Positions 1 through 64,000 of a stretch of 64,000 nt of DNA are shown piece by piece (position 1 is the stretch's first letter; each line of letters starts with the position of its first letter). Source of the DNA: Salinisphaera sp. Q1T1-3 (GTDB taxonomy: Bacteria; Pseudomonadota; Gammaproteobacteria; Nevskiales; Salinisphaeraceae). The DNA lies in the NCBI RefSeq assembly GCF_003602005.1, contig NZ_QZWD01000014.1, positions 1 through 64,000 of the forward strand. Direction: 5' to 3'. Made by a program: the position numbers and the translations under genes. The notes under the pieces are model-generated. The model did not search any database and was not told the DNA's origin. It was given only the letters and a program-made list of their open reading frames with translations.

Positions 1-273
1 CCATGGCCGCATAACTTTGAACGATTAGTTCCCTCCCCCGGTTGCGTAGAGACGACAGCAGTTATGGCAGACGAGGTCGGACCCGCGTCGAGAAAGGCCG
101 ATAACAGTTCCGGCTATCAAAGCCGTTCAGCGATAGGCCCTCGGCGTGCGGATTCCATAAAGGCTCGGGCAGATGCCCATCAGAAGCCGGATATACGACC
201 GCAACCGTTCTTCGGGCTGCCAGAACATCAATCGTCGACTCTACCTCTTGCGGGAGGCGTCCATATACGATTC
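1..273. other. Left flank of cassette array, no gene seen
   Basis: No convincing reading frame, RNA or repeat was found here. The last cassette (gene 275-1024) has a good outer attC core at 274-280, but I could not find the matching inner core within about 150 bases to its left, nor an imperfect palindrome joining them. This may be the truncated end of the array, or the attC may be too degenerate to see by eye. Confidence 0.4.
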
Positions 274-274
274 G

Positions 275-1024
275 TTAGGTCTTGGCTTCATTCCTTGCTT
301 CCCAGGTTCCTAGCAAGTAGGTGGCAAGAGCTCCTGCCAGATTTACTGCTAGCTCGGCGTGCCTCGGTGCCGGTTTAGTACCAACTTTACCTTTTCCATG
401 TGCGTCACTGAGCCGATTACGCAATGATCCAAGCCCCTCGACCACAGATGTACACCCTCCCAAAATCTGCTTGAACACCTGCTCGGTGTGCTGCGAAGGC
501 GCTAGATTCAGCACCTCCGCGGTTTGCTTGTATAGCTTTGGAAGTTCGGCGCCATCGTTATATTCGGCGCCAGCTTGATCAAGGATATGCTTACAGACCG
601 ACTCTATAAGAGTGCGGGCGGAAGTAATTGCACCCTCGGGATCGGTGGAACGCCGGTCCAATGCTTTAGACCAAGCAGCTTGAACGTGCCCAGCATCGAA
701 CCGACCTAGGACAGCCGAAACAGATCCGTCAGAAGGGGCGATAGTACTTCGCTCCAGTGCACCTAATAGCGGCTGAAACTCGCTCCAAATGAAGTCTCGT
801 CGCTCTGCGTAGGTTCCGAATTTGTATTTTATAAACTGCCAGAATTGCGAAAGATTACGGTTCGTTCTCACGAACTGAGGAGCAAGCTCTTCGAGCGAAG
901 AGTTGGCTATAACGGCCTGACGCAATCGGGCAAACTCCGCATTATCCTCACTTCCTCCAGTAGCGTGAGAAATGAGCAGGTTCTGGAGAGTTTCTGCCTG
1001 TTCGTACAGCTCGTCCACTATCAA
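275..1024 (-). CDS. Abi_C domain protein (abortive infection-like), integron cassette
   Basis: 249 residues. The C-terminal half (about 130-245) matches the pattern of the abortive infection C-terminal family: ARTLIESVCKHILD, then LPKLYK, then a stretch with FKQILGGC, LRNRLSDAHG and RHAELAVNLAG. The RN-x5-AH element resembles the HEPN RNase motif. The N-terminal half is not recognised. The family is linked to phage exclusion, so a defence role is inferred from family and cassette setting. The start is uncertain: TTG at 1024 lies only 5 bases from the preceding attC core, and GTG at 1018 is an alternative; neither has a clear ribosome binding site. The TAA stop lies inside an attC core (274-280), as is common in cassettes. 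Confidence 0.75.
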   Translation of the reverse strand: MIVDELYEQAETLQNLLISHATGGSEDNAEFARLRQAVIANSSLEELAPQFVRTNRNLSQFWQFIKYKFGTYAERRDFIWSEFQPLLGALERSTIAPSDGSVSAVLGRFDAGHVQAAWSKALDRRSTDPEGAITSARTLIESVCKHILDQAGAEYNDGAELPKLYKQTAEVLNLAPSQHTEQVFKQILGGCTSVVEGLGSLRNRLSDAHGKGKVGTKPAPRHAELAVNLAGALATYLLGTWEARNEAKT

Positions 1025-1028
1025 TACA

Positions 1029-1102
1029 ACCTAACGCCCAAGCTCAGTTGCCGCCCAAAGCGCGGCAGCGCTTTGGGCGGCAACTGCAGTGCCCAGTTAG
1101 AT
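1029..1102 (-). repeat. attC site 1
   Basis: Read on the minus strand the site opens with ATCTAAC (matches RYYYAAC) and closes with GTTAGGT (matches GTTRRRY). In between is a near-perfect palindrome made of CAGTTGCCGCCCAAAGCGC and its complement. It follows the stop codon of the 1103-2041 gene directly, so it is that cassette's attC. This is the clearest attC in the window. Confidence 0.88.
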
Positions 1103-2041
1103 TCACCACAGTGATCTTTGAGCATCCTCTTCAAGAGGCGTTACCCGCTTGATTATCAAAGTTGGTCGACGAGCTGTAACAAAACGCTTATCGCCTAAGC
1201 GAGAGACTTCCCCGTAAAGCAGACATCGTAAGAAGAGCACCGGTTTAAAGCGCACAATACTTCCCTCTTCTGGATAGCAATTAAGAACGTGGCCAGCGTA
1301 TTCGAACCCCAATGAGTTTGTTGACGCATTACCACGTGTCAAGCGCCCTTCTAATTCCACTTCTTGACCATGCTCAAGCTCCGGAAATAAAAAGTCTCCT
1401 TCGTTATCAGGAGACTCCTCACCGACGAAAGCAGCCTTATCATTTAAATCGACTTGCTCTTCAATAACTTTACCGTTTTCGATTGTACCTACTATTAGCG
1501 TTCTTTCGCGCTCAACGACTTCCACAAGCTTGCGCAAAAGCCCAGGAGAAGCAGATAAATACCACTTAACATAAGTAGCCGGAAAGTATTCGAATTCGCC
1601 TCGTGAATTCCGTATCCCAATTTCAGTGTTGTCTTCTCGCCAACGGACGTTATCTAAATCCCATCCGCTTGTGCGGCGGGTATGCTTAACCAGACGCACA
1701 AGATGCCTTATAGCCTTCAGCGAACTTTGGAACACATCTTTAAACCCAACACCTCCAAAATCTCTCTCGGCCATCTTTTTTCCAGCAGTGCCGAAATATG
1801 CAGCGGCGAACATACTAGCGCCCGCGATAACGATCGCTTCCCAAGAGCCTTCTTCAACACGGACGGGCACCTCGTACGGAGATTTCGCAAGCTTTGATGA
1901 TTGCTTAGCGTTAAAGAAACGGAGAGCGTCATCCAGTCCAGTAAGTGCTTGCCCCGCTTTTCCCGCATCTAGAATTCCCGGCAAAACCGACTCGCCTCGG
2001 TATTTTATGAAGCCTACCTCTTCGCCCTCGACTTCGGACAT
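1103..2041 (-). CDS. Unknown cassette-encoded protein with one hydrophobic segment
   Basis: 312 residues with an ATG start preceded by an AGGGGAG ribosome binding site. I do not recognise the family. A hydrophobic, glycine/alanine-rich stretch near residues 67-87 (AIVIAGASMFAAAYFG) could be a membrane segment or buried helix. Downstream it is mixed alpha/beta with an acidic patch around 210-225, and the last hundred residues look like a small beta-rich domain. The stop codon abuts attC site 1, so it is a complete cassette gene. Its AT content is visibly higher than that of the chromosomal genes to the right, consistent with lateral transfer. No function is assigned; the neighbouring Abi_C gene only hints at defence. 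Confidence 0.7.
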   Translation of the reverse strand: MSEVEGEEVGFIKYRGESVLPGILDAGKAGQALTGLDDALRFFNAKQSSKLAKSPYEVPVRVEEGSWEAIVIAGASMFAAAYFGTAGKKMAERDFGGVGFKDVFQSSLKAIRHLVRLVKHTRRTSGWDLDNVRWREDNTEIGIRNSRGEFEYFPATYVKWYLSASPGLLRKLVEVVERERTLIVGTIENGKVIEEQVDLNDKAAFVGEESPDNEGDFLFPELEHGQEVELEGRLTRGNASTNSLGFEYAGHVLNCYPEEGSIVRFKPVLFLRCLLYGEVSRLGDKRFVTARRPTLIIKRVTPLEEDAQRSLW

Positions 2042-2076
2042 TTCTCTCCCCTAAATCCGACTTCCGTTTCCCATTG

Positions 2077-2138
2077 ATCTAACGCCCAGGCTCAGTTGTG
2101 GCGGCGCAGCCGGCATCAACTGCAGCGACCTGTTGGGC
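2077..2138 (-). repeat. attC site 2
   Basis: A short attC of 62 bp. The outer cores are GTTGGGC and ATCTAAC (plus-strand view), both fitting GTTRRRY / RYYYAAC. The inner arms TTGTGGCGGCG / CGGCATCAACTGCAG are only partly complementary. It lies 23 bases downstream of the stop of the 2162-3379 gene. Confidence 0.8.
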
Positions 2139-2161
2139 TTTTTGGTAGCCGCCGCGAGATT

Positions 2162-3379
2162 CTATTCTTCCTGAAACCTTAGCAAGACTTCGATACACAA
2201 CGTACCAGTCTCCAATGTTTTCTTTGCCCGCTCTACTAAGTAGTAATCAAATGCCATCAATGGGGTGATCGTCTCAGAACGCTCTGCGATCATTTCAGCA
2301 GCTTGGACAATCCGAAGTAGCTCGCCTATATCTAATATATGTACGAACCCACCGGTTTCTGCCATGAAGTTGCGTATAAATTCCCCGCCAAACGCTTCTT
2401 GGTCTTGAATGAGGTCCAATTCGGGAACTAACGCGATTGCGTGAGCCGGAGCCTCTCTTTGAACCTCTAGCTCCACCCCCTCCGAATCAGTGATCAGAAC
2501 GTTACCGCGCAAAGACCTGATTGCGCCCTTAAGCTGCGATGTGGCTTTTTTCAAATGCTTAGAAACATCTTTCGCTAGCTTAGTTCGGCTAGGAAGAGCA
2601 CTACGGCCGAATATCGTTAACGCCTTCGATTCGATCAGTATCGAACCGTATGCGTAACTCAGCAAGACATCAGTAAGCTCGCGAGTACCACCATCTTTAG
2701 GAATTTGCGGCGACAGGATGACGTGAAACGGATCAAGATTGTCGGTAAGCCAGATGGCAATCTGTTCTTGTTGACCGCCCTCATCGGCGTGAAAAAGTCC
2801 TACAGGGCTTGCGAAAGAGCGACTGGTAACATACGTGCTGTAAACCGCTTGCCATTCGGATGCTATGCAGAGCTCTAATACAAACGTATTTGGATCGCTG
2901 GCTGACTTACTGTCAAAGTGATTTAAAAACTCAACCGCGGCGGGCTTTATAGACTCGTAGTCTACGTCGCTTAATGTAGCCAATTCAGTTAGTCGTTCTG
3001 CGCCGTCGTTCGGCACGACCTGTCCATTCGCCCACGCAACATTGACCGCGAGCTCATTAAATAGGAATACTGGAAATTCACCAGTACGCGTTAGCTGCAA
3101 CAAAGCTGCTTTTTCTCTCTCATTTTCAAGTATGGACCAAACTACACAGGGGTGCTGGTCATCATCTTTTATTTTTAGGGCATACAAGAATCGGTTGTCT
3201 TCGATCAGCGTAAGGATCAACTCCAGAGAGGCATGGAGGACAACGAGTTTAAGCGTAAGCGTACTAGCCTTTAATAATAGTGTTGCCTGTTTGTTATCGG
3301 CACCGTCAGCGTGCTCGAATCGGATCAGTTGCGGAGTAGCGAGGAACTCATCTCGGTAGTCTTGTGCTAATAGGTGCAT
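2162..3379 (-). CDS. Unknown cassette protein with nuclease-like patch
   Basis: 405 residues from the ATG at 3379. The frame stays open further upstream through attC site 3 and a repeated cassette, so the upstream extension is an artefact. The family is not recognised. Around residues 245-285, an Asp followed by ILIESKAL and then a Lys-rich helix (KHLKKATSQLKGAIRSL) looks like the core of NERD or PD-(D/E)xK nucleases. This is a pattern impression only; the usual second acidic residue cannot be fixed by eye. Base composition is AT-richer than the chromosome. A restriction or defence role is possible but unproven. Confidence 0.65.
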   Translation of the reverse strand: MHLLAQDYRDEFLATPQLIRFEHADGADNKQATLLLKASTLTLKLVVLHASLELILTLIEDNRFLYALKIKDDDQHPCVVWSILENEREKAALLQLTRTGEFPVFLFNELAVNVAWANGQVVPNDGAERLTELATLSDVDYESIKPAAVEFLNHFDSKSASDPNTFVLELCIASEWQAVYSTYVTSRSFASPVGLFHADEGGQQEQIAIWLTDNLDPFHVILSPQIPKDGGTRELTDVLLSYAYGSILIESKALTIFGRSALPSRTKLAKDVSKHLKKATSQLKGAIRSLRGNVLITDSEGVELEVQREAPAHAIALVPELDLIQDQEAFGGEFIRNFMAETGGFVHILDIGELLRIVQAAEMIAERSETITPLMAFDYYLVERAKKTLETGTLCIEVLLRFQEE

Positions 3380-3411
3380 ATCACAAAATCGTTGACGGAC
3401 TGGTAACGGCC

Positions 3412-3514
3412 CAATAACGCCTAAGCTCAGCCGCCGCCGGAGCGGCCGGAGGCCGCGGAGGGAACCCAAAACGCGCCAGCGTTTTGGGCGGTCGGCTGCA
3501 GCGACTCGTTGTAC
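3412..3514 (-). repeat. attC site 3
   Basis: A long attC (103 bp), closely similar to sites 4, 5, 7 and 10. Minus-strand outer core is GTACAAC and the closing core is GTTATTG, both relaxed versions of the consensus. The inner palindrome pairs GCAGCCGACCGCC with GGCGGCGGCTGAGC, with an internal ACGCTGG / CCAGCGT-like hairpin. It is the 3' site of the first repeated ORF-less cassette. Confidence 0.75.
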
Positions 3515-3757
3515 GTGAACTCCACTATTTGACGCTCCCCCGAACTTGCCTGCGGACCACGAAGCCCGACGCCCCGAAAGAAAGAATTGCCCGAACTCAA
3601 ACTTACCGCGGATGATCGCTGACGGGAAGGCGCCGGCATGGATCGACGCCATTGAGCCCGGAGCTAGCGAGCAACGAGAAATACGGGCCAAGGCTCAGCT
3701 ACTGGCTCGACTTCGCTAGCCGACGCAACAGCTGGACCACAACACAAACCCACCGCC
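3515..3757 (-). repeat. ORF-less repeated cassette body, copy 1
   Basis: A roughly 243-bp sequence found five times in this array, each time with an attC on its left. It shares long identical stretches with the other copies, for example ACTCCACTATTTGACGCTC and the segment around GGAAGGCGCCG. Small reading frames occur but shift between copies through 1-3 base indels, so no protein is conserved. Belongs to the subtype with ATGATCGCTGACGGG, with copies 3 and 4. Confidence 0.8.
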
Positions 3758-3860
3758 GTACAACGCCGAAGCTCAGCCGCCGCCGGAGCAGCCGCAGGCT
3801 GCGGAGGGAACCCATAACGCGCCAGCGTTTTGGGCGGTCGGCTGCAGCGACTCGTTGTAC
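3758..3860 (-). repeat. attC site 4
   Basis: A 103-bp attC with relaxed cores GTACAAC at both ends on the minus strand and the same inner palindrome as site 3. It ends the second repeated ORF-less cassette. Confidence 0.75.
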
Positions 3861-4104
3861 GTGAACTCCACCATTTGACGCTCCCCCAGCTTGCCTGCGG
3901 ACCACAAAGCCCGACGCGCCTAAAGTAAAGAATTGCCCGAACTCGAACTTACCGCGGATGCTTACTGATGGGAAGGCGCAGACATGGATCGACGGCCGCT
4001 GAGCCTGGAACTAGCGAGCAACGAGAAAGACGGGCCAAGGCTCGGCTACCAGCTCGCCTTCGCTAGCCGACGCAACAACTCGACCGCAACACAAACTAAC
4101 CGCC
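3861..4104 (-). repeat. ORF-less repeated cassette body, copy 2
   Basis: Second copy of the repeated sequence. It carries the variant GGATGCTTACTGATGGG where copies 1, 3 and 4 have GGATGATCGCTGACGGG, and shares this variant with copy 5, so at least two sub-lineages exist. No conserved reading frame. Confidence 0.8.
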
Positions 4105-4207
4105 GTACAACGCCTAAGCTCAGTTGCCGCCGGAGCAGCCGAAAGCTGCGAAGGGACCCCGAAGCGCGGCAGCGCTGTGGGCGGTCAACTGCAGCGACCC
4201 GTTGGAC
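4105..4207 (-). repeat. attC site 5
   Basis: A 103-bp attC. The right core GTTGGAC (plus strand) fits GTTRRRY exactly; the left core GTACAAC is relaxed. The inner arms TCAGTTGCCGCC / GGCGGTCAACTG pair. It ends the third repeated ORF-less cassette. Confidence 0.78.
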
Positions 4208-4448
4208 GTGAACTCCACTATTTGACGCTCCCCCAACTTCCCTGCGGACCACAAGGCACGACGCGCCGAAAGAAAGAATCCCCGAACTCGAACTTACCGC
4301 GGATGATCGCTGACGGGAAGGCGCCGACATGGATCGACGCCATTGAGCCCGGAGCTAGCGAGCAACGAGGAAGACGGGCCAAGGCTCAGCTACTGGCTCG
4401 ACTTCGCTAGCCGACGCAACAGCTCGACCGCAACACAAACTAACCGCC
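4208..4448 (-). repeat. ORF-less repeated cassette body, copy 3
   Basis: Third copy, directly next to copies 1 and 2 apart from the attC sites, so 3412-4448 is a run of three near-identical cassettes. Small indels relative to copy 1 near AGAAAGAATCCCC change all frames. Confidence 0.8.
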
Positions 4449-4523
4449 GTACAACGCCGAAGCTCAGTTGCCGGCCGAAGCGCGACAGCGCTTTGGACGG
4501 TCAACTGCAGCGATTTGTTATGT
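4449..4523 (-). repeat. attC site 6
   Basis: A 75-bp attC. Left core GTACAAC and right core GTTATGT (plus strand) are relaxed. The arms CTCAGTTGCCGGCC and GGACGGTCAACTGCAG pair around GCGACAGCGC. It follows the stop of the 4528-5037 gene by four bases. Confidence 0.75.
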
Positions 4524-4527
4524 AAAC

Positions 4528-5037
4528 CTATCTCAAAGCAATTTGCCACGTAAATTCTTGACCGGCATTTCTAAGTTCGACGTCCCACCGCTTGCATATT
4601 TTTTTTGAGAAAAAAGGGAGCCTAAATTCGTACTTCAGTTTTAAAACGTAATCGCAAGAGCTTAGATTGGAGCCAGGTGGTACGCCAACGTGCGGACATG
4701 CCGGAAGTTCCATCCGTTCGCCGGCGGCTAGCTTTGCGGTTGGGATGCCGCAATCCGTAGCCGCCATATTCGACATGTTCATCCCGCCCATTACAAAATT
4801 CATTCGCTCTACGTCCGCAATTACTCGAAAAGCTGGAAGACGGCCAATATTCTCTACTTGAAGGCGGGACTCAAAGTTGAATTGCCCTTTATCCTTTATC
4901 TCGGCTATCGCCAGATTGGGTGGTAGCGCGTAGTAGGCCGTGACGAAGCCCATTAGCCCCAACAATGACGTTGCACCTAATATTTTGAGCAGAAAGAGGG
5001 AATATTCGATAAAGGTGCTTACGTACTCCTCTCCCAT
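4528..5037 (-). CDS. Small membrane-anchored cassette protein, unknown
   Basis: 169 residues from the ATG at 5037, which has a GGGAG element about ten bases upstream; a GTG one codon earlier is also possible. A single hydrophobic helix lies at about residues 14-38 (LFLLKILGATSLLGLMGFVTAYYAL). The rest is a soluble domain with beta-rich character and three or four cysteines (DCGIP, PACPH, SSCDY), suggesting a disulfide-bonded domain outside the membrane or a metal site. It looks like a membrane-tethered periplasmic or cytoplasmic domain protein. I recognise no family. AT-rich and ended by attC site 6, so it is a cassette gene. Confidence 0.65.
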   Translation of the reverse strand: MGEEYVSTFIEYSLFLLKILGATSLLGLMGFVTAYYALPPNLAIAEIKDKGQFNFESRLQVENIGRLPAFRVIADVERMNFVMGGMNMSNMAATDCGIPTAKLAAGERMELPACPHVGVPPGSNLSSCDYVLKLKYEFRLPFFSKKICKRWDVELRNAGQEFTWQIALR

Positions 5038-5072
5038 CACCGGGCTCCCGAGAATTCACAGCTAGCAATAAT

Positions 5073-5175
5073 ACATAACGCCGAAGCTCAGTTGCCGCCG
5101 GAGCGGCCGGAGGCCGCGGAGGGAACCCAAAACGCGCCAGCGTTTTGGGCGGTCGGCTGCAGCGACTCGTTGTAA
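5073..5175 (-). repeat. attC site 7
   Basis: A 103-bp attC nearly identical to site 3, with relaxed cores ACATAAC on the left and GTTGTAA on the right (plus strand). It ends the fourth repeated ORF-less cassette. Confidence 0.72.
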
Positions 5176-5420
5176 GTGAACTCCACTATTTGACGCTCCC
5201 CCACCTTGCCTGCGGACCACGAAGCCCGACGCGCCGAAAGAAAGAATCCCCCCGCACTCGAACTTACCGCGGATGATCGCTGACGGGAAGGCGCCGGCAT
5301 GGATCGATAGCCATTCAGCCCGGAACTAGCGAGCCACCAAAAAAGACGGGCCAAGGCCCAGCTACTGGCTCGACCTTGCTAGCCAATGCCAGAGTTCGAC
5401 CACAACACAAACCCACCGCC
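5176..5420 (-). repeat. ORF-less repeated cassette body, copy 4
   Basis: Fourth copy, separated from copies 1-3 by the membrane-protein cassette. It has its own indels (CCCCCCGCACTCG, ATAGCCATTCAGCCC), again incompatible with a conserved protein. Belongs to the ATGATCGCTGACGGG subtype. Confidence 0.8.
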
Positions 5421-5495
5421 GTACAACGCCGTAGCTCAGTTGCCGCCAGAAGCGCGCCAGCGCTTTCGGCGGTCAACCGCAGCGACCAGTTAGGC
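5421..5495 (-). repeat. attC site 8
   Basis: A 75-bp attC. The right core GTTAGGC (plus strand) fits the consensus and overlaps the stop codon of the 5490-5972 gene. The arms CAGTTGCCGCCAGAAGCGC and GCGCTTTCGGCGGTCAAC pair. Confidence 0.82.
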
Positions 5496-5972
5496 CTCCC
5501 GTGCTAGACGTTTGCATTCATTTAATACCTCTTTGAGGCAATCTTCGACTTCCATTGCGCGATAAGCGTAGGCCGTAGTCGCGTAAAAGTGGTCGCTCAC
5601 ATCGATTTCGACATCGCCGGTTGTTGTGAGAAGAGCCCGATGCGCCAACTCGTCGCGAAAGCTTTTAAGCTCTTTTATCTTCGGCGTAAGGGCGTTCTCG
5701 GGGCTTAGCTTTCTCAGCCGTTTGAGCAATATGCCCAGTGGGGCTTCTTCCAGCCCATCTGTCACTGTATTCCGAATCTGGTCGTCTCCCAGCGACGACG
5801 CAAGTAACGCAATGTACTTTTTCAGCCCAAACTCGAGGAGCTGAAATCGCCCAAGCGCTATCAAAACAACACCTTCATACTTTTCCCGAACCGACTCAGG
5901 ACTATGAGACTCGGAAATTTTCTGATCAAGATAGCTCTCAAGGTCTTTTTTAAAATCTTCGTAATCTGCCAT
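5490..5972 (-). CDS. HEPN-like cassette protein with RX4H motif
   Basis: 160 residues, predicted almost entirely alpha-helical. Residues around 105-115 read SFRDELAHRA, matching the R-x4-H motif of HEPN-type RNases in toxin-antitoxin and abortive infection systems. The helix before it (LLEFGLKKYIALLASSLG) resembles the first HEPN helix, which carries the conserved hydrophobic core. Function as an RNA-cutting toxin is inferred from the motif; no partner nucleotidyltransferase is next to it. ATG start; the TAA stop sits inside the attC site 8 core. Cassette gene, AT-richer than the chromosome. Confidence 0.68.
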   Translation of the reverse strand: MADYEDFKKDLESYLDQKISESHSPESVREKYEGVVLIALGRFQLLEFGLKKYIALLASSLGDDQIRNTVTDGLEEAPLGILLKRLRKLSPENALTPKIKELKSFRDELAHRALLTTTGDVEIDVSDHFYATTAYAYRAMEVEDCLKEVLNECKRLAREA

Positions 5973-5987
5973 ATCTAAATCTTTTTG

Positions 5988-6047
5988 GCCTAACGCTCAG
6001 CATCAGCGGCGGCGCGCAGCGCCGTCAGCTGCATGCTGTTGTTAGGT
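5988..6047 (-). repeat. attC site 9
   Basis: A short 60-bp attC with good cores on both sides: GCCTAAC on the left and GTTAGGT on the right (plus strand). The arms CAGCGGCGGCGCG / GCGCCGTCAGCTG are imperfectly complementary. The right core overlaps the stop of the 6042-6560 gene. Confidence 0.82.
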
Positions 6048-6560
6048 GGCATGTTCAGTGGACCAACGCCGCCATGCGTTTTGGAACCGGGCGACCACAT
6101 CAGGAAGCACTCCTTTTTCGAGAGATAGGGTAGCGGCCGGATCGAGCGACACGAGTTCGCCTAGCAGACTAAAGAAAGCCTCGAGCTCATTTGAACCCCA
6201 GGCGGGCCCGATTCGGTAGTCGAGAGCTAGCTGCCCCGGGAACACGAAGACGCCCAGGTCGGGGACAGCAATGCCCCGGGACTGGATTCCACCGAGAACC
6301 ACGTGAAACGCCTCGGCCTCGCCGGAGGCGACGAGCGCGGCGGCATTGGAGACAAAGTCCAGCGAGACTTCGGCGTCATGGGTCTTTGACCAGAAATAGG
6401 CCTTGTCGCTGACAACTCCAGCGGCTCGGCCACGAAGCAGCGCGTATCCGGCGACCGTGGCTGCTGAGTCCCGGTAGTCGACACGAATCTCGGGAAGCGA
6501 GCCGTCGTCGGTATCGAAGAGGTTGCGAAGCTCGTTCCAAAGCCACGGGGTCAAGTTCAC
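6042..6560 (-). CDS. Unknown small cassette protein
   Basis: 172 residues, GTG start at 6560, only three bases from the preceding attC core, so there is little room for a ribosome binding site (GGCGGC is the only purine-rich stretch). The protein is acidic with no signal or membrane segment. It contains a repeating beta/alpha pattern, with ALDYRIGPAWGSNELEAFFSLL in the middle, which may fit small single-domain immunity proteins or phage-type proteins, but I recognise no family. Its GC content is closer to that of the chromosome than the other cassettes. It ends in the attC site 9 core. Confidence 0.6.
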   Translation of the reverse strand: MNLTPWLWNELRNLFDTDDGSLPEIRVDYRDSAATVAGYALLRGRAAGVVSDKAYFWSKTHDAEVSLDFVSNAAALVASGEAEAFHVVLGGIQSRGIAVPDLGVFVFPGQLALDYRIGPAWGSNELEAFFSLLGELVSLDPAATLSLEKGVLPDVVARFQNAWRRWSTEHAT

Positions 6561-6563
6561 GCC

Positions 6564-6666
6564 GCCTAACGCCGAAGCTCAGCCGCCGCCGGAGCGGCCG
6601 TAGGCCGCGGAGGGAACCCAAAGCGCGCCAGCGTTTTGGGCGGTCGGCTGCAGCGACTCGTTGTAC
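6564..6666 (-). repeat. attC site 10
   Basis: A 103-bp attC of the same subtype as sites 3, 4 and 7. The left core GCCTAAC is consensus and the right core GTTGTAC relaxed (plus strand). It ends the fifth repeated ORF-less cassette. Confidence 0.78.
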
Positions 6667-6911
6667 GTGAGCTGCACCATTTGACGCTCCCCCCAACTTG
6701 CCAGCGGACCACAAAGCCCGACGCGCCGAAAGAAAGAATTCCCCCGAACTCGAACTTACCGCGGATGCTTACTGATGGGAAGGCGCCGACATGGATCGAC
6801 GGCCACTGAGCCGGAAACTAGCGAGCAACGAGAAAGACGGGCCAAGGCTCGGCTACCGGCTCGCCTTCGCTAGCCGACGCAACAGCTCGACCACAACACA
6901 AACCAACCGCC
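6667..6911 (-). repeat. ORF-less repeated cassette body, copy 5
   Basis: Fifth copy, at the right-hand (attI-proximal) end of the recognisable array. It carries the GGATGCTTACTGATGGG variant shared with copy 2. No conserved reading frame. Confidence 0.8.
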
Positions 6912-7018
6912 GTACAACGCCAAGTATACGGCTGAAACTAGGTATAGCATTGCTGAGCTTTTTCGTATAGCAACACTGCCATACCGCCGTGCAAGGCACG
7001 GCAGCTGGCAGGCGTTAG
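6912..7018 (-). repeat. Possible degenerate attC or attI remnant
   Basis: The plus strand runs from GTACAACGCC to GGCGTTAGCT, whose inner AACGCC / GGCGTT pair like attC arms; a strong hairpin GCCGTGC-AAG-GCACGGC lies inside. The rest does not resemble the other attC sites. It sits where attI of an integron would be expected, but there is no integrase gene beside it. Confidence 0.35.
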
Positions 7019-7591
7019 CTAGATCGTTTGCGAGGGCAGCGGATTGTCTAAACCGCTTTTTGCGTCGACATAGCTCTGCGTTGGAGCGCCGTAAAACGGC
7101 ATTTGGCCGCAGGTTACTCGGCTTGGGTGTGGTGTCGGTATTCGCGGACACTATGTTGGCGTGTCCGCAGGCCGCGTTCACGCGTGCCGCCTCGTGAGGG
7201 GCGCGATTTTGGCGCGTATTTTGACGCGTCTGGGCGGCGCAGTGTTCGCGGTTGGCAGGCTTTGCCGGCTCTTGTTTGGACGTGCCAGCCAGCTCGGAGG
7301 ATGGCGGCCGCGCGGTTTACAGACGTTATTGTCTAACGACGGCGCCGGTTTCGAGTGGGCTGTCTGTCATGACATCGGGCCGGCCGAGCACACCAGGCCA
7401 TCGGTGCTCGTGTTCTTCGCGCTATTGCGGTGCGGGGCCGAGCGGGTGACGGGCCATGCTGCCCTGACCGCCCGGCGTGGTCGGACCTGCGGCTTTGTTC
7501 GCATGAGGTCGGATGCCACTTTCGTCATCTATCGGCGAGCGTTTTACCCGCCGGTGAGGCAGCCGCTTGCGGCGGCACACGGGGCGGCCGC
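7019..7591. other. Intergenic stretch, nothing recognised
   Basis: About 570 bases between the cassette array and lolD. Reading frames here have no recognisable protein and no ribosome binding sites. No integrase fragment, transposase, tRNA or terminator could be seen. GC rises to the chromosomal level across this stretch, so the island border probably falls inside it. Confidence 0.5.
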
Positions 7592-8308
7592 TCAGCCCGT
7601 CGTCAGTTCTTCGGCTTCGGCCGGCGCGAGATGGCCATCGGTCAGTGTCCAGATTTCGTCCATGCGCTGGGCAAGGCTTCGGTCGTGGGTGACCATGACG
7701 AGGCTGGTATCCAGCGATGAATTGAGCTCTAGCATCATGTCGAACACGCTGGCCGCCGTACGGTGGTCGAGATTGCCGGTCGGCTCGTCGGCCAGGATGC
7801 AGGCCGGGTTGCTCACCAGTGCCCGGGCCACGGCCGCCCGCTGGCGCTCGCCGCCGGATAGCTCGGTCGGCTTGTGATCCAGGCGTTGCCCTAACCCGAC
7901 TTTTTTCAGCAATTCCCGCGCGCGTGACAGCGCCGGGCCGTTGGAACCACGCCGCAACAGCAGCGGCATGGCCACGTTCTCGACGGTGGTGAACTCGGGC
8001 AGCAGATGATGAAACTGGTAGATGAAGCCCATCTGTTCGTTACGCAGCCGGCCGCGTGCGGCGTCTGACAGCTGCGTCATGTCCTGGCCGGCGATGTGCA
8101 CGGTACCTTCGGTCGGCACATCGAGCCCGCCCAGCAGATGCAGAAGGGTCGACTTGCCGGAGCCGGACGCGCCGATCACGGCGATGCGCGCGCCGGGCGG
8201 TACGTCCAGATTCACACCGGACAGCACCGTCACCGGTTCGCGAACTTCCGTGAACGTCTTGGTCAGCCCGCGTGCGGAAAGCACCAGTGGGGAGGACGAA
8301 TCACTCAT
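7592..8308 (-). CDS. lolD: Lipoprotein-releasing ABC transporter ATPase LolD
   Basis: 238 residues from the ATG at 8308, which overlaps the lolC stop by a few bases; the longer upstream frame is not needed. Walker A is GASGSGKST, the ABC signature LSGGERQRAAVARAL and Walker B CILADEPTGNLD. The LDHRTA segment after Walker B and the short length are typical of LolD. It powers the inner-membrane LolCDE complex, which moves outer-membrane lipoproteins to LolA. Co-transcribed with lolC directly upstream. Confidence 0.93.
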   Translation of the reverse strand: MSDSSSPLVLSARGLTKTFTEVREPVTVLSGVNLDVPPGARIAVIGASGSGKSTLLHLLGGLDVPTEGTVHIAGQDMTQLSDAARGRLRNEQMGFIYQFHHLLPEFTTVENVAMPLLLRRGSNGPALSRARELLKKVGLGQRLDHKPTELSGGERQRAAVARALVSNPACILADEPTGNLDHRTAASVFDMMLELNSSLDTSLVMVTHDRSLAQRMDEIWTLTDGHLAPAEAEELTTG

Positions 8309-9551
8309 AGCGCAGCGCCTCTGCCGGCTGTACGCGGGCCGCACGCCAGGCCGGATACAGCGTCGAAAGGAATGCCAGCCCGAGCGCCAGCCCGGAGATG
8401 CGATAGACATCGGACCAGTGCAGCTCGCCCTTCAGCTGGCTGATGTAATAGACATCGGCGGAGAACAGATTGGTGTGCAGCACTTTCTCCACGAACGGGA
8501 CGATGTGGACCATGTTCACCGATAAGAGGATACCCAGCACCACACCGATGGCCGTGCCGATCACGCCGATGAGCATGCCCTGAATCATGAAGATGGCCAT
8601 GACGGACCGCGGCTTCATGCCGAGGGTACGCAGAATCGCGATATCGCCCTGCTTGTCGGTGACGACCATGACGAGCATCGAGACGATGTTGAACACCGCC
8701 ACGGCAATGATCAGCGACAGGATGATGAACATCATCGTCTTTTCGGTCGCCACGGCGTGGAAGAAGTTTGCGTTCTGCTGGGTCCAGTCGGTCACGCGAT
8801 AGCGATACGGCAACCACTGGGAGAGTTCCTGGCTGACCTGCGGCGCCTTGAACATGTCGTCCAGACGCAGCCGTACACCGGAAACGCCGCTGCCCATGTG
8901 ATAGAGCGTCTGGGCGTCCTTCATGGACATCAGCGCCATGCCGCTGTCGTACTCGTACATGCCGACGGAGAATATGCCGCTGACGTGGAAACGTCGGAAA
9001 CGCGGCACGATGCCCGCGGGAGTGACCGTGGCCTTGGGAATCAGCACATCGATATCGTCGCCGCGCCAGACCCCGAGCCGATTGGCCAGATCCTTGCCCA
9101 GCAGCATGTTGTAGGTCCCGCCCTTGAGCGAGTCGAACGAACCGGCGTCCATGTTCGACGCCACATCGGAGACGTTGGCTTCCAGTTTCGGGTCCACCCC
9201 GCGCAGCATCACGCCCGAGATCGCGCGACCGCTGCGGACCATGCCCTGGCCGGTGATGTAGGGCGCCGAGGCCACCACCTGCTTGGTGTGGTCGTCCACG
9301 TTTTTGCGCAGCTGCTGCCAGTCCTGGAGGTCGCCATTGGCCGACTGGACCTCGACGTGCGCGGCCATGCCCAGAATGCGGTCCCGCAGTTCGGACTGGA
9401 ACCCGTTCATCACCGACAGCACCGTGATCAGCAGCATGACCGCCAGCGCGATGCCGCCCATCGATATCGATGAGATGAACGAGATAAAATGATTACGGCG
9501 CTTGGCGCGGGTGTAGCGCAGGCCGATGTAGAGTTCGAGCGGTCTAAACAT
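8301..9551 (-). CDS. lolC: Lipoprotein-releasing system permease LolC/LolE family
   Basis: 416 residues, ATG at 9551. Cytoplasmic N terminus with the family opening LYIGLRYTRAKRRNHFISF, a first membrane helix at about 25-48 with MGGIALAVMLLITVLSVMNGF, a large periplasmic domain to about 265, then three helices containing the FtsX-type signature (VMVVTDKQGDIAILRTLG) and ending in YPAWRAARVQPAEALRYE. Only one LolC/E-type gene precedes lolD here, so the complex may use a homodimer (LolF-like) or a second copy lies elsewhere. Divergent from aguA. Confidence 0.92.
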   Translation of the reverse strand: MFRPLELYIGLRYTRAKRRNHFISFISSISMGGIALAVMLLITVLSVMNGFQSELRDRILGMAAHVEVQSANGDLQDWQQLRKNVDDHTKQVVASAPYITGQGMVRSGRAISGVMLRGVDPKLEANVSDVASNMDAGSFDSLKGGTYNMLLGKDLANRLGVWRGDDIDVLIPKATVTPAGIVPRFRRFHVSGIFSVGMYEYDSGMALMSMKDAQTLYHMGSGVSGVRLRLDDMFKAPQVSQELSQWLPYRYRVTDWTQQNANFFHAVATEKTMMFIILSLIIAVAVFNIVSMLVMVVTDKQGDIAILRTLGMKPRSVMAIFMIQGMLIGVIGTAIGVVLGILLSVNMVHIVPFVEKVLHTNLFSADVYYISQLKGELHWSDVYRISGLALGLAFLSTLYPAWRAARVQPAEALRYE

Positions 9552-9691
9552 GGCCGCGATTTAATCACACCGTCGCCACCGGGGACACGAACATTTTGCG
9601 CGCCGATCGCGCGCTGGGGAGCCGTCATGCCGATCCATGCGAGCGTGCGAACGCACCGCTCATCGTCTTTTCTGCGTCGATCGGGCTCACC

Positions 9692-10741
9692 GTGGCCAGC
9701 TTAGGCGCGCGCTTGTGGCCGGCAGAATGGGCACCGCAGGCCGCGACGCTGCTCGTCTGGCCGCGCTGGCGCGGTGACTGGGGCAACGGGCTGGATGCCG
9801 CTCGCGACACGGTGCAGGCGATGGCCAATGCGCTGGTTGCCTATCAGCCGGTCCTGCTCGTCGCCCCGGACAACGATGCCCGCTACGACATCGGCCAGCG
9901 TCAATCCGATGGCCGTCTGGCCCACGACGGCCTCGTGGTGGCCGACGTTGCCGCCGACGATATCTGGGCGCGCGACACCGGCCCCGTGACTGTCATGGCC
10001 GAGGGGCGGCGACATTTCGTGGATTTCCGCTTCGATGGCTGGGGCGGCAAATTCGCGGCCCGTGCAGACGATGAACTGTGCGCCCAGTTGCAGGCTGCCG
10101 GCTGGCTGGGGGCCGACCCGCTCGAGCACGTGGACCAGGTCCTTGAAGGCGGCAGTATCGAGACCAACGGGCAAGGCGTCATCCTGACGACGCGCCGCTG
10201 CCTGCTCGACGGCAAGCGTAACCCGGGCGCCACGCGCGAGGCGCTGGATGCCCTGCTCGCCGAACGGCTTGGCGCACACACCGTGCACTGGCTGGCGCAC
10301 GGCGAGCTGATCGGCGACGACACGGACGGCCATATCGATACGTTGGTCCGCTTCGTCGATGTGGGTACGCTCGTGTATCAGGGGTGCGACCGGCCGGACG
10401 ACGCACAGCATGACGCGCTCACTGCCATGGCCGACGAGCTGGCCACGCTGACCGATTCCGCTGGCACGCCCTATCGCCTAGTCGCGCTGCCCCTGCCCGC
10501 GGCCCAGTACGATCCGGAGGACGGCCATCGTCTGCCGGCCGGCTATGCCAATTTTCTTGTCGCGAACGGCTGTGTGCTGGTCCCGGCGTTCGATGATCCG
10601 GCCGATACGGAGGCAGCCCGCCTGATCGGGGAATGCTTCCCGGATCGACGTATCATTCCGATCGACAGCCGCGCTCTCATCCGCCAGCACGGCGGCCTGC
10701 ACTGCGCCGCCATGCAGATCCCGGCTCTCACGGTCGCCTGA
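9692..10741 (+). CDS. aguA: Agmatine deiminase
   Basis: 349 residues if started at the GTG at 9692; a TTG at 9596 would give 381. The first family motif, LWPAEWAPQAATLLVWP, begins soon after 9692, so the shorter form is preferred; no start has a good ribosome binding site. The family's key residues are visible: WARDTGP, DGWGGK, EGGSIETNG, GHIDTLVRF, and the catalytic cysteine in GGLHCAAMQIPA about twelve residues from the end. It converts agmatine to N-carbamoylputrescine, and aguB follows 51 bases downstream to finish the route to putrescine. Confidence 0.93.
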   Translation: MASLGARLWPAEWAPQAATLLVWPRWRGDWGNGLDAARDTVQAMANALVAYQPVLLVAPDNDARYDIGQRQSDGRLAHDGLVVADVAADDIWARDTGPVTVMAEGRRHFVDFRFDGWGGKFAARADDELCAQLQAAGWLGADPLEHVDQVLEGGSIETNGQGVILTTRRCLLDGKRNPGATREALDALLAERLGAHTVHWLAHGELIGDDTDGHIDTLVRFVDVGTLVYQGCDRPDDAQHDALTAMADELATLTDSAGTPYRLVALPLPAAQYDPEDGHRLPAGYANFLVANGCVLVPAFDDPADTEAARLIGECFPDRRIIPIDSRALIRQHGGLHCAAMQIPALTVA

Positions 10742-10792
10742 GCCGGCGGCGCGCATTCGATTAGCCGACGGCCCGTCTGGAGACGCTTGCCC

Positions 10793-11659
10793 ATGAAGAT
10801 CGCCATCGCCCAGTACGCCTGCCACGCTGACGCGCCGACGAATCTGGCCACGGCCGAACGCCATATTGCCGAGGCCGGTGCCGCCGGGGCGGCCTTGGTG
10901 CTGTTGCCGGAGCTGCACAACACGCCCTATTTCTGTCAGCGCGAGGATCCGGCCCGGTTCGCGCACGCCGAGCCCATCCCCGGCGCCTCGACGGCCCGGC
11001 TGGGCGATGCCGCGCGGGCGGCCGGCGTCGTCGTCGTCGCCTCGCTTTTCGAACGGCGCGCGGCCGGGCTGTATCACAACACGGCCGTGGTGCTCGATCG
11101 CGACGGCTCGATCGCCGGGCGTTATCGCAAGATGCATATCCCCGATGACCCGGAATACTACGAGAAGTATTACTTCACCCCCGGTGATCTGGGCTTCACG
11201 CCGATCGACACCAGCATCGGCCGGCTCGGCGTGCTGGTGTGCTGGGACCAGTGGTATCCGGAAGCCGCCCGCCTGATGGCACTGGCCGGGGCCGATCTGC
11301 TCGTCTATCCCTCGGCGATCGGCTATGACGACGCCACCGATGACGCCGCGGAACAACAACGACAGCTCGCCGCATGGCAAGGCGTCCAGCGGGGCCACGC
11401 GATCGCCAACGGCCTGTCGGTGATCACCTCCAACCGCGTGGGCACCGAAGGCGATGCCCCGACCGATATCCGGTTCTGGGGGCACAGTTTCGTCTTCGGC
11501 CCACAGGGCGAAACCATCGCGGAGGCCGGCGCGGACCCCGAATTGCTGCTCGCCGAAGTCGATCTGCATCGCACCGAGACCGTGCGCCGTATATGGCCGT
11601 TCCTGCGTGATCGCCGTATCGACGCCTTCGGCGATATCACCCGCCGCTTCCGCGACTGA
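10793..11659 (+). CDS. aguB: N-carbamoylputrescine amidase
   Basis: 288 residues, ATG at 10793 with GGAGA about ten bases upstream. Nitrilase-superfamily catalytic triad: Glu in LLPELHNTPYF, Lys in YRKMHIPDDPEYYEKYYF, Cys in LVCWDQWYPEAARL. The FTPGD segment and the specific active-site spacing match AguB. It hydrolyses N-carbamoylputrescine to putrescine, CO2 and ammonia in the cytoplasm, using the product of AguA encoded just before it. Confidence 0.95.
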   Translation: MKIAIAQYACHADAPTNLATAERHIAEAGAAGAALVLLPELHNTPYFCQREDPARFAHAEPIPGASTARLGDAARAAGVVVVASLFERRAAGLYHNTAVVLDRDGSIAGRYRKMHIPDDPEYYEKYYFTPGDLGFTPIDTSIGRLGVLVCWDQWYPEAARLMALAGADLLVYPSAIGYDDATDDAAEQQRQLAAWQGVQRGHAIANGLSVITSNRVGTEGDAPTDIRFWGHSFVFGPQGETIAEAGADPELLLAEVDLHRTETVRRIWPFLRDRRIDAFGDITRRFRD

Positions 11660-11813
11660 ACCGGTCGGCACAAGGTCGCGGCCGCGCGCCTGTTCGCCGC
11701 CGATCGCCGAGGGGGGCCGGCCGTCGGGGCGATACATATCACGCGGCTCGACCCGACACGGCAGTGTCGGGAACATCGCCACCCACCGGGACTGTGTAAT
11801 AATCCGCGCCGCC

Positions 11814-14800
11814 ATGGCAGCAACCGATACCGACATGTCGACCGTCACGCCGCTGGCCCCGCCGCGGCTCATTCCCGGCGAAGCTCGCCGCTGGCAGGGC
11901 CTGCCCGGTGCCGCGAGCGCCCTGACACTGGTCAACGCCGCGGGCCGGCACGATGGCCTGACCGTGGCCGTGGTCGCCGATGAACACCGCGCCTATCGTC
12001 TTGAAGAGGAGCTACGCTTCTTCGCCACGGACGATCTGGCCATTCACCATTTCCCGGACTGGGAAACGCTGGCCTACGACGTGTTTTCGCCGCACGCGGA
12101 CATCGTCTCGCAGCGGCTCGGCCTGATGCTGGCCCTGCCCGACATGGGGCGCGGCATCATGATCGTGGCTGCCGATACTCTGTTGCAGCCTCTGCCGCCG
12201 CTGTCGTTCGTGCAGGGCCGGGCCATGGCGTTCGAGACCGGCCAGAGGCTGGATTTCCATGCCCTGCGCGAACGGCTGGAAGCCGCGGGTTATGCCGCCG
12301 TCTCGGAAGTGCGCGCCCACGGCGAGTTCGCGGTCCGCGGCGCGGTGATGGATCTGTTCCCCACGGGGGCGGGCGAGCCCTATCGTCTGGATCTGTTCGA
12401 CGACGAGATCGAGACCATCCGCGCGTTCGACCCGGAAAGCCAGCGCTCGACGGAAAAGATCGAATCGATCCGCCTGTTGCCTGCCCGTGAATACCCGCTC
12501 GACGACGAGGCAATCCGCAGTTTCCGTGCACGCTATCGCCAGGCTTTCGACGGCGACCCCGGCGCGAGTGCCATTTATCGGGATGTCTCGCGCGGGGTGC
12601 CGCCGGGCGGCATCGAGTCCTATCTGTCGTTGTTCTTCGACGAAACGGCCGCGATGACCGATTACCTGCCCGCCTCGGCCTGCATCGTCGAGCTGGGCGA
12701 TGTCGGGGGCGCTCTGGATACGGCCTGGCAAGGCATCGCCGAGCGCTACGAACAGCGCCAGGTCAATCCCGAGCGACCGATCCTGGCCCCGGATGAGGCG
12801 TTTGTCACACCGGCGCGCCTGCAGACTGCCTTCGACAATCATACCGCGGCCCGTATCGTCGACGATCAGGACGGCGATCTGGTCTTCGACGCTGCCCCGG
12901 TACCGCCGCTGGCCGGAGCCGACGTGGCCGCCACCGGCAACGCGCTGCGCGATTTCTTCGATGGCTTCGATGGCCGCGTGCTCATCACCGGCGACTCCGC
13001 CGGGCGACGCGAGGCGATGCGCGACTGGCTCACGCAGTTGGGCCTGGCGCCGGCCCGGGTCGAGAGCTGGGGCGCGTTCGTCGACCACAACAAGCGCATC
13101 GCCGTGAGCGCGGCCCCGCTGGAGGCCGGCTGTGTGCTCACCGGCGACGGCCTGGCGGTGATCGCCGAAAACCAGCTCACCGGCGCTCGGCCGCCGGCCA
13201 AACGACGGCGCCGGCGCGAGGTCCGCGACCCCGAGACCGCGATTCGCGAGCTGACCGATCTCGCCCCCGGTGCCCCGGTCGTCCATCAGGACAACGGCGT
13301 GGGCCGCTATCAGGGGCTGATCAAACTCGCCGCCGGCGGCGTCGAGAACGAATTCGTCATCATCGAGTACGCCGGTGGCGACCTGCTCTACGTACCGGTC
13401 GCCTCGCTGCATCTGGTGCATCGCTTCACCGGCGGCGATGCCGATACCGCACCGCTCCACAAGCTCGGCAACGATCGCTGGTCCAAGGCGCGCAAGAAGG
13501 CCGCCGAGAAAGCACGCGACACCGCGGCCGACCTACTGGAAATCCAGGCCAAGCGGGCGTCGCGCCAGGGCGTGGCCATGCAGCCGGACGAGACGGATTA
13601 TGGCGCGTTCGCGGCCCAGTTCCCGTTCGAGGAAACGCCCGACCAGCAGCGCGCGATCGACGAGGTGATGGCCGATCTGTCGCGGGCCACGCCCATGGAC
13701 CGCGTGGTCTGTGGCGATGTCGGTTTCGGCAAGACCGAAGTCGCGCTGCGCTCGGCCTTCGTGGCCGTCTCGTCGGGCTATCAGGTCGCCGTGCTCGTGC
13801 CGACCACCCTGCTCGCCCAGCAGCACTACCAGAGCTTTTCCGACCGCTTTGCCGACTGGCCGGTGCGTATCGGCGCGCTGTCACGCCTGCGGACCAGCAA
13901 ACAGCGCGAGACGATGCTCACCGAAATGGCCGAGGGCAAGATCGACATCGTCATCGGCACCCACCGGCTGCTCGCCAAGGACGTGAAGTTCGAAAAGCTC
14001 GGCCTGCTGATCGTCGACGAGGAACATCGCTTCGGCGTCCGGCACAAGGAACGCATCAAGAGCCTGCGCGCGCAGGTGGACCTGCTCACGCTGACCGCCA
14101 CGCCCATTCCGCGCACGCTCAACATGAGCCTGTCCGGCCTGCGGGATCTGTCGATCATCGCCACGCCGCCGGAATCGCGCCTGGCCATCGAGACCTTCGT
14201 CTCGCGCTACGACGGCGTACTGATTCAGGAAGCCGTGCGCCGCGAGATGCGTCGCGGCGGGCAGATCTATTACCTGCACAACAAGGTCAAGGACATCGAG
14301 CGCAAGGCGGCCGATCTCGCCGAGCTGCTGCCCGAAGCCCGGATCCGTATCGCCCACGGACAGATGCACGAGCGCGAGCTCGAAGACGTCATGCTCGATT
14401 TCTATCATCGACGCTTCGATATTCTGCTGTGCACGACGATCGTGGAATCCGGCATCGACGTGCCGAGCGCCAATACCATCATCATCGATCGGGCCGATAC
14501 CTTCGGCCTGGCCCAGCTGCATCAGCTGCGCGGTCGCGTCGGGCGCTCGCATCACCGCGCGTATGCCTATCTGCTCACGCCGGAGGAATCGGCGATGACG
14601 GCCGATGCGCAGAAACGCCTCGATGCGCTGGCGTCGCTGCACGATCTGGGCGCCGGGTTCGCGCTGGCCACGCACGATCTGGAAATCCGCGGCGCGGGCG
14701 AGCTGCTCGGCGAAGGCCAGTCCGGTCAGATTCAGGAGATCGGCTTCGATCTGTATCGCCAGATGCTCGATCGCGCTGTCTCGGCCTACAAGCGCGGCGA

Positions 14801-15308
14801 CGTGCCCGAGGCCGACGCCGACGAGCTGATGGGGGCCACCGAGGTGGAGCTGGGGGCGGCCGCCCTCCTGCCCGAAGACTATATTCCGGACGTGCACATG
14901 CGCCTGGTGCTCTACAAGCGCATCAGTGCCGCCAAGGACGCGGACGGCCTGCGGGCACTCAAGGTAGAGCTGATCGATCGGTTCGGGTTGTTGCCGGAAC
15001 CGACCGAAACCCTGTTCGCCGCGACCGCGCTCAAACTCCAGGCCGCCCCGCTGACGCTGGCCAAGATCGAAGGCGGGCCCGATGTCGGCCGTCTGCATTT
15101 CGGGCGCGCGAGCAAGGTCGATCCGGGCACGCTGATCACCCTCGTGCAGGCCGATCCGAAAGCCTATCGACTCGAGGGTGATTCCAAGCTCGTCTTCTTC
15201 CGGGACATGCCGGACGTGGCCACCCGGGTCGAGCGGATCGCCGAGTTGCTGGAAAAACTGGGCGCGCCGCGTATCGCACAGACCGAACAGAAAACCGCCG
15301 AAGCCTGA
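11814..15308 (+). CDS. mfd: Transcription-repair coupling factor Mfd
   Basis: 1164 residues from the ATG at 11814 (usual length about 1150); a second ATG at 11835 is possible. The UvrB-homology region occupies the first third. The RNA-polymerase interaction domain follows at about 475-560 (HQDNGVGRYQGL, ENEFVIIEYAGGDLLYVPV). The RecG-like translocase has Walker A GDVGFGKTE near residue 634, the DEEHRFG box near 734 and helicase motif VI QLRGRVGRSHHRAYAYLL. The TRCF C-terminal domain ends the protein. Mfd removes RNA polymerase stalled at DNA lesions and recruits UvrA. The long open frames on the opposite strand are GC-driven shadows. Confidence 0.97.
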   Translation: MAATDTDMSTVTPLAPPRLIPGEARRWQGLPGAASALTLVNAAGRHDGLTVAVVADEHRAYRLEEELRFFATDDLAIHHFPDWETLAYDVFSPHADIVSQRLGLMLALPDMGRGIMIVAADTLLQPLPPLSFVQGRAMAFETGQRLDFHALRERLEAAGYAAVSEVRAHGEFAVRGAVMDLFPTGAGEPYRLDLFDDEIETIRAFDPESQRSTEKIESIRLLPAREYPLDDEAIRSFRARYRQAFDGDPGASAIYRDVSRGVPPGGIESYLSLFFDETAAMTDYLPASACIVELGDVGGALDTAWQGIAERYEQRQVNPERPILAPDEAFVTPARLQTAFDNHTAARIVDDQDGDLVFDAAPVPPLAGADVAATGNALRDFFDGFDGRVLITGDSAGRREAMRDWLTQLGLAPARVESWGAFVDHNKRIAVSAAPLEAGCVLTGDGLAVIAENQLTGARPPAKRRRRREVRDPETAIRELTDLAPGAPVVHQDNGVGRYQGLIKLAAGGVENEFVIIEYAGGDLLYVPVASLHLVHRFTGGDADTAPLHKLGNDRWSKARKKAAEKARDTAADLLEIQAKRASRQGVAMQPDETDYGAFAAQFPFEETPDQQRAIDEVMADLSRATPMDRVVCGDVGFGKTEVALRSAFVAVSSGYQVAVLVPTTLLAQQHYQSFSDRFADWPVRIGALSRLRTSKQRETMLTEMAEGKIDIVIGTHRLLAKDVKFEKLGLLIVDEEHRFGVRHKERIKSLRAQVDLLTLTATPIPRTLNMSLSGLRDLSIIATPPESRLAIETFVSRYDGVLIQEAVRREMRRGGQIYYLHNKVKDIERKAADLAELLPEARIRIAHGQMHERELEDVMLDFYHRRFDILLCTTIVESGIDVPSANTIIIDRADTFGLAQLHQLRGRVGRSHHRAYAYLLTPEESAMTADAQKRLDALASLHDLGAGFALATHDLEIRGAGELLGEGQSGQIQEIGFDLYRQMLDRAVSAYKRGDVPEADADELMGATEVELGAAALLPEDYIPDVHMRLVLYKRISAAKDADGLRALKVELIDRFGLLPEPTETLFAATALKLQAAPLTLAKIEGGPDVGRLHFGRASKVDPGTLITLVQADPKAYRLEGDSKLVFFRDMPDVATRVERIAELLEKLGAPRIAQTEQKTAEA

Positions 15309-15535
15309 CAGGCCGGGCCGCAGTCAAACCGCGGTCGCGCCAGCCACGGCGCGATACCCGTCATATCGCGCAGCACTCGCGTGCCGGCTTATCGGCACGA
15401 GCCGCGTGGGTGTTTCGACGATGCGACGGCCATGCCGATACATCGGCGGGTGTCCGCCGACGGACGGTTGACGACAGCCATGCCACAGCGGCGGCCCGTT
15501 GATCGGCGCCGGCGCGATCAATGGGGGATGTCGCG
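15309..15535. other. Intergenic region between mfd and the broken LysR gene
   Basis: 227 bases between convergent genes. It holds a hairpin CGTGCCG-GCTTAT-CGGCACG at 15380-15399 but no T tract, so it is not a clear intrinsic terminator. No gene is seen. Confidence 0.4.
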
Positions 15536-16384
15536 CTATTGGAAGAATTGCTGCAATACCGTTCGCAGCGCCGCGACCGCCCGCGACTCGCCGCGACGCA
15601 CCGGTTGCAGCACGAATGCCACATCGGGCATCGGCGGCAGTGCCAGGCGCGATGTCACATCGATCATGTCCGCGGTCATGGCCGAGCGATTCAGGCATGT
15701 GATACCCAGACCGGCCGCCACCGCGGCCTGAATACCGGCCACACCGGTCGCCTGGTGCCGCATCGTATACGCGATGCCGGCCGCCGAAAGGCGGTCGGTC
15801 ACGTGACGATGCAGATGGCACGCATCGTCCAGCAACACGAGCGGCAGTGGCGCTGCCCCTGTCGTCTCATACATCGGTGAGGCCACCCAGGCGAGCGATT
15901 CCTGGCGCAGTCGTATCTCGTCGCCCGTGTCGGCGCCATCCGTGCCCGGTTCCGGCGCATCGCACAGCTGCATCGTCACGCCGATATCAAAGCCCGAATC
16001 GGCCGAGCGAATCGAGGCACTGTCGACGATCGAAATCCGCAGCCGCAGCGCCGGCAACAACGCCTGTATCCGCGCGAGCAGAGGCGCGATGGCCGCGGGG
16101 CGGAAATAATCCGTGATACCGAGATGGATTTCCTCGTCGATCTCGACGGCCGCGACATCCCGGCACGCCAGATCACTCAGCGCCAGCATCTCGCGGGCAT
16201 GCGCGAGCAGCCGCTCGCCCGCGGCCGTCGGCACCACGCCACGCCGGTGACGGACCGCCAGCGAGACACCGAGCTGCGATTCGAGCTTCGCCAGTTGCTC
16301 GCTGACGGCCGACTGGGAGCAACAGAGTCTCTGCGACGCGCGCGAGATATTGCGCTCGCCGATGAGCACGACAAACGTACGCAA
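15536..16384 (-). pseudogene. LysR-family regulator, 5' end cut off by a MITE
   Basis: The remaining frame gives 282 residues from a TTG with no ribosome binding site. It opens inside the helix-turn-helix (LRTFVVLIGERNISRASQRL, SQSAVSEQLAKLE, LAVRHRRGVVPTAAGERLL) and continues into the substrate-binding domain. A 273-bp MITE at 16414-16686 separates it from its original start. Removing the MITE and one CTAA copy joins the frame to an ATG at 16715 with an AGGA ribosome binding site, giving 300 residues, the normal LysR length, with MSSIGYADI at the start. An in-frame TGA lies in the MITE end. The protein is probably not made, or is made weakly from TTG. It likely once controlled the divergent tautomerase gene. 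Confidence 0.9.
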
Positions 16385-16413
16385 CAGGCGCAGATCCAGG
16401 GGCTCGTTTCTAA

Positions 16414-16686
16414 GGAACCTCTGATCTATTCATCCACGGTCGCGTTTGAGTCCCCAAAGGCCACGATACAAGGCGCATGGCGCCGCGTCATAGCCACGCC
16501 ATGATCCAGCCATGCAACGCCGTAGCGCGGCCTTTTGGGCCAAACCGCTTGGCGGCCGGGCTTTAGCGCGCGCCTGAGCGGCGTTGCCGCTCGCTCATTT
16601 GCATTCAGCAAACGGCGCTCGCGGCGTCTTGTCAGACGCGCGCAAAAGACACCGGCGCGACCGTGGATGAATAGATCAGAGGTTCC
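16414..16686. mobile_element. MITE, 273 bp, 31-bp perfect terminal inverted repeats, CTAA duplication
   Basis: Left end 16414-16444 (GGAACCTCTGATCTATTC then ATCCACGGTCGCG) is the exact reverse complement of right end 16656-16686. The 4-bp target duplication CTAA stands at 16410-16413 and 16687-16690. No transposase frame lies inside, so it is non-autonomous. A YTAR-type 4-bp duplication is a habit of many IS5-family elements, so mobilisation by an IS5-type transposase is inferred. The interior has GC-rich stem-forming stretches such as AACGCCGTAGCGCGG and GGCGTTGCCGCTCGC. Confidence 0.93.
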
Positions 16687-16690
16687 CTAA

Positions 16691-16715
16691 TATCGGCATA
16701 GCCGATCGATGACAT
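16691..16715 (-). other. Displaced start of the LysR gene
   Basis: Minus strand ATG at 16715 followed by eight codons, then the CTAA junction where the MITE entered. GCAGGAAATACCG just upstream contains the AGGA ribosome binding site. Translation from here now runs into the MITE. Confidence 0.8.
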
Positions 16716-16781
16716 CGGTATTTCCTGCTTCAGCGATATCTCGGGCCATGTCACCCTACACGGACCGAATCCCGACGGAAC
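16716..16781. promoter_or_regulatory. Divergent regulatory region between LysR start and tautomerase
   Basis: 66 bases between the original LysR start and the tautomerase gene. LysR regulators commonly bind such divergent regions at T-N11-A sites; I cannot pick one with confidence. No clear -35/-10 pair is seen. Confidence 0.35.
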
Positions 16782-17219
16782 ATGCCGATGCCCGCGATTT
16801 CACTCACCTTGTCAGGTCAACCCGGCCCCGCCGAAATGCACGATCTCAGCGCCGAGATCACCGAGCTGACCTGTGCCGTACTCGACAAACGGATTGCCGA
16901 GACCCTGGTCATCGTGACCCCCGTGCCCCACACCCACTGGTTCATCGGCAAGCGATCGCTCGTCGAGCTCGGGCAGAATTCCTTCCGTCTGGAAGTCACG
17001 GTCAGCGACGAGACCAATACCCACGCCCAGAAGAAGGCGTTCCAGCGCGCGGCATACGATCTACTGGCCGCCCGTATCGGCAATGTCCATCTGCATGCCA
17101 ACGTCCGGATCATCGATTGCCGGCCCGGCGCCTATGGCTACGGCGGCACGACACAGGCAGCGCGCATGGAGGCCGCCCCGGTTCCGGTTGCCGACCGGGC
17201 CGCCTGCGAGACGCCATGA
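16782..17219 (+). CDS. Tautomerase-superfamily protein (4-oxalocrotonate tautomerase-like)
   Basis: 145 residues from the ATG at 16782, or 143 from 16788. Both starts put a proline right after the methionine (MPMP or MPAI), the catalytic Pro1 of the tautomerase superfamily. HWFIGKRSL and SFRLEVTVSDETNT fit the beta-strands of the fold and THAQKKAF its following helix. The conserved basic residues could bind a carboxylate substrate. The C-terminal tail after residue 115 is less ordered. The true substrate is unknown. It lies divergent to the disrupted LysR gene, a common arrangement of regulator and target. Confidence 0.7.
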   Translation: MPMPAISLTLSGQPGPAEMHDLSAEITELTCAVLDKRIAETLVIVTPVPHTHWFIGKRSLVELGQNSFRLEVTVSDETNTHAQKKAFQRAAYDLLAARIGNVHLHANVRIIDCRPGAYGYGGTTQAARMEAAPVPVADRAACETP

Positions 17220-17319
17220 CACTGACTCGTCGTTATCGAAGACGCCGCTATGGCGCGACACGGTGCCCTATGGCTGTTTCAGCCGTGCGGAACGAGACAG
17301 CTCGGAGACGGATGCCGGC

Positions 17320-18069
17320 TCACAGCGCCGGCAAGACATCAGTCAACAGACCTTCGACATCGCCCATCGCGCGGGCGAGCGTGGCCTCGATCTCGGCATG
17401 GATGGCCAGCCCGCCGGTCCGTCCGGCGGCCTTGTTCACCACCACGGCACAACAGGCATAGGCCAGACCCGCCTCGCGCGCCAGACTGGCCTCCGGCATG
17501 CCCGTCATGCCGACGATGTCGCAGCCGTCGCGGGCCATGCGATCGATCTCCGCGGCGGTCTCCAGCCGTGGGCCCTGGGTGATGCCGTGGACCGCAGCCT
17601 CGGCCGGATCGAGATCCCGGGCCTGTGCTGCTTGGCGCAAGACCTGGCGCAACGGCTCGTCGTACGGGTCGGTGAAATCGATATGATCGAGCGTGCCGCG
17701 TGCCGGATCGTCGTGGAGGCTGTGAGCACGGCCCCAGCTGTAATCGATGATCTGATGCGGTATGACGATACGCCCCGGGGACATGGCTTCAGTGATGCCG
17801 CCGACCGCGGCGATCGCAATGACCTGGCGACAGCCGGCAGCGGCCAGGGCAGCGATATTCGCGCGATAATTGATCGCGTGTGGCGCGATCGCATGCCCCG
17901 GCCCGTGGCGCATGACGAAGACCACGTCGCGGCCGCTGTACCGGCCCCGGACCAGCGGCCCGGACGTCACGCCGAATTCGGTATCGACCGGGGCCGGCGG
18001 TGCCTGTTCGACGACACCGGCCAGCTCGGCGAGCGCCGTGCCGCCGATCACGCCGATCGGCGCGCTCAC
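17320..18069 (-). CDS. mtnP: S-methyl-5'-thioinosine phosphorylase (MTAP/PNP family)
   Basis: 249 residues, GTG start overlapping the stop of hpt by four bases (GTGA). The family motifs are present: IGVIGGTALAEL, RHGPGHAIAPHAINYRANI, the phosphate and nucleoside region (AIAAVGGITEAMSPG), and VGMTGMPEASLAREAGLAYA. The T-x-MPE form (MTGMPEA) and gammaproteobacterial setting favour methylthioinosine rather than methylthioadenosine as substrate, as in Pseudomonas; this is inference. It recycles the by-product of polyamine synthesis. Translationally coupled with hpt, which salvages the hypoxanthine released. Confidence 0.85.
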   Translation of the reverse strand: MSAPIGVIGGTALAELAGVVEQAPPAPVDTEFGVTSGPLVRGRYSGRDVVFVMRHGPGHAIAPHAINYRANIAALAAAGCRQVIAIAAVGGITEAMSPGRIVIPHQIIDYSWGRAHSLHDDPARGTLDHIDFTDPYDEPLRQVLRQAAQARDLDPAEAAVHGITQGPRLETAAEIDRMARDGCDIVGMTGMPEASLAREAGLAYACCAVVVNKAAGRTGGLAIHAEIEATLARAMGDVEGLLTDVLPAL

Positions 18070-18650
18070 GCGGCCCCGCCGCTCTCGCGGCCGATGGCCC
18101 AGACGCCGGGCAACTGTCGGAAGTAGCCCTTGTAATCCATGCCGGCCCCGAAGACATAGCGATCGGCCACATGACAGCCGACATAATCGGCCTGCACGCC
18201 CGGCGCCCGCCGGTCGTGGTCCTTGAGCAGCAGCATGGCGGTGCTGACCGACGCCGCCCCCTGTGCCCGAATGGCATCGAGGATGGCCGCCAGTGTATGC
18301 CCCTCGTCGAGAATGTCGTCGACGATCAGCACGTGCCGATCGGCCAGACGCAGCCCGGGACTGACTTTCCAGACCAACTCGCCGCCCGCGGTTTCGCCGC
18401 GATAGCGGGTGGCGTGCAGATAATCCAGCTCGAAGGGAAAATCCAGCCGCTTGCCGAGTTCGACCGTGGCCTGCATGCCGCCGAGCATCACACAGATCAG
18501 CACCGGGTCCTTGTCGGCCAGATCCTGCGTGACCTGCTCGGCCAGACGATCGTAGGCCGCCGATATTTCCTCGGGGCTGATCACACAGTCGGCGCCGGCA
18601 TAGATCGCCTTGGCCTCTTCATATCGTTTCGCGTCGAAACCGCTCATCAT
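18066..18650 (-). CDS. hpt: Hypoxanthine-guanine phosphoribosyltransferase
   Basis: 194 residues, ATG at 18650 overlapping the mscS stop (ATGA). The PRPP-binding motif VLIVDDILDEGHTLAAI is at about 104-120, LICVMLGGMQATVELGKRL is the pyrophosphate loop region, and LDYLHATRYRGET the flexible loop. It converts hypoxanthine or guanine and PRPP to the nucleotide. The pairing with the thioinosine phosphorylase makes one salvage step: methylthioinosine to hypoxanthine to IMP. Confidence 0.92.
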   Translation of the reverse strand: MMSGFDAKRYEEAKAIYAGADCVISPEEISAAYDRLAEQVTQDLADKDPVLICVMLGGMQATVELGKRLDFPFELDYLHATRYRGETAGGELVWKVSPGLRLADRHVLIVDDILDEGHTLAAILDAIRAQGAASVSTAMLLLKDHDRRAPGVQADYVGCHVADRYVFGAGMDYKGYFRQLPGVWAIGRESGGAA

Positions 18651-19903
18651 GATCCTTCTTCGCCGGGGTTGTCCGGGCCGACGGTGTCGTTGTCGTTCGA
18701 TTGCTCGCGCGCGACGGCCCGGTTCCGCTCGGATTGTACCTTCTGCGAATCGATTTCTTCCTGGCCGCCCTCGGTCTCGTCGCCCTCGCCGCTCTGCTGC
18801 ACCACCGCGAGCGCTTCGGGCACATGGATGACGTTGGTCGGCAGCGACAGCGCCCCGCCATACTCGCGCACCGTGTCCTGGACCTGCTGCAGCACGCTCT
18901 GCTTGATGGCCAGATACTCGGCCCAGTCGGTGGTCTTGGTATAGCAGTAGACCATCAGATCGAGCGAGGACGGCCCGAACGAATCCAGATAGGTGAGGAT
19001 GACTTCGTTGGAATCGACCGTCTCGTCCGCGTCGAGCTTGCCGCGAATCGCCTCCACGATATCGGCCACCTGGGCGGCATCCTCGAACCGGATCGAGACC
19101 GTCTCGTTGATCTGACGATGCGTCATGCGCGACGGATTCTCCAGCGCCACGTTGGAGAACACGGCGTTGGGTACGTACAGCGGGCGTTTGTCGAAGCGCC
19201 GTAACGTCGTGGCACGCCAGCCGATCGACTCGACCACGCCTTCGATGTCGCGATCGGGCGAACGGATCCAGTCGCCGACCGAGAATGGGCGGTTCAGATA
19301 CACGGTCACCCCGCCAAAGATATTGGCCAGCACATCGCGCGCGGCAAACCCGACGGCAATACCGCCGATGCCGGAAAACGCGAGCAGACTGCGCGGCGAG
19401 ACGCCGAACTGCTCGAGCAGCGCGATGCCGGCCAGGATCAGCACCAGAATGCGGAACAGCTTGGCGAGTGCATCCGCACTGGTTGCATCCAGGTGATCGG
19501 TGGAGCGCGCGGTCCGGGCGAGCGCGTTCTTCTCGATACTGCGGATGAGCCGGAACGCGAACCAGACGATCGCCAGCGTGATGAGCACGCCGCGCACCGT
19601 CGAGACGTAGGGGTGCCAGAAATGCGAACCGTCGGTGGCGATCCGGATGGCCAGCGTGATGCCCCCGATCCAGATCAGGATCTGCAACGGCCCGTTGACG
19701 CTGCGATAGATCGCATCGTCCCAGAGATTACGGGTGGCCGTGACCTTGTCGTGCAGGATCCGCAGCGCGAAGCGCGTGATGAGATCGATGACCCCGGTCA
19801 GGACCATCAGACCGACCACGTCGATCAGCACACCCCATTCGCTCTGCAACGACAGATACTGGGAGACGAACGAGTCGTAGGTCTGGAGCAGATTGTCGAT
19901 CAC
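18647..19903 (-). CDS. MscS-family mechanosensitive channel
   Basis: 418 residues, GTG start overlapping nagZ stop. Helices at about 20-48, 65-85 and 100-118, then the pore helix region (LRILVLILAGIALLEQFG, SLLAFSGIGGIAVGFAARDVLANIFGG), which corresponds to TM3 of MscS, followed by the beta domain (VYLNRPFSVGDWI...VESIGWRATTLR). A charged, low-complexity C-terminal tail of about fifty residues (rich in E, D, N, Q) extends beyond the family core. It releases solutes on osmotic downshock. Same overlapping block as hpt and nagZ, with no obvious functional link. Confidence 0.9.
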   Translation of the reverse strand: MIDNLLQTYDSFVSQYLSLQSEWGVLIDVVGLMVLTGVIDLITRFALRILHDKVTATRNLWDDAIYRSVNGPLQILIWIGGITLAIRIATDGSHFWHPYVSTVRGVLITLAIVWFAFRLIRSIEKNALARTARSTDHLDATSADALAKLFRILVLILAGIALLEQFGVSPRSLLAFSGIGGIAVGFAARDVLANIFGGVTVYLNRPFSVGDWIRSPDRDIEGVVESIGWRATTLRRFDKRPLYVPNAVFSNVALENPSRMTHRQINETVSIRFEDAAQVADIVEAIRGKLDADETVDSNEVILTYLDSFGPSSLDLMVYCYTKTTDWAEYLAIKQSVLQQVQDTVREYGGALSLPTNVIHVPEALAVVQQSGEGDETEGGQEEIDSQKVQSERNRAVAREQSNDNDTVGPDNPGEEGS

Positions 19904-20943
19904 GGGGTGTTGAGCTCCTCGGCGAGTCGGCGGGCATCGGCCAGCCGCGTATCGTCGGCGGCCACGGCCCGCTCGCGATGTGCGGCGAGCCGCGCATTCA
20001 GGGCGACGCGTCGTGGCTGGCCGAGCGCGCGGCTGTCATGAACGGCATCGCGTGCGATCAGCGCACTCGCCCGGTCGTTGCATACGGGCAGATAGTCGCA
20101 GCCGGCCGTCAGCGCGGCGCGGCAACGGGTGGCATAGTCGCCGACCGCGGCCGGCCCGCCCATGCTCAGATCGTCGCAGAAGACACAGCCGGAGAATCCG
20201 AGCTCGCCGCGCAGCATATCGGCGATCCACACGGACGACAGACTGGCCGGCGTCGTATCCACCGCCGGGTAACGCACATGCGCCATCATCATCGAGGGGA
20301 TATCCGCCGAGACCAGAGCGGCGAAAGGCGCCCAGTCCGCGGCCAGCGCCTCACGATCGCGGGTGTCCACCGGCAGCTCGGCGTGCGAGTCGGCGTGCAC
20401 CCAGCCGTGGCCCGGGAAATGCTTGGCCGTGGCCGCACTCCCGCCGGCGGCAAGCCCCTCGGCATAGGCGGTCCCGAGGGCCGCGATCGCCGCCGGATCA
20501 CGTGCCAGCGCGCGATGCCCGATCACCGTGGAATGCCCGTAATCGCGATCGAGCACCGGCGCGAGCGGCATATCGATGCCCACGTCCGCCAGCTCGAACG
20601 CCACGAGCCAGCCGAGCGTATGCGCCGCATCGCGGGCAGCGGCCGGGTCGCGTTCATGGCGCGCGCCGAGTGCTGCCATTGGCGGGATACGGGTGAACCC
20701 TTGAGTGAAACGCTGCACCCGGCCGCCTTCGTAGTCGGCGACGATCAACAGATTGGGGCGGGCGACACGCATGTCGGCCGTGAGCGCGGCGAGCTGCTCG
20801 CGGTCGGCGAAATTGCGTGCAAAGAGGATGACGCCACCTACCGTGGGGTCCGCGAGCAGCTCGCGATCGTCCGCGGTCAGGGACGTGCCGGCCACGTCGA
20901 CCAGCAGCGGCCCCGGCGGATGTACCGCCTGATCGCCCGTCAA
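19900..20943 (-). CDS. nagZ: Beta-N-acetylhexosaminidase NagZ
   Basis: 347 residues from a TTG at 20943, chosen because it forms a TTGA overlap with the CYTH gene stop, as the other genes in this block do; a TTG at 20967 is also in frame. GPLLVDVAGTSL is the family N terminus. The GH3 motif KHFPGHG, with SHAELPVDTRD behind it, provides the general acid/base loop, and CVFCDDLSMGG carries the catalytic aspartate. It removes GlcNAc from anhydro-muropeptides in cytoplasmic cell-wall recycling. Confidence 0.93.
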   Translation of the reverse strand: MTGDQAVHPPGPLLVDVAGTSLTADDRELLADPTVGGVILFARNFADREQLAALTADMRVARPNLLIVADYEGGRVQRFTQGFTRIPPMAALGARHERDPAAARDAAHTLGWLVAFELADVGIDMPLAPVLDRDYGHSTVIGHRALARDPAAIAALGTAYAEGLAAGGSAATAKHFPGHGWVHADSHAELPVDTRDREALAADWAPFAALVSADIPSMMMAHVRYPAVDTTPASLSSVWIADMLRGELGFSGCVFCDDLSMGGPAAVGDYATRCRAALTAGCDYLPVCNDRASALIARDAVHDSRALGQPRRVALNARLAAHRERAVAADDTRLADARRLAEELNTP

Positions 20944-21428
20944 GAGCCGTTCCCGTCGGCTGCCCAATCGCGATACGGCGCGAATGCCAGGGCATGATTG
21001 TAGTAGCGCACATCGTCGGTGATTTCCGCCCCCAGCCAGTCCGGCCGGTCGAAGGCCTCATCCGCGGCCGACAGCTCGATCTCGGCGACCACCAACGGGG
21101 CGTTCGCCCCCTCGAACACATCGATTTCCCAGACATGGCCTGCGTGCGGCACCCAGTAGCGCGTCTTTTCGACCGGCTCGGTCAGACACAGGGCATCCAG
21201 CATGTGCCGGGCATCGGCCAACGGCACGGGATATTCGTATTCGGCGCGCGCGCTGCCGATCACCGCGGCCTTGATATTCAGGTTGGCCGCATCATCCTCG
21301 ATACGCACACGCACCGAGGCGTTACCGTGGTCGTTGAAGTAGCCCTGGGCGAAACGGCCGCTGCGGCTGACCGCCTCACGCCAGTCATCGCTGCGGACGA
21401 GGAATTTGCGCTCGATCTCGATCGCCAC
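20940..21428 (-). CDS. CYTH-domain protein (inorganic triphosphatase-like)
   Basis: 162 residues, GTG start. It opens with the family signature EIERKFLV at residues 3-10, followed by alternating basic/acidic strands (SVRVRIEDD, NLNIKAA, EYEYPVPL, VEKTRYWV, WEIDVFEGANAPLVVAEIEL) that line the triphosphate tunnel. Members hydrolyse inorganic triphosphate or, rarely, act as class IV adenylate cyclases; short bacterial forms like this are usually triphosphatases. Its stop overlaps the preferred nagZ start. The specific substrate cannot be told from sequence. Confidence 0.88.
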   Translation of the reverse strand: MAIEIERKFLVRSDDWREAVSRSGRFAQGYFNDHGNASVRVRIEDDAANLNIKAAVIGSARAEYEYPVPLADARHMLDALCLTEPVEKTRYWVPHAGHVWEIDVFEGANAPLVVAEIELSAADEAFDRPDWLGAEITDDVRYYNHALAFAPYRDWAADGNGS

Positions 21429-21440
21429 GCCGGCGTCTCC

Positions 21441-22769
21441 TTATCGCTCGAAAACCGCCATCGATTCGATGTGGGCGGTATGCGGGAACATATCCATGAC
21501 CCCGGCGGCCACCAGTCGATACCCGTGCTGGTTGACCAGCGTGTCGGCGTCGCGTGCCAGCGTGGCCGGATGACAGGAACAATAGACGATGCGCGATGCA
21601 CCGCTGGCCGCGATCAGCGGCATGACTTCGGCGGCCCCGGAACGCGGCGGGTCGATCAGAACCTTGTCGACGCGTTCGGGCATCCACGCCGGCGCGGCGG
21701 CCGGCTCGAACAGATTGTCGACATGGGCCTCGATATTCGCGCAATCGTTGGCGCGCGCGTTGTCGCGGGCCCGCTCGACCAGTCCATCCTCGCCTTCGAC
21801 CGTGACCACGCGCCCGGCACTGCGTGCCAGCGGCACGGAAAAATTGCCGAGACCGGCGAACAGTTCGAGAACCGTGTCTTCGATCTGCAGATCGAGATGC
21901 CCGATCGCGGCCGCCACCATCGCCTCGTTGACCCCGGCGTGGATCTGGACGAAATCGTTCGGGAGAAAATACAGGCGCGCGTCGAAGTCCGGCAGCGTGT
22001 AGTAGAGCGGCTCGGCCGTGCCCTCGAGCGGCGCGATCGTACGCTCGTTGCCCGGCTGCAGATAGATTGCGAAATCGTATTCGGTACCGAACGCCGCCAG
22101 AACCTCGCGATCGGCCGCGCTGGGTTCGTCCAGCACGCGAAAGACGAGTGCCACTCGGTTGTCGGCGGCGGCCACCTCGATCTGCGGAATGCGCTCCCGG
22201 ATCGTGAGCCGGTCGATCATGTGGGCAAGATCCCGCAGGCGCGTGCCGACCGACGGCACCAGCACCTCGCAGCGGGAGAGTTCGGCAATGAACGGCTTGC
22301 CGCGTTCGCGAAACCCGACCAGCGTGCCGCCTTTCTTGGGCACGTACTTGACGCCCAGCCGCGCGCGCCGTCGATAACCCCAGCGTGCGCCGACCAGCGG
22401 CGCCAGTTCGCGTTCGGCCTGCACATGCCCGACACGCGACAGGGCCGAGACGAGCTGGCCCTGCTTGAAGCGCAGCTGGGCGTCCGGGCTGGCATGCTGC
22501 AGCGCACATCCCCCGCATAGACCGAAATGGGCGCATTCCGGCGTCACCCGGTTGGTCGCCGCCGAGAACAGCGTGACCATGTCGGCCTCTTCGTAGTCCC
22601 GACGGACCTTGACCGGCTGGAAGAGCACCTGTTCGCCCGGCAGCGTATCGGCCACGAACACGGCCTTGCCATCGACATGACCGACGCCGCGCGCATTGCT
22701 TGCCAGATCGGTGATTTCGGTCACGCCGAACGCGTGACGTCGGGCGCGTTTCCGGGCCTTGCGGCTCAT
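21441..22769 (-). CDS. rlmD: 23S rRNA (uracil-1939-C5)-methyltransferase RlmD
   Basis: 442 residues from the ATG at 22769, which overlaps the upstream stop (ATGA). A TRAM domain leads (TDLASNARGVGHVDGKAVFVADTLPGEQ). The [4Fe-4S] cysteines sit in CAHFGLCGGCALQH. The SAM-binding motif VLELFAGLGNFSVPLA, DPPRSGA and the nucleophilic cysteine in IVYCSCHPATLARD follow in order. It methylates U1939 of 23S rRNA. Long alternative frames on both strands are shadows. Confidence 0.95.
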   Translation of the reverse strand: MSRKARKRARRHAFGVTEITDLASNARGVGHVDGKAVFVADTLPGEQVLFQPVKVRRDYEEADMVTLFSAATNRVTPECAHFGLCGGCALQHASPDAQLRFKQGQLVSALSRVGHVQAERELAPLVGARWGYRRRARLGVKYVPKKGGTLVGFRERGKPFIAELSRCEVLVPSVGTRLRDLAHMIDRLTIRERIPQIEVAAADNRVALVFRVLDEPSAADREVLAAFGTEYDFAIYLQPGNERTIAPLEGTAEPLYYTLPDFDARLYFLPNDFVQIHAGVNEAMVAAAIGHLDLQIEDTVLELFAGLGNFSVPLARSAGRVVTVEGEDGLVERARDNARANDCANIEAHVDNLFEPAAAPAWMPERVDKVLIDPPRSGAAEVMPLIAASGASRIVYCSCHPATLARDADTLVNQHGYRLVAAGVMDMFPHTAHIESMAVFER

Positions 22770-23401
22770 GAAGCGATCCGGGCTTTGAGCTGGCCGAGAT
22801 AATCGGCCTGGCGTTCCACACTGATGTCGCCGCGGCTCGATGCGCTGCGCCACCACAGCCGGGCACGGCTGGCTGCGATGTCGATCAGGGCTGGCGCGGC
22901 CTCACCGGCGACGACGTCGGGATCGAACAACAGACGACACTGTTGTTCGATCTGGTCCTGCGCGGCCGGATGATCGGTCGGCATCGGGGCGAGCCGGTCG
23001 GCCAGCGCCCGGGGCTTGGCGCGTACGAGCCAGCCCGGAGCGCGCCGTGACTGCGCGCTGGCTCTGGCGAGCAACCAGGACCGGGCCGCCCCGTCCCAAT
23101 CCACCAGGTCGCAGCCGCCGGCCATGTCGAGCTCGTCGAGCCGCGCCAGAACCGCCGACTCGTCGTCGTCGTACGCCGAGCTCGCCACGCGCACGCGGCC
23201 GCGGACCACGCCGACCGCAGCCCACCGCACCACTCGGCACAGATGGCCCGGCAGCATCGTCGTGCCCCATCGTTGCAAGTGCACCTGTTCCAGCGCGCGC
23301 GCCACGCCGGCATCGTCGAGTTCGCCGTAATCGGCCAGCCGCCGCGCAGCCGCGACGTCGAGGGCGCCCTCGGCAGCCAGAACAATCGTCGGTCTGGTCA
23401 C
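22766..23401 (-). CDS. Unknown conserved-position protein between cysM and rlmD
   Basis: 211 residues, GTG start overlapping the cysM stop (GTGA) and ATGA overlap with rlmD, so translation of all three is coupled. No signal or membrane segment. Alternating strands and helices with acidic positions (AYDDDESAVLARLDELD, CDLVDWDGAARSWLLARA) recall the layout of DEDD-type 3'-5' exonuclease-like proteins (strand, then W-D/N-G, then a helix). That is only a resemblance; the full set of catalytic acids cannot be assigned by eye. I give no function. Its neighbours suggest an RNA-related or housekeeping role. Confidence 0.7.
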   Translation of the reverse strand: MTRPTIVLAAEGALDVAAARRLADYGELDDAGVARALEQVHLQRWGTTMLPGHLCRVVRWAAVGVVRGRVRVASSAYDDDESAVLARLDELDMAGGCDLVDWDGAARSWLLARASAQSRRAPGWLVRAKPRALADRLAPMPTDHPAAQDQIEQQCRLLFDPDVVAGEAAPALIDIAASRARLWWRSASSRGDISVERQADYLGQLKARIAS

Positions 23402-24297
23402 GGCTTATCGTAGACGCCCGTGGACAGATAGCGATCGCCGCGATCGCAGACGATCATGGCGATCGTCGCATTCTCGACTTCTCGGGCGATGGACAGCGCC
23501 GCGAACACGCTGCCGCCCGAGGACGGGCCGGCGAAGATGCCCTCCTCGCGTGCCATGCGCTTCATCGTGGCTTCGGCATCGGCCTGCTCGACATCGAGGA
23601 CGCGATCGACCCGATCACGCTCGAATATCTCCGGCAGATAGGCCGCCGGCCAGCGCCGGATGCCCGGAATCTTGGACTCGCCGGCCGGCTGGACCCCGAC
23701 GATCTCGATCTCCGGATTCTGTTCCTTGAGATAGCGCGAGCAGCCCATGATCGTCCCGGTCGTTCCCATCGTGGCGACGAAATGCGTGATCCGGCCGCCG
23801 GTGGCCGCCCACAGCTCCGGGCCGGTGGTGTCGTAATGGGCGCGCGGGTTGTCCGGGTTGGCGAACTGGTTGAGCAGATAGCCTTCGCCATCTTCATGCA
23901 TCTGCTGAGCCCGATCCCGGGCGCCTTCCATGCCCTCGGCTTCCGAGACCGAGATGATCTCGGCGCCATAGGCGCGCATCGAGGCCCGGCGTTCTTCGCT
24001 CATGTTCTCCGGCATGAGCAGCTTCATCTTGAAGCCCTGCATCGCCGCGACCATGGCCAGCGCAATTCCGGTATTGCCGCTTGTGGCCTCGATAAGCGTA
24101 TCGCCGGGCTTGATGTCGCCCCGCTCGGCGGCCCGCGTGATCATGGAGTACGCCGGCCGGTCCTTGACCGAGCCCGCCGGGTTGTTCCCTTCGAGCTTGG
24201 CCAGCAGCGTATTGCCGGATTCGGGATCGACCAGGCGCTGCAGCTGCACGAGCGGTGTGCCGCCGACGTGGTCGTTCAGGGTGTCATAGTCTTTCAT
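23398..24297 (-). CDS. cysM: Cysteine synthase B
   Basis: 299 residues from ATG 24297. VGGTPLVQLQRL opens the fold-type II PLP enzyme. KLEGNNPAGSVKDRPAY carries the PLP lysine, EATSGNTGIALA the substrate loop, TMGTTGTIMG the phosphate cup, and GPSSGGSVFA the final PLP-contact loop. The shorter C terminus and the NNPAGSVKDR form favour CysM over CysK. It uses O-acetylserine with sulfide or thiosulfate. The upstream extension in the same frame covers the repeat-bearing intergenic region and is not coding. Confidence 0.93.
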   Translation of the reverse strand: MKDYDTLNDHVGGTPLVQLQRLVDPESGNTLLAKLEGNNPAGSVKDRPAYSMITRAAERGDIKPGDTLIEATSGNTGIALAMVAAMQGFKMKLLMPENMSEERRASMRAYGAEIISVSEAEGMEGARDRAQQMHEDGEGYLLNQFANPDNPRAHYDTTGPELWAATGGRITHFVATMGTTGTIMGCSRYLKEQNPEIEIVGVQPAGESKIPGIRRWPAAYLPEIFERDRVDRVLDVEQADAEATMKRMAREEGIFAGPSSGGSVFAALSIAREVENATIAMIVCDRGDRYLSTGVYDKP

Positions 24298-24511
24298 GCA
24301 CAAAGTGTAGCAGCGCGAAGCAGGTTGTTTTAGGGGCTGTTGAGGTTTCGTGCGAGTCCGCGCCAAGTGCGCCCTGAAATTGACGATGGGCGACAAGACG
24401 AGGCGTCGCAGGCGCCGCGCAGTCATGCTGCGCCAGCGGGCTAGGGCGTGTTGAGGTTTCGTGCGAACGCCGCGTTGGAGACCGCAAATCGTGTCCGGCC
24501 AGCCCGGCGTG
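24298..24511. repeat. Intergenic region with an 18-bp direct repeat
   Basis: TGTTGAGGTTTCGTGCGA occurs at 24338-24355 and again at 24449-24466, 111 bases apart, in the same orientation, each preceded by a GG(G/C)-rich stretch (AGGGGC, AGGGCG). The sequence between them is GC-rich with no reading frame. It looks like ends of a decayed insertion sequence or a partial duplication, but direct rather than inverted ends do not fit a single element. Confidence 0.5.
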
Positions 24512-25273
24512 TCAGACGATGCGTTGCCGTCCGGCGTCCATGGCCGCGCGCATCTCGAGCACCGCATCGTCCAGACCGATGAAGACCGCCCGAGCGATCA
24601 GCGCATGGCCGATGTTGAGTTCGACGATGGCCGGGATGGCTGCGATATCGCCGACGTTGTCGACGTGCAGGCCATGACCGGCATGGACTTCCATGCCCAG
24701 CGACTCGGCCAGTTCGGCGCCTTCGATGAGGCGTGCCAGCTCGGCCCGTCGGCTCGCCACATCGACGGCATCGGCGTAGGCGCCGGTATGCAGTTCGATA
24801 TGATGCGCCCCGGCCTCGGCGGCCGCACGAATCTGCTCGGCGTCCGGGTCGATGAACAACGCCGCCCGGATACCGGCGGCGCCAAGACGCGTCAGGCCAT
24901 CGGCCACGCGGGTCTTCTGCCCGGCGATATCCAGCCCGCCCTCGGTGGTCAGCTCCTCGCGGGATTCCGGCACCAGGCAGCAGTCCCGTGGGCGGCGCGC
25001 GCAGGCGATGCCGATCATTTCCTCGGTCAGAGCCATTTCCAGATTGACCGGCAGATCGGCGATTCCGCAGAGCGTTTCGACGTCCGCGTCCTGGATATGA
25101 CGTCGATCCTCGCGCAGGTGAACCGTGATGCTCTGGGCGCCGGCATGCATCGCCAAGCGCGCGGCGGCGACCACATCCGGATAGTGCGTCCCGCGCGCCT
25201 GACGCAGTGTGGCGACATGGTCGACGTTGACGCCGAGACGGATGGGCGGCGCAGGCGCGGCGAGATCGGTCAT
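24512..25273 (-). CDS. pdxJ: Pyridoxine 5'-phosphate synthase
   Basis: 253 residues. It opens with [22 protein letters not shown], the family's first strand and Asn/His residues, followed by [13 protein letters not shown] and [21 protein letters not shown] and [13 protein letters not shown] complete the phosphate-binding barrel. It condenses 1-deoxyxylulose 5-phosphate with 3-amino-2-oxopropyl phosphate to pyridoxine 5'-phosphate. Overlaps the recO stop by four bases, matching the usual gammaproteobacterial recO-pdxJ order. Confidence 0.96.
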
Positions 25274-26031
25274 GAGTCATCCTCGGCTGGGCGATCATCG
25301 GTCGATGCGGGCGTGCGCGGGGCCGCGAACTGCTGCATCGCCTGTAGCGTGGCCACCGATTTTAACGGCTTGGCACCAATGTGGGGGGCCAGCGCCGCCT
25401 GCATGAGGGTGCGTGCCTCGTGCAGTTGCGCCCGCTCGACCAGACGACCGCCGGCCAGGCCCTGCAATGTCGCACCCTGGACGCGCGGTGCGCCGTGCGG
25501 CGCCGGCCTATCCGCCGAGACGAACCCTTCGTCGGCGTCCCAGCGATAAATGCGCTCGGCGCGGATCGGCGCGCCGTCGGCCGCGGTCTCGAGCGTCAGG
25601 CCGTAGCCCAGTTCGTCGAGCAGGTCACGCTCGAAGAAACGCAGCACCATGATGGCCGGCGCGCCGTGGCCCATGGTGTCGAGCAAGGCACACAGGCTGT
25701 GATAGATCGGCGTATGCGGATCGTCGCGGGCGGTCAGTCGCATCACCAGTTCGCTGGCATACAGGGCCCCCATGAGGGCATTGCCGGAAAGCGGAATCTG
25801 GCGTTCGTATTCCACGCCGCGCAGCGTATAGAGCTCACCGCGCCCGGCCCAGGACAGGGTGACCTGCGACAGCGGCTCCAGCAGGCCGCGCCAGCGCGAT
25901 GTGCCGCGCCGCGCTCCCTTCGCCACGGCCGCGATGCGCCCGTGATCACGCGTCAGCGCCTCGACGATAAGGCTGGTATCTCGCCAGGCACGCCGGTGCA
26001 ACACGATCGCCGGCGCCAGATCGATGCGCAT
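25270..26031 (-). CDS. recO: DNA repair protein RecO
   Basis: 253 residues. The N-terminal OB fold has the family pattern [35 protein letters not shown]. The helical middle carries [22 protein letters not shown], and the C-terminal part has [15 protein letters not shown]. The zinc cysteines are absent, as in other gammaproteobacterial RecO. It loads RecA on SSB-coated DNA in the RecFOR pathway. The gap to era is 62 bases. Confidence 0.93.
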
Positions 26032-26093
26032 CAGAGCGCCTCCGGGTTCGACCTGCCTCGTGGCGACACGTCTTCAGCGCGCGCACGTTCCAT

Positions 26094-26990
26094 CTAGTGC
26101 CCGAGATCGCGCACGGCCGCTTCCGAGTCGGTCCAGCCGTCGCGCACCTTGACCCACAGCCGCAGATCCACACGTTGGCCCAGCCGCTCGACGAGATCGA
26201 GACGCGCGGCCCGACCGATCTTCTTCAGCATCGCGCCGCCCCGCCCGATCACGATCGATTTGTGATTGTCGCGCGCGACCCAGATACAGGCATGAATCAC
26301 GATCTGCTCATTCGTGGTCTCGAACGCCTCGATCTCGATGGCGATCGAATACGGCAGTTCCTGCTGGAGGAAGAGCATGAGTTTCTCGCGCACGGCTTCA
26401 GCGGCGAGGAAACGCATGTTGCGATCGGTGTATTCATCCTCGGGGAACAGATACGGCCCTGCCGGCATGCGCGGTGTCAGCTCGTCGAGCAACGGGCCCA
26501 GGTTGTCGCTTCGTCGCGCCGACAGCGGCACGACGAAATCGAACGCGCGGCGCTCGCCCATGCGCGCCATGAACGGCAGCAGTTCGGCCTTGTCGCGCAC
26601 GCGATCGGTCTTGTTGACGACCAGCCCCACCGGGCAGGACACACGGGCCAGGCGCGACAACGCCAGCTCGTCGTCCTCGTGCCACTGGCCGGCTTCCACC
26701 ACGAACAGCACGGCATCGATCCCGGCCAGACTCGAGACCGCGGTCTCGTTCATCACACGGTTGAGCGCACTCTTCTGGGTCGTGTGCAGACCCGGCGTGT
26801 CAACCAGCGCGATCTGGACCGCATCCTGGGTGAGCACGCCGATGATCCGATGGCGCGTGGTCTGCGGTTTCGGCGTGACGATCGACACCTTCTCGCCGAC
26901 CAGCGCGTTCACGAGCGTGGATTTGCCCACGTTCGGGCGCCCCACGAGCGCGACCATGCCGCTTCGGCTTTGCGTTGCGGACGTCGTCAT
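26094..26990 (-). CDS. era: GTPase Era
   Basis: 298 residues from ATG 26990, overlapping the rnc stop (ATGA). G1 GRPNVGKSTLVN, G3 DTPGLHTTQKSALN, G4 NKTD, then the KH domain with GRGGAMLKKIGRAARLDLE-type sequence. It binds 16S rRNA near the 3' end and couples 30S maturation to growth. The longer upstream frame runs inside rnc and is not used. Confidence 0.97.
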   Translation of the reverse strand: MTTSATQSRSGMVALVGRPNVGKSTLVNALVGEKVSIVTPKPQTTRHRIIGVLTQDAVQIALVDTPGLHTTQKSALNRVMNETAVSSLAGIDAVLFVVEAGQWHEDDELALSRLARVSCPVGLVVNKTDRVRDKAELLPFMARMGERRAFDFVVPLSARRSDNLGPLLDELTPRMPAGPYLFPEDEYTDRNMRFLAAEAVREKLMLFLQQELPYSIAIEIEAFETTNEQIVIHACIWVARDNHKSIVIGRGGAMLKKIGRAARLDLVERLGQRVDLRLWVKVRDGWTDSEAAVRDLGH

Positions 26991-27694
26991 TGTTTTTCCT
27001 GTTCCAGTTTGGCGAGCATCCGGCGTGCGGCATCCTGCTCGGCCTTGCGTCGTCCGCCGCCCTCGCCCTCGATCGCGAGGTCGATATCGTCGAGGCGACA
27101 ACGGGCGACGAAATGTTGGTCGTGGTCGGCGCCGGTCACCCGGACCACTTCGTATACCGGGCGTTCGCGGGCCCGTGCCTGCAGCCATTCCTGCAGCTGC
27201 GTCTTGGCGTCCTTGAGCGTATCGGCACTGGGCAGATCCGCCAGCCGGCTCGCATACAGACCGAGGATGACCTGGCGGGTCGCCTCGAAACCGGCATCGC
27301 AGTAGATGGCGCCGAGCACGGCCTCGACACCATCCGCCCGGATCGAGGCCCGACGGCGGCTGCCGGTGGTGTGTTCTCCCGGCCCCAGCACGAGCAGGTC
27401 GCCGAGCGCGATCTCGTCGGCGATCGCCGCCAATGTCTTTTCCCGCACCAGTGCCGCCCGCAGACGCGAGAGATCCCCCTCGGCAGCCCTCGGGTTGTTC
27501 TCGAACAGCGCCGCGGCGATCACGAAATTCAGCACGCCGTCGCCGAGAAATTCGAGCCGCTCGTTATGGTTGGCGCTGGCACTGCGGTGCGTCAGGGCCT
27601 GGGCCAGCAGGGCCCGATTGTCGAAGACATGGCCCAGTCGCTTTTCGAGCCCGGCGCGGGCTGCCGCCCGCTGTCTCGGATCGACGTCGGCCAC
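26987..27694 (-). CDS. rnc: Ribonuclease III
   Basis: 235 residues, GTG start (MADVDPRQ). The signature NERLEFLGDGVLNFVIA at about 40-56 holds the catalytic Glu/Asp, with the second set in ADGVEAVLGAIYCD. A double-stranded RNA-binding domain ends the protein (AKTQLQEWLQARARERPVYEV..., ...GGRRKAEQDAARRMLAKL). It processes rRNA precursors and other duplex RNA. The lepB-DUF4845-rnc-era-recO-pdxJ order is classical for this class. Confidence 0.96.
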   Translation of the reverse strand: MADVDPRQRAAARAGLEKRLGHVFDNRALLAQALTHRSASANHNERLEFLGDGVLNFVIAAALFENNPRAAEGDLSRLRAALVREKTLAAIADEIALGDLLVLGPGEHTTGSRRRASIRADGVEAVLGAIYCDAGFEATRQVILGLYASRLADLPSADTLKDAKTQLQEWLQARARERPVYEVVRVTGADHDQHFVARCRLDDIDLAIEGEGGGRRKAEQDAARRMLAKLEQEKQ

Positions 27695-27697
27695 GGC

Positions 27698-28099
27698 TCA
27701 GCCGCCCCCGCCGCCCATCACGGCCCGGTCATCGAAATGAAAGACAAGCCCCATGTTGCCGATCAACGGCCGCCGCACGTCGTAGGACAGATGCAGCACC
27801 CGCTGTGTCCCATCGGTGGTGATCTCGACATCGTCGGCCGTGACGCCGCTGGCATAACGCGCACTCAGCCGGCGCGAGAGCGCGCGCTGAATCGCGATCG
27901 GCGCGCTCGATTGCAACTCGGGATCGGCCGCCACCGCCTCGAGCGCCCCGGCGACCTCGCGATTCTGCAGGTAAACGGGCACCGCACGAAAGGCGATCAT
28001 GACCGCGATGCCGAGCGTGATCAGCACATAGAGCATGGACAGCAACGACGCCCCCGTCTGCTCTTGTCGCGATGTCGTCTGCCGAACCGGGTATGCCAT
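27698..28099 (-). CDS. DUF4845 membrane protein
   Basis: 133 residues, ATG start overlapping the lepB stop. One N-terminal membrane helix at about 17-40 (ASLLSMLYVLITLGIAVMI) with pilin-like character, then a small periplasmic domain ending in the glycine run VMGGGGG. The family is routinely found between lepB and rnc in gammaproteobacteria. Function is unknown. Confidence 0.88.
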   Translation of the reverse strand: MAYPVRQTTSRQEQTGASLLSMLYVLITLGIAVMIAFRAVPVYLQNREVAGALEAVAADPELQSSAPIAIQRALSRRLSARYASGVTADDVEITTDGTQRVLHLSYDVRRPLIGNMGLVFHFDDRAVMGGGGG

Positions 28100-28878
28100 C
28101 AGTGCAGCAGTGTGCCGATCCGCGAGAACCGGAAATCCAGGTCGCTGAAATCCACGCTCAACCAGATCATGAAAGCTTTACCCACGAGGTTTTGCTCGGG
28201 CACGAAACCCCAGACCCGCGAATCCGCGCTGTTGTCGCGATTGTCGCCCATGGCGAAGTATTTGCCCTGCGGCACGGTCACGCTGACCTGCGGGCCCTCT
28301 CGGCCGACGACATGGAGCATCTTGTGCGGCTCGGCGCCGGGCAGCTTCTCGAGGAACAGTTTCATCTGGTCGTATACATCGGCATCGGGACCGTCGTAGA
28401 CGCCCAGATCTTCACGCGGCACGGGCTTGCCGTTCACATAGAGTTGCTCGTCTCGATAGGTGATCTGGTCGCCCGGCAGGCCCACGATGCGCTTGATGTA
28501 GTCGACCTTCGGGTTCTTCGGATATCGGAAGACCACCACATCGCCGCGATGCGGCTCGCCGGTCGACAGGATCTTGGTATGCGTGACCGGCAGACGCAGG
28601 CCGTAGGCGAATTTCGACACCAGCACGAAATCGCCGACCAGCAGCGTCGGAACCATCGATTTCGACGGAATGCGGAACGGCTCGAAGACGAATGCCCGCA
28701 GCACCAGTACCGCAAGCACGAGCGGAAAGAACGAGCGCGCCAGTTCGACGGCCCAATTGCCCTCGGCACCGGCCTCGCGACGCTTGGACAGAAACAACCG
28801 GTCGAGGAGCCAGACAATGCCCAGAACCAGGCATGCCAGCGTCAGGAGGGTTTCGAAGTTGAAATCGACTTGGCTCAT
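28099..28878 (-). CDS. lepB: Signal peptidase I
   Basis: 259 residues from ATG 28878; a TTG two codons earlier is in frame. Membrane helices at about 9-27 and 60-80. The catalytic serine is in FRIPSKSMVPTLLVGDF and the lysine in VDYIKRIVGLPGD. The final conserved box is GDNRDNSADSRVWGFVP. It removes signal peptides on the periplasmic face. Follows lepA by 27 bases, in the usual lepA-lepB order. Confidence 0.96.
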   Translation of the reverse strand: MSQVDFNFETLLTLACLVLGIVWLLDRLFLSKRREAGAEGNWAVELARSFFPLVLAVLVLRAFVFEPFRIPSKSMVPTLLVGDFVLVSKFAYGLRLPVTHTKILSTGEPHRGDVVVFRYPKNPKVDYIKRIVGLPGDQITYRDEQLYVNGKPVPREDLGVYDGPDADVYDQMKLFLEKLPGAEPHKMLHVVGREGPQVSVTVPQGKYFAMGDNRDNSADSRVWGFVPEQNLVGKAFMIWLSVDFSDLDFRFSRIGTLLH

Positions 28879-28905
28879 GAGCAACGGAAGAGTTCGAGGG
28901 GCGGG

Positions 28906-30705
28906 TTACTTGTCGTCGTCGGTCGACAACACGGCCAGGAACGCTTCCTGCGGGATCTCGACGCTGCCGAGCTGCTTCATGCGCTTCTTGCCTTCTTTCT
29001 GTTTTTCCAACAGCTTGCGCTTGCGCGAGACATCGCCGCCGTAACATTTCGCGGTAACGTTCTTGCGCATCGCCTTGACCGTGGAACGCGCGATGATGCG
29101 CGTGCCGATCGTGGCCTGGATCGCCACGTCGAACATCTGGCGCGGCACGATGTTCTTGAGTTTCTCCACCAGCGCCTTGCCGCGGTCGTAGGCCTGTTCG
29201 CGGTGCACGATATGCGCCAGCGCATCCACGGCATCGCCGTTGATGAGCACGTCCAGGCGGATCAGATCGGCGGCCTGGAAACGCTCGAAGTCATACTCGA
29301 ACGAGGCAAAACCACGCGAGACCGACTTCAGCCGGTCGAAGAAATCGAGCACGACCTCGGACAACGGCATCTCGAAGTCCATGGCCACGGAGTTGCCCAT
29401 GTAAGCCATGTTCTTCTGCACACCACGTTTTTCCATGCAGAGCTGCATGACGGGGCCGACGAATTCCTGTGGCATCAGGATGGAGGCCTTGATGATCGGC
29501 TCGCGTATCTCCTCGATCTCGCCCACCGGCGGCAGCTGCTGCGGGTTGGAGATCGACATCTCCTCGCCGGCGTGGGTGAGCACTTGATAGACCACCGTCG
29601 GCGCCGTGGTGATCAGATCCAGGTTGTATTCGCGCTCCAGACGCTCCTGCACGATTTCCATGTGCAGCATCCCGAGGAAGCCGATACGGAAACCGAAACC
29701 GAGCGCGGCCGAGGTTTCCGGTTCGTAGGCCAGGGAGGAATCGTTCAGGCGCAGCTTCGAGAGCGCGTCGCGGAAATCCTCGTAGTCATCGGAGTTGACC
29801 GTGAATACGCCAGCGAACACACGCGGCTGGATCTGCTTGAAGCCCGGCACGCGCTCGGCACAGGGCTTGTAGGCATGGGTGAGCGTATCGCCCACCGGGG
29901 CCCCGTCGATATCCTTGATACCGGCGATCACATAGCCGACCTCGCCGACCTCCAGTGCCGGCGCCGAGCGCTTCTTGGGCGTGAAGATGCCGACATCGCT
30001 GACCTCGTACTCGCGCTCGGTCGACATGACCTTCATGCGATCCCCCTTGGCCAGGCGTCCGTTGCGAATGCGCACCAGCGAGACCACGCCGAGGTAGTTG
30101 TCGAACCAGGAGTCGATGATCAGCGCCTGCAGCGGTGCCTCGCCGTCGCCGGCCGGCGGCGGCACGCGCCGGATGATCGCCTCGAGTACATCGTTGACGC
30201 CCTGGCCCGACTTCGCCGAGACGAGCAGTCGATCGGTGGCTTCCAGACCGATGACGTCCTCGATCTGCTGGGCGACCCGATCGGGATCGGCGGCGGGCAG
30301 ATCGATCTTGTTGAGTACCGGCAGGACTTCGAGATCCTGCTCGATCGCGGTGTAGGTATTGGCCACCGACTGCGCCTCGACCCCCTGTGAGGCATCGACG
30401 ACGAGCAACGCGCCCTCGCAGGCGAACAGTGAACGCGAGACCTCGTAGGAAAAGTCGACGTGGCCGGGCGTATCGATGAAGTTCAGCTTGTACGTCGTAC
30501 CGTCGGCCGCCGTGTAATCCAGCGTCACGGCCTGCGACTTGATGGTGATCCCGCGCTCGCGCTCGAGGTCCATCGAGTCGAGCACCTGATCCGCCATCTC
30601 GCGCTCGGTCAGCCCGTTGCACGTCCGGATGAAACGATCGGCCAGGGTCGATTTGCCGTGGTCGATGTGCGCGATGATGGAAAAATTGCGGATTCGTGAC
30701 TGCAT
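28906..30705 (-). CDS. lepA: Elongation factor 4 (LepA)
   Basis: 599 residues from ATG 30705, the same length as E. coli LepA; an ATG at 30723 would add six residues. G1 [14 protein letters not shown]3 DTPGHVDF, G4 NKIDLP. The LepA C-terminal domain includes [43 protein letters not shown] (split here, longer stretch at about 550-580). It is a ribosome-bound GTPase acting in translation or 30S assembly. Confidence 0.97.
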
Positions 30706-30730
30706 GGGCTCGATAAGCTGCATCCCGGGC

Positions 30731-30766
30731 AAAAACAATCGCCCCGGCAAGCGGCACCGGGGCGAT
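30731..30766 (-). terminator. Intrinsic terminator after mucD
   Basis: On the minus strand a 10-bp perfect stem ATCGCCCCGG / CCGGGGCGAT with a nine-base loop is followed by TTGTTTTT. It lies between the mucD stop and the lepA start, so it separates the sigma-E operon from lepA-lepB. Confidence 0.85.
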
Positions 30767-30806
30767 CCTGAGGTCGGGCGATTATACGCCCACAAGGCGC
30801 TCTATT

Positions 30807-32366
30807 TCAGTTTTTCGGCTGTTTTTCGTCGTTGTCGGGCGCGTCGGGCGTGATCGTCAGGTAACGACGGTTGCCTTCGCGAACGACCAGCAGCGCGACC
30901 GGCCCCTCGGCACGACGCAATGCCTGGATCACGTCGGCCGGTTTGTCGACGGCCCGGTCGCCCGCGGAGAGGATCACGTCTCCGGCCTGGAGTCCGGCCG
31001 CGCGGGCGGGCCCGCCGGTGACCCCGCCGACGATCACGCCGTGCGCCTCGATGCCCAGCCGCTTGCGCTCGTCGTCGCGCAGAGGCGCGAGCGTCAGACC
31101 GAACGGTTGTCGATCCCCCGGCCGGGCCCCGGGCGAACCATCCGGCGCCTCACCGGACGCCCGAAAACGGCTCGGTAGCGCCTTGATCGTCACCGGCACA
31201 TTCTTGTGCTTGCCTTGGCGCAACACGTCGAGCTCGGCCTTGTCGCCCGGCGCCACGACGCCGACCAGCGGCGGCAGATCGGCAGCGGAGTCGACCGCAT
31301 GGCCGTTGAACGACAGGATCACGTCCCCGACCTGCAGTCCGGATGCCGCCGCGGGGCTGTTCTTCATGATCTGGGTGACCAGTGCCCCGACCGGTCGCGA
31401 CAGATCGAACGAGCGGGCCAGCTTGCGGTCCACATTCTGAATCTGCACGCCGAGCCAGCCGCGGACGACTTCGCCGTTGTTCTTGAGCTGTTTCGCGGCG
31501 TTCATCGCCACGTCGATCGGAATGGCGAACGATACGCCCTGATAACCACCGGTCTGGCTGAAGATCTGCGAGTTGATACCCACAACCTGCCCCGACAGGT
31601 TGAACAACGGGCCGCCCGAATTACCCGGGTTGATCGCCACGTCGGTCTGCAAGAACGGCACGTACTGATTGTCGGCCAGATTACGATCCTTGGCCGAGAC
31701 GATGCCGGCCGTCACCGAGGTCTCGAAACCGAACGGGGAGCCGATCGCCACGACCCAGGCCCCCACGTCCAGCTTGGACGGGTCCCCGATCGAGACCGTC
31801 GGCAGATCCTTGGCGTCGACCTTGAGTACCGCGATATCACTGTCCGGATCGGCGCCCACGACCTTGGCCAGCAGTTGCCGGCGATCATTGAGCTTGACGA
31901 CGATCTGCCCGGCACCGGCGATGACATGACGGTTGGTCAGAATATAACCGTCGGGAGAGACCACGAAGCCGGAACCCAGCGACACATGCTCGCTACCGCC
32001 CGGCCCCGGACGCGACGGCGCCTCATCCGGCTCATCGCCGAAAAAGCGCTTGAGCCAGTCACCGAGCGCGCCGTTATCGCCCGGCGTCTCGCCACCGCGA
32101 TCACCCGACTCATCCGTACCGGCTCTGGGTTCATCCGGCGGCAATGCGCTGATGTTGACCACCGCCGGCGAGACCTGTCGGACGAGTTGCGAGAAATCGG
32201 GCAGGCCCTTGACCAGCGGCTTGGCCGGCTCCGACTGGGTATCGCCCGAGGCCTTGGTGGCCAGCTTGTCGCCGCTGTCATCGCCACCGCCGCAGGCAAC
32301 CAGCAACAACGACATCGCCAGTGCGAAGGGCAACAGGCATCGGACCGATGCACGAGTGACAATCAT
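30807..32366 (-). CDS. mucD: DegP/MucD-family periplasmic serine protease, predicted lipoprotein
   Basis: 519 residues. The N terminus is a type II signal with lipobox LVAC (Cys25), so the mature protease should be lipid-anchored; MucD of Pseudomonas is normally soluble. Catalytic triad: His in TNRHVIAGA, Asp in DPDSDIAVLKV, Ser in INPGNSGGPLFN. Two PDZ domains follow (VRGWLGVQIQNV... and LGIEAHGVIVGGVTGGPA...). A Gly/Asp/Glu-rich linker precedes the protease. It degrades misfolded envelope proteins. Last gene of the rpoE-rseA-rseB-mucD operon. Confidence 0.93.
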   Translation of the reverse strand: MIVTRASVRCLLPFALAMSLLLVACGGGDDSGDKLATKASGDTQSEPAKPLVKGLPDFSQLVRQVSPAVVNISALPPDEPRAGTDESGDRGGETPGDNGALGDWLKRFFGDEPDEAPSRPGPGGSEHVSLGSGFVVSPDGYILTNRHVIAGAGQIVVKLNDRRQLLAKVVGADPDSDIAVLKVDAKDLPTVSIGDPSKLDVGAWVVAIGSPFGFETSVTAGIVSAKDRNLADNQYVPFLQTDVAINPGNSGGPLFNLSGQVVGINSQIFSQTGGYQGVSFAIPIDVAMNAAKQLKNNGEVVRGWLGVQIQNVDRKLARSFDLSRPVGALVTQIMKNSPAAASGLQVGDVILSFNGHAVDSAADLPPLVGVVAPGDKAELDVLRQGKHKNVPVTIKALPSRFRASGEAPDGSPGARPGDRQPFGLTLAPLRDDERKRLGIEAHGVIVGGVTGGPARAAGLQAGDVILSAGDRAVDKPADVIQALRRAEGPVALLVVREGNRRYLTITPDAPDNDEKQPKN

Positions 32367-32464
32367 GAAATCCCCCAGTGGATACCGCGCGACGCCGCGC
32401 AGCCCGTATCAATTTGGCCATGGTGCGCGGCCGAACGTCGCGCGGCAAGCGCGACGGGCCAGGA

Positions 32465-33520
32465 TCAGCCGCCCGGCGCGCTGTCCTTGTTATCGTCCGA
32501 CAGCTGGGACGATTTCGCCTGGATCAGATTCTCGGCGATGCGCTTGGCCGTGATCGAGGGCACTTCCCCCACCACCGTGATCTGCGAGTTGCCGACGATG
32601 TTGCCGTAGGCGTTGACCGCGCCCATACGGGTCGCGCCCTTGAGCGGCGGCCGCAGGCCGGACGGCGCGATGAAGGCCGAGACCGTGGCCACCCCGTCGG
32701 TGAACAGCATCTGGCGCACGGAGGCATCGGCAGTCAACTGGCGCACGCCGTCTTCGGCGAGATGAAATCCCGGCGGCAGATCCTTGGCTTCCCAAGGACT
32801 TGCGCTCTTTTCTGCCTGTTTCTGGCTGACGTGGACCGACTGATGACGAATGATCTTGTAGCCACGCACGTCGTAGCTCGGCAGGAAATCATCGTCGGAG
32901 ACCGACTTCGGAAAGGCGACATCGGTGAACATCAGCTGCTCGAGCCGATTGCCCTGATATCGCAGGGCCAGCTTCAGCGGCAGATCGGTCTTGGAATCGA
33001 CGAACATCCGATAGCCGTAACGGAAACCGTCTTCCGGCTTGATCGAGATGATCCGGCATTCGCGTCCCGCGAACCGAACCGTTCCATCGGTCGAGACATC
33101 GTAATATTTCTTGAGCTGCGCCGGCGAGAAATGCGCGACGCTGCCGAGCAACGTCTTCGGGGGATGCTCGGACACGAGCACGACCTTGTGCTCCGGCAGG
33201 ATGGAGGTGACTTCATCCCCCTTGCGGATGACCTCACGCGCCTCCCCGCTCTGCGAAACGAGGCGTTCCTGCTCGACACCGTCGTGCATGCGATGCACGA
33301 CCTGCAGCGTGTCGACGTCACCGCTACGCAGATAGACGATCGTGCCGCGATAGGTCACGCGACGCACGGCATCCGCGGCACGCCCGAGCAGGGCCACCGC
33401 ATCCGTCTTGTCCTTTTCGTTCGCCTTGTCGGCCGAATCGGGAGCGTCGGCCATCGCCGGCGCGGGTAACGCGCCGGCCAGGCAACTGACAACGAGAAAC
33501 GCGGTGAGCGCTCTCGTCAC
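32465..33520 (-). CDS. rseB: Sigma-E regulator RseB/MucB
   Basis: 351 residues, GTG start overlapping the rseA stop. Cleavable signal peptide (about 1-24, ending APAMADA). The large N-terminal lipoprotein-like beta domain has TYRGTIVYLRSGDVDTLQ and HRMHDGVEQERLVSQSGEAREV, and the smaller C-terminal domain has GFHLAEDGVRQ and SAFIAPSG. It binds RseA in the periplasm, protects it from DegS cleavage and senses mislocalised lipopolysaccharide or lipoproteins. Confidence 0.93.
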   Translation of the reverse strand: MTRALTAFLVVSCLAGALPAPAMADAPDSADKANEKDKTDAVALLGRAADAVRRVTYRGTIVYLRSGDVDTLQVVHRMHDGVEQERLVSQSGEAREVIRKGDEVTSILPEHKVVLVSEHPPKTLLGSVAHFSPAQLKKYYDVSTDGTVRFAGRECRIISIKPEDGFRYGYRMFVDSKTDLPLKLALRYQGNRLEQLMFTDVAFPKSVSDDDFLPSYDVRGYKIIRHQSVHVSQKQAEKSASPWEAKDLPPGFHLAEDGVRQLTADASVRQMLFTDGVATVSAFIAPSGLRPPLKGATRMGAVNAYGNIVGNSQITVVGEVPSITAKRIAENLIQAKSSQLSDDNKDSAPGG

Positions 33521-34296
33521 TGTGCCGCACTCTGCCCGTACGTGGCCACACGTACATAACCCGGCGTGGTGCTCGACATACCGTAGCCGCGCGCCATGCC
33601 GTTGTGGTCGACCAGATAACCGTTGAGCTCGTCACGCACGGCCGGATCCGAAACCGACCAGTGATCGGAGCCGCTGCGCGCGGCCGCCGGCATCGCCCGG
33701 GCACCGCCGGCCGCGGCATCGGAGACGCCCACGGCCGAGCCCATGCTGGCGACGGCCTGACGCATGCCGCCCGATTGCGACTGGACGGTACTGAAATCGG
33801 CCAGCCGGTCGTTCCAGTCACCCACGCTGGCCTCGTTGCTGGCCAGGCGATTGGCGGCCGCGTTCTCACGGCTGCGCGTCGTCGACGATGTCCCGCCGGC
33901 ACTGGATGCCAGCCGGGCTTCGCCACCGGAAGAGCGCATGAACGGATTACCGGACATCAAGACCACGCCGGCCACGGCCGCGGCCATGCCGACACCGGCC
34001 ATGTTGCGCCAGCGTCGCGGGCGGCGTGTACGGGTATCGCTCCGTTGGGTCGCCGAGATGGGCGAAACACGCTCGTGATGCCCATCGGCCGCGATGGAGG
34101 CCATCACGCGACGCGAGAAATCGATATCGGGCTCGACCGGGATCTCGCTGCTATGGGCCCGCAACGTGGTGCGGATCCAGTGTTGCCGGCTCCAGCTATC
34201 CCGCAGTGCATCATCGCGAAGCAATGCGCTGACGACCGAATCAGCCTCATCGCGATTGGCTTCGCCGTCCAGAAAGGCGGACAACTGTTCGTTCAT
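33517..34296 (-). CDS. rseA: Anti-sigma-E factor RseA/MucA
   Basis: 259 residues from ATG 34296. The N-terminal sigma-binding domain reads NEQLSAFLDGEANRDEADSVVSALLRDDALRDSW, a single membrane helix lies at about 115-133 (MAGVGMAAAVAGVVLMSG) and the C-terminal part is periplasmic. The last thirty residues (GMARGYGMSSTTPGYVRVATY) match the MucA tail contacted by MucB. It holds the sigma factor at the membrane until regulated proteolysis. Confidence 0.93.
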   Translation of the reverse strand: MNEQLSAFLDGEANRDEADSVVSALLRDDALRDSWSRQHWIRTTLRAHSSEIPVEPDIDFSRRVMASIAADGHHERVSPISATQRSDTRTRRPRRWRNMAGVGMAAAVAGVVLMSGNPFMRSSGGEARLASSAGGTSSTTRSRENAAANRLASNEASVGDWNDRLADFSTVQSQSGGMRQAVASMGSAVGVSDAAAGGARAMPAAARSGSDHWSVSDPAVRDELNGYLVDHNGMARGYGMSSTTPGYVRVATYGQSAAQ

Positions 34297-34303
34297 TGCA
34301 ACC

Positions 34304-34879
34304 TCACTTGTCCGAGAGGGACACCAGCTTTTCCTCGATGGCGGCACGGGCGCGAAATATTCGTGATCGCACCGTACCGACCGGGCAGTCCATGGACTGC
34401 GCGATCTCTTCGTAACTCATACCGTCGAGTTCGCGCAGCATGATCGCCGTACGCAAATCCTCGGGCAACTCGTGGATCGCCTTGATCACCGCATCGCGGA
34501 TCTCCTCGCTTTCCATGAGCGCTTCCGGCGTATCCTGCTCGGAAAAACGCTCCGTGTGCCCGAATGCTTCCGCATCCACCACGTCGACGTCCTGGCTTGC
34601 CGGTCGACGCGACCGGGCCACCAGATAATTTTTCGCCGTGTTGATCGAAATGCGATACAGCCATGTATAGAACGCACTGTTGCCCTTGAACCCGGCGAGC
34701 GCGCGATAGGCCTTGATGAAGGCTTCCTGCGCGACGTCCGGTGCATCCGATGGGCTGACATAGCGCGCCACCAGCTTGATCACCTTGTGCTGATACTTGC
34801 GCACCAGCAGCTCGAAAGCGCGATCGTCGCCGGCCTGGGCGCGTGCCACAAGCTGATCGTCTGAGACGTCTTCGCTCAT
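34304..34879 (-). CDS. rpoE: RNA polymerase sigma-E factor (RpoE/AlgU)
   Basis: 191 residues. Region 2 has AFELLVRKYQHKVIKLVARYV, DAPDVAQEAFIKAYRALAGF and FYTWLYRISINTAKN. Region 4 has LPEDLRTAIMLRELDGMSYEEIAQSMDCPVGTVRSRIFRAR. ECF sigma factor for the envelope stress response. Heads the rpoE-rseA-rseB-mucD operon; a matching promoter lies about 95 bases upstream. Confidence 0.96.
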   Translation of the reverse strand: MSEDVSDDQLVARAQAGDDRAFELLVRKYQHKVIKLVARYVSPSDAPDVAQEAFIKAYRALAGFKGNSAFYTWLYRISINTAKNYLVARSRRPASQDVDVVDAEAFGHTERFSEQDTPEALMESEEIRDAVIKAIHELPEDLRTAIMLRELDGMSYEEIAQSMDCPVGTVRSRIFRARAAIEEKLVSLSDK

Positions 34880-34972
34880 CTAGAAGCGGCACGCGTTGGC
34901 GCGACGGATTGTCGGGAAGCAATGGCGTGTATCGACCTCGCATATGGCGGATGTCACGACGGCGTTATCCCC

Positions 34973-34999
34973 GTAGACCACGACCTGCGCAAATAGTTC
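34973..34999 (-). promoter_or_regulatory. Candidate sigma-E promoter of rpoE
   Basis: On the minus strand GAACTA, a 16-base spacer, then TCTAC fits the ECF sigma-E pattern (GAACTT - 16/17 - TCTGA). This would make rpoE self-activating with a leader near 90 bases, as known for rpoE/algU in other gammaproteobacteria. Confidence 0.65.
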
Positions 35000-35074
35000 G
35001 ATATTTTTTAAGGCGATATACATCAAGCGAGTTTCAAGACCGCGGCTTCCCGGAGACCTCAGACACAACACAGT

Positions 35075-36557
35075 TTAGCGGCCCGAGCGCGATGCGTCAT
35101 ACGGTGCGTGTTCAGCTGCCTTGCAGGCTGCATCCGGCCATCGCCGGCCGGCAAGCCACGCACGGATCGCGCGACGGGCGCAGTCGCTGTCGCGCAGCAC
35201 GCCGTGCCCACCGCCCGGCACCGCGAGTGACCGGATATGCGGATGCGTTTCCAGAAAATGCGCACGCACCCGTGCCCGCGTGAGCGGATCACGCGCGCCG
35301 GCAACCAGCACACCCGACATACCCGCGGGCAGGGCCGGCGTACGCGCGGCCGGCACCGGCCAGGCGGTCACAGGGTCGCAAGACGCGCGGCAGATAGCCG
35401 GTCAGGCCGGCCGGCGGTTGCAACCAGGGATCCTGCACGGGGCCGACAGGCATGCGCACAGCACAGCGACTGCTCCAGAAGACCGGCGTGCGCATGGCAG
35501 TGCCTGCCGAGAGCCGCGCCACGCCGGCCATCGTCGGCCAGAGCCGCTGACGATCGGTCAACGCATGCCGAAGCGCAGCCAGGACGGCGCTGTCATGGTC
35601 GGGCCCGTAACCGGCCAGCAGCCAGGCCGTGAGCAACGTCGTCGGGTCCACGCGCAGACGGTGTGCGGGATACGGTATCTCTGCGTGCGACAGCAAGAAC
35701 GGCGCGTGCGCCACGCCGTCGAGCCAGCCGCGCAGCAGCGCGCCCGCGCCGATCGGCCGGATCGCACAAGGCAACAGGCGCGCACAATGTGCGATCAGCG
35801 CCTGGAATCGGGCCTGCATGGCGTGACGTGTCCGCACGCCGAGCGGCTCGGCTTCCAGCACCGGCGAATCGAGAATGATGTTGCGCACATCGCCCGGATA
35901 ACGCGCGGCCAGACGAAAGCCGATCTGCGCACCGAACGATTGCGCCCAGAGCGTCACCGGCCCCTCGCCCAGGGCAACGATCAGACGGTGCAGATCTGCC
36001 ACCTGCGCGGACAGACCGAGCCGGCCGGCGGTCTCCGCTCCAACCGCGGCAAAGCAGGCCGCCAGTGGCTCGTCGTCGTCAGTCACGCCGGGCGGACAAC
36101 CGATGCGCGGTCGGCTGGCGCCGGTACTGCGCGGGTCGTAGAGCACGAGATCACGTGGCCAGCCAGCACGTTGCTGAAAGACTCGCCAGGCTCGCAGCCC
36201 GGCCCCCTTCAGACCGGCGGCGTCGCCCGGGCCGCCGGGCACGAAGACGACCGGATGCGCCAGCTTTTTATCGGGAAACGCCTGCAATCGTCGCACAGCC
36301 AGGCGAACCGGCTCATCGTGCAGCCGACCACCGGTCGACAGCGTTGCGCAGCGCATGGTCGCCGCACTGGCCGGCTGCGGCTCGCTCGGACACGCATGCG
36401 CGGTCAGAGACGGCGTCCGGGGCGTAGCCGAGACGACGGCCGGACCGAGCAACAGACAAACCAAGATCAGAGCAAGACACCGCCGAGCGATGGCCCGGGC
36501 CGATCGAGGCGCCTGCCACGCTGGCCGGTTCCATCGATGACTAGTCCGCGGTGTCAT
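35075..36557 (-). pseudogene. Alpha/beta hydrolase (TAP-like) with C-terminal frameshift
   Basis: ATG 36557 with a signal peptide of about 44 residues ending LLLGPAVVSA. The hydrolase body has the oxyanion loop VVFVPGGPGDAAG, LVLYDPRSTGAS and the nucleophile elbow WAQSFGAQIGFRLAARYPG. Around 35370-35382 the frame breaks: the first frame reads on into a nonsense tail ending at 35289, while the C-terminal part (LPAGMSGVLVAGARDPLTR with the acid, and PGGGHGVL with the catalytic His) is in the -1 neighbour frame up to 35075. One base change near TCTTGCGACC restores a single protein of about 490 residues. Either a recent mutation or a sequencing error. Confidence 0.85.
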
Positions 36558-36999
36558 GCGTGTTGTGCGGTGGTGCGACCCGGCAGCGCACTCGCAGTCG
36601 TCGATGGGCATCGGGCGTGGTGGCATCGCGCGGCAACACGACCTCGTGAACGCGACGCGGGTGATCGAGATCGCGCACACGCAATCGTACCCAGGAGCGC
36701 CCCCAGACACGGGCATCGAGGCACTCGCCCCGCCCGGCCACATTGCCCCGGGTAGTCCACTGCACGCGATCGTCCGCTGCCCAGACCAGGCGTACCCAGC
36801 TTGCGGCATCGCGGCGTGCCAGACGCCGATCGATGACAATCGCGTGAGCAACGACGCCGGGCAGCAACAGCCCCCACCACGGCGTGACCGATGCCAGCAG
36901 CGTGACCACCGCTGCCGCAAGCAGATGCCCCACGACCCCGGCTGCCCGCAATGTCGGCGAGCCGTTCAGCGGCACATGCGTCGTCGCGACACCGGCCAT
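36541..36999 (-). CDS. ygfX: YgfX-family membrane protein
   Basis: 152 residues. The N-terminal half carries two membrane helices (about 20-38 and 40-56) with the short loop TPWW; the rest is a small cytoplasmic basic domain (WGRSWVRLRVRDLDHPRRVHEVVLPRDA). It sits directly after sdhE, the standard place for ygfX (once called cptA). The E. coli protein was reported to affect cytoskeletal polymers, but its role is uncertain. The stop overlaps the start of the hydrolase gene. Confidence 0.78.
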   Translation of the reverse strand: MAGVATTHVPLNGSPTLRAAGVVGHLLAAAVVTLLASVTPWWGLLLPGVVAHAIVIDRRLARRDAASWVRLVWAADDRVQWTTRGNVAGRGECLDARVWGRSWVRLRVRDLDHPRRVHEVVLPRDATTPDAHRRLRVRCRVAPPHNTHDTAD

Positions 37000-37014
37000 C
37001 CCGGAAACCGTTCG

Positions 37015-37263
37015 TCAGCGTTGCGTGCTCTCGAACTGGCGGATCCGGCCGAGCAACGATTCCTCGACCGGATCGTCAGCGGGCATGCGCCCCATCACGA
37101 GATACCAGAGATCCGGATCTTCGCGCCGCAGCAATGAAATCAATGCAGCATGTTCCTGTTCCGACAGCCCGTCGTACTCGGCCGTGACGAAACGATCGAG
37201 CAGTACGTCCAGTTCCTTCATCCCGCGCCGGCACAGCCAGCGCACGCGTCGCAATTCGCTCAT
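37015..37263 (-). CDS. sdhE: FAD assembly factor SdhE
   Basis: 82 residues from ATG 37263, which has AGGGA just upstream; ATG 37275 is in frame, and the longer frame runs into the terminator. RRVRWLCRRGMKELDVLL contains the RGxxE motif needed for covalent FAD attachment to SdhA. It sits 15 bases before ygfX, and next to sdhCDAB though separated by a terminator. Confidence 0.93.
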   Translation of the reverse strand: MSELRRVRWLCRRGMKELDVLLDRFVTAEYDGLSEQEHAALISLLRREDPDLWYLVMGRMPADDPVEESLLGRIRQFESTQR

Positions 37264-37323
37264 CTTGTCCCTCATCGACGGGCCGGCGCCGATTGGCCCC
37301 ATCGGCCCGTGATCCATGCCATC

Positions 37324-37355
37324 AAAAAACCCCGCCTGCACGTGCAGAACGGGGT
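37324..37355 (-). terminator. Intrinsic terminator after sdhB
   Basis: Minus strand stem ACCCCG / CGGGGT enclosing TTCTGCACGTGCAGG (itself a small CTGCACGTGCAG hairpin), followed by TTTTTT. Ends the sdhCDAB transcript. Confidence 0.85.
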
Positions 37356-37378
37356 ATTTGTCCGAAGACTGCGTCGAT

Positions 37379-38158
37379 TCAGCCGCGGCGCTCGACCAGC
37401 AGCTTCTTGGTCTCGGCGATGGCCTTGGCCGGATTGAGGCCCTTCGGACAGGTGTTCGTGCAGTTCATGATCGTATGACAACGATACAGCTTGAACGGGT
37501 CCTCGAGCTCGTCCAGGCGCTCGCCGGTGGCCTCGTCACGCGAGTCGACGATCCAGCGATAGGCCTGCAGCAACACGGCCGGCCCGAGATAACGTTCCGG
37601 ATTCCACCAGTAACTCGGGCAGGAGGTCGAGCAACAGGCACACAGGATGCACTCGTAGTAGCCGTCGAGTTTGGCCCGGTCCTCGGGCGTCTGCAGGCGT
37701 TCACGGCTGGGCTTGGCCGTATCGGTCTTAATCCACGGCTCGATGGATTCGAGCTGTGCATAGAAATGCGTCAGGTCGCAGACCAGATCCTTGACCACCG
37801 GCATGTGCGGCAACGGATAGATACGCACATCGCCGTCGATGTCCTCGATACGCGTCGTGCAGGCCAACGTGTTCTTGCCGTCGATGTTGAAGGCACAGGA
37901 ACCACACACGCCTTCGCGACAGGAACGACGAAAGGTCAGCGTCGGATCGATCTGGTTCTTGATCTTGATGACGGCATCCAGAACCATCGGCCCGCAGCGA
38001 TCCAGGTCCACGTCGAAGCTGTCGACGCGCGGATTCTCACCCGCTTCGGGCTCCCAGCGATAGATGCGGAAGGTCTTGACCCGCTTGGCGTCGTCGGGCG
38101 CGGGAAAATGCTTGCCCTTGGAGATCTGCGAGTTCTTCGGCAGTCGAAATTCAGCCAT
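37379..38158 (-). CDS. sdhB: Succinate dehydrogenase iron-sulfur subunit
   Basis: 259 residues from ATG 38158. Cysteine sets: CREGVCGSC...C for [2Fe-2S], [12 protein letters not shown] for [4Fe-4S] and [15 protein letters not shown] for [3Fe-4S]. It passes electrons from SdhA to quinone at SdhCD. Last gene of the sdhCDAB operon. Confidence 0.97.
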
Positions 38159-38221
38159 GTCGGGGCTCCGTATCCGAAATGCGGGCAGGCGCGCCGGCCA
38201 TGACGCGCCCGACAAAAAGCG

Positions 38222-40012
38222 TTAGTAGACGCGTTCCTTGGGCGGGATGTGCTCCATCTCGTCCGTGAGCGGCTGCAGGTGAACCGGGCGATAATCGATA
38301 TCGACCCTGCCGTCACCGCGATACCAGGTCAGCGTGTGCTTGATCCAGTTCTCGTCATCGCGATCCGAATAATCCTCGTGCGCGTGCGCGCCGCGGCTCT
38401 CGGTACGGTTGGCGGCTGCGGTCATGGTCACGATGGCGCACTCCAGCAGATTCTGTAGCTCCATCGTCTCGACCAGATCACTGTTCCACGTCATGGAGCG
38501 GTCGGAGACCTTCACGTCGGCGAACTTGGCGACTTCCTCGCCGATCACCTTAACGCCTTCCTTCATGCTGTCGGTATTGCGGAACACTGCAGCATATTTC
38601 TGCATGGAGGCCTGCAGGCTGTCGCGCAGGTCCGCCGTCGAGGTATTACCGCTGGCATTGCGCAGCTTGTCGAAGCGGGCCAGCGCGGCTTCTTCCGACT
38701 TGGTCGTATCGGCATGCAGGCGCTGGCCGGGCGAGACGAGCTCGGTGCAACGCTTGGCCGCGGCCCGGCCGAAGACCACCAGATCGAGCAACGCGTTCGA
38801 GCCGAGACGATTGGCGCCGTGAACCGACACACAGGCGGTCTCGCCGACTGCCATCAGACCGGGCACGATGGAATCGGGGTCACCGTCCTTCAGAGTCACG
38901 ACCTCGCCATACGGATTGGTCGGAATACCGCCCATGCAGTAATGCACGGTCGGCAGCACCGGGATCGGCTCCTTGGTGGCATCCACGCCGGAGAAGATCT
39001 TGGCGGTTTCGGTGATGCCCGGCAGACGCTCGTGCAGCACTTCGGGGCCGAGATGCTCGAGGTGCAGCATGATGTGATCGGCCTTCTCGCCGACACCGCG
39101 CCCCTCATTGATCTCGATGGTCATCGCGCGGGAGACCACATCGCGCGAGGCCAGATCCTTGGCGTTCGGCGCATAGCGCTCCATGAAACGCTCGCCTTCC
39201 GAATTGGTCAGATAACCGCCCTCGCCGCGTGCGCCTTCGGTGATCAGGCAGCCTGCGCCGTAGATGCCGGTCGGGTGGAACTGAACGAACTCCGGATCCT
39301 GGATCGGCACCCCGGCGCGCAGCGCCATGCCCATGCCGTCGCCGGTGCAGGTGTGCGCCGACGTGCAGGAAAAATAGGCCCGGCCATAGCCGCCGGTGGC
39401 CAGAATGACCTGATGGGCACGGAAGCGATGAAGCTGGCCGCCCTGCAGATCCCAGGCGAGCACACCACGACAGGCGCCGTCTTCCGTCATCAGCAGGTCG
39501 ATGGCGAAATACTCGACGTAGAACTCGGCACGTGCCTTGAGCGACTGCTGGTACAGCGTGTGCAACAGCGCATGTCCGGTCCGGTCAGCCGCGGCACAGG
39601 TCCGCTCGGCCTGACCCTTGCCATAATGCGTGGTCATGCCGCCGAACGGACGCTGATAGATCTTGCCGTCCTCGGTACGCGAAAACGGCACGCCGTCGTG
39701 CTCGAGCTCGATGATCGCCGGGACGGCTTCCTTGGTCAGATGCTCGATCGCGTCCTGGTCGCCGAGCCAGTCGGAGCCCTTGATCGTGTCATAGGCGTGG
39801 TAGCGCCAATCGTCCTCGCCCATGTTGCCAAGCGCGGAGGCAATGCCCCCCTGCGCAGCCACGGTATGGCTACGGGTCGGGAAGACCTTGGTGATGCACG
39901 CGGTCTTCAGACCGGCGTCGGCCAGCCCGCGCGTGGCTCGCAGCCCCGCGCCGCCGGCACCGACGACGATGACGTCGTGCTGATGATCGATGATGTCGTA
40001 GCTGTCGCTCAT
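38222..40012 (-). CDS. sdhA: Succinate dehydrogenase flavoprotein subunit
   Basis: 596 residues. [19 protein letters not shown] is the dinucleotide fold; the FAD-linking His is in [10 protein letters not shown]; the active-site region has [21 protein letters not shown] and the capping-domain Arg. It oxidises succinate to fumarate. Start overlaps the sdhD stop (ATGA). Confidence 0.97.
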
Positions 40013-40398
40013 CAGGCAGCCCCTGCAAGTATCATGAGAACGGAAACAACCGCGGAAACGCCGAGCAGGATGTTGACCAGCTGCAGGACGATCAGCGTTG
40101 CCAGCTTCAGGCTTTCGGCATGCACGTAGTCTTCAACCACGGTCTGCAGCCCGAGCTGGGAATGATAGAAGATGGCCGCGAGATAGATGGCCATCAGCGA
40201 GGCCTGAAACGGCGAGGAAAGCCACGTCGTCACGCTTTCGTAACTGGCGCCGAACTGCGAGGCCAGACAGGCCACGAACCACAGGGTCAACGGCACCAGC
40301 GCAATGGCACTCACGCGCTGTGCCCAGAAATGCCCCGTACCGGTCTTGGCGCTGCCGAGTCCACGGGCGCCCGCGAGCGAAGAGCGGATACTGCTCAT
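40012..40398 (-). CDS. sdhD: Succinate dehydrogenase membrane anchor subunit SdhD
   Basis: 128 residues with three membrane helices (about 30-48, 63-81 and 99-123). [22 protein letters not shown] and the [17 protein letters not shown] segment, with heme b and quinone-site residues, match SdhD. Between sdhC and sdhA in the operon. Confidence 0.92.
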
Positions 40399-40430
40399 GT
40401 CGATTTACTCCGGAAATACGAAAGACGGGA

Positions 40431-40817
40431 TCAGGCCAGCAGCGCCCAGATCCAGACAAAGATCGTCAGCGCAGCGGCCACGCCGATAGCCACGAAACCG
40501 GTGGTGCGCGCCGTCTCGAGATCCAGACCGACGCCAATGTCCCAGACCAGATGCCGAACGCCGTTGCACAGGTGATAGAACAACGCGAACGACCAGAGAA
40601 ACATCACGAGTTGGCCGAACCAGGAGGCGGCGATCCCGTTGACTGCCGCATACGCATCCGGCCCGTTGGCCGCGCCGATCAGCCAGATGGCAAGAAAGAG
40701 CGAGCCTGCGGCCAGCACGATGCCCGAGGCCCTGTGGGCAATCGAGGTCAGCATCGAGATCTGCCAGCGGTAGATCTGCAGATGCGGCGATAACGGTCGG
40801 TTCGGCTGACTACTCAT
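40431..40817 (-). CDS. sdhC: Succinate dehydrogenase cytochrome b556 subunit SdhC
   Basis: 128 residues with three membrane helices. RPLSPHLQIYRWQISMLTSIAHRASGIVL is the family signature and FALFYHLCNGVRHLVWDIG contains the heme-ligand His. It forms the membrane anchor with SdhD. Confidence 0.95.
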   Translation of the reverse strand: MSSQPNRPLSPHLQIYRWQISMLTSIAHRASGIVLAAGSLFLAIWLIGAANGPDAYAAVNGIAASWFGQLVMFLWSFALFYHLCNGVRHLVWDIGVGLDLETARTTGFVAIGVAAALTIFVWIWALLA

Positions 40818-40859
40818 GACGGTCCCTGGCGGATAATGACGGATTAAGACGATGGGCGA

Positions 40860-41102
40860 TCAGAAATCGATGCAGCGGCCGTTCTTCTCCCAGTCGCCGT
40901 AGCGCACCGGATCGGGGCCCTTGGGGCCGCCGTATTCCTTCGGGCGCTCGGCCGGGTCGAAGCGTTCGGCGTCGTGGCTCGTCTCGGCATCGGATGCATC
41001 GGACGGCTCGGACGCACCCGAATCGGGCAGCGCGGCGTCACGAGATGCATCGACATCATGGGCGTCTGTGGGATCGGACGCTTGATGGGGCTCGCTTGGC
41101 AT
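40860..41102 (-). CDS. DUF1674 / SDHAF4-like succinate dehydrogenase assembly factor
   Basis: 80 residues. An acidic, low-complexity N terminus (rich in D, S, A) leads to the conserved C-terminal block PKEYGGPKGPDPVRYGDWE followed by KNGRCIDF, the hallmark of the family called SDHAF4/Sdh8 in mitochondria, where it protects FAD-loaded SdhA before assembly. It lies 42 bases upstream of sdhC in the same direction, a placement that supports the same role. Too short to be found easily by automated methods. Confidence 0.88.
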   Translation of the reverse strand: MPSEPHQASDPTDAHDVDASRDAALPDSGASEPSDASDAETSHDAERFDPAERPKEYGGPKGPDPVRYGDWEKNGRCIDF

Positions 41103-41208
41103 GGGCGTACTTTAAACCTCGGGCTCATTTGGTGGCAATAAGCCTGCACGACACACAGGCCCTGACTCTCCGCCTACAATACGCGCAAACTCCAACGCGG
41201 ATGCAGCC

Positions 41209-42096
41209 ATGGCTTCCACGCCAGCCCATGCGCCCGGCGAACTCGGTATCCTCCATATCGCCGGCCCGGACGCCGCCGAATTCCTGCGCGCACAACTGAC
41301 TAACGATGTTCTCCGGCTGGGCCCGGACCGTAATTTCCTGGCCGCCTGGTGCGACGCCAAGGGCCGGGCCCAACTGATCGCCCGGGTCATCGCCCTGGCC
41401 CAGGATTCGTTCCTCCTGGTCGTGCCCAGCGCGCTGATCGAGGCCGCCCTGCCCAGACTGCGCATGTTCGTCCTGCGCTCTGATGTGCGGGTCACGGATG
41501 CCAGCGCGCAATATGCGATCGCCGGCGCGCTCGACGATCCCGAAGCGCCGGAGTGCAACGCCACGATCGTGCGCGACGGTCGCCTGCTCGTCGGGCTGCC
41601 GCCGACGCTGGGCCCGGTCACGCGGACCCTGATCCTCGATGAGAACAGCCCGCTCGACGAGCCGGATCTCATCGCCATCACCTCGGATCGCTGGCAGCGC
41701 GCCATGATCGATGCCGGCGTGCCCCAGGTGACTCCGGCCACGAAAGACGCGTTCGTGCCCCAGATGCTCAACCTGCACTGGTTGATGGCCATCGATTTCG
41801 ACAAGGGATGCTATCCGGGCCAGGAAGTCATCGCACGGCTGCATTATCGCGGCCGGCTCGTGCGGCACGTCTTTCGCCTGAGCTTCGACGGGGCCTGCCC
41901 GGCCATCGGCAGTCGATTGAGTACGGCCGCTGGCGAAACCGCGGGTACCGTCCTGCAGGCCAGCCCGGCAGCCGAAAACGACGCATCCGGCGTGATGCTG
42001 GCGGTCGTGGGCGTCGATCATGCACACACATCGCTGCAGACCGAGCACGGCGGCACGACGGCGATCGCCGAACTGCCCTACGCGACGCCGACGTAA
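41209..42096 (+). CDS. ygfZ: Folate-binding protein YgfZ (GcvT fold)
   Basis: 295 residues. The diagnostic motif KGCYPGQEVIARLHYRG is at about 203-219. N-terminal GcvT-like domain (LGILHIAGPDAAEFLRAQLTNDV, FLAAWCDAKGRAQLI). It supports iron-sulfur cluster assembly through tetrahydrofolate. Divergent from the sdh operon, whose products need Fe-S clusters, an apt but possibly accidental neighbour. Confidence 0.95.
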   Translation: MASTPAHAPGELGILHIAGPDAAEFLRAQLTNDVLRLGPDRNFLAAWCDAKGRAQLIARVIALAQDSFLLVVPSALIEAALPRLRMFVLRSDVRVTDASAQYAIAGALDDPEAPECNATIVRDGRLLVGLPPTLGPVTRTLILDENSPLDEPDLIAITSDRWQRAMIDAGVPQVTPATKDAFVPQMLNLHWLMAIDFDKGCYPGQEVIARLHYRGRLVRHVFRLSFDGACPAIGSRLSTAAGETAGTVLQASPAAENDASGVMLAVVGVDHAHTSLQTEHGGTTAIAELPYATPT

Positions 42097-42177
42097 ACAC
42101 CCCGGCCGGGCCGCGCTCCGGAGCGAAACGAGCCAGCCCGCCCGCGGGCCGGCCCGTCGGCCCGAATCAACGGCCGA

Positions 42178-43686
<1,509 letters not shown>

Positions 43687-43688
43687 GA

Positions 43689-44787
43689 TCACAGACCTTG
43701 TTTCAGACTCGCCTCGATGAATTGATCCAGCGCACCGTCGAGCACGCTTTGCGTATTGCCGACTTCCACGCCGGTGCGCAGATCCTTGATCCGCGACTGA
43801 TCGAGCACATAGGAACGAATCTGGCTGCCCCAGCCGATATCCGACTTGTCGGCCTCGGTCGCCTCGGCTTCGGCGCGACGGCGTGCCATTTCCCGCTCGT
43901 AGAGCTTGGACTGCAGCTGTTTCATCGCCTGTGCGCGATTCTTGTGCTGGGATCGATCGTTCTGGCACTGCACGACGATGCCGGTAGGCTCATGCGTGAT
44001 ACGCACCGCCGACTCTGTCCGATTGACGTGCTGGCCCCCGGCCCCGCTGGCCCGATACACATCGACGCGCAGATCCGATGGATCGATTTCGATCTCGACC
44101 GTATCGTCGATCTCCGGCGAGACAAAGACGGCTGCAAACGAGGTATGCCGACGCGCGCCCGAGTCGAACGGTGACTTGCGGACCAGGCGATGCACTCCGG
44201 TTTCGGTCCGCAACCAGCCATAAGCGTAGTTACCGGTCACGGCGACGGTGGCACTTTTGATGCCCGCGACATCCCCGGCCGAAATTTCCGTGACCTCGGT
44301 CTCGAACCCGCGGTGTTCGCACCAGCGCAGATACATGCGCAGCAGCATTTCGGCCCAGTCCTGGGCTTCCGTACCGCCGGAGCCGGCCTGAATGTCGACG
44401 AACGCATTGTTCGAATCGGCTTCGCCGGAAAACATGCGCTGAAATTCAAGCGTGCTCAGATGAGACTCGACCTTGTCGAGCTCGCTGTCTATCTCGTTGA
44501 CGACATCTTCATCGGCCTCATCGACGGCCATTTCGAGCAGCTCGGTGCTATCATCGAGCGTACGCTCTGCCTCATCGATGGGATAGACGATTTCTTCCAG
44601 CCGGGCTTTCTCCTGACCGAAGCGCTGGGCCTTGTCGGGATCGTCGACCCAGATCGCACCATCGGCCAGCTCGGCGTCGATTTCGCTTAGTCGGTCCTTC
44701 TTCTCAGCATGGTCAAAGATACCCCCGTAAATCGCTCAAACGTTCGCGCAATGCGGTCATACGGGTACGAACGGCGTTTATGTCCAT
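43689..44787 (-). CDS. prfB: Peptide chain release factor 2, programmed +1 frameshift
   Basis: 365 residues after frameshifting. Start ATG 44787; 24 sense codons (44787-44716) then CTT TGA C, where the T at 44715 is skipped and reading resumes at GAC (44714). A Shine-Dalgarno-like GGGGG lies just before TATCTTTGAC, as in the E. coli autoregulatory site: low RF2 lets the ribosome shift instead of stopping at TGA. The stop-recognition motif SPFDSG and the GGQ motif ([14 protein letters not shown]) are present. It releases peptides at UGA and UAA. Annotation from 44531 alone would miss about 85 residues. Confidence 0.96.
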
Positions 44788-44863
44788 AATAGAACCTGTA
44801 CGGGGGCTGAATCGGAGGCGGATGATTGCAGGTTAATTTTTTTTTCACAACCTGCGTTCTTCA

Positions 44864-44892
44864 TTGCCAAACTGAGCAAAAGGTCGCATACT
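44864..44892 (+). promoter_or_regulatory. Sigma-70 promoter of the OmpA-family gene
   Basis: TTGCCA (5/6) at 44864, spacer of 17, CATACT (4/6) at 44887. An AT-rich patch with a run of nine or ten T lies just upstream (44835-44845), like an UP element. The leader would be about 90 bases; AAGGGAG lies ten bases before the ATG. Confidence 0.6.
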
Positions 44893-44987
44893 CTGCCTGC
44901 ACGTCACCGGTTTGGGAACTCTGCTTCGCCCCATCGGTGAATGGGACCGCACAATAAACCTAAACCCGTTCAAGGGAGTTTTGAGTT

Positions 44988-46175
44988 ATGCAATTCAAGC
45001 AACCGCTTACCGCATGCGTTGCCGGCGCGCTGGGGCTCGCCTTCTCGGCTGGCGCATTCGCAGCCGACGCCACCGGCATCCCCGGTAGTGACCCGAACAC
45101 CCCGCAGGACAAGCGCTTCTATGTCGCGCCGATGGTCTCCTACGGGTTTTTCCAGAATGACTCCATCGGTCAGGGCAACGACAGCTTCGACCGTCTGCAT
45201 GTCGACAACGACAGCAGCGTCGGCACCACGCTGGCCGTTGGTAAGCCGATCAACAGCTGGTTGAACCTTGAGCTGTTCGGCTTCTATTTCAACCCGGACC
45301 AGAAGCTCAACGGCAACGACGCCGGCGACGCCGACCTGTACGGCTTCGGCCTCGATGCGCTGTTCTTCCCGGCCCGCGACACCTTCCCGGTCTACGGTAT
45401 CCTGGGCGCCGCCTGGGGCAAGAAGGATCCGGGCTACGGCTCGATCAATGGCAACAACGTCGGCGACGATGCTGACGCCGACTTCCTCGATGCCGGTGTC
45501 GGTTACATGTACACCCTCAACGACTACGGTCTGAAGGTGCGCGCCGAGTATCGTTATCGTTACACCACCGTCGACTCCGCCGACGTGCTGGGTGCCGGTT
45601 ACGAAGACGCCCGCTACAACGACCATATCGTGTCGCTGGGCCTGCAGATCCCGATCGGTGCGCCCCCGCAGGCGCCGGCCCCGGCCCCCGCGCCGACTCC
45701 GGCCCAGCCGCAGGATAGCGACGGCGACGGCGTGATCGACGCCAACGACCAGTGCCCGGGTACCCCGCGCGGCACCGAAGTCGATGCCCGTGGCTGCCCG
45801 ATCGAGAAGAAAGCCCCGATCGTGCTGAAGGGCGTGACCTTCGAGTTCGATTCGTCGAAGCTGACCTCGCAGGCCACCAACCGCCTGGATAACGTGGTCG
45901 ACGCGCTGAACGCGAGCCCGAACGTCGACTTCCGCGTTGACGGCTACACCGACAGCGTCGGTACCCAGCAGTACAACCTGGGCCTGTCGCAGCGTCGTGT
46001 TGACTCGGTCAAGAGCTACCTGATGAACCATGGCATCTCCTCCAGCCGCATCACCGGCACGGAAGGTCATGGCGAGTCGAATCCGGTGGCCACGAACGAG
46101 ACCGCAGCCGGCCGCGCTCAGAACCGTCGCGTCGAGCTGCACGTGACCAACCAGGGCGACGACAGCGGCATGTAA
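44988..46175 (+). CDS. OmpA-family outer membrane protein
   Basis: 395 residues. Signal peptide to about residue 25 (LAFSAGAFA). An N-terminal beta-barrel of roughly 200 residues (FYVAPMVSYGFFQNDS...LKVRAEYRYRYTTVDS) is followed by a Pro/Ala linker (APAPAPAPTPAQPQ), a thrombospondin type 3-like calcium motif (DSDGDGVIDANDQCPGTPRG) and the C-terminal OmpA domain that binds peptidoglycan (FEFDSSKLTSQ, VDGYTDSVGTQQYNLGLSQRRVDSVKSYL, AGRAQNRRVEL). The barrel has OprF-like length. Strong promoter and terminator suggest high expression. Confidence 0.93.
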   Translation: MQFKQPLTACVAGALGLAFSAGAFAADATGIPGSDPNTPQDKRFYVAPMVSYGFFQNDSIGQGNDSFDRLHVDNDSSVGTTLAVGKPINSWLNLELFGFYFNPDQKLNGNDAGDADLYGFGLDALFFPARDTFPVYGILGAAWGKKDPGYGSINGNNVGDDADADFLDAGVGYMYTLNDYGLKVRAEYRYRYTTVDSADVLGAGYEDARYNDHIVSLGLQIPIGAPPQAPAPAPAPTPAQPQDSDGDGVIDANDQCPGTPRGTEVDARGCPIEKKAPIVLKGVTFEFDSSKLTSQATNRLDNVVDALNASPNVDFRVDGYTDSVGTQQYNLGLSQRRVDSVKSYLMNHGISSSRITGTEGHGESNPVATNETAAGRAQNRRVELHVTNQGDDSGM

Positions 46176-46210
46176 ACCGGCCGACGGTACTGCCGTCTTC
46201 GGTTGAAACC

Positions 46211-46250
46211 GCAAAGGCCCGACTCCTTGAAGGAGTCGGGTCTTTTTTTG
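46211..46250 (+). terminator. Intrinsic terminator of the OmpA-family gene
   Basis: Perfect stem CCCGACTCC / GGAGTCGGG with a TTGA-type loop, preceded by AAAGG and followed by TCTTTTTTT. Confidence 0.95.
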
Positions 46251-46434
46251 TCTGAAGATTGCGCGATACCGTCCGGCAGGCGAACGGCGCCCGCCGGAGA
46301 CGAGACGCTCTTTTCCTTTATCGCGCCCGTGAGCCATCATCGGCTCGAACGCCGAGAAGGCTGCCTCGGCGTCTCGCGCCCGCACGGGACACGCCGCTGG
46401 GCAATGTTGGCCTGTTGTTTTAGTCTATCGGGCT
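46251..46434. other. Intergenic region before the 46435 gene
   Basis: About 180 bases with no gene seen; it must carry the promoter of the next gene, but I see no strong -35/-10 pair. Confidence 0.35.
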
Positions 46435-46932
46435 ATGCAGCTGCCCCAGGACATCGAGCAAGCGCTTCGCGACATCGTTCTCGCCCGAGAACAGGGCCAC
46501 CCGCTGATTCTCAAACCGACGTCCACATCCTTTGGCGCCGGTCTTGCCGATCTAGAAGCCGATACCGTCAGTCTGACGCCGACATTCGCCGCACGCGAAG
46601 CCGCGTTCCCACGCGATCGGCACGATCTGGCCCTGGTGATCGACGCCCCGGACACGCTCGGACGACAACAGACACACGAGTTGCTCGCACGCTTGCGCAA
46701 TACCCAGGCCGCCGCTGTCGTGGCGGCATTCGCGCGACCGGAGACGGACAATCCGTCGTGGGGACGGGGCGATTTTCTCGCTCTCGGATTTCGCCAGGCG
46801 GCCGCCGCACGGGCCCTGGCCTCGCCCTATTGGCTCTATCGTTACGATATCCAGGATTACAAGCTCACACCGGACTGGCTGAGCTCACGCCACTGGGCGA
46901 ACCCCGAGCGCTGGGGCAAGGAACGCTGGTAA
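46435..46932 (+). CDS. Conserved small cytoplasmic protein, possibly DUF6231
   Basis: 165 residues, ATG start. No signal or membrane segment. The pattern HDLALVIDAPDTLGRQQTHELLARLRNTQAAAVVAAF looks like a Rossmann-like strand-helix-strand unit, followed by a motif W-G-R-G-DFLALGFRQ and a C-terminal WLYRYDIQDYKLTPDWLSSRHWANPERW. Similar proteins occur in gammaproteobacteria such as Pseudomonas, and I think this is the DUF6231 family, but from memory only. Function unknown. It is convergent with gluQ. Confidence 0.65.
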   Translation: MQLPQDIEQALRDIVLAREQGHPLILKPTSTSFGAGLADLEADTVSLTPTFAAREAAFPRDRHDLALVIDAPDTLGRQQTHELLARLRNTQAAAVVAAFARPETDNPSWGRGDFLALGFRQAAAARALASPYWLYRYDIQDYKLTPDWLSSRHWANPERWGKERW

Positions 46933-46960
46933 CCCCGGCACGGCCGTCACCGCCCAACCG

Positions 46961-47857
46961 TCAGACCGCGTTCAGCGACACCGCAGACTTCTGCGGAATA
47001 CGCTCGACGCACCAATGGGCCAGCGCCCAGTCCAGCAGCCACGACGTGGACCGGGCTTCGGGCGTGACCGGCGGACGATGACCCAGCAGCGCCAGGCCAT
47101 GCCAGGTCAGTTCACGCTTGCGGCGGCGATCAAGCGCCAGGGCTCCCGTGCTTTTGCCCAGTTTCTCACCCCGATCATCGACAATGATCGGCACATGCAG
47201 ATAGGCCGTCGTCGGCAGTGCCAGACATTGCTGCAGCCATCGCTGGCGCGGGCTCGAGGTCAACAGATCAACCCCGCGGACGACCTCCGTGATGCCCTGG
47301 GCCGCATCATCGACCACGGTGGCCAGCTGGTATGCCGTGATGCCATCGGCACGCCGAATGACGAAATCCCCGACCGCCCGGCCGAGCGATTGCGCCACCG
47401 GCCCCTGCACGGCGTCGACCAATCGGATCGATCGATCATCCACGCGACAACGAATCGAGCGCGGCTCACGTCCGGCGGGCAGCCCATCACGGCAGGTGCC
47501 GGGATAGATCGGTCCTTCGTCCCCCGGCGGCCCCTGCCTCGCCTCCCGACGTGTACACCCGCAATCGAAGGCGTTCCCCTGACGCTTGAGTTGCGCGATT
47601 GCGGCGTCATACGCCGGGCCGCGCCTCGATTGCGACATGATCGGCCCGTCCGGCTTCAGGCCGAAGGCGTACAGTGTCTCGACAATCCGTTCGGCCGACC
47701 CGGGCACGACACGCGGCGTATCCAGATCATCGATACGCAGGCGCCATAGCCCGCCACGGGCTTTGGCATGGCAGTAGCTGGCCAGCGCTGCAACCAGGGA
47801 GCCGAAATGCAGATCACCCGTTGGCGACGGCGCGTAGCGACCGATGATATCCGTCAC
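46961..47857 (-). CDS. gluQ: Glutamyl-Q tRNA(Asp) synthetase
   Basis: 298 residues, GTG start. RYAPSPTGDLHFGSLVAALASY replaces the HIGH region of class I glutamyl-tRNA synthetases; zinc-binding CGCTRREAR; GVDLLTSSPRQRWLQ; and KLGKSTGA for KMSKS. It lacks the anticodon-binding domain, as expected. It attaches glutamate to queuosine in tRNA-Asp. Confidence 0.94.
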   Translation of the reverse strand: MTDIIGRYAPSPTGDLHFGSLVAALASYCHAKARGGLWRLRIDDLDTPRVVPGSAERIVETLYAFGLKPDGPIMSQSRRGPAYDAAIAQLKRQGNAFDCGCTRREARQGPPGDEGPIYPGTCRDGLPAGREPRSIRCRVDDRSIRLVDAVQGPVAQSLGRAVGDFVIRRADGITAYQLATVVDDAAQGITEVVRGVDLLTSSPRQRWLQQCLALPTTAYLHVPIIVDDRGEKLGKSTGALALDRRRKRELTWHGLALLGHRPPVTPEARSTSWLLDWALAHWCVERIPQKSAVSLNAV

Positions 47858-47881
47858 GCGGATCGTGATCGCTGTAGTGGC

Positions 47882-48715
47882 CTACAGAGACGGCACATCG
47901 CCCGCCAAGGCGTTGCGCCGCGAACGCACCATGTTTTCGACCTTGGGCGGCAGATCCTGTGCCAGGAGCCGATCCCAGAACCGGACCGCGGCCTTCGGTT
48001 TGCCGGCCTCGGAGGCTCGCAAACCGAGAAACCACAGTGCCTGTGGATTGGTCGGATCCTGCACGAGGGCCTGCTGGAACAACTGCCCGACATCGCCCTG
48101 CAGGTCCTGACCGGCCGCGAGCCGTGCCTGGGCTTCGGCCACCAGGAGATCGGCGTCCGGCGGCGAGGCAGCGGCATTGATCTGATGCAGCGTCGCGGCC
48201 GCTTTCTTGTACTGGCCCCGACTGCGATACGCCTCGGCGAGCATCAGCCGTGCGCCGCGATCGTTCGGGTCCTCGGCGACGCGTGCCTCGAGCTGACCGA
48301 CCATCTGATCGACGTTGGGCATGCCGCTGTCTTCAAGTGCGCCGGGATTGCCGAGCCACAGATAACCAGCCGACCCGGCCACCACAATCAGTACGGTCGC
48401 CAGGCTGCTGGCCAGCCACGGCCGGCCGGCCGCGACCGGCACGGCCCGGCCCGAGACGGACATCTCGGTCGCGGCATCGACATCGGCGAGCAATCGCGCG
48501 CCGAGCGCGTCCTTTTCTGCTGCCGCCTCGGCAGCCGATATACGTTCCGCGGCGACGTCGGCGTCGAGTTCGCGGCAGCGTTGGCGATAGACCTCGATAT
48601 TGGCGGCCCGGCGCCGATCGACGTCCGCCGCCGACTGTGTACGCCACATCGGCACGAGCGCGAAACCGAGACAGACGATGACCATCGCCGTGGCGACGAG
48701 CGTAAAAACAATCAT
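47882..48715 (-). CDS. ccmI: Cytochrome c maturation protein CcmI
   Basis: 277 residues. N-terminal helix (1-20), cytoplasmic loop, second helix at about 98-116 (SLATVLIVVAGSAGYLWLG) and a periplasmic TPR domain (DRGARLMLAEAYRSRGQYKKAAATLHQ, GQLFQQALVQDPTNPQALWFLGLRASEAGK). It holds apocytochrome c for heme ligation by CcmF-CcmH. Last gene of the ccm operon; start overlaps the ccmH stop (ATGA). Confidence 0.9.
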   Translation of the reverse strand: MIVFTLVATAMVIVCLGFALVPMWRTQSAADVDRRRAANIEVYRQRCRELDADVAAERISAAEAAAEKDALGARLLADVDAATEMSVSGRAVPVAAGRPWLASSLATVLIVVAGSAGYLWLGNPGALEDSGMPNVDQMVGQLEARVAEDPNDRGARLMLAEAYRSRGQYKKAAATLHQINAAASPPDADLLVAEAQARLAAGQDLQGDVGQLFQQALVQDPTNPQALWFLGLRASEAGKPKAAVRFWDRLLAQDLPPKVENMVRSRRNALAGDVPSL

Positions 48716-49218
48716 CGACGTGCCCTGGAGTTGTGGGTATCGCGCGGCGTGTCGTCCGGCTCGGCCAGCAGTGCAGCCAGCCGATCCCGGTCGAGCGATG
48801 TCTCGTCGGCGGCGCTATCGCGGTCGCTGCGTGCCCGACGACGGGTGAGTGAAACGATCAGGCCGAGTCCGATCAGCAGGAGAATGAACGGGCCCAGCCA
48901 GAGCAACAGCGTCCCGAATTTGAACGGCGGGTCATAGAGCACCCAGTCCCCGTAGCGGGCCACGAGATAGGCCTTGATCTGGCGATCGGTCCGACCTTCG
49001 CGGATCTGACGTGCCACGATCTCGCGTAGATCGGCGGCCAGCGGCGCGTCCGAAGCGGCAATGCTGCGGTTCTGGCAGACGACGCAACGAAACTGAGCCG
49101 CCAGCTCGTGATAACGCGCGCTCTGTGCCGGTGTCAGCGCATCATCCGGTGCCGCCGAGCTCACGCCGCTCGCCAGCACCACCAGCAGCAACGTCGCGGC
49201 GACGATCGTCCAGCGCAT
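48712..49218 (-). CDS. ccmH: Cytochrome c maturation protein CcmH
   Basis: 168 residues from ATG 49218; a TTG two codons upstream also gives a TTGA overlap with ccmG. Signal peptide (RWTIVAATLLLVVLASGVSSA), then the redox motif in FRCVVCQNRSIAASDAPLA (CxxC with the family LRCxxCQN pattern), and a C-terminal membrane helix (LLLWLGPFILLLIGLGLIVSL). It keeps apocytochrome c cysteines reduced. Confidence 0.94.
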   Translation of the reverse strand: MRWTIVAATLLLVVLASGVSSAAPDDALTPAQSARYHELAAQFRCVVCQNRSIAASDAPLAADLREIVARQIREGRTDRQIKAYLVARYGDWVLYDPPFKFGTLLLWLGPFILLLIGLGLIVSLTRRRARSDRDSAADETSLDRDRLAALLAEPDDTPRDTHNSRARR

Positions 49219-49220
49219 GT

Positions 49221-49757
49221 TCAACCGCCCTCCGCGCGCAGCTTCTCGATCAACGGAATCAGACGGTCGTTCATGGTCTCGTCCGTCACCGGGCCGACGA
49301 CCTTGTCGCGAATGATGCCGTGTCGATCCAGCACGAACGTTTCGGGCACCCCGGAGATGCCCCAGTCGATGCCGGTCTGGCCTTTCGCATCGAACGCGAT
49401 CCGGGCATAGGGGTCCCCGAAACGCCGCAACCAGCGATGCGCCTCGTCACGATCGTCCTTGTAATCCAGTCCGAGTACCGGCACGCCGGTGCGCTGAGAC
49501 AGCTCGGCGATGACGCTGACCTCGCTCCGACAGGCCACGCACCAGCTCGCCCATACGTTGACCAGCGCAACCCGCCCTTTCATCGCATCGACACCGATCG
49601 TGTGTTGCGGGTTGTCGAGCGTCGGCAGATCGAACGGCGGCGCCGGATGCCCGACGAGCACCGAAGGCAACGTGTGCGGATCACGGGTCAGGCCATAACC
49701 CAGCACACCCACGAGCGCGATCAACACGATGCCGGGGATGATCACACGCCAGCGCAT
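49221..49757 (-). CDS. ccmG: Thiol:disulfide interchange protein CcmG/DsbE
   Basis: 178 residues. One N-terminal membrane anchor (VIIPGIVLIALVGVLGYGL) and a thioredoxin fold with active site NVWASWCVACRSE and the cis-proline loop GVPETFVLD. It reduces CcmH and apocytochrome c disulfides in the periplasm. Confidence 0.95.
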   Translation of the reverse strand: MRWRVIIPGIVLIALVGVLGYGLTRDPHTLPSVLVGHPAPPFDLPTLDNPQHTIGVDAMKGRVALVNVWASWCVACRSEVSVIAELSQRTGVPVLGLDYKDDRDEAHRWLRRFGDPYARIAFDAKGQTGIDWGISGVPETFVLDRHGIIRDKVVGPVTDETMNDRLIPLIEKLRAEGG

Positions 49758-51745
49758 CAGGTGCCCACCTCATCCAGCGGACCGTGGCCGGGCGATCGGA
49801 CGGCCTTCGCCGGGTCGGTCTCGCGGGCCCGTCGCCGACGCCAGTACCGCTTGTCCGACAGCGCCAGCAGCCCGCCAAAGGCCGCCAGGAAACCGCCCGC
49901 CCAGATCCAGAAGACAAACGGCCGATCGTAGATCCGAACGCTCCATGCCTTGCCGGACAGCGAATCACCGAGCGAGACATACAGATCCCCGAACAGACGA
50001 TGATCGATGCCGGCCTCGGTCATCTGCTGGCCGCTGTGGTCGTAGGCGCGCTTGGCCGGGGTGACATGCGCCACGGTCTCGCCGTCGCGCCGGATATCGA
50101 ACTCACCGACACGGGCGGTGTAATTCGGGCCTTTCTCGGCACGAATACCGTTGAAGACAATGCTGTAGCCACCGAAGTCCACCGACTGGCCCGGCACCAT
50201 ACGGGCATCACGCTCACCGCCGTATCCGGAAACCAGACTCACACCGATGACAAAGATCCCGACGCCGATGTGCGCCAGCGCCATGCCGAGAATCTGGCGT
50301 GGCAGCTTGATTCGCGTGCCGCGGATGCGCCGCCAGAGCTCTTCGAGCGCGGTGGCGATCGCCCAGCAGCCGAGCACGCAGCCGGCAACGGCGGCCACGA
50401 CGTGCACGCCGACGGTCAATGCCGGCAGCGCCACGCCCACGACGACGGCCGCGATGGCGGGCAGCCACAGCCGGGATTTCAGCGTTTCGCGACGGGTGCG
50501 TTTCCAGGCCATGGCCGCGCCAGCGCCGATGAACAGCACCAGCGGCGCCGTCAGCGGGACGAAAACCTTGTTGAAATACGGCGGGCCGACAGAGATTCGC
50601 CCGAAGCCGAGCGCGTCGGCGAAAATCGGATAAAGCGTGCCGATGAGCACGGCCGCGGCAGCCACCACGAGAAACAGGTTGTTCATCAGCAACAGCCCTT
50701 CACGCGAGAGTACCGCCACCGGCTCGCTGCCGGATTGGAAGCGCGGCGCCCGTATCGCATAGAGCAGCAGAGAACTGCCAACCACGATCGCGAAGAAGCT
50801 GAGAATATAGATGCCGCGGCTTGGATCGGTCGCGAACGCATGCACCGACACCAGCACGCCGGAGCGCACCAGGAACGTACCAAGCAACGAGAGTGCGAAT
50901 GCCGTGATGGCCAGCAGAACGGTCCAGCTCTGGAAGATACCCCGTTTTTCGGTCACGGCCAGCGAATGGATGAGTGCCGTGCCAACCAGCCAGGGCATGA
51001 AGGACGCATTCTCGACCGGATCCCAGAACCACCAGCCGCCCCAGCCGAGCTCGTTGTAAGCCCAGAGACTGCCGAGCGTGATGCCGATCGTCAGGAACAC
51101 CCAGGCCGCCAGCGTCCAGGGCCGCGTCCAGCGCGTCCAGGCAGCATCGACGCGTCCGGTGATCAGCGCCGTGATGGCGAACGCGAAGGCGACACAGAAG
51201 CCGACGTATCCCATGTAGAGCATGGGTGGATGAAACACCAGCCCGGGATCCTGCAACAGCGGGTTCAGATCACGTCCCTGGCCCGGGGCCGGGAACTGAC
51301 GCGTGAACGGATCCGAGGTGGTCAGCGTGAACAACAAGAAACCGACGCTGACGAGGCCCATGACAGCGAGCACGCCGGAGGCCACTTCGCGCGGCAGGCT
51401 GCGACTGGCCAACGCCACGGCCAGCGACCACATCGCCAGCTCCATCATCCAGAGCAATAACGAGCCTTCATGGGCGCCCCAGATCGCCCCCAGCCGATAG
51501 AACCAGGGCAGATTCGTGTTTGAATTCTCGGCCACGTAGACGACCGAGAAATCATTGAAGAAGAACGCCCAGCCCAGTGCCACGAACGCCGCGCCGAGCA
51601 TCAGGAACTGCCCGACAGCGGCCGGCCCGGCCACACGCTGATAGGCAGGGCGCTGACATACGATGCCGTAGATCGGCCAGAGCGACTGCACCAGCGCCAT
51701 CGCCAGTGCAAGGATCAGGGCCAGATGGCCGAGTTCGGGAATCAT
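49757..51745 (-). CDS. ccmF: Heme lyase CcmF
   Basis: 662 residues from ATG 51745, overlapping the ccmE stop (ATGA). About fifteen membrane helices. WGAHEGSLLLWMM and the tryptophan-rich WWD domain ELGWGGWWFWDPVENASFMPWL bind heme, with flanking periplasmic His. A large periplasmic domain sits near the C terminus. It transfers heme from holo-CcmE to the CxxCH motif of apocytochrome c. Confidence 0.96.
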   Translation of the reverse strand: MIPELGHLALILALAMALVQSLWPIYGIVCQRPAYQRVAGPAAVGQFLMLGAAFVALGWAFFFNDFSVVYVAENSNTNLPWFYRLGAIWGAHEGSLLLWMMELAMWSLAVALASRSLPREVASGVLAVMGLVSVGFLLFTLTTSDPFTRQFPAPGQGRDLNPLLQDPGLVFHPPMLYMGYVGFCVAFAFAITALITGRVDAAWTRWTRPWTLAAWVFLTIGITLGSLWAYNELGWGGWWFWDPVENASFMPWLVGTALIHSLAVTEKRGIFQSWTVLLAITAFALSLLGTFLVRSGVLVSVHAFATDPSRGIYILSFFAIVVGSSLLLYAIRAPRFQSGSEPVAVLSREGLLLMNNLFLVVAAAAVLIGTLYPIFADALGFGRISVGPPYFNKVFVPLTAPLVLFIGAGAAMAWKRTRRETLKSRLWLPAIAAVVVGVALPALTVGVHVVAAVAGCVLGCWAIATALEELWRRIRGTRIKLPRQILGMALAHIGVGIFVIGVSLVSGYGGERDARMVPGQSVDFGGYSIVFNGIRAEKGPNYTARVGEFDIRRDGETVAHVTPAKRAYDHSGQQMTEAGIDHRLFGDLYVSLGDSLSGKAWSVRIYDRPFVFWIWAGGFLAAFGGLLALSDKRYWRRRRARETDPAKAVRSPGHGPLDEVGT

Positions 51746-52206
51746 CGTGAAGCCTGAAGTCTTGAGGGCATGCAGGACACGCTTGTCTTGGCCTTGAGCG
51801 CGCGAGCGGTATCCGAGGACATGTAATTCGAATCGTGCTTGGCCAGGATGCGATCCGCGACGAACGTCCCCTGGGCATCGAGCTTGCCGTAGGCGATCAC
51901 GCCCTGGCCCTGGCGGAACAGATCGGGCAGCGTGCCGGAATACGTCACGGGCACGCTGGCATCGCAGTCGGCGATGGCGAAATGCACCGTCATGCCGTCG
52001 CCGGGACGGGAGACCGAGCCCATCTTGACCAACCCGCCGATGCGGAATCGGGTATTGATCGGCACGGTGCCGGCCGCGATCGCGCTTGGCTCGTGGAAAT
52101 AAAGCATGTCCTGCTTGAACGCGGTGAGCATCAAGGCCGCGGCCGCGGACAGGCCGAGCAACAGACAACCGACCAGCATCAGACGGCGACGTCGGGTTCT
52201 AGTCAT
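51742..52206 (-). CDS. ccmE: Heme chaperone CcmE
   Basis: 154 residues. N-terminal anchor (LMLVGCLLLGLSAAAALML), OB-fold (FRIGGLVKMGSVSRPGDGMTVHFAIADCDASVPVTYSGTLPDLF) and the heme-binding His in ILAKHDSNYMS. Classical H-type CcmE, though the usual LxKHDExYxP has Ser in place of Glu. Confidence 0.95.
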   Translation of the reverse strand: MTRTRRRRLMLVGCLLLGLSAAAALMLTAFKQDMLYFHEPSAIAAGTVPINTRFRIGGLVKMGSVSRPGDGMTVHFAIADCDASVPVTYSGTLPDLFRQGQGVIAYGKLDAQGTFVADRILAKHDSNYMSSDTARALKAKTSVSCMPSRLQASR

Positions 52207-52366
52207 CGACGAATTCCCCGTTGCGAATACGCCGTTTCAGGCGCCGATGGGCGACGAGCGGCCGCAGGACGTTGAACACCAGCACCACGGCAGCAATGCC
52301 GTAGGCACTCCACACATAGCGGGCGTAGCCGCCCATCGCCAGAAATTCTTGAACCGAATCAGCCAT
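52199..52366 (-). CDS. ccmD: Heme exporter protein CcmD
   Basis: 55 residues, found by direct translation. The sequence MADSVQEFLAMGGYARYVW, a single helix around 20-38 (AYGIAAVVLVFNVLRPLVA) and a basic tail (HRRLKRRIRNGEF) match CcmD. It overlaps ccmC and ccmE at both ends and fills the expected place in the operon. It helps release holo-CcmE from CcmABC. Confidence 0.92.
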   Translation of the reverse strand: MADSVQEFLAMGGYARYVWSAYGIAAVVLVFNVLRPLVAHRRLKRRIRNGEFVDD

Positions 52367-53111
52367 CTTGCACCATCCGCATCACCCAGCGACTACGGCG
52401 TTCGCGCCAGAGCAGTTGCACGCGCATGCCCCAGAGCGTGAGCCAGCCGAAGATCAACGTGAAACCCAGCGCCCCCGCGAGCAGCGGCCAGAGCATGTCG
52501 GACTCCATGTGCGAGCCGCCCGTGAGCTTGACCGTCGCTCCCTGATGCAATGTGGTCCACCAGACGACGGAATAATGAATGATCGGCACGTTGACGACAC
52601 CGACGATCGACAGCAGCGCACAGGCCCGGGCCGCGGTCCGGGGCGATTCGATGGCCTGGTGCAGCGCGATCACACCGAGATAGAGAAACAACAGGATCAG
52701 CTCGGACGTCAGCCGGGCATCCCAGACCCAGAACGTACCCCAGGTCGGCTTGCCCCAGATGGCGCCGGTGACCAGCGCCAGGAACGTGAACGAGGCACCG
52801 ATCGGTGCGGCGGCCACGATGAAGATCTCGGCGAGCTTCAGACGCCAGACCAGCGTGATCACACCGGCCACGGCCATCGCCGTGTAACCGAACAACGACA
52901 GCCAGGCGCTGGGCACATGGATGTACAGGATACGAAAGACATCGCCCTGCTGGTAATCGGCCGGTACGAGCACGAGGCCCGCGAACACGGCATAGCCGGC
53001 CAGTACCAGCCCGGGCACAGCGAGCCAGCGCGCCCATGACCGGCTGACCCCGTAGAAATAAGGCAACGACCCGAAGCGGTGAAACCAGCGCTTGAATGCC
53101 GATGTCGCCAT
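52359..53111 (-). CDS. ccmC: Heme exporter protein CcmC
   Basis: 250 residues from ATG 53111. Six membrane helices. YIHVPSAWLSLFGY and the WWD motif PTWGTFWVWDARLTSELIL, with HYSVVWWTTLHQG supplying a heme-ligand His. It loads heme onto CcmE. It is separated from ccmB by 159 bases, unlike the rest of the operon, which is packed tightly. Confidence 0.96.
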   Translation of the reverse strand: MATSAFKRWFHRFGSLPYFYGVSRSWARWLAVPGLVLAGYAVFAGLVLVPADYQQGDVFRILYIHVPSAWLSLFGYTAMAVAGVITLVWRLKLAEIFIVAAAPIGASFTFLALVTGAIWGKPTWGTFWVWDARLTSELILLFLYLGVIALHQAIESPRTAARACALLSIVGVVNVPIIHYSVVWWTTLHQGATVKLTGGSHMESDMLWPLLAGALGFTLIFGWLTLWGMRVQLLWRERRSRWVMRMVQDG

Positions 53112-53230
53112 GATCAGCGATGACCGCGTGTTGTTGACCGGACGCACGCGATGCCGGCGCTTGATTGACACATGACGGTCCCCGACAGCTGGCCGCACCC
53201 ATGTTGCACGGCGTTACCCTTTACGACTAT

Positions 53231-53259
53231 TGAATAATACACAAGATGCTGAGTCTCAA
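53231..53259 (-). promoter_or_regulatory. Possible internal promoter in the ccmB-ccmC gap
   Basis: The 159-base gap between ccmB and ccmC (53112-53270) is AT-richer than its surroundings. On the minus strand TTGAGA, 17 bases, TATTCA resembles a sigma-70 promoter. It would let ccmC-ccmI be transcribed apart from bch and ccmAB. Not more than a candidate. Confidence 0.4.
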
Positions 53260-53270
53260 TTCTTACACCC

Positions 53271-53939
53271 TCACTCCGACCCGATCCGCAGCGCCGCCGC
53301 GATCGCCCACGGCGCCAGCGTGATCGCCAGGACGGCCAGTGCAGCCAGCACATAGAGCGCCCCGGCATAGTTCAGCCCGACGATCGCCGCGCGCATGGCG
53401 CCGGCACCGAAGATCAGCACCGGCACATAAAGCGGAAACACGAGCAGGCTCAGCAACAATCCCGCCCGTGGCAGGCTCAGCGTCAGGGCCACACCGATCG
53501 CGCCGATCAACGCCAGCACCGGCGTGCCCAGCGCCAGCGCCGCGATCATCGCGCCGAGCGCATGCACCGGCACGCCGAGCAGCAATACGAGAAGCGGTGC
53601 CGCCAGCACGTAGACGAAACCGCTGATCAACCAGTAGGCCACGACCTTGGCGAGCGCGATCAACGCCAGCGGTTCCGGCGAAACCAGATACTGCGTGAGC
53701 ACGCCTTCGTCGTGATCGGCGCGAAACAATCGCTGCAACGACAGCAGGATCGACAACAGCACGCTCATCCAGATCAATGCCGGCGCCACGGCAACCAGAA
53801 TGGTCTCGTCGGTGTTCGTGCCGAGTGGAAACAGGGCGACGACGAGCACGAAGAACAAGAGATGGTGCACGAGCGTGCCGCGCTGGCGCAGGCTGATCCG
53901 CAGATCGCGCGCGAGCACGGCGCCGAATACCCCGCCCAT
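53271..53939 (-). CDS. ccmB: Heme exporter protein CcmB
   Basis: 222 residues from ATG 53939, overlapping the ccmA stop (TGATG). Six membrane helices; ARDLRISLRQRGTLVHHLLFF and the FPLGTNTDE... loop are typical. With CcmA it forms the ABC transporter that releases holo-CcmE from CcmCD. Confidence 0.95.
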   Translation of the reverse strand: MGGVFGAVLARDLRISLRQRGTLVHHLLFFVLVVALFPLGTNTDETILVAVAPALIWMSVLLSILLSLQRLFRADHDEGVLTQYLVSPEPLALIALAKVVAYWLISGFVYVLAAPLLVLLLGVPVHALGAMIAALALGTPVLALIGAIGVALTLSLPRAGLLLSLLVFPLYVPVLIFGAGAMRAAIVGLNYAGALYVLAALAVLAITLAPWAIAAALRIGSE

Positions 53940-54565
53940 CAGAGAAGCGACACGCCGCGTGTCGTCGGCAGATCGAGCGGTTCGTGTGTCGTATACACGA
54001 TCGCGCCGCCCTTCGCCGTATGGGCATCCATCCGACGCGCCAGGACGGCGCGTGTATCGGCATCCAGAGCCGCGGCCGGCTCGTCCAGCAACCAGACCGG
54101 TGCATCCGTCAGCCAGAGCCTCGCCAGTGAGATCCGGCGCTTCTGCCCGGATGACAGCCGTCCGCAGGGCCGGTGCGCCAAACGGTCGAGACCGAGCGTA
54201 CTCAACACCTCGCGAATGCGCTGGCTGACCGCTGCGCGACGCTGGCCGGCCACACGCAGCAGTGCGATGAGATTTTCCACCGGGTTGAGGACCGGCGACA
54301 GCGCGTTGTCGTAATCGATGAAACAGACGGCATCGAACGGCACCTCCCCCGGCGCGTCCGAGCGCCACCGGATCTCGCCGTCCAGCGGCGGCAGCAGCCC
54401 GACGAGCGTGCGCAACAGGGTGGTCTTGCCGACGCCGTTATCGCCAAGCACGCGCACGATCTCGCCGGCGGCCAGATCCAGATTCAGACCCCGAAACAGG
54501 GCTCGTTCGCCCCGGCCACAGGCCAGATTCCGGATCTGCAGCAACGCTGGATCGGCTGTCGTCAT
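53939..54565 (-). CDS. ccmA: Heme exporter ATPase CcmA
   Basis: 208 residues from ATG 54565, which overlaps the bchP stop by four bases (ATGA). Walker A LGDNGVGKTTLLR, signature LSSGQKRRISLARLW, Walker B VWLLDEPAAALD. The short length is normal for CcmA. The longer upstream frame lies within bchP and is not used. Confidence 0.95.
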   Translation of the reverse strand: MTTADPALLQIRNLACGRGERALFRGLNLDLAAGEIVRVLGDNGVGKTTLLRTLVGLLPPLDGEIRWRSDAPGEVPFDAVCFIDYDNALSPVLNPVENLIALLRVAGQRRAAVSQRIREVLSTLGLDRLAHRPCGRLSSGQKRRISLARLWLTDAPVWLLDEPAAALDADTRAVLARRMDAHTAKGGAIVYTTHEPLDLPTTRGVSLL

Positions 54566-55752
54566 TTCTGGGAAACCACACCAAGAAGATGCCCCATGTC
54601 CTTGAAGAAGATGCGGATATGGGCAAGTGGGCGCGCTCGCACAAGGCGTTTGTGCATATAGGCTTCCCAGGTTAGATGCTGGACATCCGGGTCCCGACAG
54701 ATATTGACGAACCGCTCGCGTCGCTTGTCGCTGACATACCAGAAACGCTGCATCTGGCCGAGAATCCAGAACACACGGCCGTGCGCGCGCATGAAGCGCT
54801 TGCGGGCACGCGCCAGCGCGCGTGACCGCCCGCTTTCGCAATAGGCCATGGCCGCCTCGGCCGCCAGGCGACCGGACAGCATCGCGTAATAGATCCCCTC
54901 GCCCGAGGCCGGTGCCACCCCTCCGGCGGCATCGCCGGCCAGCACCACGGCCCGGCCGTCGTCCCAGCGGCGCAGTGTTTTCAACGGAATCGGCGCGCCC
55001 TCGCGCCGGATGGTCCGACCGTCGGCGAGTCCGGCCCGGGCGCGCAGATCGGCCACGGCCGAGCGCATGGAAAACCCCTTGACGGCCGTCCCCACGCCGA
55101 CGCTGGTCTGGCCGCCGTGCGGAAATATCCAGCCATAGAAATCCGGCGAGACACGGCCCTGGTAATAGACATCACATCGCTGACCGTCGAAATCCGGATT
55201 CGCGGACGGCGCCGGAGACTCGACGATTTCGTGATAGGCCGCTACGTAGGGGATATCGCGTGCTGCCGGAATCGCCTGGCGGGCAACCTCCGATCGTGCC
55301 CCATCCGCGCCGATGACACAGCGTGCGACGATCTCGTCGGCCAGGTCGCGATCGGCGCCCTCCAGGCTCAGCACAACCCGACCATCGTCTTGATAGGCCA
55401 GCCGCCGGAACCGTGCCGTACAGCGCGTGGCGCCCGCGCCGGCAGCCCGCTCACGCAGCCATTCATCGAAATGTTCGCGATCGACCATGCCGACATAGCC
55501 ATCGATGGGCATGTCCACGGCACGCCCGGCGGGCGAAATCATGCGGGCACAGTGCGCGCGCGCCGCCAGCAGGGATTCGGGCAGCTCGAATTCCGTCAGC
55601 GCCCGCGGCGGAATAGCGCCGCCGCACGGCTTGATCCGCCCGCCCCGATCGACAATGAGCACCGCATGACCGGCCCGGGCCGCATCCCAGGCGGCCATTG
55701 CCCCGGCCGGCCCGCCGCCGATGACGACGATATCGTAGGCTTGCGATGTCAT
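54562..55752 (-). CDS. bchP: Geranylgeranyl diphosphate/bacteriochlorophyllide reductase BchP
   Basis: 396 residues from ATG 55752. YDIVVIGGGPAGAMAAWDAARAGH is the FAD fold, followed by RIKPCGGAIPPRALTEFELP, FYGWIFPHGGQTSVGVGTA and VLAGDAAGGVAPASGEGIYYAM, all diagnostic of the geranylgeranyl reductases of (bacterio)chlorophyll synthesis. It reduces the geranylgeranyl tail to phytyl. Start overlaps the pucC-type gene stop (ATGA), and its own stop overlaps ccmA. Confidence 0.95.
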   Translation of the reverse strand: MTSQAYDIVVIGGGPAGAMAAWDAARAGHAVLIVDRGGRIKPCGGAIPPRALTEFELPESLLAARAHCARMISPAGRAVDMPIDGYVGMVDREHFDEWLRERAAGAGATRCTARFRRLAYQDDGRVVLSLEGADRDLADEIVARCVIGADGARSEVARQAIPAARDIPYVAAYHEIVESPAPSANPDFDGQRCDVYYQGRVSPDFYGWIFPHGGQTSVGVGTAVKGFSMRSAVADLRARAGLADGRTIRREGAPIPLKTLRRWDDGRAVVLAGDAAGGVAPASGEGIYYAMLSGRLAAEAAMAYCESGRSRALARARKRFMRAHGRVFWILGQMQRFWYVSDKRRERFVNICRDPDVQHLTWEAYMHKRLVRARPLAHIRIFFKDMGHLLGVVSQK

Positions 55753-57074
55753 GACGTCTCTCCTGCTGGCCGGGGCACGGCGGCGGACCTGGTCTCCGGC
55801 TTTATTCGTAGCATGAGCAGCGCAGCGGCGACGAAAAGCACGGCCTGGGCGATGAAGACGATGGCGTAGGCAGCATAGGGCCGCGCGACCAGATCGCCGA
55901 GCGTGTCGACACCGACCGTGCCGAGCAGCCCGCCCAGACCGAACGCCAATGCCTGGGCTGCCCCCCAGAGCCCGACCCGTGTGCCGGCACCGTCCGGCCC
56001 GCTCGAGCCGCCGGCCAGCCCCATCATCAGAGCGATGGCCGCGACCGCGAACCCGCCGTTGGCCATGCCGAGCACGAACACGGTCGGCCGCAGCGGCCAC
56101 GGCGGCCCACTCCACGCCGCCATCGCCAGACCGACCAGCGCCAGTGCCGAGGCACCGCAGCCGGCCACAGCCCAGCCACGCAGCGTGCCCACGCGGGGCA
56201 GCCCGATTCCGCTGGCCAAGGCACCGACACTCAGCATGCCGAGCAGTACGCCGCCGTGCTGCAGACCGGTGAGCTGAGTGGTCTGGCCCGGTGACATGCC
56301 GAACGCCCGGCCGGCGAACGGCTCGAGTATCAGATCCTGCATGCTGTAGGCCAGCATCGCCACGAACACGAAGACCGTGAACAGACGCGCCCGCGGATCG
56401 GCCCACGAGGCCGACAGCGCGCGACGGAAATCGCCCGGGACCGCGGGCTGTCGCGGCGCACCGACATCGGTTCGTGCCTCCACCCCGATCACCGCCAGAC
56501 CACTCAACGCCCAGCAGACGAGCGAGATCGCGGTGGCCACCAGAAACAGTCGCGGCATCGAGAACGGCTCGAGCAGTGCGCCCGCGACACCGGCCGTCAC
56601 GATGATGCCGAGGATCATCATCAGCCAGACCACCGCAGCAGCGGCCCCGCGGCGTGCCGGAGCGACCTTGCGTGCCAACAGCGCCAACAGCGAGGTGCCG
56701 GCCGCACCGACCCCGCCACCGATCGCTACAAAGGCGATCACAGCCAGGGCGATACCGACCGCGACATGATGGGCCATCAGCCACGTGGCGCCCGCAGCGG
56801 CGATCGCGCCGAGCGCCAGCACGGCCATGCCGCCGACGATCCAGCGACTTCGACGCGGGGCACGATCCGATCCGTAGCCGAAGCGCGGCCGAGCGATCTG
56901 GACACCATAATGCAGCGCAACCAGTGCACCCGGCAGCACGGCCGGCAGTGCCAGCTCGACCACCATGACGCGATTGAGGGTGGCCGTGGTCAGCACGACG
57001 ATCGCGCCCAACGCGCTCTGCACCAGACCGAGCCGCACGATTGCCGGCCAGCCCAGACCGGCCTCGGCGTTCAA
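55749..57074 (-). CDS. PucC/LhaA/Bch2-family transporter
   Basis: 441 residues, TTG start overlapping the bchG stop (TTGA). Twelve membrane helices of the major facilitator superfamily. ALPGALVALHYGVQIARPRFGYGSDRAPRRSRWI and VWLMMILGIIVTAGVAGALLEPFSMPRLF fit the bch2/PucC/LhaA family, which supports light-harvesting complex or photosynthetic pigment assembly. The position between bchG and bchP is that of bch2 (orf428) in other purple bacteria. Confidence 0.88.
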   Translation of the reverse strand: MNAEAGLGWPAIVRLGLVQSALGAIVVLTTATLNRVMVVELALPAVLPGALVALHYGVQIARPRFGYGSDRAPRRSRWIVGGMAVLALGAIAAAGATWLMAHHVAVGIALAVIAFVAIGGGVGAAGTSLLALLARKVAPARRGAAAAVVWLMMILGIIVTAGVAGALLEPFSMPRLFLVATAISLVCWALSGLAVIGVEARTDVGAPRQPAVPGDFRRALSASWADPRARLFTVFVFVAMLAYSMQDLILEPFAGRAFGMSPGQTTQLTGLQHGGVLLGMLSVGALASGIGLPRVGTLRGWAVAGCGASALALVGLAMAAWSGPPWPLRPTVFVLGMANGGFAVAAIALMMGLAGGSSGPDGAGTRVGLWGAAQALAFGLGGLLGTVGVDTLGDLVARPYAAYAIVFIAQAVLFVAAALLMLRIKPETRSAAVPRPAGETS

Positions 57075-57943
57075 GACAGACCTCGGATCGCGACGGCCGT
57101 GATCATCATGCCGATGACATAGAGCGTGGTCCCCGTCGCGTTATACCAGGGCGCACGTGCCACCGGGTCGGCCATGAAACGTCGCATGAGCCCCCCCTGG
57201 GCGATGAGCAATGACGTGATCGCGGCCGCATAACCGGGCAGCTGCCAGGCCAGAAGCAGCCCGATCACCACAAGCTGGGCGCCGGCCATGACCAGACAGG
57301 CCAGCCTGGCGGCCCGCCGGATGCCGTAGCGAGCCGGGAGCGAGGCCACGCCCATCTCGCGATCTCCGGCCACGGCCTTGAAATCGTTGAGCGTCATGAT
57401 GCCGTGCGCGCCGATGCTGTAACACAGGGCCATCCACAGCACGGCCGAGCCGGGAAAACCGGCGCTCATCACGGCAGCCCCGGCAAACCAGGCCAGGCCC
57501 TCGTAGGACAGCGCGACGGCAGCGTTGCCATACCAACCGTCGCGCTTGAGCCGCAGCGGCGGCGTACTGTAAGCCCACGACAGAAACAGGCCGACACAGG
57601 CCGTACCGAACACCCACGGCCCGAGCGCGGCCGCCAGCAAGAGACTGGCCAGACTGAGCGCGATCGCCAGCAGGCAGGCGAGCCGCGGCGACAGTCGACC
57701 CGACGGAATGGGGCGTTCCGGCTGATTGATGGCATCGACGTGACGATCCTGCCAGTCGTTGATGACCTGGCTGCTGGCGCACAGCAACGGCCCCGCCAGT
57801 ATCACGCCGGCCACGAGCGGCAGCGGATCGGCGATGACCGACATGCCGGAGGACACGACGCCACAGGCATAGGCCCACATCGGCGCGAACCACGTGATCG
57901 GCTTCATCAGCTCGATGACGTCGGGGATACGGGGCGTGCTCAT
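57071..57943 (-). CDS. bchG: Bacteriochlorophyll synthase BchG
   Basis: 290 residues. UbiA-type prenyltransferase with about eight membrane helices: ELMKPITWFAPMWAYACGVVSSG, the first Asp-rich motif INDWQDRHVDAINQPERPIPSGR and the second one in LNDFKAVAGDREMGV. It attaches the geranylgeranyl tail to bacteriochlorophyllide a. First gene of the bchG-pucC-bchP-ccm gene run. Confidence 0.95.
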   Translation of the reverse strand: MSTPRIPDVIELMKPITWFAPMWAYACGVVSSGMSVIADPLPLVAGVILAGPLLCASSQVINDWQDRHVDAINQPERPIPSGRLSPRLACLLAIALSLASLLLAAALGPWVFGTACVGLFLSWAYSTPPLRLKRDGWYGNAAVALSYEGLAWFAGAAVMSAGFPGSAVLWMALCYSIGAHGIMTLNDFKAVAGDREMGVASLPARYGIRRAARLACLVMAGAQLVVIGLLLAWQLPGYAAAITSLLIAQGGLMRRFMADPVARAPWYNATGTTLYVIGMMITAVAIRGLS

Positions 57944-60207
<2,264 letters not shown>

Positions 60208-60208
<1 letters not shown>

Positions 60209-61764
60209 TGCAACTCTCGCTCTGGACTTATGAAGGCCCGCCGCATGTGGGCGCCATGCGTATCGCCACATCCATGCGCGACGTGCATCTGGTGCTGCAC
60301 GCCCCGCAGGGCGATACCTACGCCGATCTGTTGTTCACGATGATCGAGCGTCGGGATCATCGTCCGCCGGTGACCTACACCACCTTCAAGGAACGCGATC
60401 TCGGCGGCGACACCGCCAATCTGGTCACGCGTGCCCTGGCCGATGCCGCCGAACGCTTCAAGCCGCAGGTGTTGCTGGCCGGTGAATCCTGTACCGCCGA
60501 GCTGATCCAGGACCAGCCGGGCGCACTGGCTTCCGGCATGGATCTGCCCTGCCCGGTGGTACCGCTCGAACTGCCCGCCTATTCGAAGAAAGAGAACTGG
60601 GGGGCGGCCGAAACGTTCTACAAGATGGTACGCGGGCTGCTGACGCCGCACGCACCGGCACCGGGCACCCAGGCCAGCCCCATGCCGGATACGCGTCGCC
60701 CGCGGGCGAACGTACTCGGGCCCTCGGCGCTCGGGTTCCGTTGCCGGGACGACATCACCGAGATCGCGCGGCTGCTGTCGCTGATCGGCGTAGATGTCAA
60801 TCTCGTCGCCCCCGAAGGCGCTTCGCCGGCCGAGCTGCTGCGCATTCCCGAGGCCGATTTCAATATCTGCCTGTACCCGGAAGTCGCCAAGACCACGTGT
60901 CGCTGGCTCGAACGAACGTTCAAGCAGCCGACGGTCCATACGGTGCCGATCGGCATCGGCGCCATACGCGACTTCGCACGCGAGATCGGCGAGCTTACCG
61001 GTCTGGACGTCAGTCACGTCGTCGACCAGACCCATTCCCGTCTGCCCTGGTATTCGCGTTCGGTCGATTCGACCTATCTGACCGGCAAGCGGGTCTTCGT
61101 CTTCGGCGATGCCACCCACGCCATTGCTGCCGCGCGCATCGCGGTCGACGAACTCGGTTTCGAGCTGGTCGGCCTGGGCACCTACAGCCGCGAACTCGCA
61201 CGCGATGTGCGCGCTGCCGCCAAACAGTACGATCTGGATGCGCTGATCACCGACGACTATCTCGACGTCGAGCGCATGATCGAGGAACTGGCTCCGGAAC
61301 TGGTTCTCGGCACCCAGATGGAGCGACACATCGCCAAGCGTCGCGGCATCGGTTGCGCGGTGATCTCCGCGCCTTTCCATGTCCAGGATTGTCCGGCCCG
61401 GTATTCGCCACAGGTCGGTTTCGAGGGCGCGAACGTCATCTTCGATACCTGGGTGCACCCGCTGGTGATGGGCCTCGAGGAACACCTGCTCGGCATGTTC
61501 CGCGACGACTTCGAGTTCCACGACGATGCCACGGCATCGCATCTGGCCGCCGAGGGCGAAACCCGGACCGATGCCGCCACGACGCAACACGCTGCCAACG
61601 ACGCGCCGCCCTGGCACGCCGATGCCGAAGCCGAACTCAAGAAGATCCCCTTCTTCGTTCGTGGCAAGGCACGTCGCAACACAGAAGCGTATGCTCGAGA
61701 TCTGGCGTTGAGCGAAATCACGCTCGATACGCTCTACGAGGCCAAGGCCCACTTCAGCCGATGA
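60208..61764 (+). CDS. bchB: Dark-operative protochlorophyllide reductase subunit BchB
   Basis: 518 residues, ATG at 60208 overlapping the bchN stop by one base. Asp36 ([11 protein letters not shown]) is the unusual fourth cluster ligand shared with BchN. NifK-like domain, [38 protein letters not shown]. The C-terminal domain [21 protein letters not shown] binds near the active site. Confidence 0.97.
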
Positions 61765-64000
61765 GTCATACGAGCCGACATCAGCCTGTTTCCGAGCAAC
61801 CGATCCGGGTCGCGATCGTGACCATGGATCGTCATCTGACGGGTGCCGCCGAGCGTGCCGAGACCGCGCTGCAACAGGATCTGCCCGGTCTGACGCTCAA
61901 TCTTCACGCCGCCAGCGACTGGGAGCACAACCAGGCCGCGCTGACCGCATGTCGCGAGGATATCGCCCAGGCCGACATCGTGATCGCCTCCATGCTGTTC
62001 ATGGAGGATCACATCAACCCGGTGCTGGCCGACCTGCAGGCCCGGCGCGATGCCTGCGACGCCATCGTGGGCTGCATGTCGGCCGGGGAAGTGGTAAGGC
62101 TGACCCGTCTGGGCCGGCTGAACATGAGTGCCAAGCAGAGTGGCCCACTGGCGCTGATCAAACGCCTCAAGGGCGAGCGCAAGAAGACCGGCAACAGCTC
62201 GGGCGCCAAGCAGATGGCGATGCTGCGCCGTCTGCCGCGCATCCTGCGCTACATCCCCGGCACGGCCCAGGATCTGCGTGTCTACTTCCTGACACTGCAA
62301 TACTGGCTGGCCAGTTCGGACGAGAACCTGGCCGGCATGGTGCGCGTTCTGGTCAATCGCTACGCCGACGGACCGCGGCGCGCAGTCCGTGGCTACGTGA
62401 CCGCCGAGCCGCCGGCCGAGTATCCGGACGACGGGCTGTACCACCCGCGCCTGACGCACCGCATCACTGAAACGCCGAGTGATCTGCCCGCGCCCGAAGG
62501 ATGGGCCGCGACCGCGGTCCGGGGCACCGTGGGCCTGCTCGTCATGCGTTCGTATGTACTGGCCAACGACACCGGCCACTACGATGACGTCATCGCATCG
62601 CTCGAGGCCCGGGGATATCGCGTGGTGCCCGCCTTCGCCTGCGGTCTGGATGCCACCAACACGATCGAGGCGTTCTTCACCGACGCCGACGGCGAGCCGA
62701 TCATCGACGCGCTGGTGTCGCTGACCGGCTTCTCGCTCGTCGGTGGCCCGGCCTACAACGACTCCGAAGCCGCCCAGAATCTGCTCGCTCGTCTCGACGT
62801 GCCTTACATCGCCGCACACGCGCTGGAGTTCCAGAGCCTGACCCAGTGGCAGGATTCACAACGCGGTCTGATGCCGGTCGAAGCGACAATGAACGTGGCG
62901 ATTCCGGAAATCGACGGCGCCACCGGTTCGATCGTGTTCGGCGGCCGTCACGACGGCAAGCAGGCCATGAGCGGCCATCCCGAGCGTATCGAACGGCTGA
63001 CCGCGCGCGTCGACCGGCTCATCGCGCTGCGCCAACGTCCGGTCGCCGAGCGTCGGGTGGCGATCACGCTGTTCGGCTTTCCGCCGAATGCCGGCAACGT
63101 CGGAACCGCTGCTTTCCTGTCGGTATGGGCCTCGCTGCATGCCACTCTGGGTTCACTGGCCGAGGCCGGTTACGACGTCGTCGTGCCGGAATCCGTCGAT
63201 GCGCTGCGCGAGGCCGTTATCCAGGGCAATGCGGCCACCCACGGCACCACGGCCAACGTGCACGACTGGATCACGGTCGACGACCACATCAGCCGCGAGA
63301 CGCATCTGGCCGAGATCGAGGCAGCCTGGGGCGCTGCCCCCGGCCGCCATAACAGCGACGGACGACAGATTCAGATTCTGGGGGCGCGATTCGGCAACGC
63401 CTTCATCGGCGTCCAGCCCGCCTTCGGCTACGAAGGCGATCCGATGCGGCTGCTGTTCGAGCAGGGCTTTGCGCCCACGCATGCCTTCTCTGCCTTCTAT
63501 CGCTGGCTGCGCGAGGACTTCGGCGCCGATGCCGTACTCCATTTCGGGACCCACGGCGCACTGGAATTCATGCCCGGTAAGCAGGCCGGCCTGACGGGTG
63601 CCTGTTGGCCGGATCGTCTCATCGGCGACCTGCCCAACGTCTATCTTTACGCTGCCAACAACCCTTCCGAGGGGACGCTGGCCAAACGCCGCGCGGCGGC
63701 GACGCTGATCAGCTACATGACGCCGCCGCTCGCCCAGGCCGGGCTGTATCGCGAGCTGATCGATCTCAAGGACAGCGTGTCGCGATGGCGTGCCTGCGGC
63801 CCGGACGACGTCGCCGAGGCAACACGCCTGGCCGAACTGATCCAGAGCCAAGCCGCCGCCCTGGACCTGACGGCGGCCGAGCCGGCCTGGGCCGAGCCCG
63901 GCGCGCCGATCGCACGTCTGACCGAACAGCTGCGCGAACTCGAAGGCACCTATATTCCGGACGGTCTGCACGTGCTGGGCCAGGCACCGGAAACAGCGCG
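61761..64000 (+). CDS. bchH: Magnesium chelatase subunit BchH (partial, runs off the window)
   Basis: ATG at 61761 overlapping the bchB stop (ATGA); about 746 residues of an expected 1200 are present. [68 protein letters not shown]-type strings, [17 protein letters not shown] and [25 protein letters not shown] are diagnostic. It binds protoporphyrin IX for Mg insertion by BchID. Downstream genes (bchL and bchM usually follow) are outside the window. Confidence 0.97.

Follow-up and report, generated by a model that had tools for sequence, protein, structure and literature searches.

A recurrent gene-less integron cassette family in Salinisphaera

Five gene-less cassettes in one array

The window analysed here is a 64,000-nucleotide stretch of Salinisphaera sp. 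Q1T1-3 (contig NZ_QZWD01000014.1, positions 1 to 64,000), and in it one gene-less integron cassette, hereafter family A, occurs five times, always on the minus strand of a single array. Each copy consists of a body of ~245 bp and an attC of ~100 bp (the whole unit spans, for example, 346 bases). Copies 1 to 3 stand in tandem, coding cassettes separate the others, and an attI-like site lies at the array head:

3418..3763, minus strand: type A gene-less cassette, copy 1 (body ~3515-3763, attC ~3418-3514; 309.6 bits with model R1, copy 1 itself being among the sequences used to build R1)
3764..4110, minus strand: type A gene-less cassette, copy 2 (body starts at 3861)
4111..4454, minus strand: type A gene-less cassette, copy 3 (body starts at 4208)
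4455..5078, minus strand: coding cassette between copies 3 and 4 (170-aa ORF)
5079..5426, minus strand: type A gene-less cassette, copy 4 (body starts at 5176)
5427..6569, minus strand: two coding cassettes (160-aa and 172-aa ORFs), lying between copies 4 and 5
6570..6917, minus strand: type A gene-less cassette, copy 5, the array's first cassette (body starts at 6667)
about 6918..6973, minus strand: attI-like site at the array head (57 bp, 6917-6973, are 91% identical to the attI of contig C6)

The two coding cassettes in 5427..6569 were fused by our parser, which missed an attC near 5990-6045 that we read by eye; the attC finder overlooks some sites, so that some cassettes are fused, and some contigs stop inside arrays. 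A first-pass annotation had reported an ORF-less cassette repeated five times with these body starts, falling into two sub-types (ATGATCGCTGACGGG in copies 1, 3 and 4; ATGCTTACTGATGGG in copies 2 and 5), and we recovered both the copies and the sub-types. Chance similarity was ruled out, as copy 1 used as a query retrieved the other four at E values of 2e-142 to 6e-134.

The array has the anatomy of integron gene cassettes, with every cassette in the same minus-strand orientation and, in A, a 3′ attC with complementary R″/R′ boxes and a stem that carries compensatory changes. The 5′ end reads TTGTAC in 21/21 full A copies across genomes, and R″ reads GTACAAC in 15/21, the remaining six being one base off. 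An attC does follow each body, as had been noted, but the length spread of 75-103 bp given for it did not stand: all five window sites are of a single long type, 93 bp when measured from the AAC box, which is also the length in all 19 A copies parsed at standard length. Shorter sites, 52-65 bp long, are those of the cassettes neighbouring A in the window. The attI used for comparison adjoins the genome's only intI, which sits on contig C6 and not on the window's contig. As to a CALIN, an attC array lacking an integrase, four IntI proteins scored no better than E 0.16 in the 6 kb beyond the attI-like site and a genome search placed no intI elsewhere on this contig, but the contig starts inside the array and has the attI-like site.

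Family A across the genus

Searching other genomes' arrays, as the first-pass annotation had proposed, yielded at least 21 full copies of A in 6/14 Salinisphaera genomes. Besides the five in the window, the same genome has three more, on contigs other than this one. Length is 344-349 bp in 20/21 full copies, with one 12-bp deletion. With five members in the window array and full-length homologs in related species, A fits the pattern of a paralogous non-coding cassette family. Outside the genus we found one truncated piece, in Kushneria; plasmid and phage collections gave no match to the A body, and a 23-base pattern was not found in viral contigs. A pattern match in Nonomuraea was rejected, since by eye there was no similarity outside the pattern itself. 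When A was compared with other cassettes by tblastx, the matches listed comprised only A-derived cassettes.

Pairwise identity among the five window bodies is 83.7-93.3%, and among all 21 A bodies it is 54.5-93.3%, no pair exceeding 93.3%. In the tree, in which support is weak on most branches, the window copies are interleaved with copies from other species.

A second family, B, is represented by seven matches in five genomes and is probably gene-less as well; the longest ORFs of its members give four matches of 27-38 aa among one another. We found one intI in each of 12/14 Salinisphaera genomes and none in the other two. Among the 71 cassettes parsed from the intI-linked arrays of those 12 genomes, a subset picked by the integrase gene alone (whereas our 95-cassette inventory includes segments picked for holding A), A accounts for 10 and B for 5. 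No other family has more than two members, and 54/57 families are singletons. In S. shabanensis the intI-linked array starts at attI and has two A copies followed by a truncated one, beyond which no other cassette was recognised before the contig end.

An apparent rule that A invariably heads orphan attI arrays (4/4, one of them a remnant, versus 2/12 with intI) was set aside, the loci having been found via A. An A-independent leader search (20 + 31 pattern matches, of which 50/51 had a locus and were examined) placed A first at 5/50 loci and B first at 2/50. Twelve of these loci had intI upstream, 20 had no intI within the ≤1.5 kb examined but an attC-like site downstream, and 18 had neither, many of the last being chance matches. 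A special head-of-array place for A is thus not supported.

Gene-less cassette families have been known from Vibrio since 2006, when Boucher et al. (PMC1382264) described paralogous non-coding cassettes, as many as 45 of them in V. vulnificus CMCP6; they are now found in Salinisphaera too. As in the Vibrio family, A is apparently non-coding, has several copies per array and has whole-length homologs in congeners. No homologs of the Vibrio family are reported from outside its group (PMC1382264); A lies in another genus, has a truncated copy in Kushneria and shows wide divergence between bodies (54.5-93.3%), the two families being set side by side here by description only.

Movement, control or passage

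Each A unit is a complete integron cassette whose sole recognisable part is its attC. The genome's single integrase, on contig C6, or the integrase of another host would cut A cassettes out as circles and insert them at attI-like or attC sites, and the cassettes would have moved in this way between Salinisphaera species; that IntI drives the movement is our inference. Our best explanation, held tentatively and at something short of even confidence, is that A consists of integrase-spread, horizontally exchanged cassettes whose body may be a promoter, as in Vibrio. By analogy with what was measured for gene-less Vibrio cassettes, the body would most likely act in cis, either as a promoter or as a spacer, and so permit transcription of cassettes remote from the main promoter. 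The recurrence of A and B while coding cassettes turn over is as expected for a part useful in any array. In S. shabanensis, however, no cassette was recognised after A up to the contig end, so a promoter there would serve none, and a tandem A-A-A has no need of three promoters.

Promoter signals were sought directly. Sigma-70 sites in A did not exceed shuffles on either strand, the mean z over 19 copies being -0.53 and -0.76, and a scan of the window found 1 against 1.0 expected; these computed scans give no backing to the promoter suggested for the body by the first-pass annotation, without deciding against it. A sigma-70-like TTCCC(G/A)-N17-TAAGTT was the best sense site in 12/19 copies (14 with a TTTCCG variant) and was rejected, its scores lying below the shuffle mean. 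A terminator-like hairpin, TGGGCCTTGGCCCGTCTTTTTT, in copy 4 was likewise discarded: it is weaker in copies 2 and 5 and uncalled in copies 1 and 3, and the region holds 6 terminator-like sites against 5.3 expected. Promoter-bearing gene-less cassettes of Vibrionaceae resemble A in having an attC and no annotated gene; as described in PMC11014356, they measure 491-666 bp and have measured promoter activity, whereas A measures 344-349 bp and is known from sequence. ORF-less cassettes from oral metagenomes (Treponema; PMC6557892) similarly have no identifiable ORF, and differ from A in being reporter-active and in belonging to another host group.

Almost as likely is that A is a near-neutral or selfish passenger. 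Here attC alone would be selected, the body would be filler, perhaps old gene remains, diverging almost neutrally, and the integrase together with horizontal transfer would copy A around; we regard this as a real possibility, again below even. The A body evolves at 2-4 times the rate of attC, and its sites vary little in rate (gamma shape about 2) whereas attC varies strongly (0.37), as expected if attC alone is held. No protein-family, RNA or promoter signal emerged from A. Sites invariant in distant copies at first pointed to constraint acting site by site (Fisher p 0.0004), but this signal proved to be due to shared alleles: p rose to 0.43 when columns with alleles shared in both groups were dropped, and to 1.0 when these were counted as invariant. 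With that signal lost, bodies only 54.5-93.3% identical, and near-uniform rates, the earlier proposal that the DNA is preserved through a selected function could not be demonstrated. Body halves also differ in identity (G013_C27a/b, 98% in the 5′ part versus 88% in the 3′ part; G013 C27b/c, 57% versus 87%), because of which we take A cassettes to have probably recombined with each other.

Other features sit less well with a passenger. Length is near-constant and large indels are few across the 21 full copies, although bodies diverge by up to ~45%; this is the main hint at a function. For the whole body, rate-variation models beat uniform rates by 27 log units, and the 51/252 invariant columns show some clumping (p 0.025, or 0.064 for the longest run). 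Moreover, the attC length class of A also occurs in 23/76 non-A cassettes, so the length of attC cannot by itself account for A's recurrence. In favour of our best explanation, divergence is lower in the 3′ half of the body (tree length 2.0-2.1) than in its 5′ half (3.1-3.4).

Bridging these readings, A and B may be resident, genus-specific integron elements, either selfish (with only attC needed) or regulatory parts, and the sole cassettes to persist amid coding turnover, a proposal that we advance cautiously. If true, Salinisphaera would offer, with its single integrase and numerous attI-headed arrays, a compact system for deciding between parasite and control part. That question, whether gene-less cassettes are integron parasites or regulators, was raised for Vibrio in 2006, when gene conversion, selfishness and a promoter or RNA role had already been proposed (PMC1382264), and promoter assays have answered it only in part (PMC11014356). 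Together the at least 21 copies of A and the 7 of B form a small comparable set in which promoters, transcripts and recombination could be assayed outside Vibrio.

Small RNA, short protein and local duplication

We consider it improbable that the body is transcribed as a regulatory small RNA, as the first-pass annotation had suggested alongside a promoter. Full-length similarity in several species and the precedent of sRNA-Xcc1 in Xanthomonas cassettes, likewise widespread and with non-coding content (PMC12444791), speak for it; in that system, however, the cassette is accompanied by symE and read against the array, and A shows no structured RNA signal. Fold energy of the body was close to that of shuffles (mean z -0.18 sense, 0.25 antisense; 21 copies), one of five window segments folded singly reaching z -1.92, and the alignment fold was equalled by 83 (sense) and 56 (antisense) of 100 column shuffles. 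Helices called by RNAalifold at columns 141-237 were not clearly above shuffles and were rejected. Compensatory changes, for which alignment of the copies had been recommended, were not clearly in excess in the body: the best candidate helices had 4 compensatory pairs, matched by 50/500 shuffles, with a covariation score matched by 124/500. No Rfam family matched within type A cassettes, even at E values up to 5. Conserved RNA structure was thus not found in A, a result that applies to structured RNAs, such structure not being obligatory for every small RNA.

Less probable again is a short protein, or a recently decayed gene, with a small frame used now or formerly. One sense frame, running from a start codon into attC, is open for 70-90 aa in 6/21 copies (C5_3515, G006, G013_C7b and three of G002), and pN/pS is low in one sense frame of each of two ungapped blocks, 0.44 at columns 132-174 (9/200 column shuffles as low in that frame) and 0.57 at columns 191-228 (29/200). 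Taken over six frames, however, both blocks are ordinary (32/200 and 105/200 shuffles as low), the two low frames join continuously in just 5/21 copies, and the frame open in six copies has a pN/pS of 1.54 in block 132-174. One-base indels interrupt every long frame between A copies, and four candidate frames, some of the query strings being hand-made composites, had no Pfam or NCBIfam match. The longest ORFs of the window cassettes (44-88 aa) lie in differing frames and none is kept in all five, just as had been noted. ORFs in the 19 standard-length copies are 38-90 aa (114-270 bp), most of them exceeding the 150-bp limit of the Vibrio 2006 rule, by which a non-coding cassette has no ORF >150 bp and no protein-level match (PMC1382264).

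Least probable is the null of the first-pass annotation, namely that the copies arose within one array by recent tandem or segmental duplication: the tandem copies 1 to 3 and the close pairs 2/5 (support 98/95; bodies 93.3% identical) and 1/3 (93.2%) would fit it, but even the most similar of the 21 bodies are no closer than this, a single clade for the five window copies is rejected (p-AU 0.013), copy 4 is nearest to an S. shabanensis copy, and copy 1 groups with a G006 copy (90/89), yet its most identical body is that of copy 3. Recent duplication as the sole cause of the five copies is accordingly rejected, the family being spread through several genomes; older duplications within the genome are possible for the pairs 2/5 and 1/3.

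Type A cassettes in the window array and beyond

The window opens a contig of a Salinisphaera genome. Read on the minus strand, its bases 1 to ~6917 form an integron cassette array in which coding cassettes are interspersed with copies of a gene-less cassette, type A, each consisting of a ~245-bp body followed by a ~100-bp attC. The first-pass annotation had proposed that one gene-less cassette occurs five times in this array, and all five copies were located.

Features of the window array
3418-3763, minus strand, type A copy 1
3764-4110, minus strand, type A copy 2
4111-4454, minus strand, type A copy 3
5079-5426, minus strand, type A copy 4
6570-6917, minus strand, type A copy 5
~6918-6973, attI-like site at the array start, 91% identity over 57 bp to the attI beside the genome's intI

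The sole integron integrase gene of this genome lies on another contig (C6), and searching the 6 kb beyond the attI-like site for IntI gave nothing better than E 0.16; the next genes there are presumably lolD- and lolC-like, as named from reading their translations. At window 1046-1109 (minus strand), Rfam returned the 'sar' antisense RNA under its gathering score (33.5 of 43 bits); the match coincides with an attC site, whose hairpin is probably its cause.

Type A forms a cassette family that exists in multiple copies, is shared horizontally and lacks a conserved gene. Full copies total 21 in 6 of 14 Salinisphaera genomes: the window's genome (8, three of them outside the window array), S. 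japonica YTM-1 (6), Salinisphaera sp. NP40 (3), S. shabanensis E1L3A (2), and genomes G003 and G006 (1 each). A partial piece lacking attC ends the S. shabanensis array, and a body remnant, also without attC, lies shortly past an attI-like site on S. japonica contig C38 (locus L076, G013:C38, 5900-6600). On either side of this remnant sits one copy of a repeat (..GGGGTCAGGTCTTGCATTGCCACATTT..); the two have the appearance of small repeats that inserted into a cassette.

A search of 61 genomes with the copy-1 body found no match in the 47 outside the genus. Under strict filters, a sequence model that covers both body and attC matched 20 of 85 genomes from the order, namely all 14 Salinisphaera (mostly attC matches) and six outside the genus, and in the one of these six with coordinates among the matches listed, only attC positions were matched. 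Plasmid and phage collections yielded no match to the type A body, and viral contigs none to a 23-base pattern. Kushneria aurantia, which belongs to a different order, carries the initial ~75 bp of a type A cassette without attC (L049, 1980-3944), immediately following a coding cassette bearing a Salinisphaera-like attC; from reading the DNA by eye, we take the encoded protein to resemble a GFA-family enzyme. We read this locus as cassette exchange beyond the genus Salinisphaera.

Recurrent families A and B

Arrays picked by intI alone (12 genomes, 71 parsed cassettes) contained 57 families: A with 10 members, B with 5, one of 2, and 54 singletons. A larger set of 95 cassettes, which is biased, gave A 21 (including one remnant and one joined cassette), B 7, three families of 2, and 61 singletons, so that in both sets A and B are the recurrent families. 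Type B, about 430-467 bp long, has seven matches in 5 of 14 genomes; both the window's genome and G012 have it as the first cassette at their intI-linked attI.

Type B loci (genome:contig:positions)
G000:C6:81430-81857
G003:C1:362326-362772
G005:C1:41122-41556
G012:C16:2527-2961
G013:C7:73075-73541
G013:C38:20732-21196
G013:C38:21546-22010

The longest type B ORFs span 71-123 aa, and short protein matches (27-38 aa) between them link 5 of the 7 members; because of these matches, though similar DNA can yield them too, type B is only probably gene-less. Its 3' part is strongly conserved and an invariant TTTGCTATC resembles an extended -10 motif; sigma-70 scores in type B did not exceed those of shuffled sequence (mean z 0.12 sense, -0.33 antisense).

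Readings of the type A body

Tentatively, we rank first the reading that the body may be a promoter or other cis-regulatory part, since its length is kept, a part useful in any array would account for the recurrence of only A and B, and most gene-less Vibrio cassettes are reported to carry sense promoters (PMC11014356). Sigma-70 scoring of type A fell under the shuffle mean, and a promoter scan of the window found one promoter-like site versus 1.0 expected.

Nearly equal, if slightly more doubtful, is the reading of type A as a passenger or selfish cassette; in its favour, only type A copies were recognised in the intI-linked array of S. shabanensis. Counted for selection on the body are its kept length (344-349 bp per cassette in 20 of 21 copies, with all gaps of one or two bases except one 12-bp deletion), a slower 3' half (tree length 2.0-2.1, versus 3.1-3.4 for the 5' half), invariant columns (51 of 252, mildly clumped) and the better fit of rate-variation over uniform-rate models. 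Counted against it are a tree length well above that of attC (0.84-0.97) and a gamma shape of about 2, versus 0.37 in attC; by these measures the body behaves as weakly constrained DNA next to a constrained recombination site. On general grounds, neutral DNA of such divergence would be expected to show more large indels, an argument qualified in that cassettes losing attC by deletion would not survive as cassettes. An apparent constraint shared by close and distant copies (p 0.0004) was rejected, as it depended on alleles common to both groups.

For Vibrio, Boucher et al. 2006 describe paralogous non-coding cassettes with homologs in other vibrios and had already weighed a selfish element against a function (PMC1382264). 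Searches on ORF-less, non-coding or gene-less cassettes found no Salinisphaera study by title, and Salinisphaera and integron were named together only in a bat resistomes paper, going by the search match.

Concerning a short or decayed protein, six of the 21 copies keep one frame open for 70-90 aa, and pN/pS is lowest (0.44, 0.57) in sense frames that would make up one ancestral frame, making derivation of the body from an old gene possible; these values were not significant across six frames, the frames are continuous in only 5 of 21 copies, and four candidate protein strings had no Pfam or NCBIfam match. Concerning a small RNA, RNAalifold on the body did no better than column shuffles, single-sequence folds averaged z -0.18 (sense) and 0.25 (antisense), with one window segment at -1.92, Rfam had no match within type A cassettes, and candidate helices showed no clear excess of compensatory changes. 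Recent duplication fares worst: body identity is 83.7-93.3% among the window copies and 54.5-93.3% across all 210 pairs, and with no near-identical pair, none is a fresh duplicate. In a tree with weak support on most branches (4 of 18 starred), the window copies do not group, and forcing them to costs 33.9 log-likelihood (p-AU 0.0127). Certain pairs differ in identity between body halves, which suggests recombination between copies.

attI-like leaders in Salinisphaera

No Salinisphaera genome has more than one intI match (one each in 12 of the 14), yet the genomes have several attI-like leaders (e.g. window 6918-6973 and G000:C58:2446-2464). A single integrase may therefore act on more than one array headed by an attI. 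The 50 leader-pattern loci examined (L127-L176) comprise 12 with intI upstream, 20 that lack it in up to 1.5 kb of upstream sequence but show an attC-like site downstream, and 18 with neither.

A third, palindromic leader class (GATATATAGATATGGAT...) occurs at nine loci (G002:C8:46994, G000:C58:2446, G007:C1:837211, G007:C1:1707568, G005:C7, G005:C41, G009:C68, G006:C232 and G001:C68), with intI upstream at none. Two proteins of the ..GDI type, partly completed by hand, had no Pfam match. A stop codon stands 51 bases ahead of the crossover in eight of the nine, closing a frame that ends in ..GDI in seven of those eight, some with a longer common tail (..GGRW...); the palindromic leader might represent a gene with a 3' flank that acts as attI.
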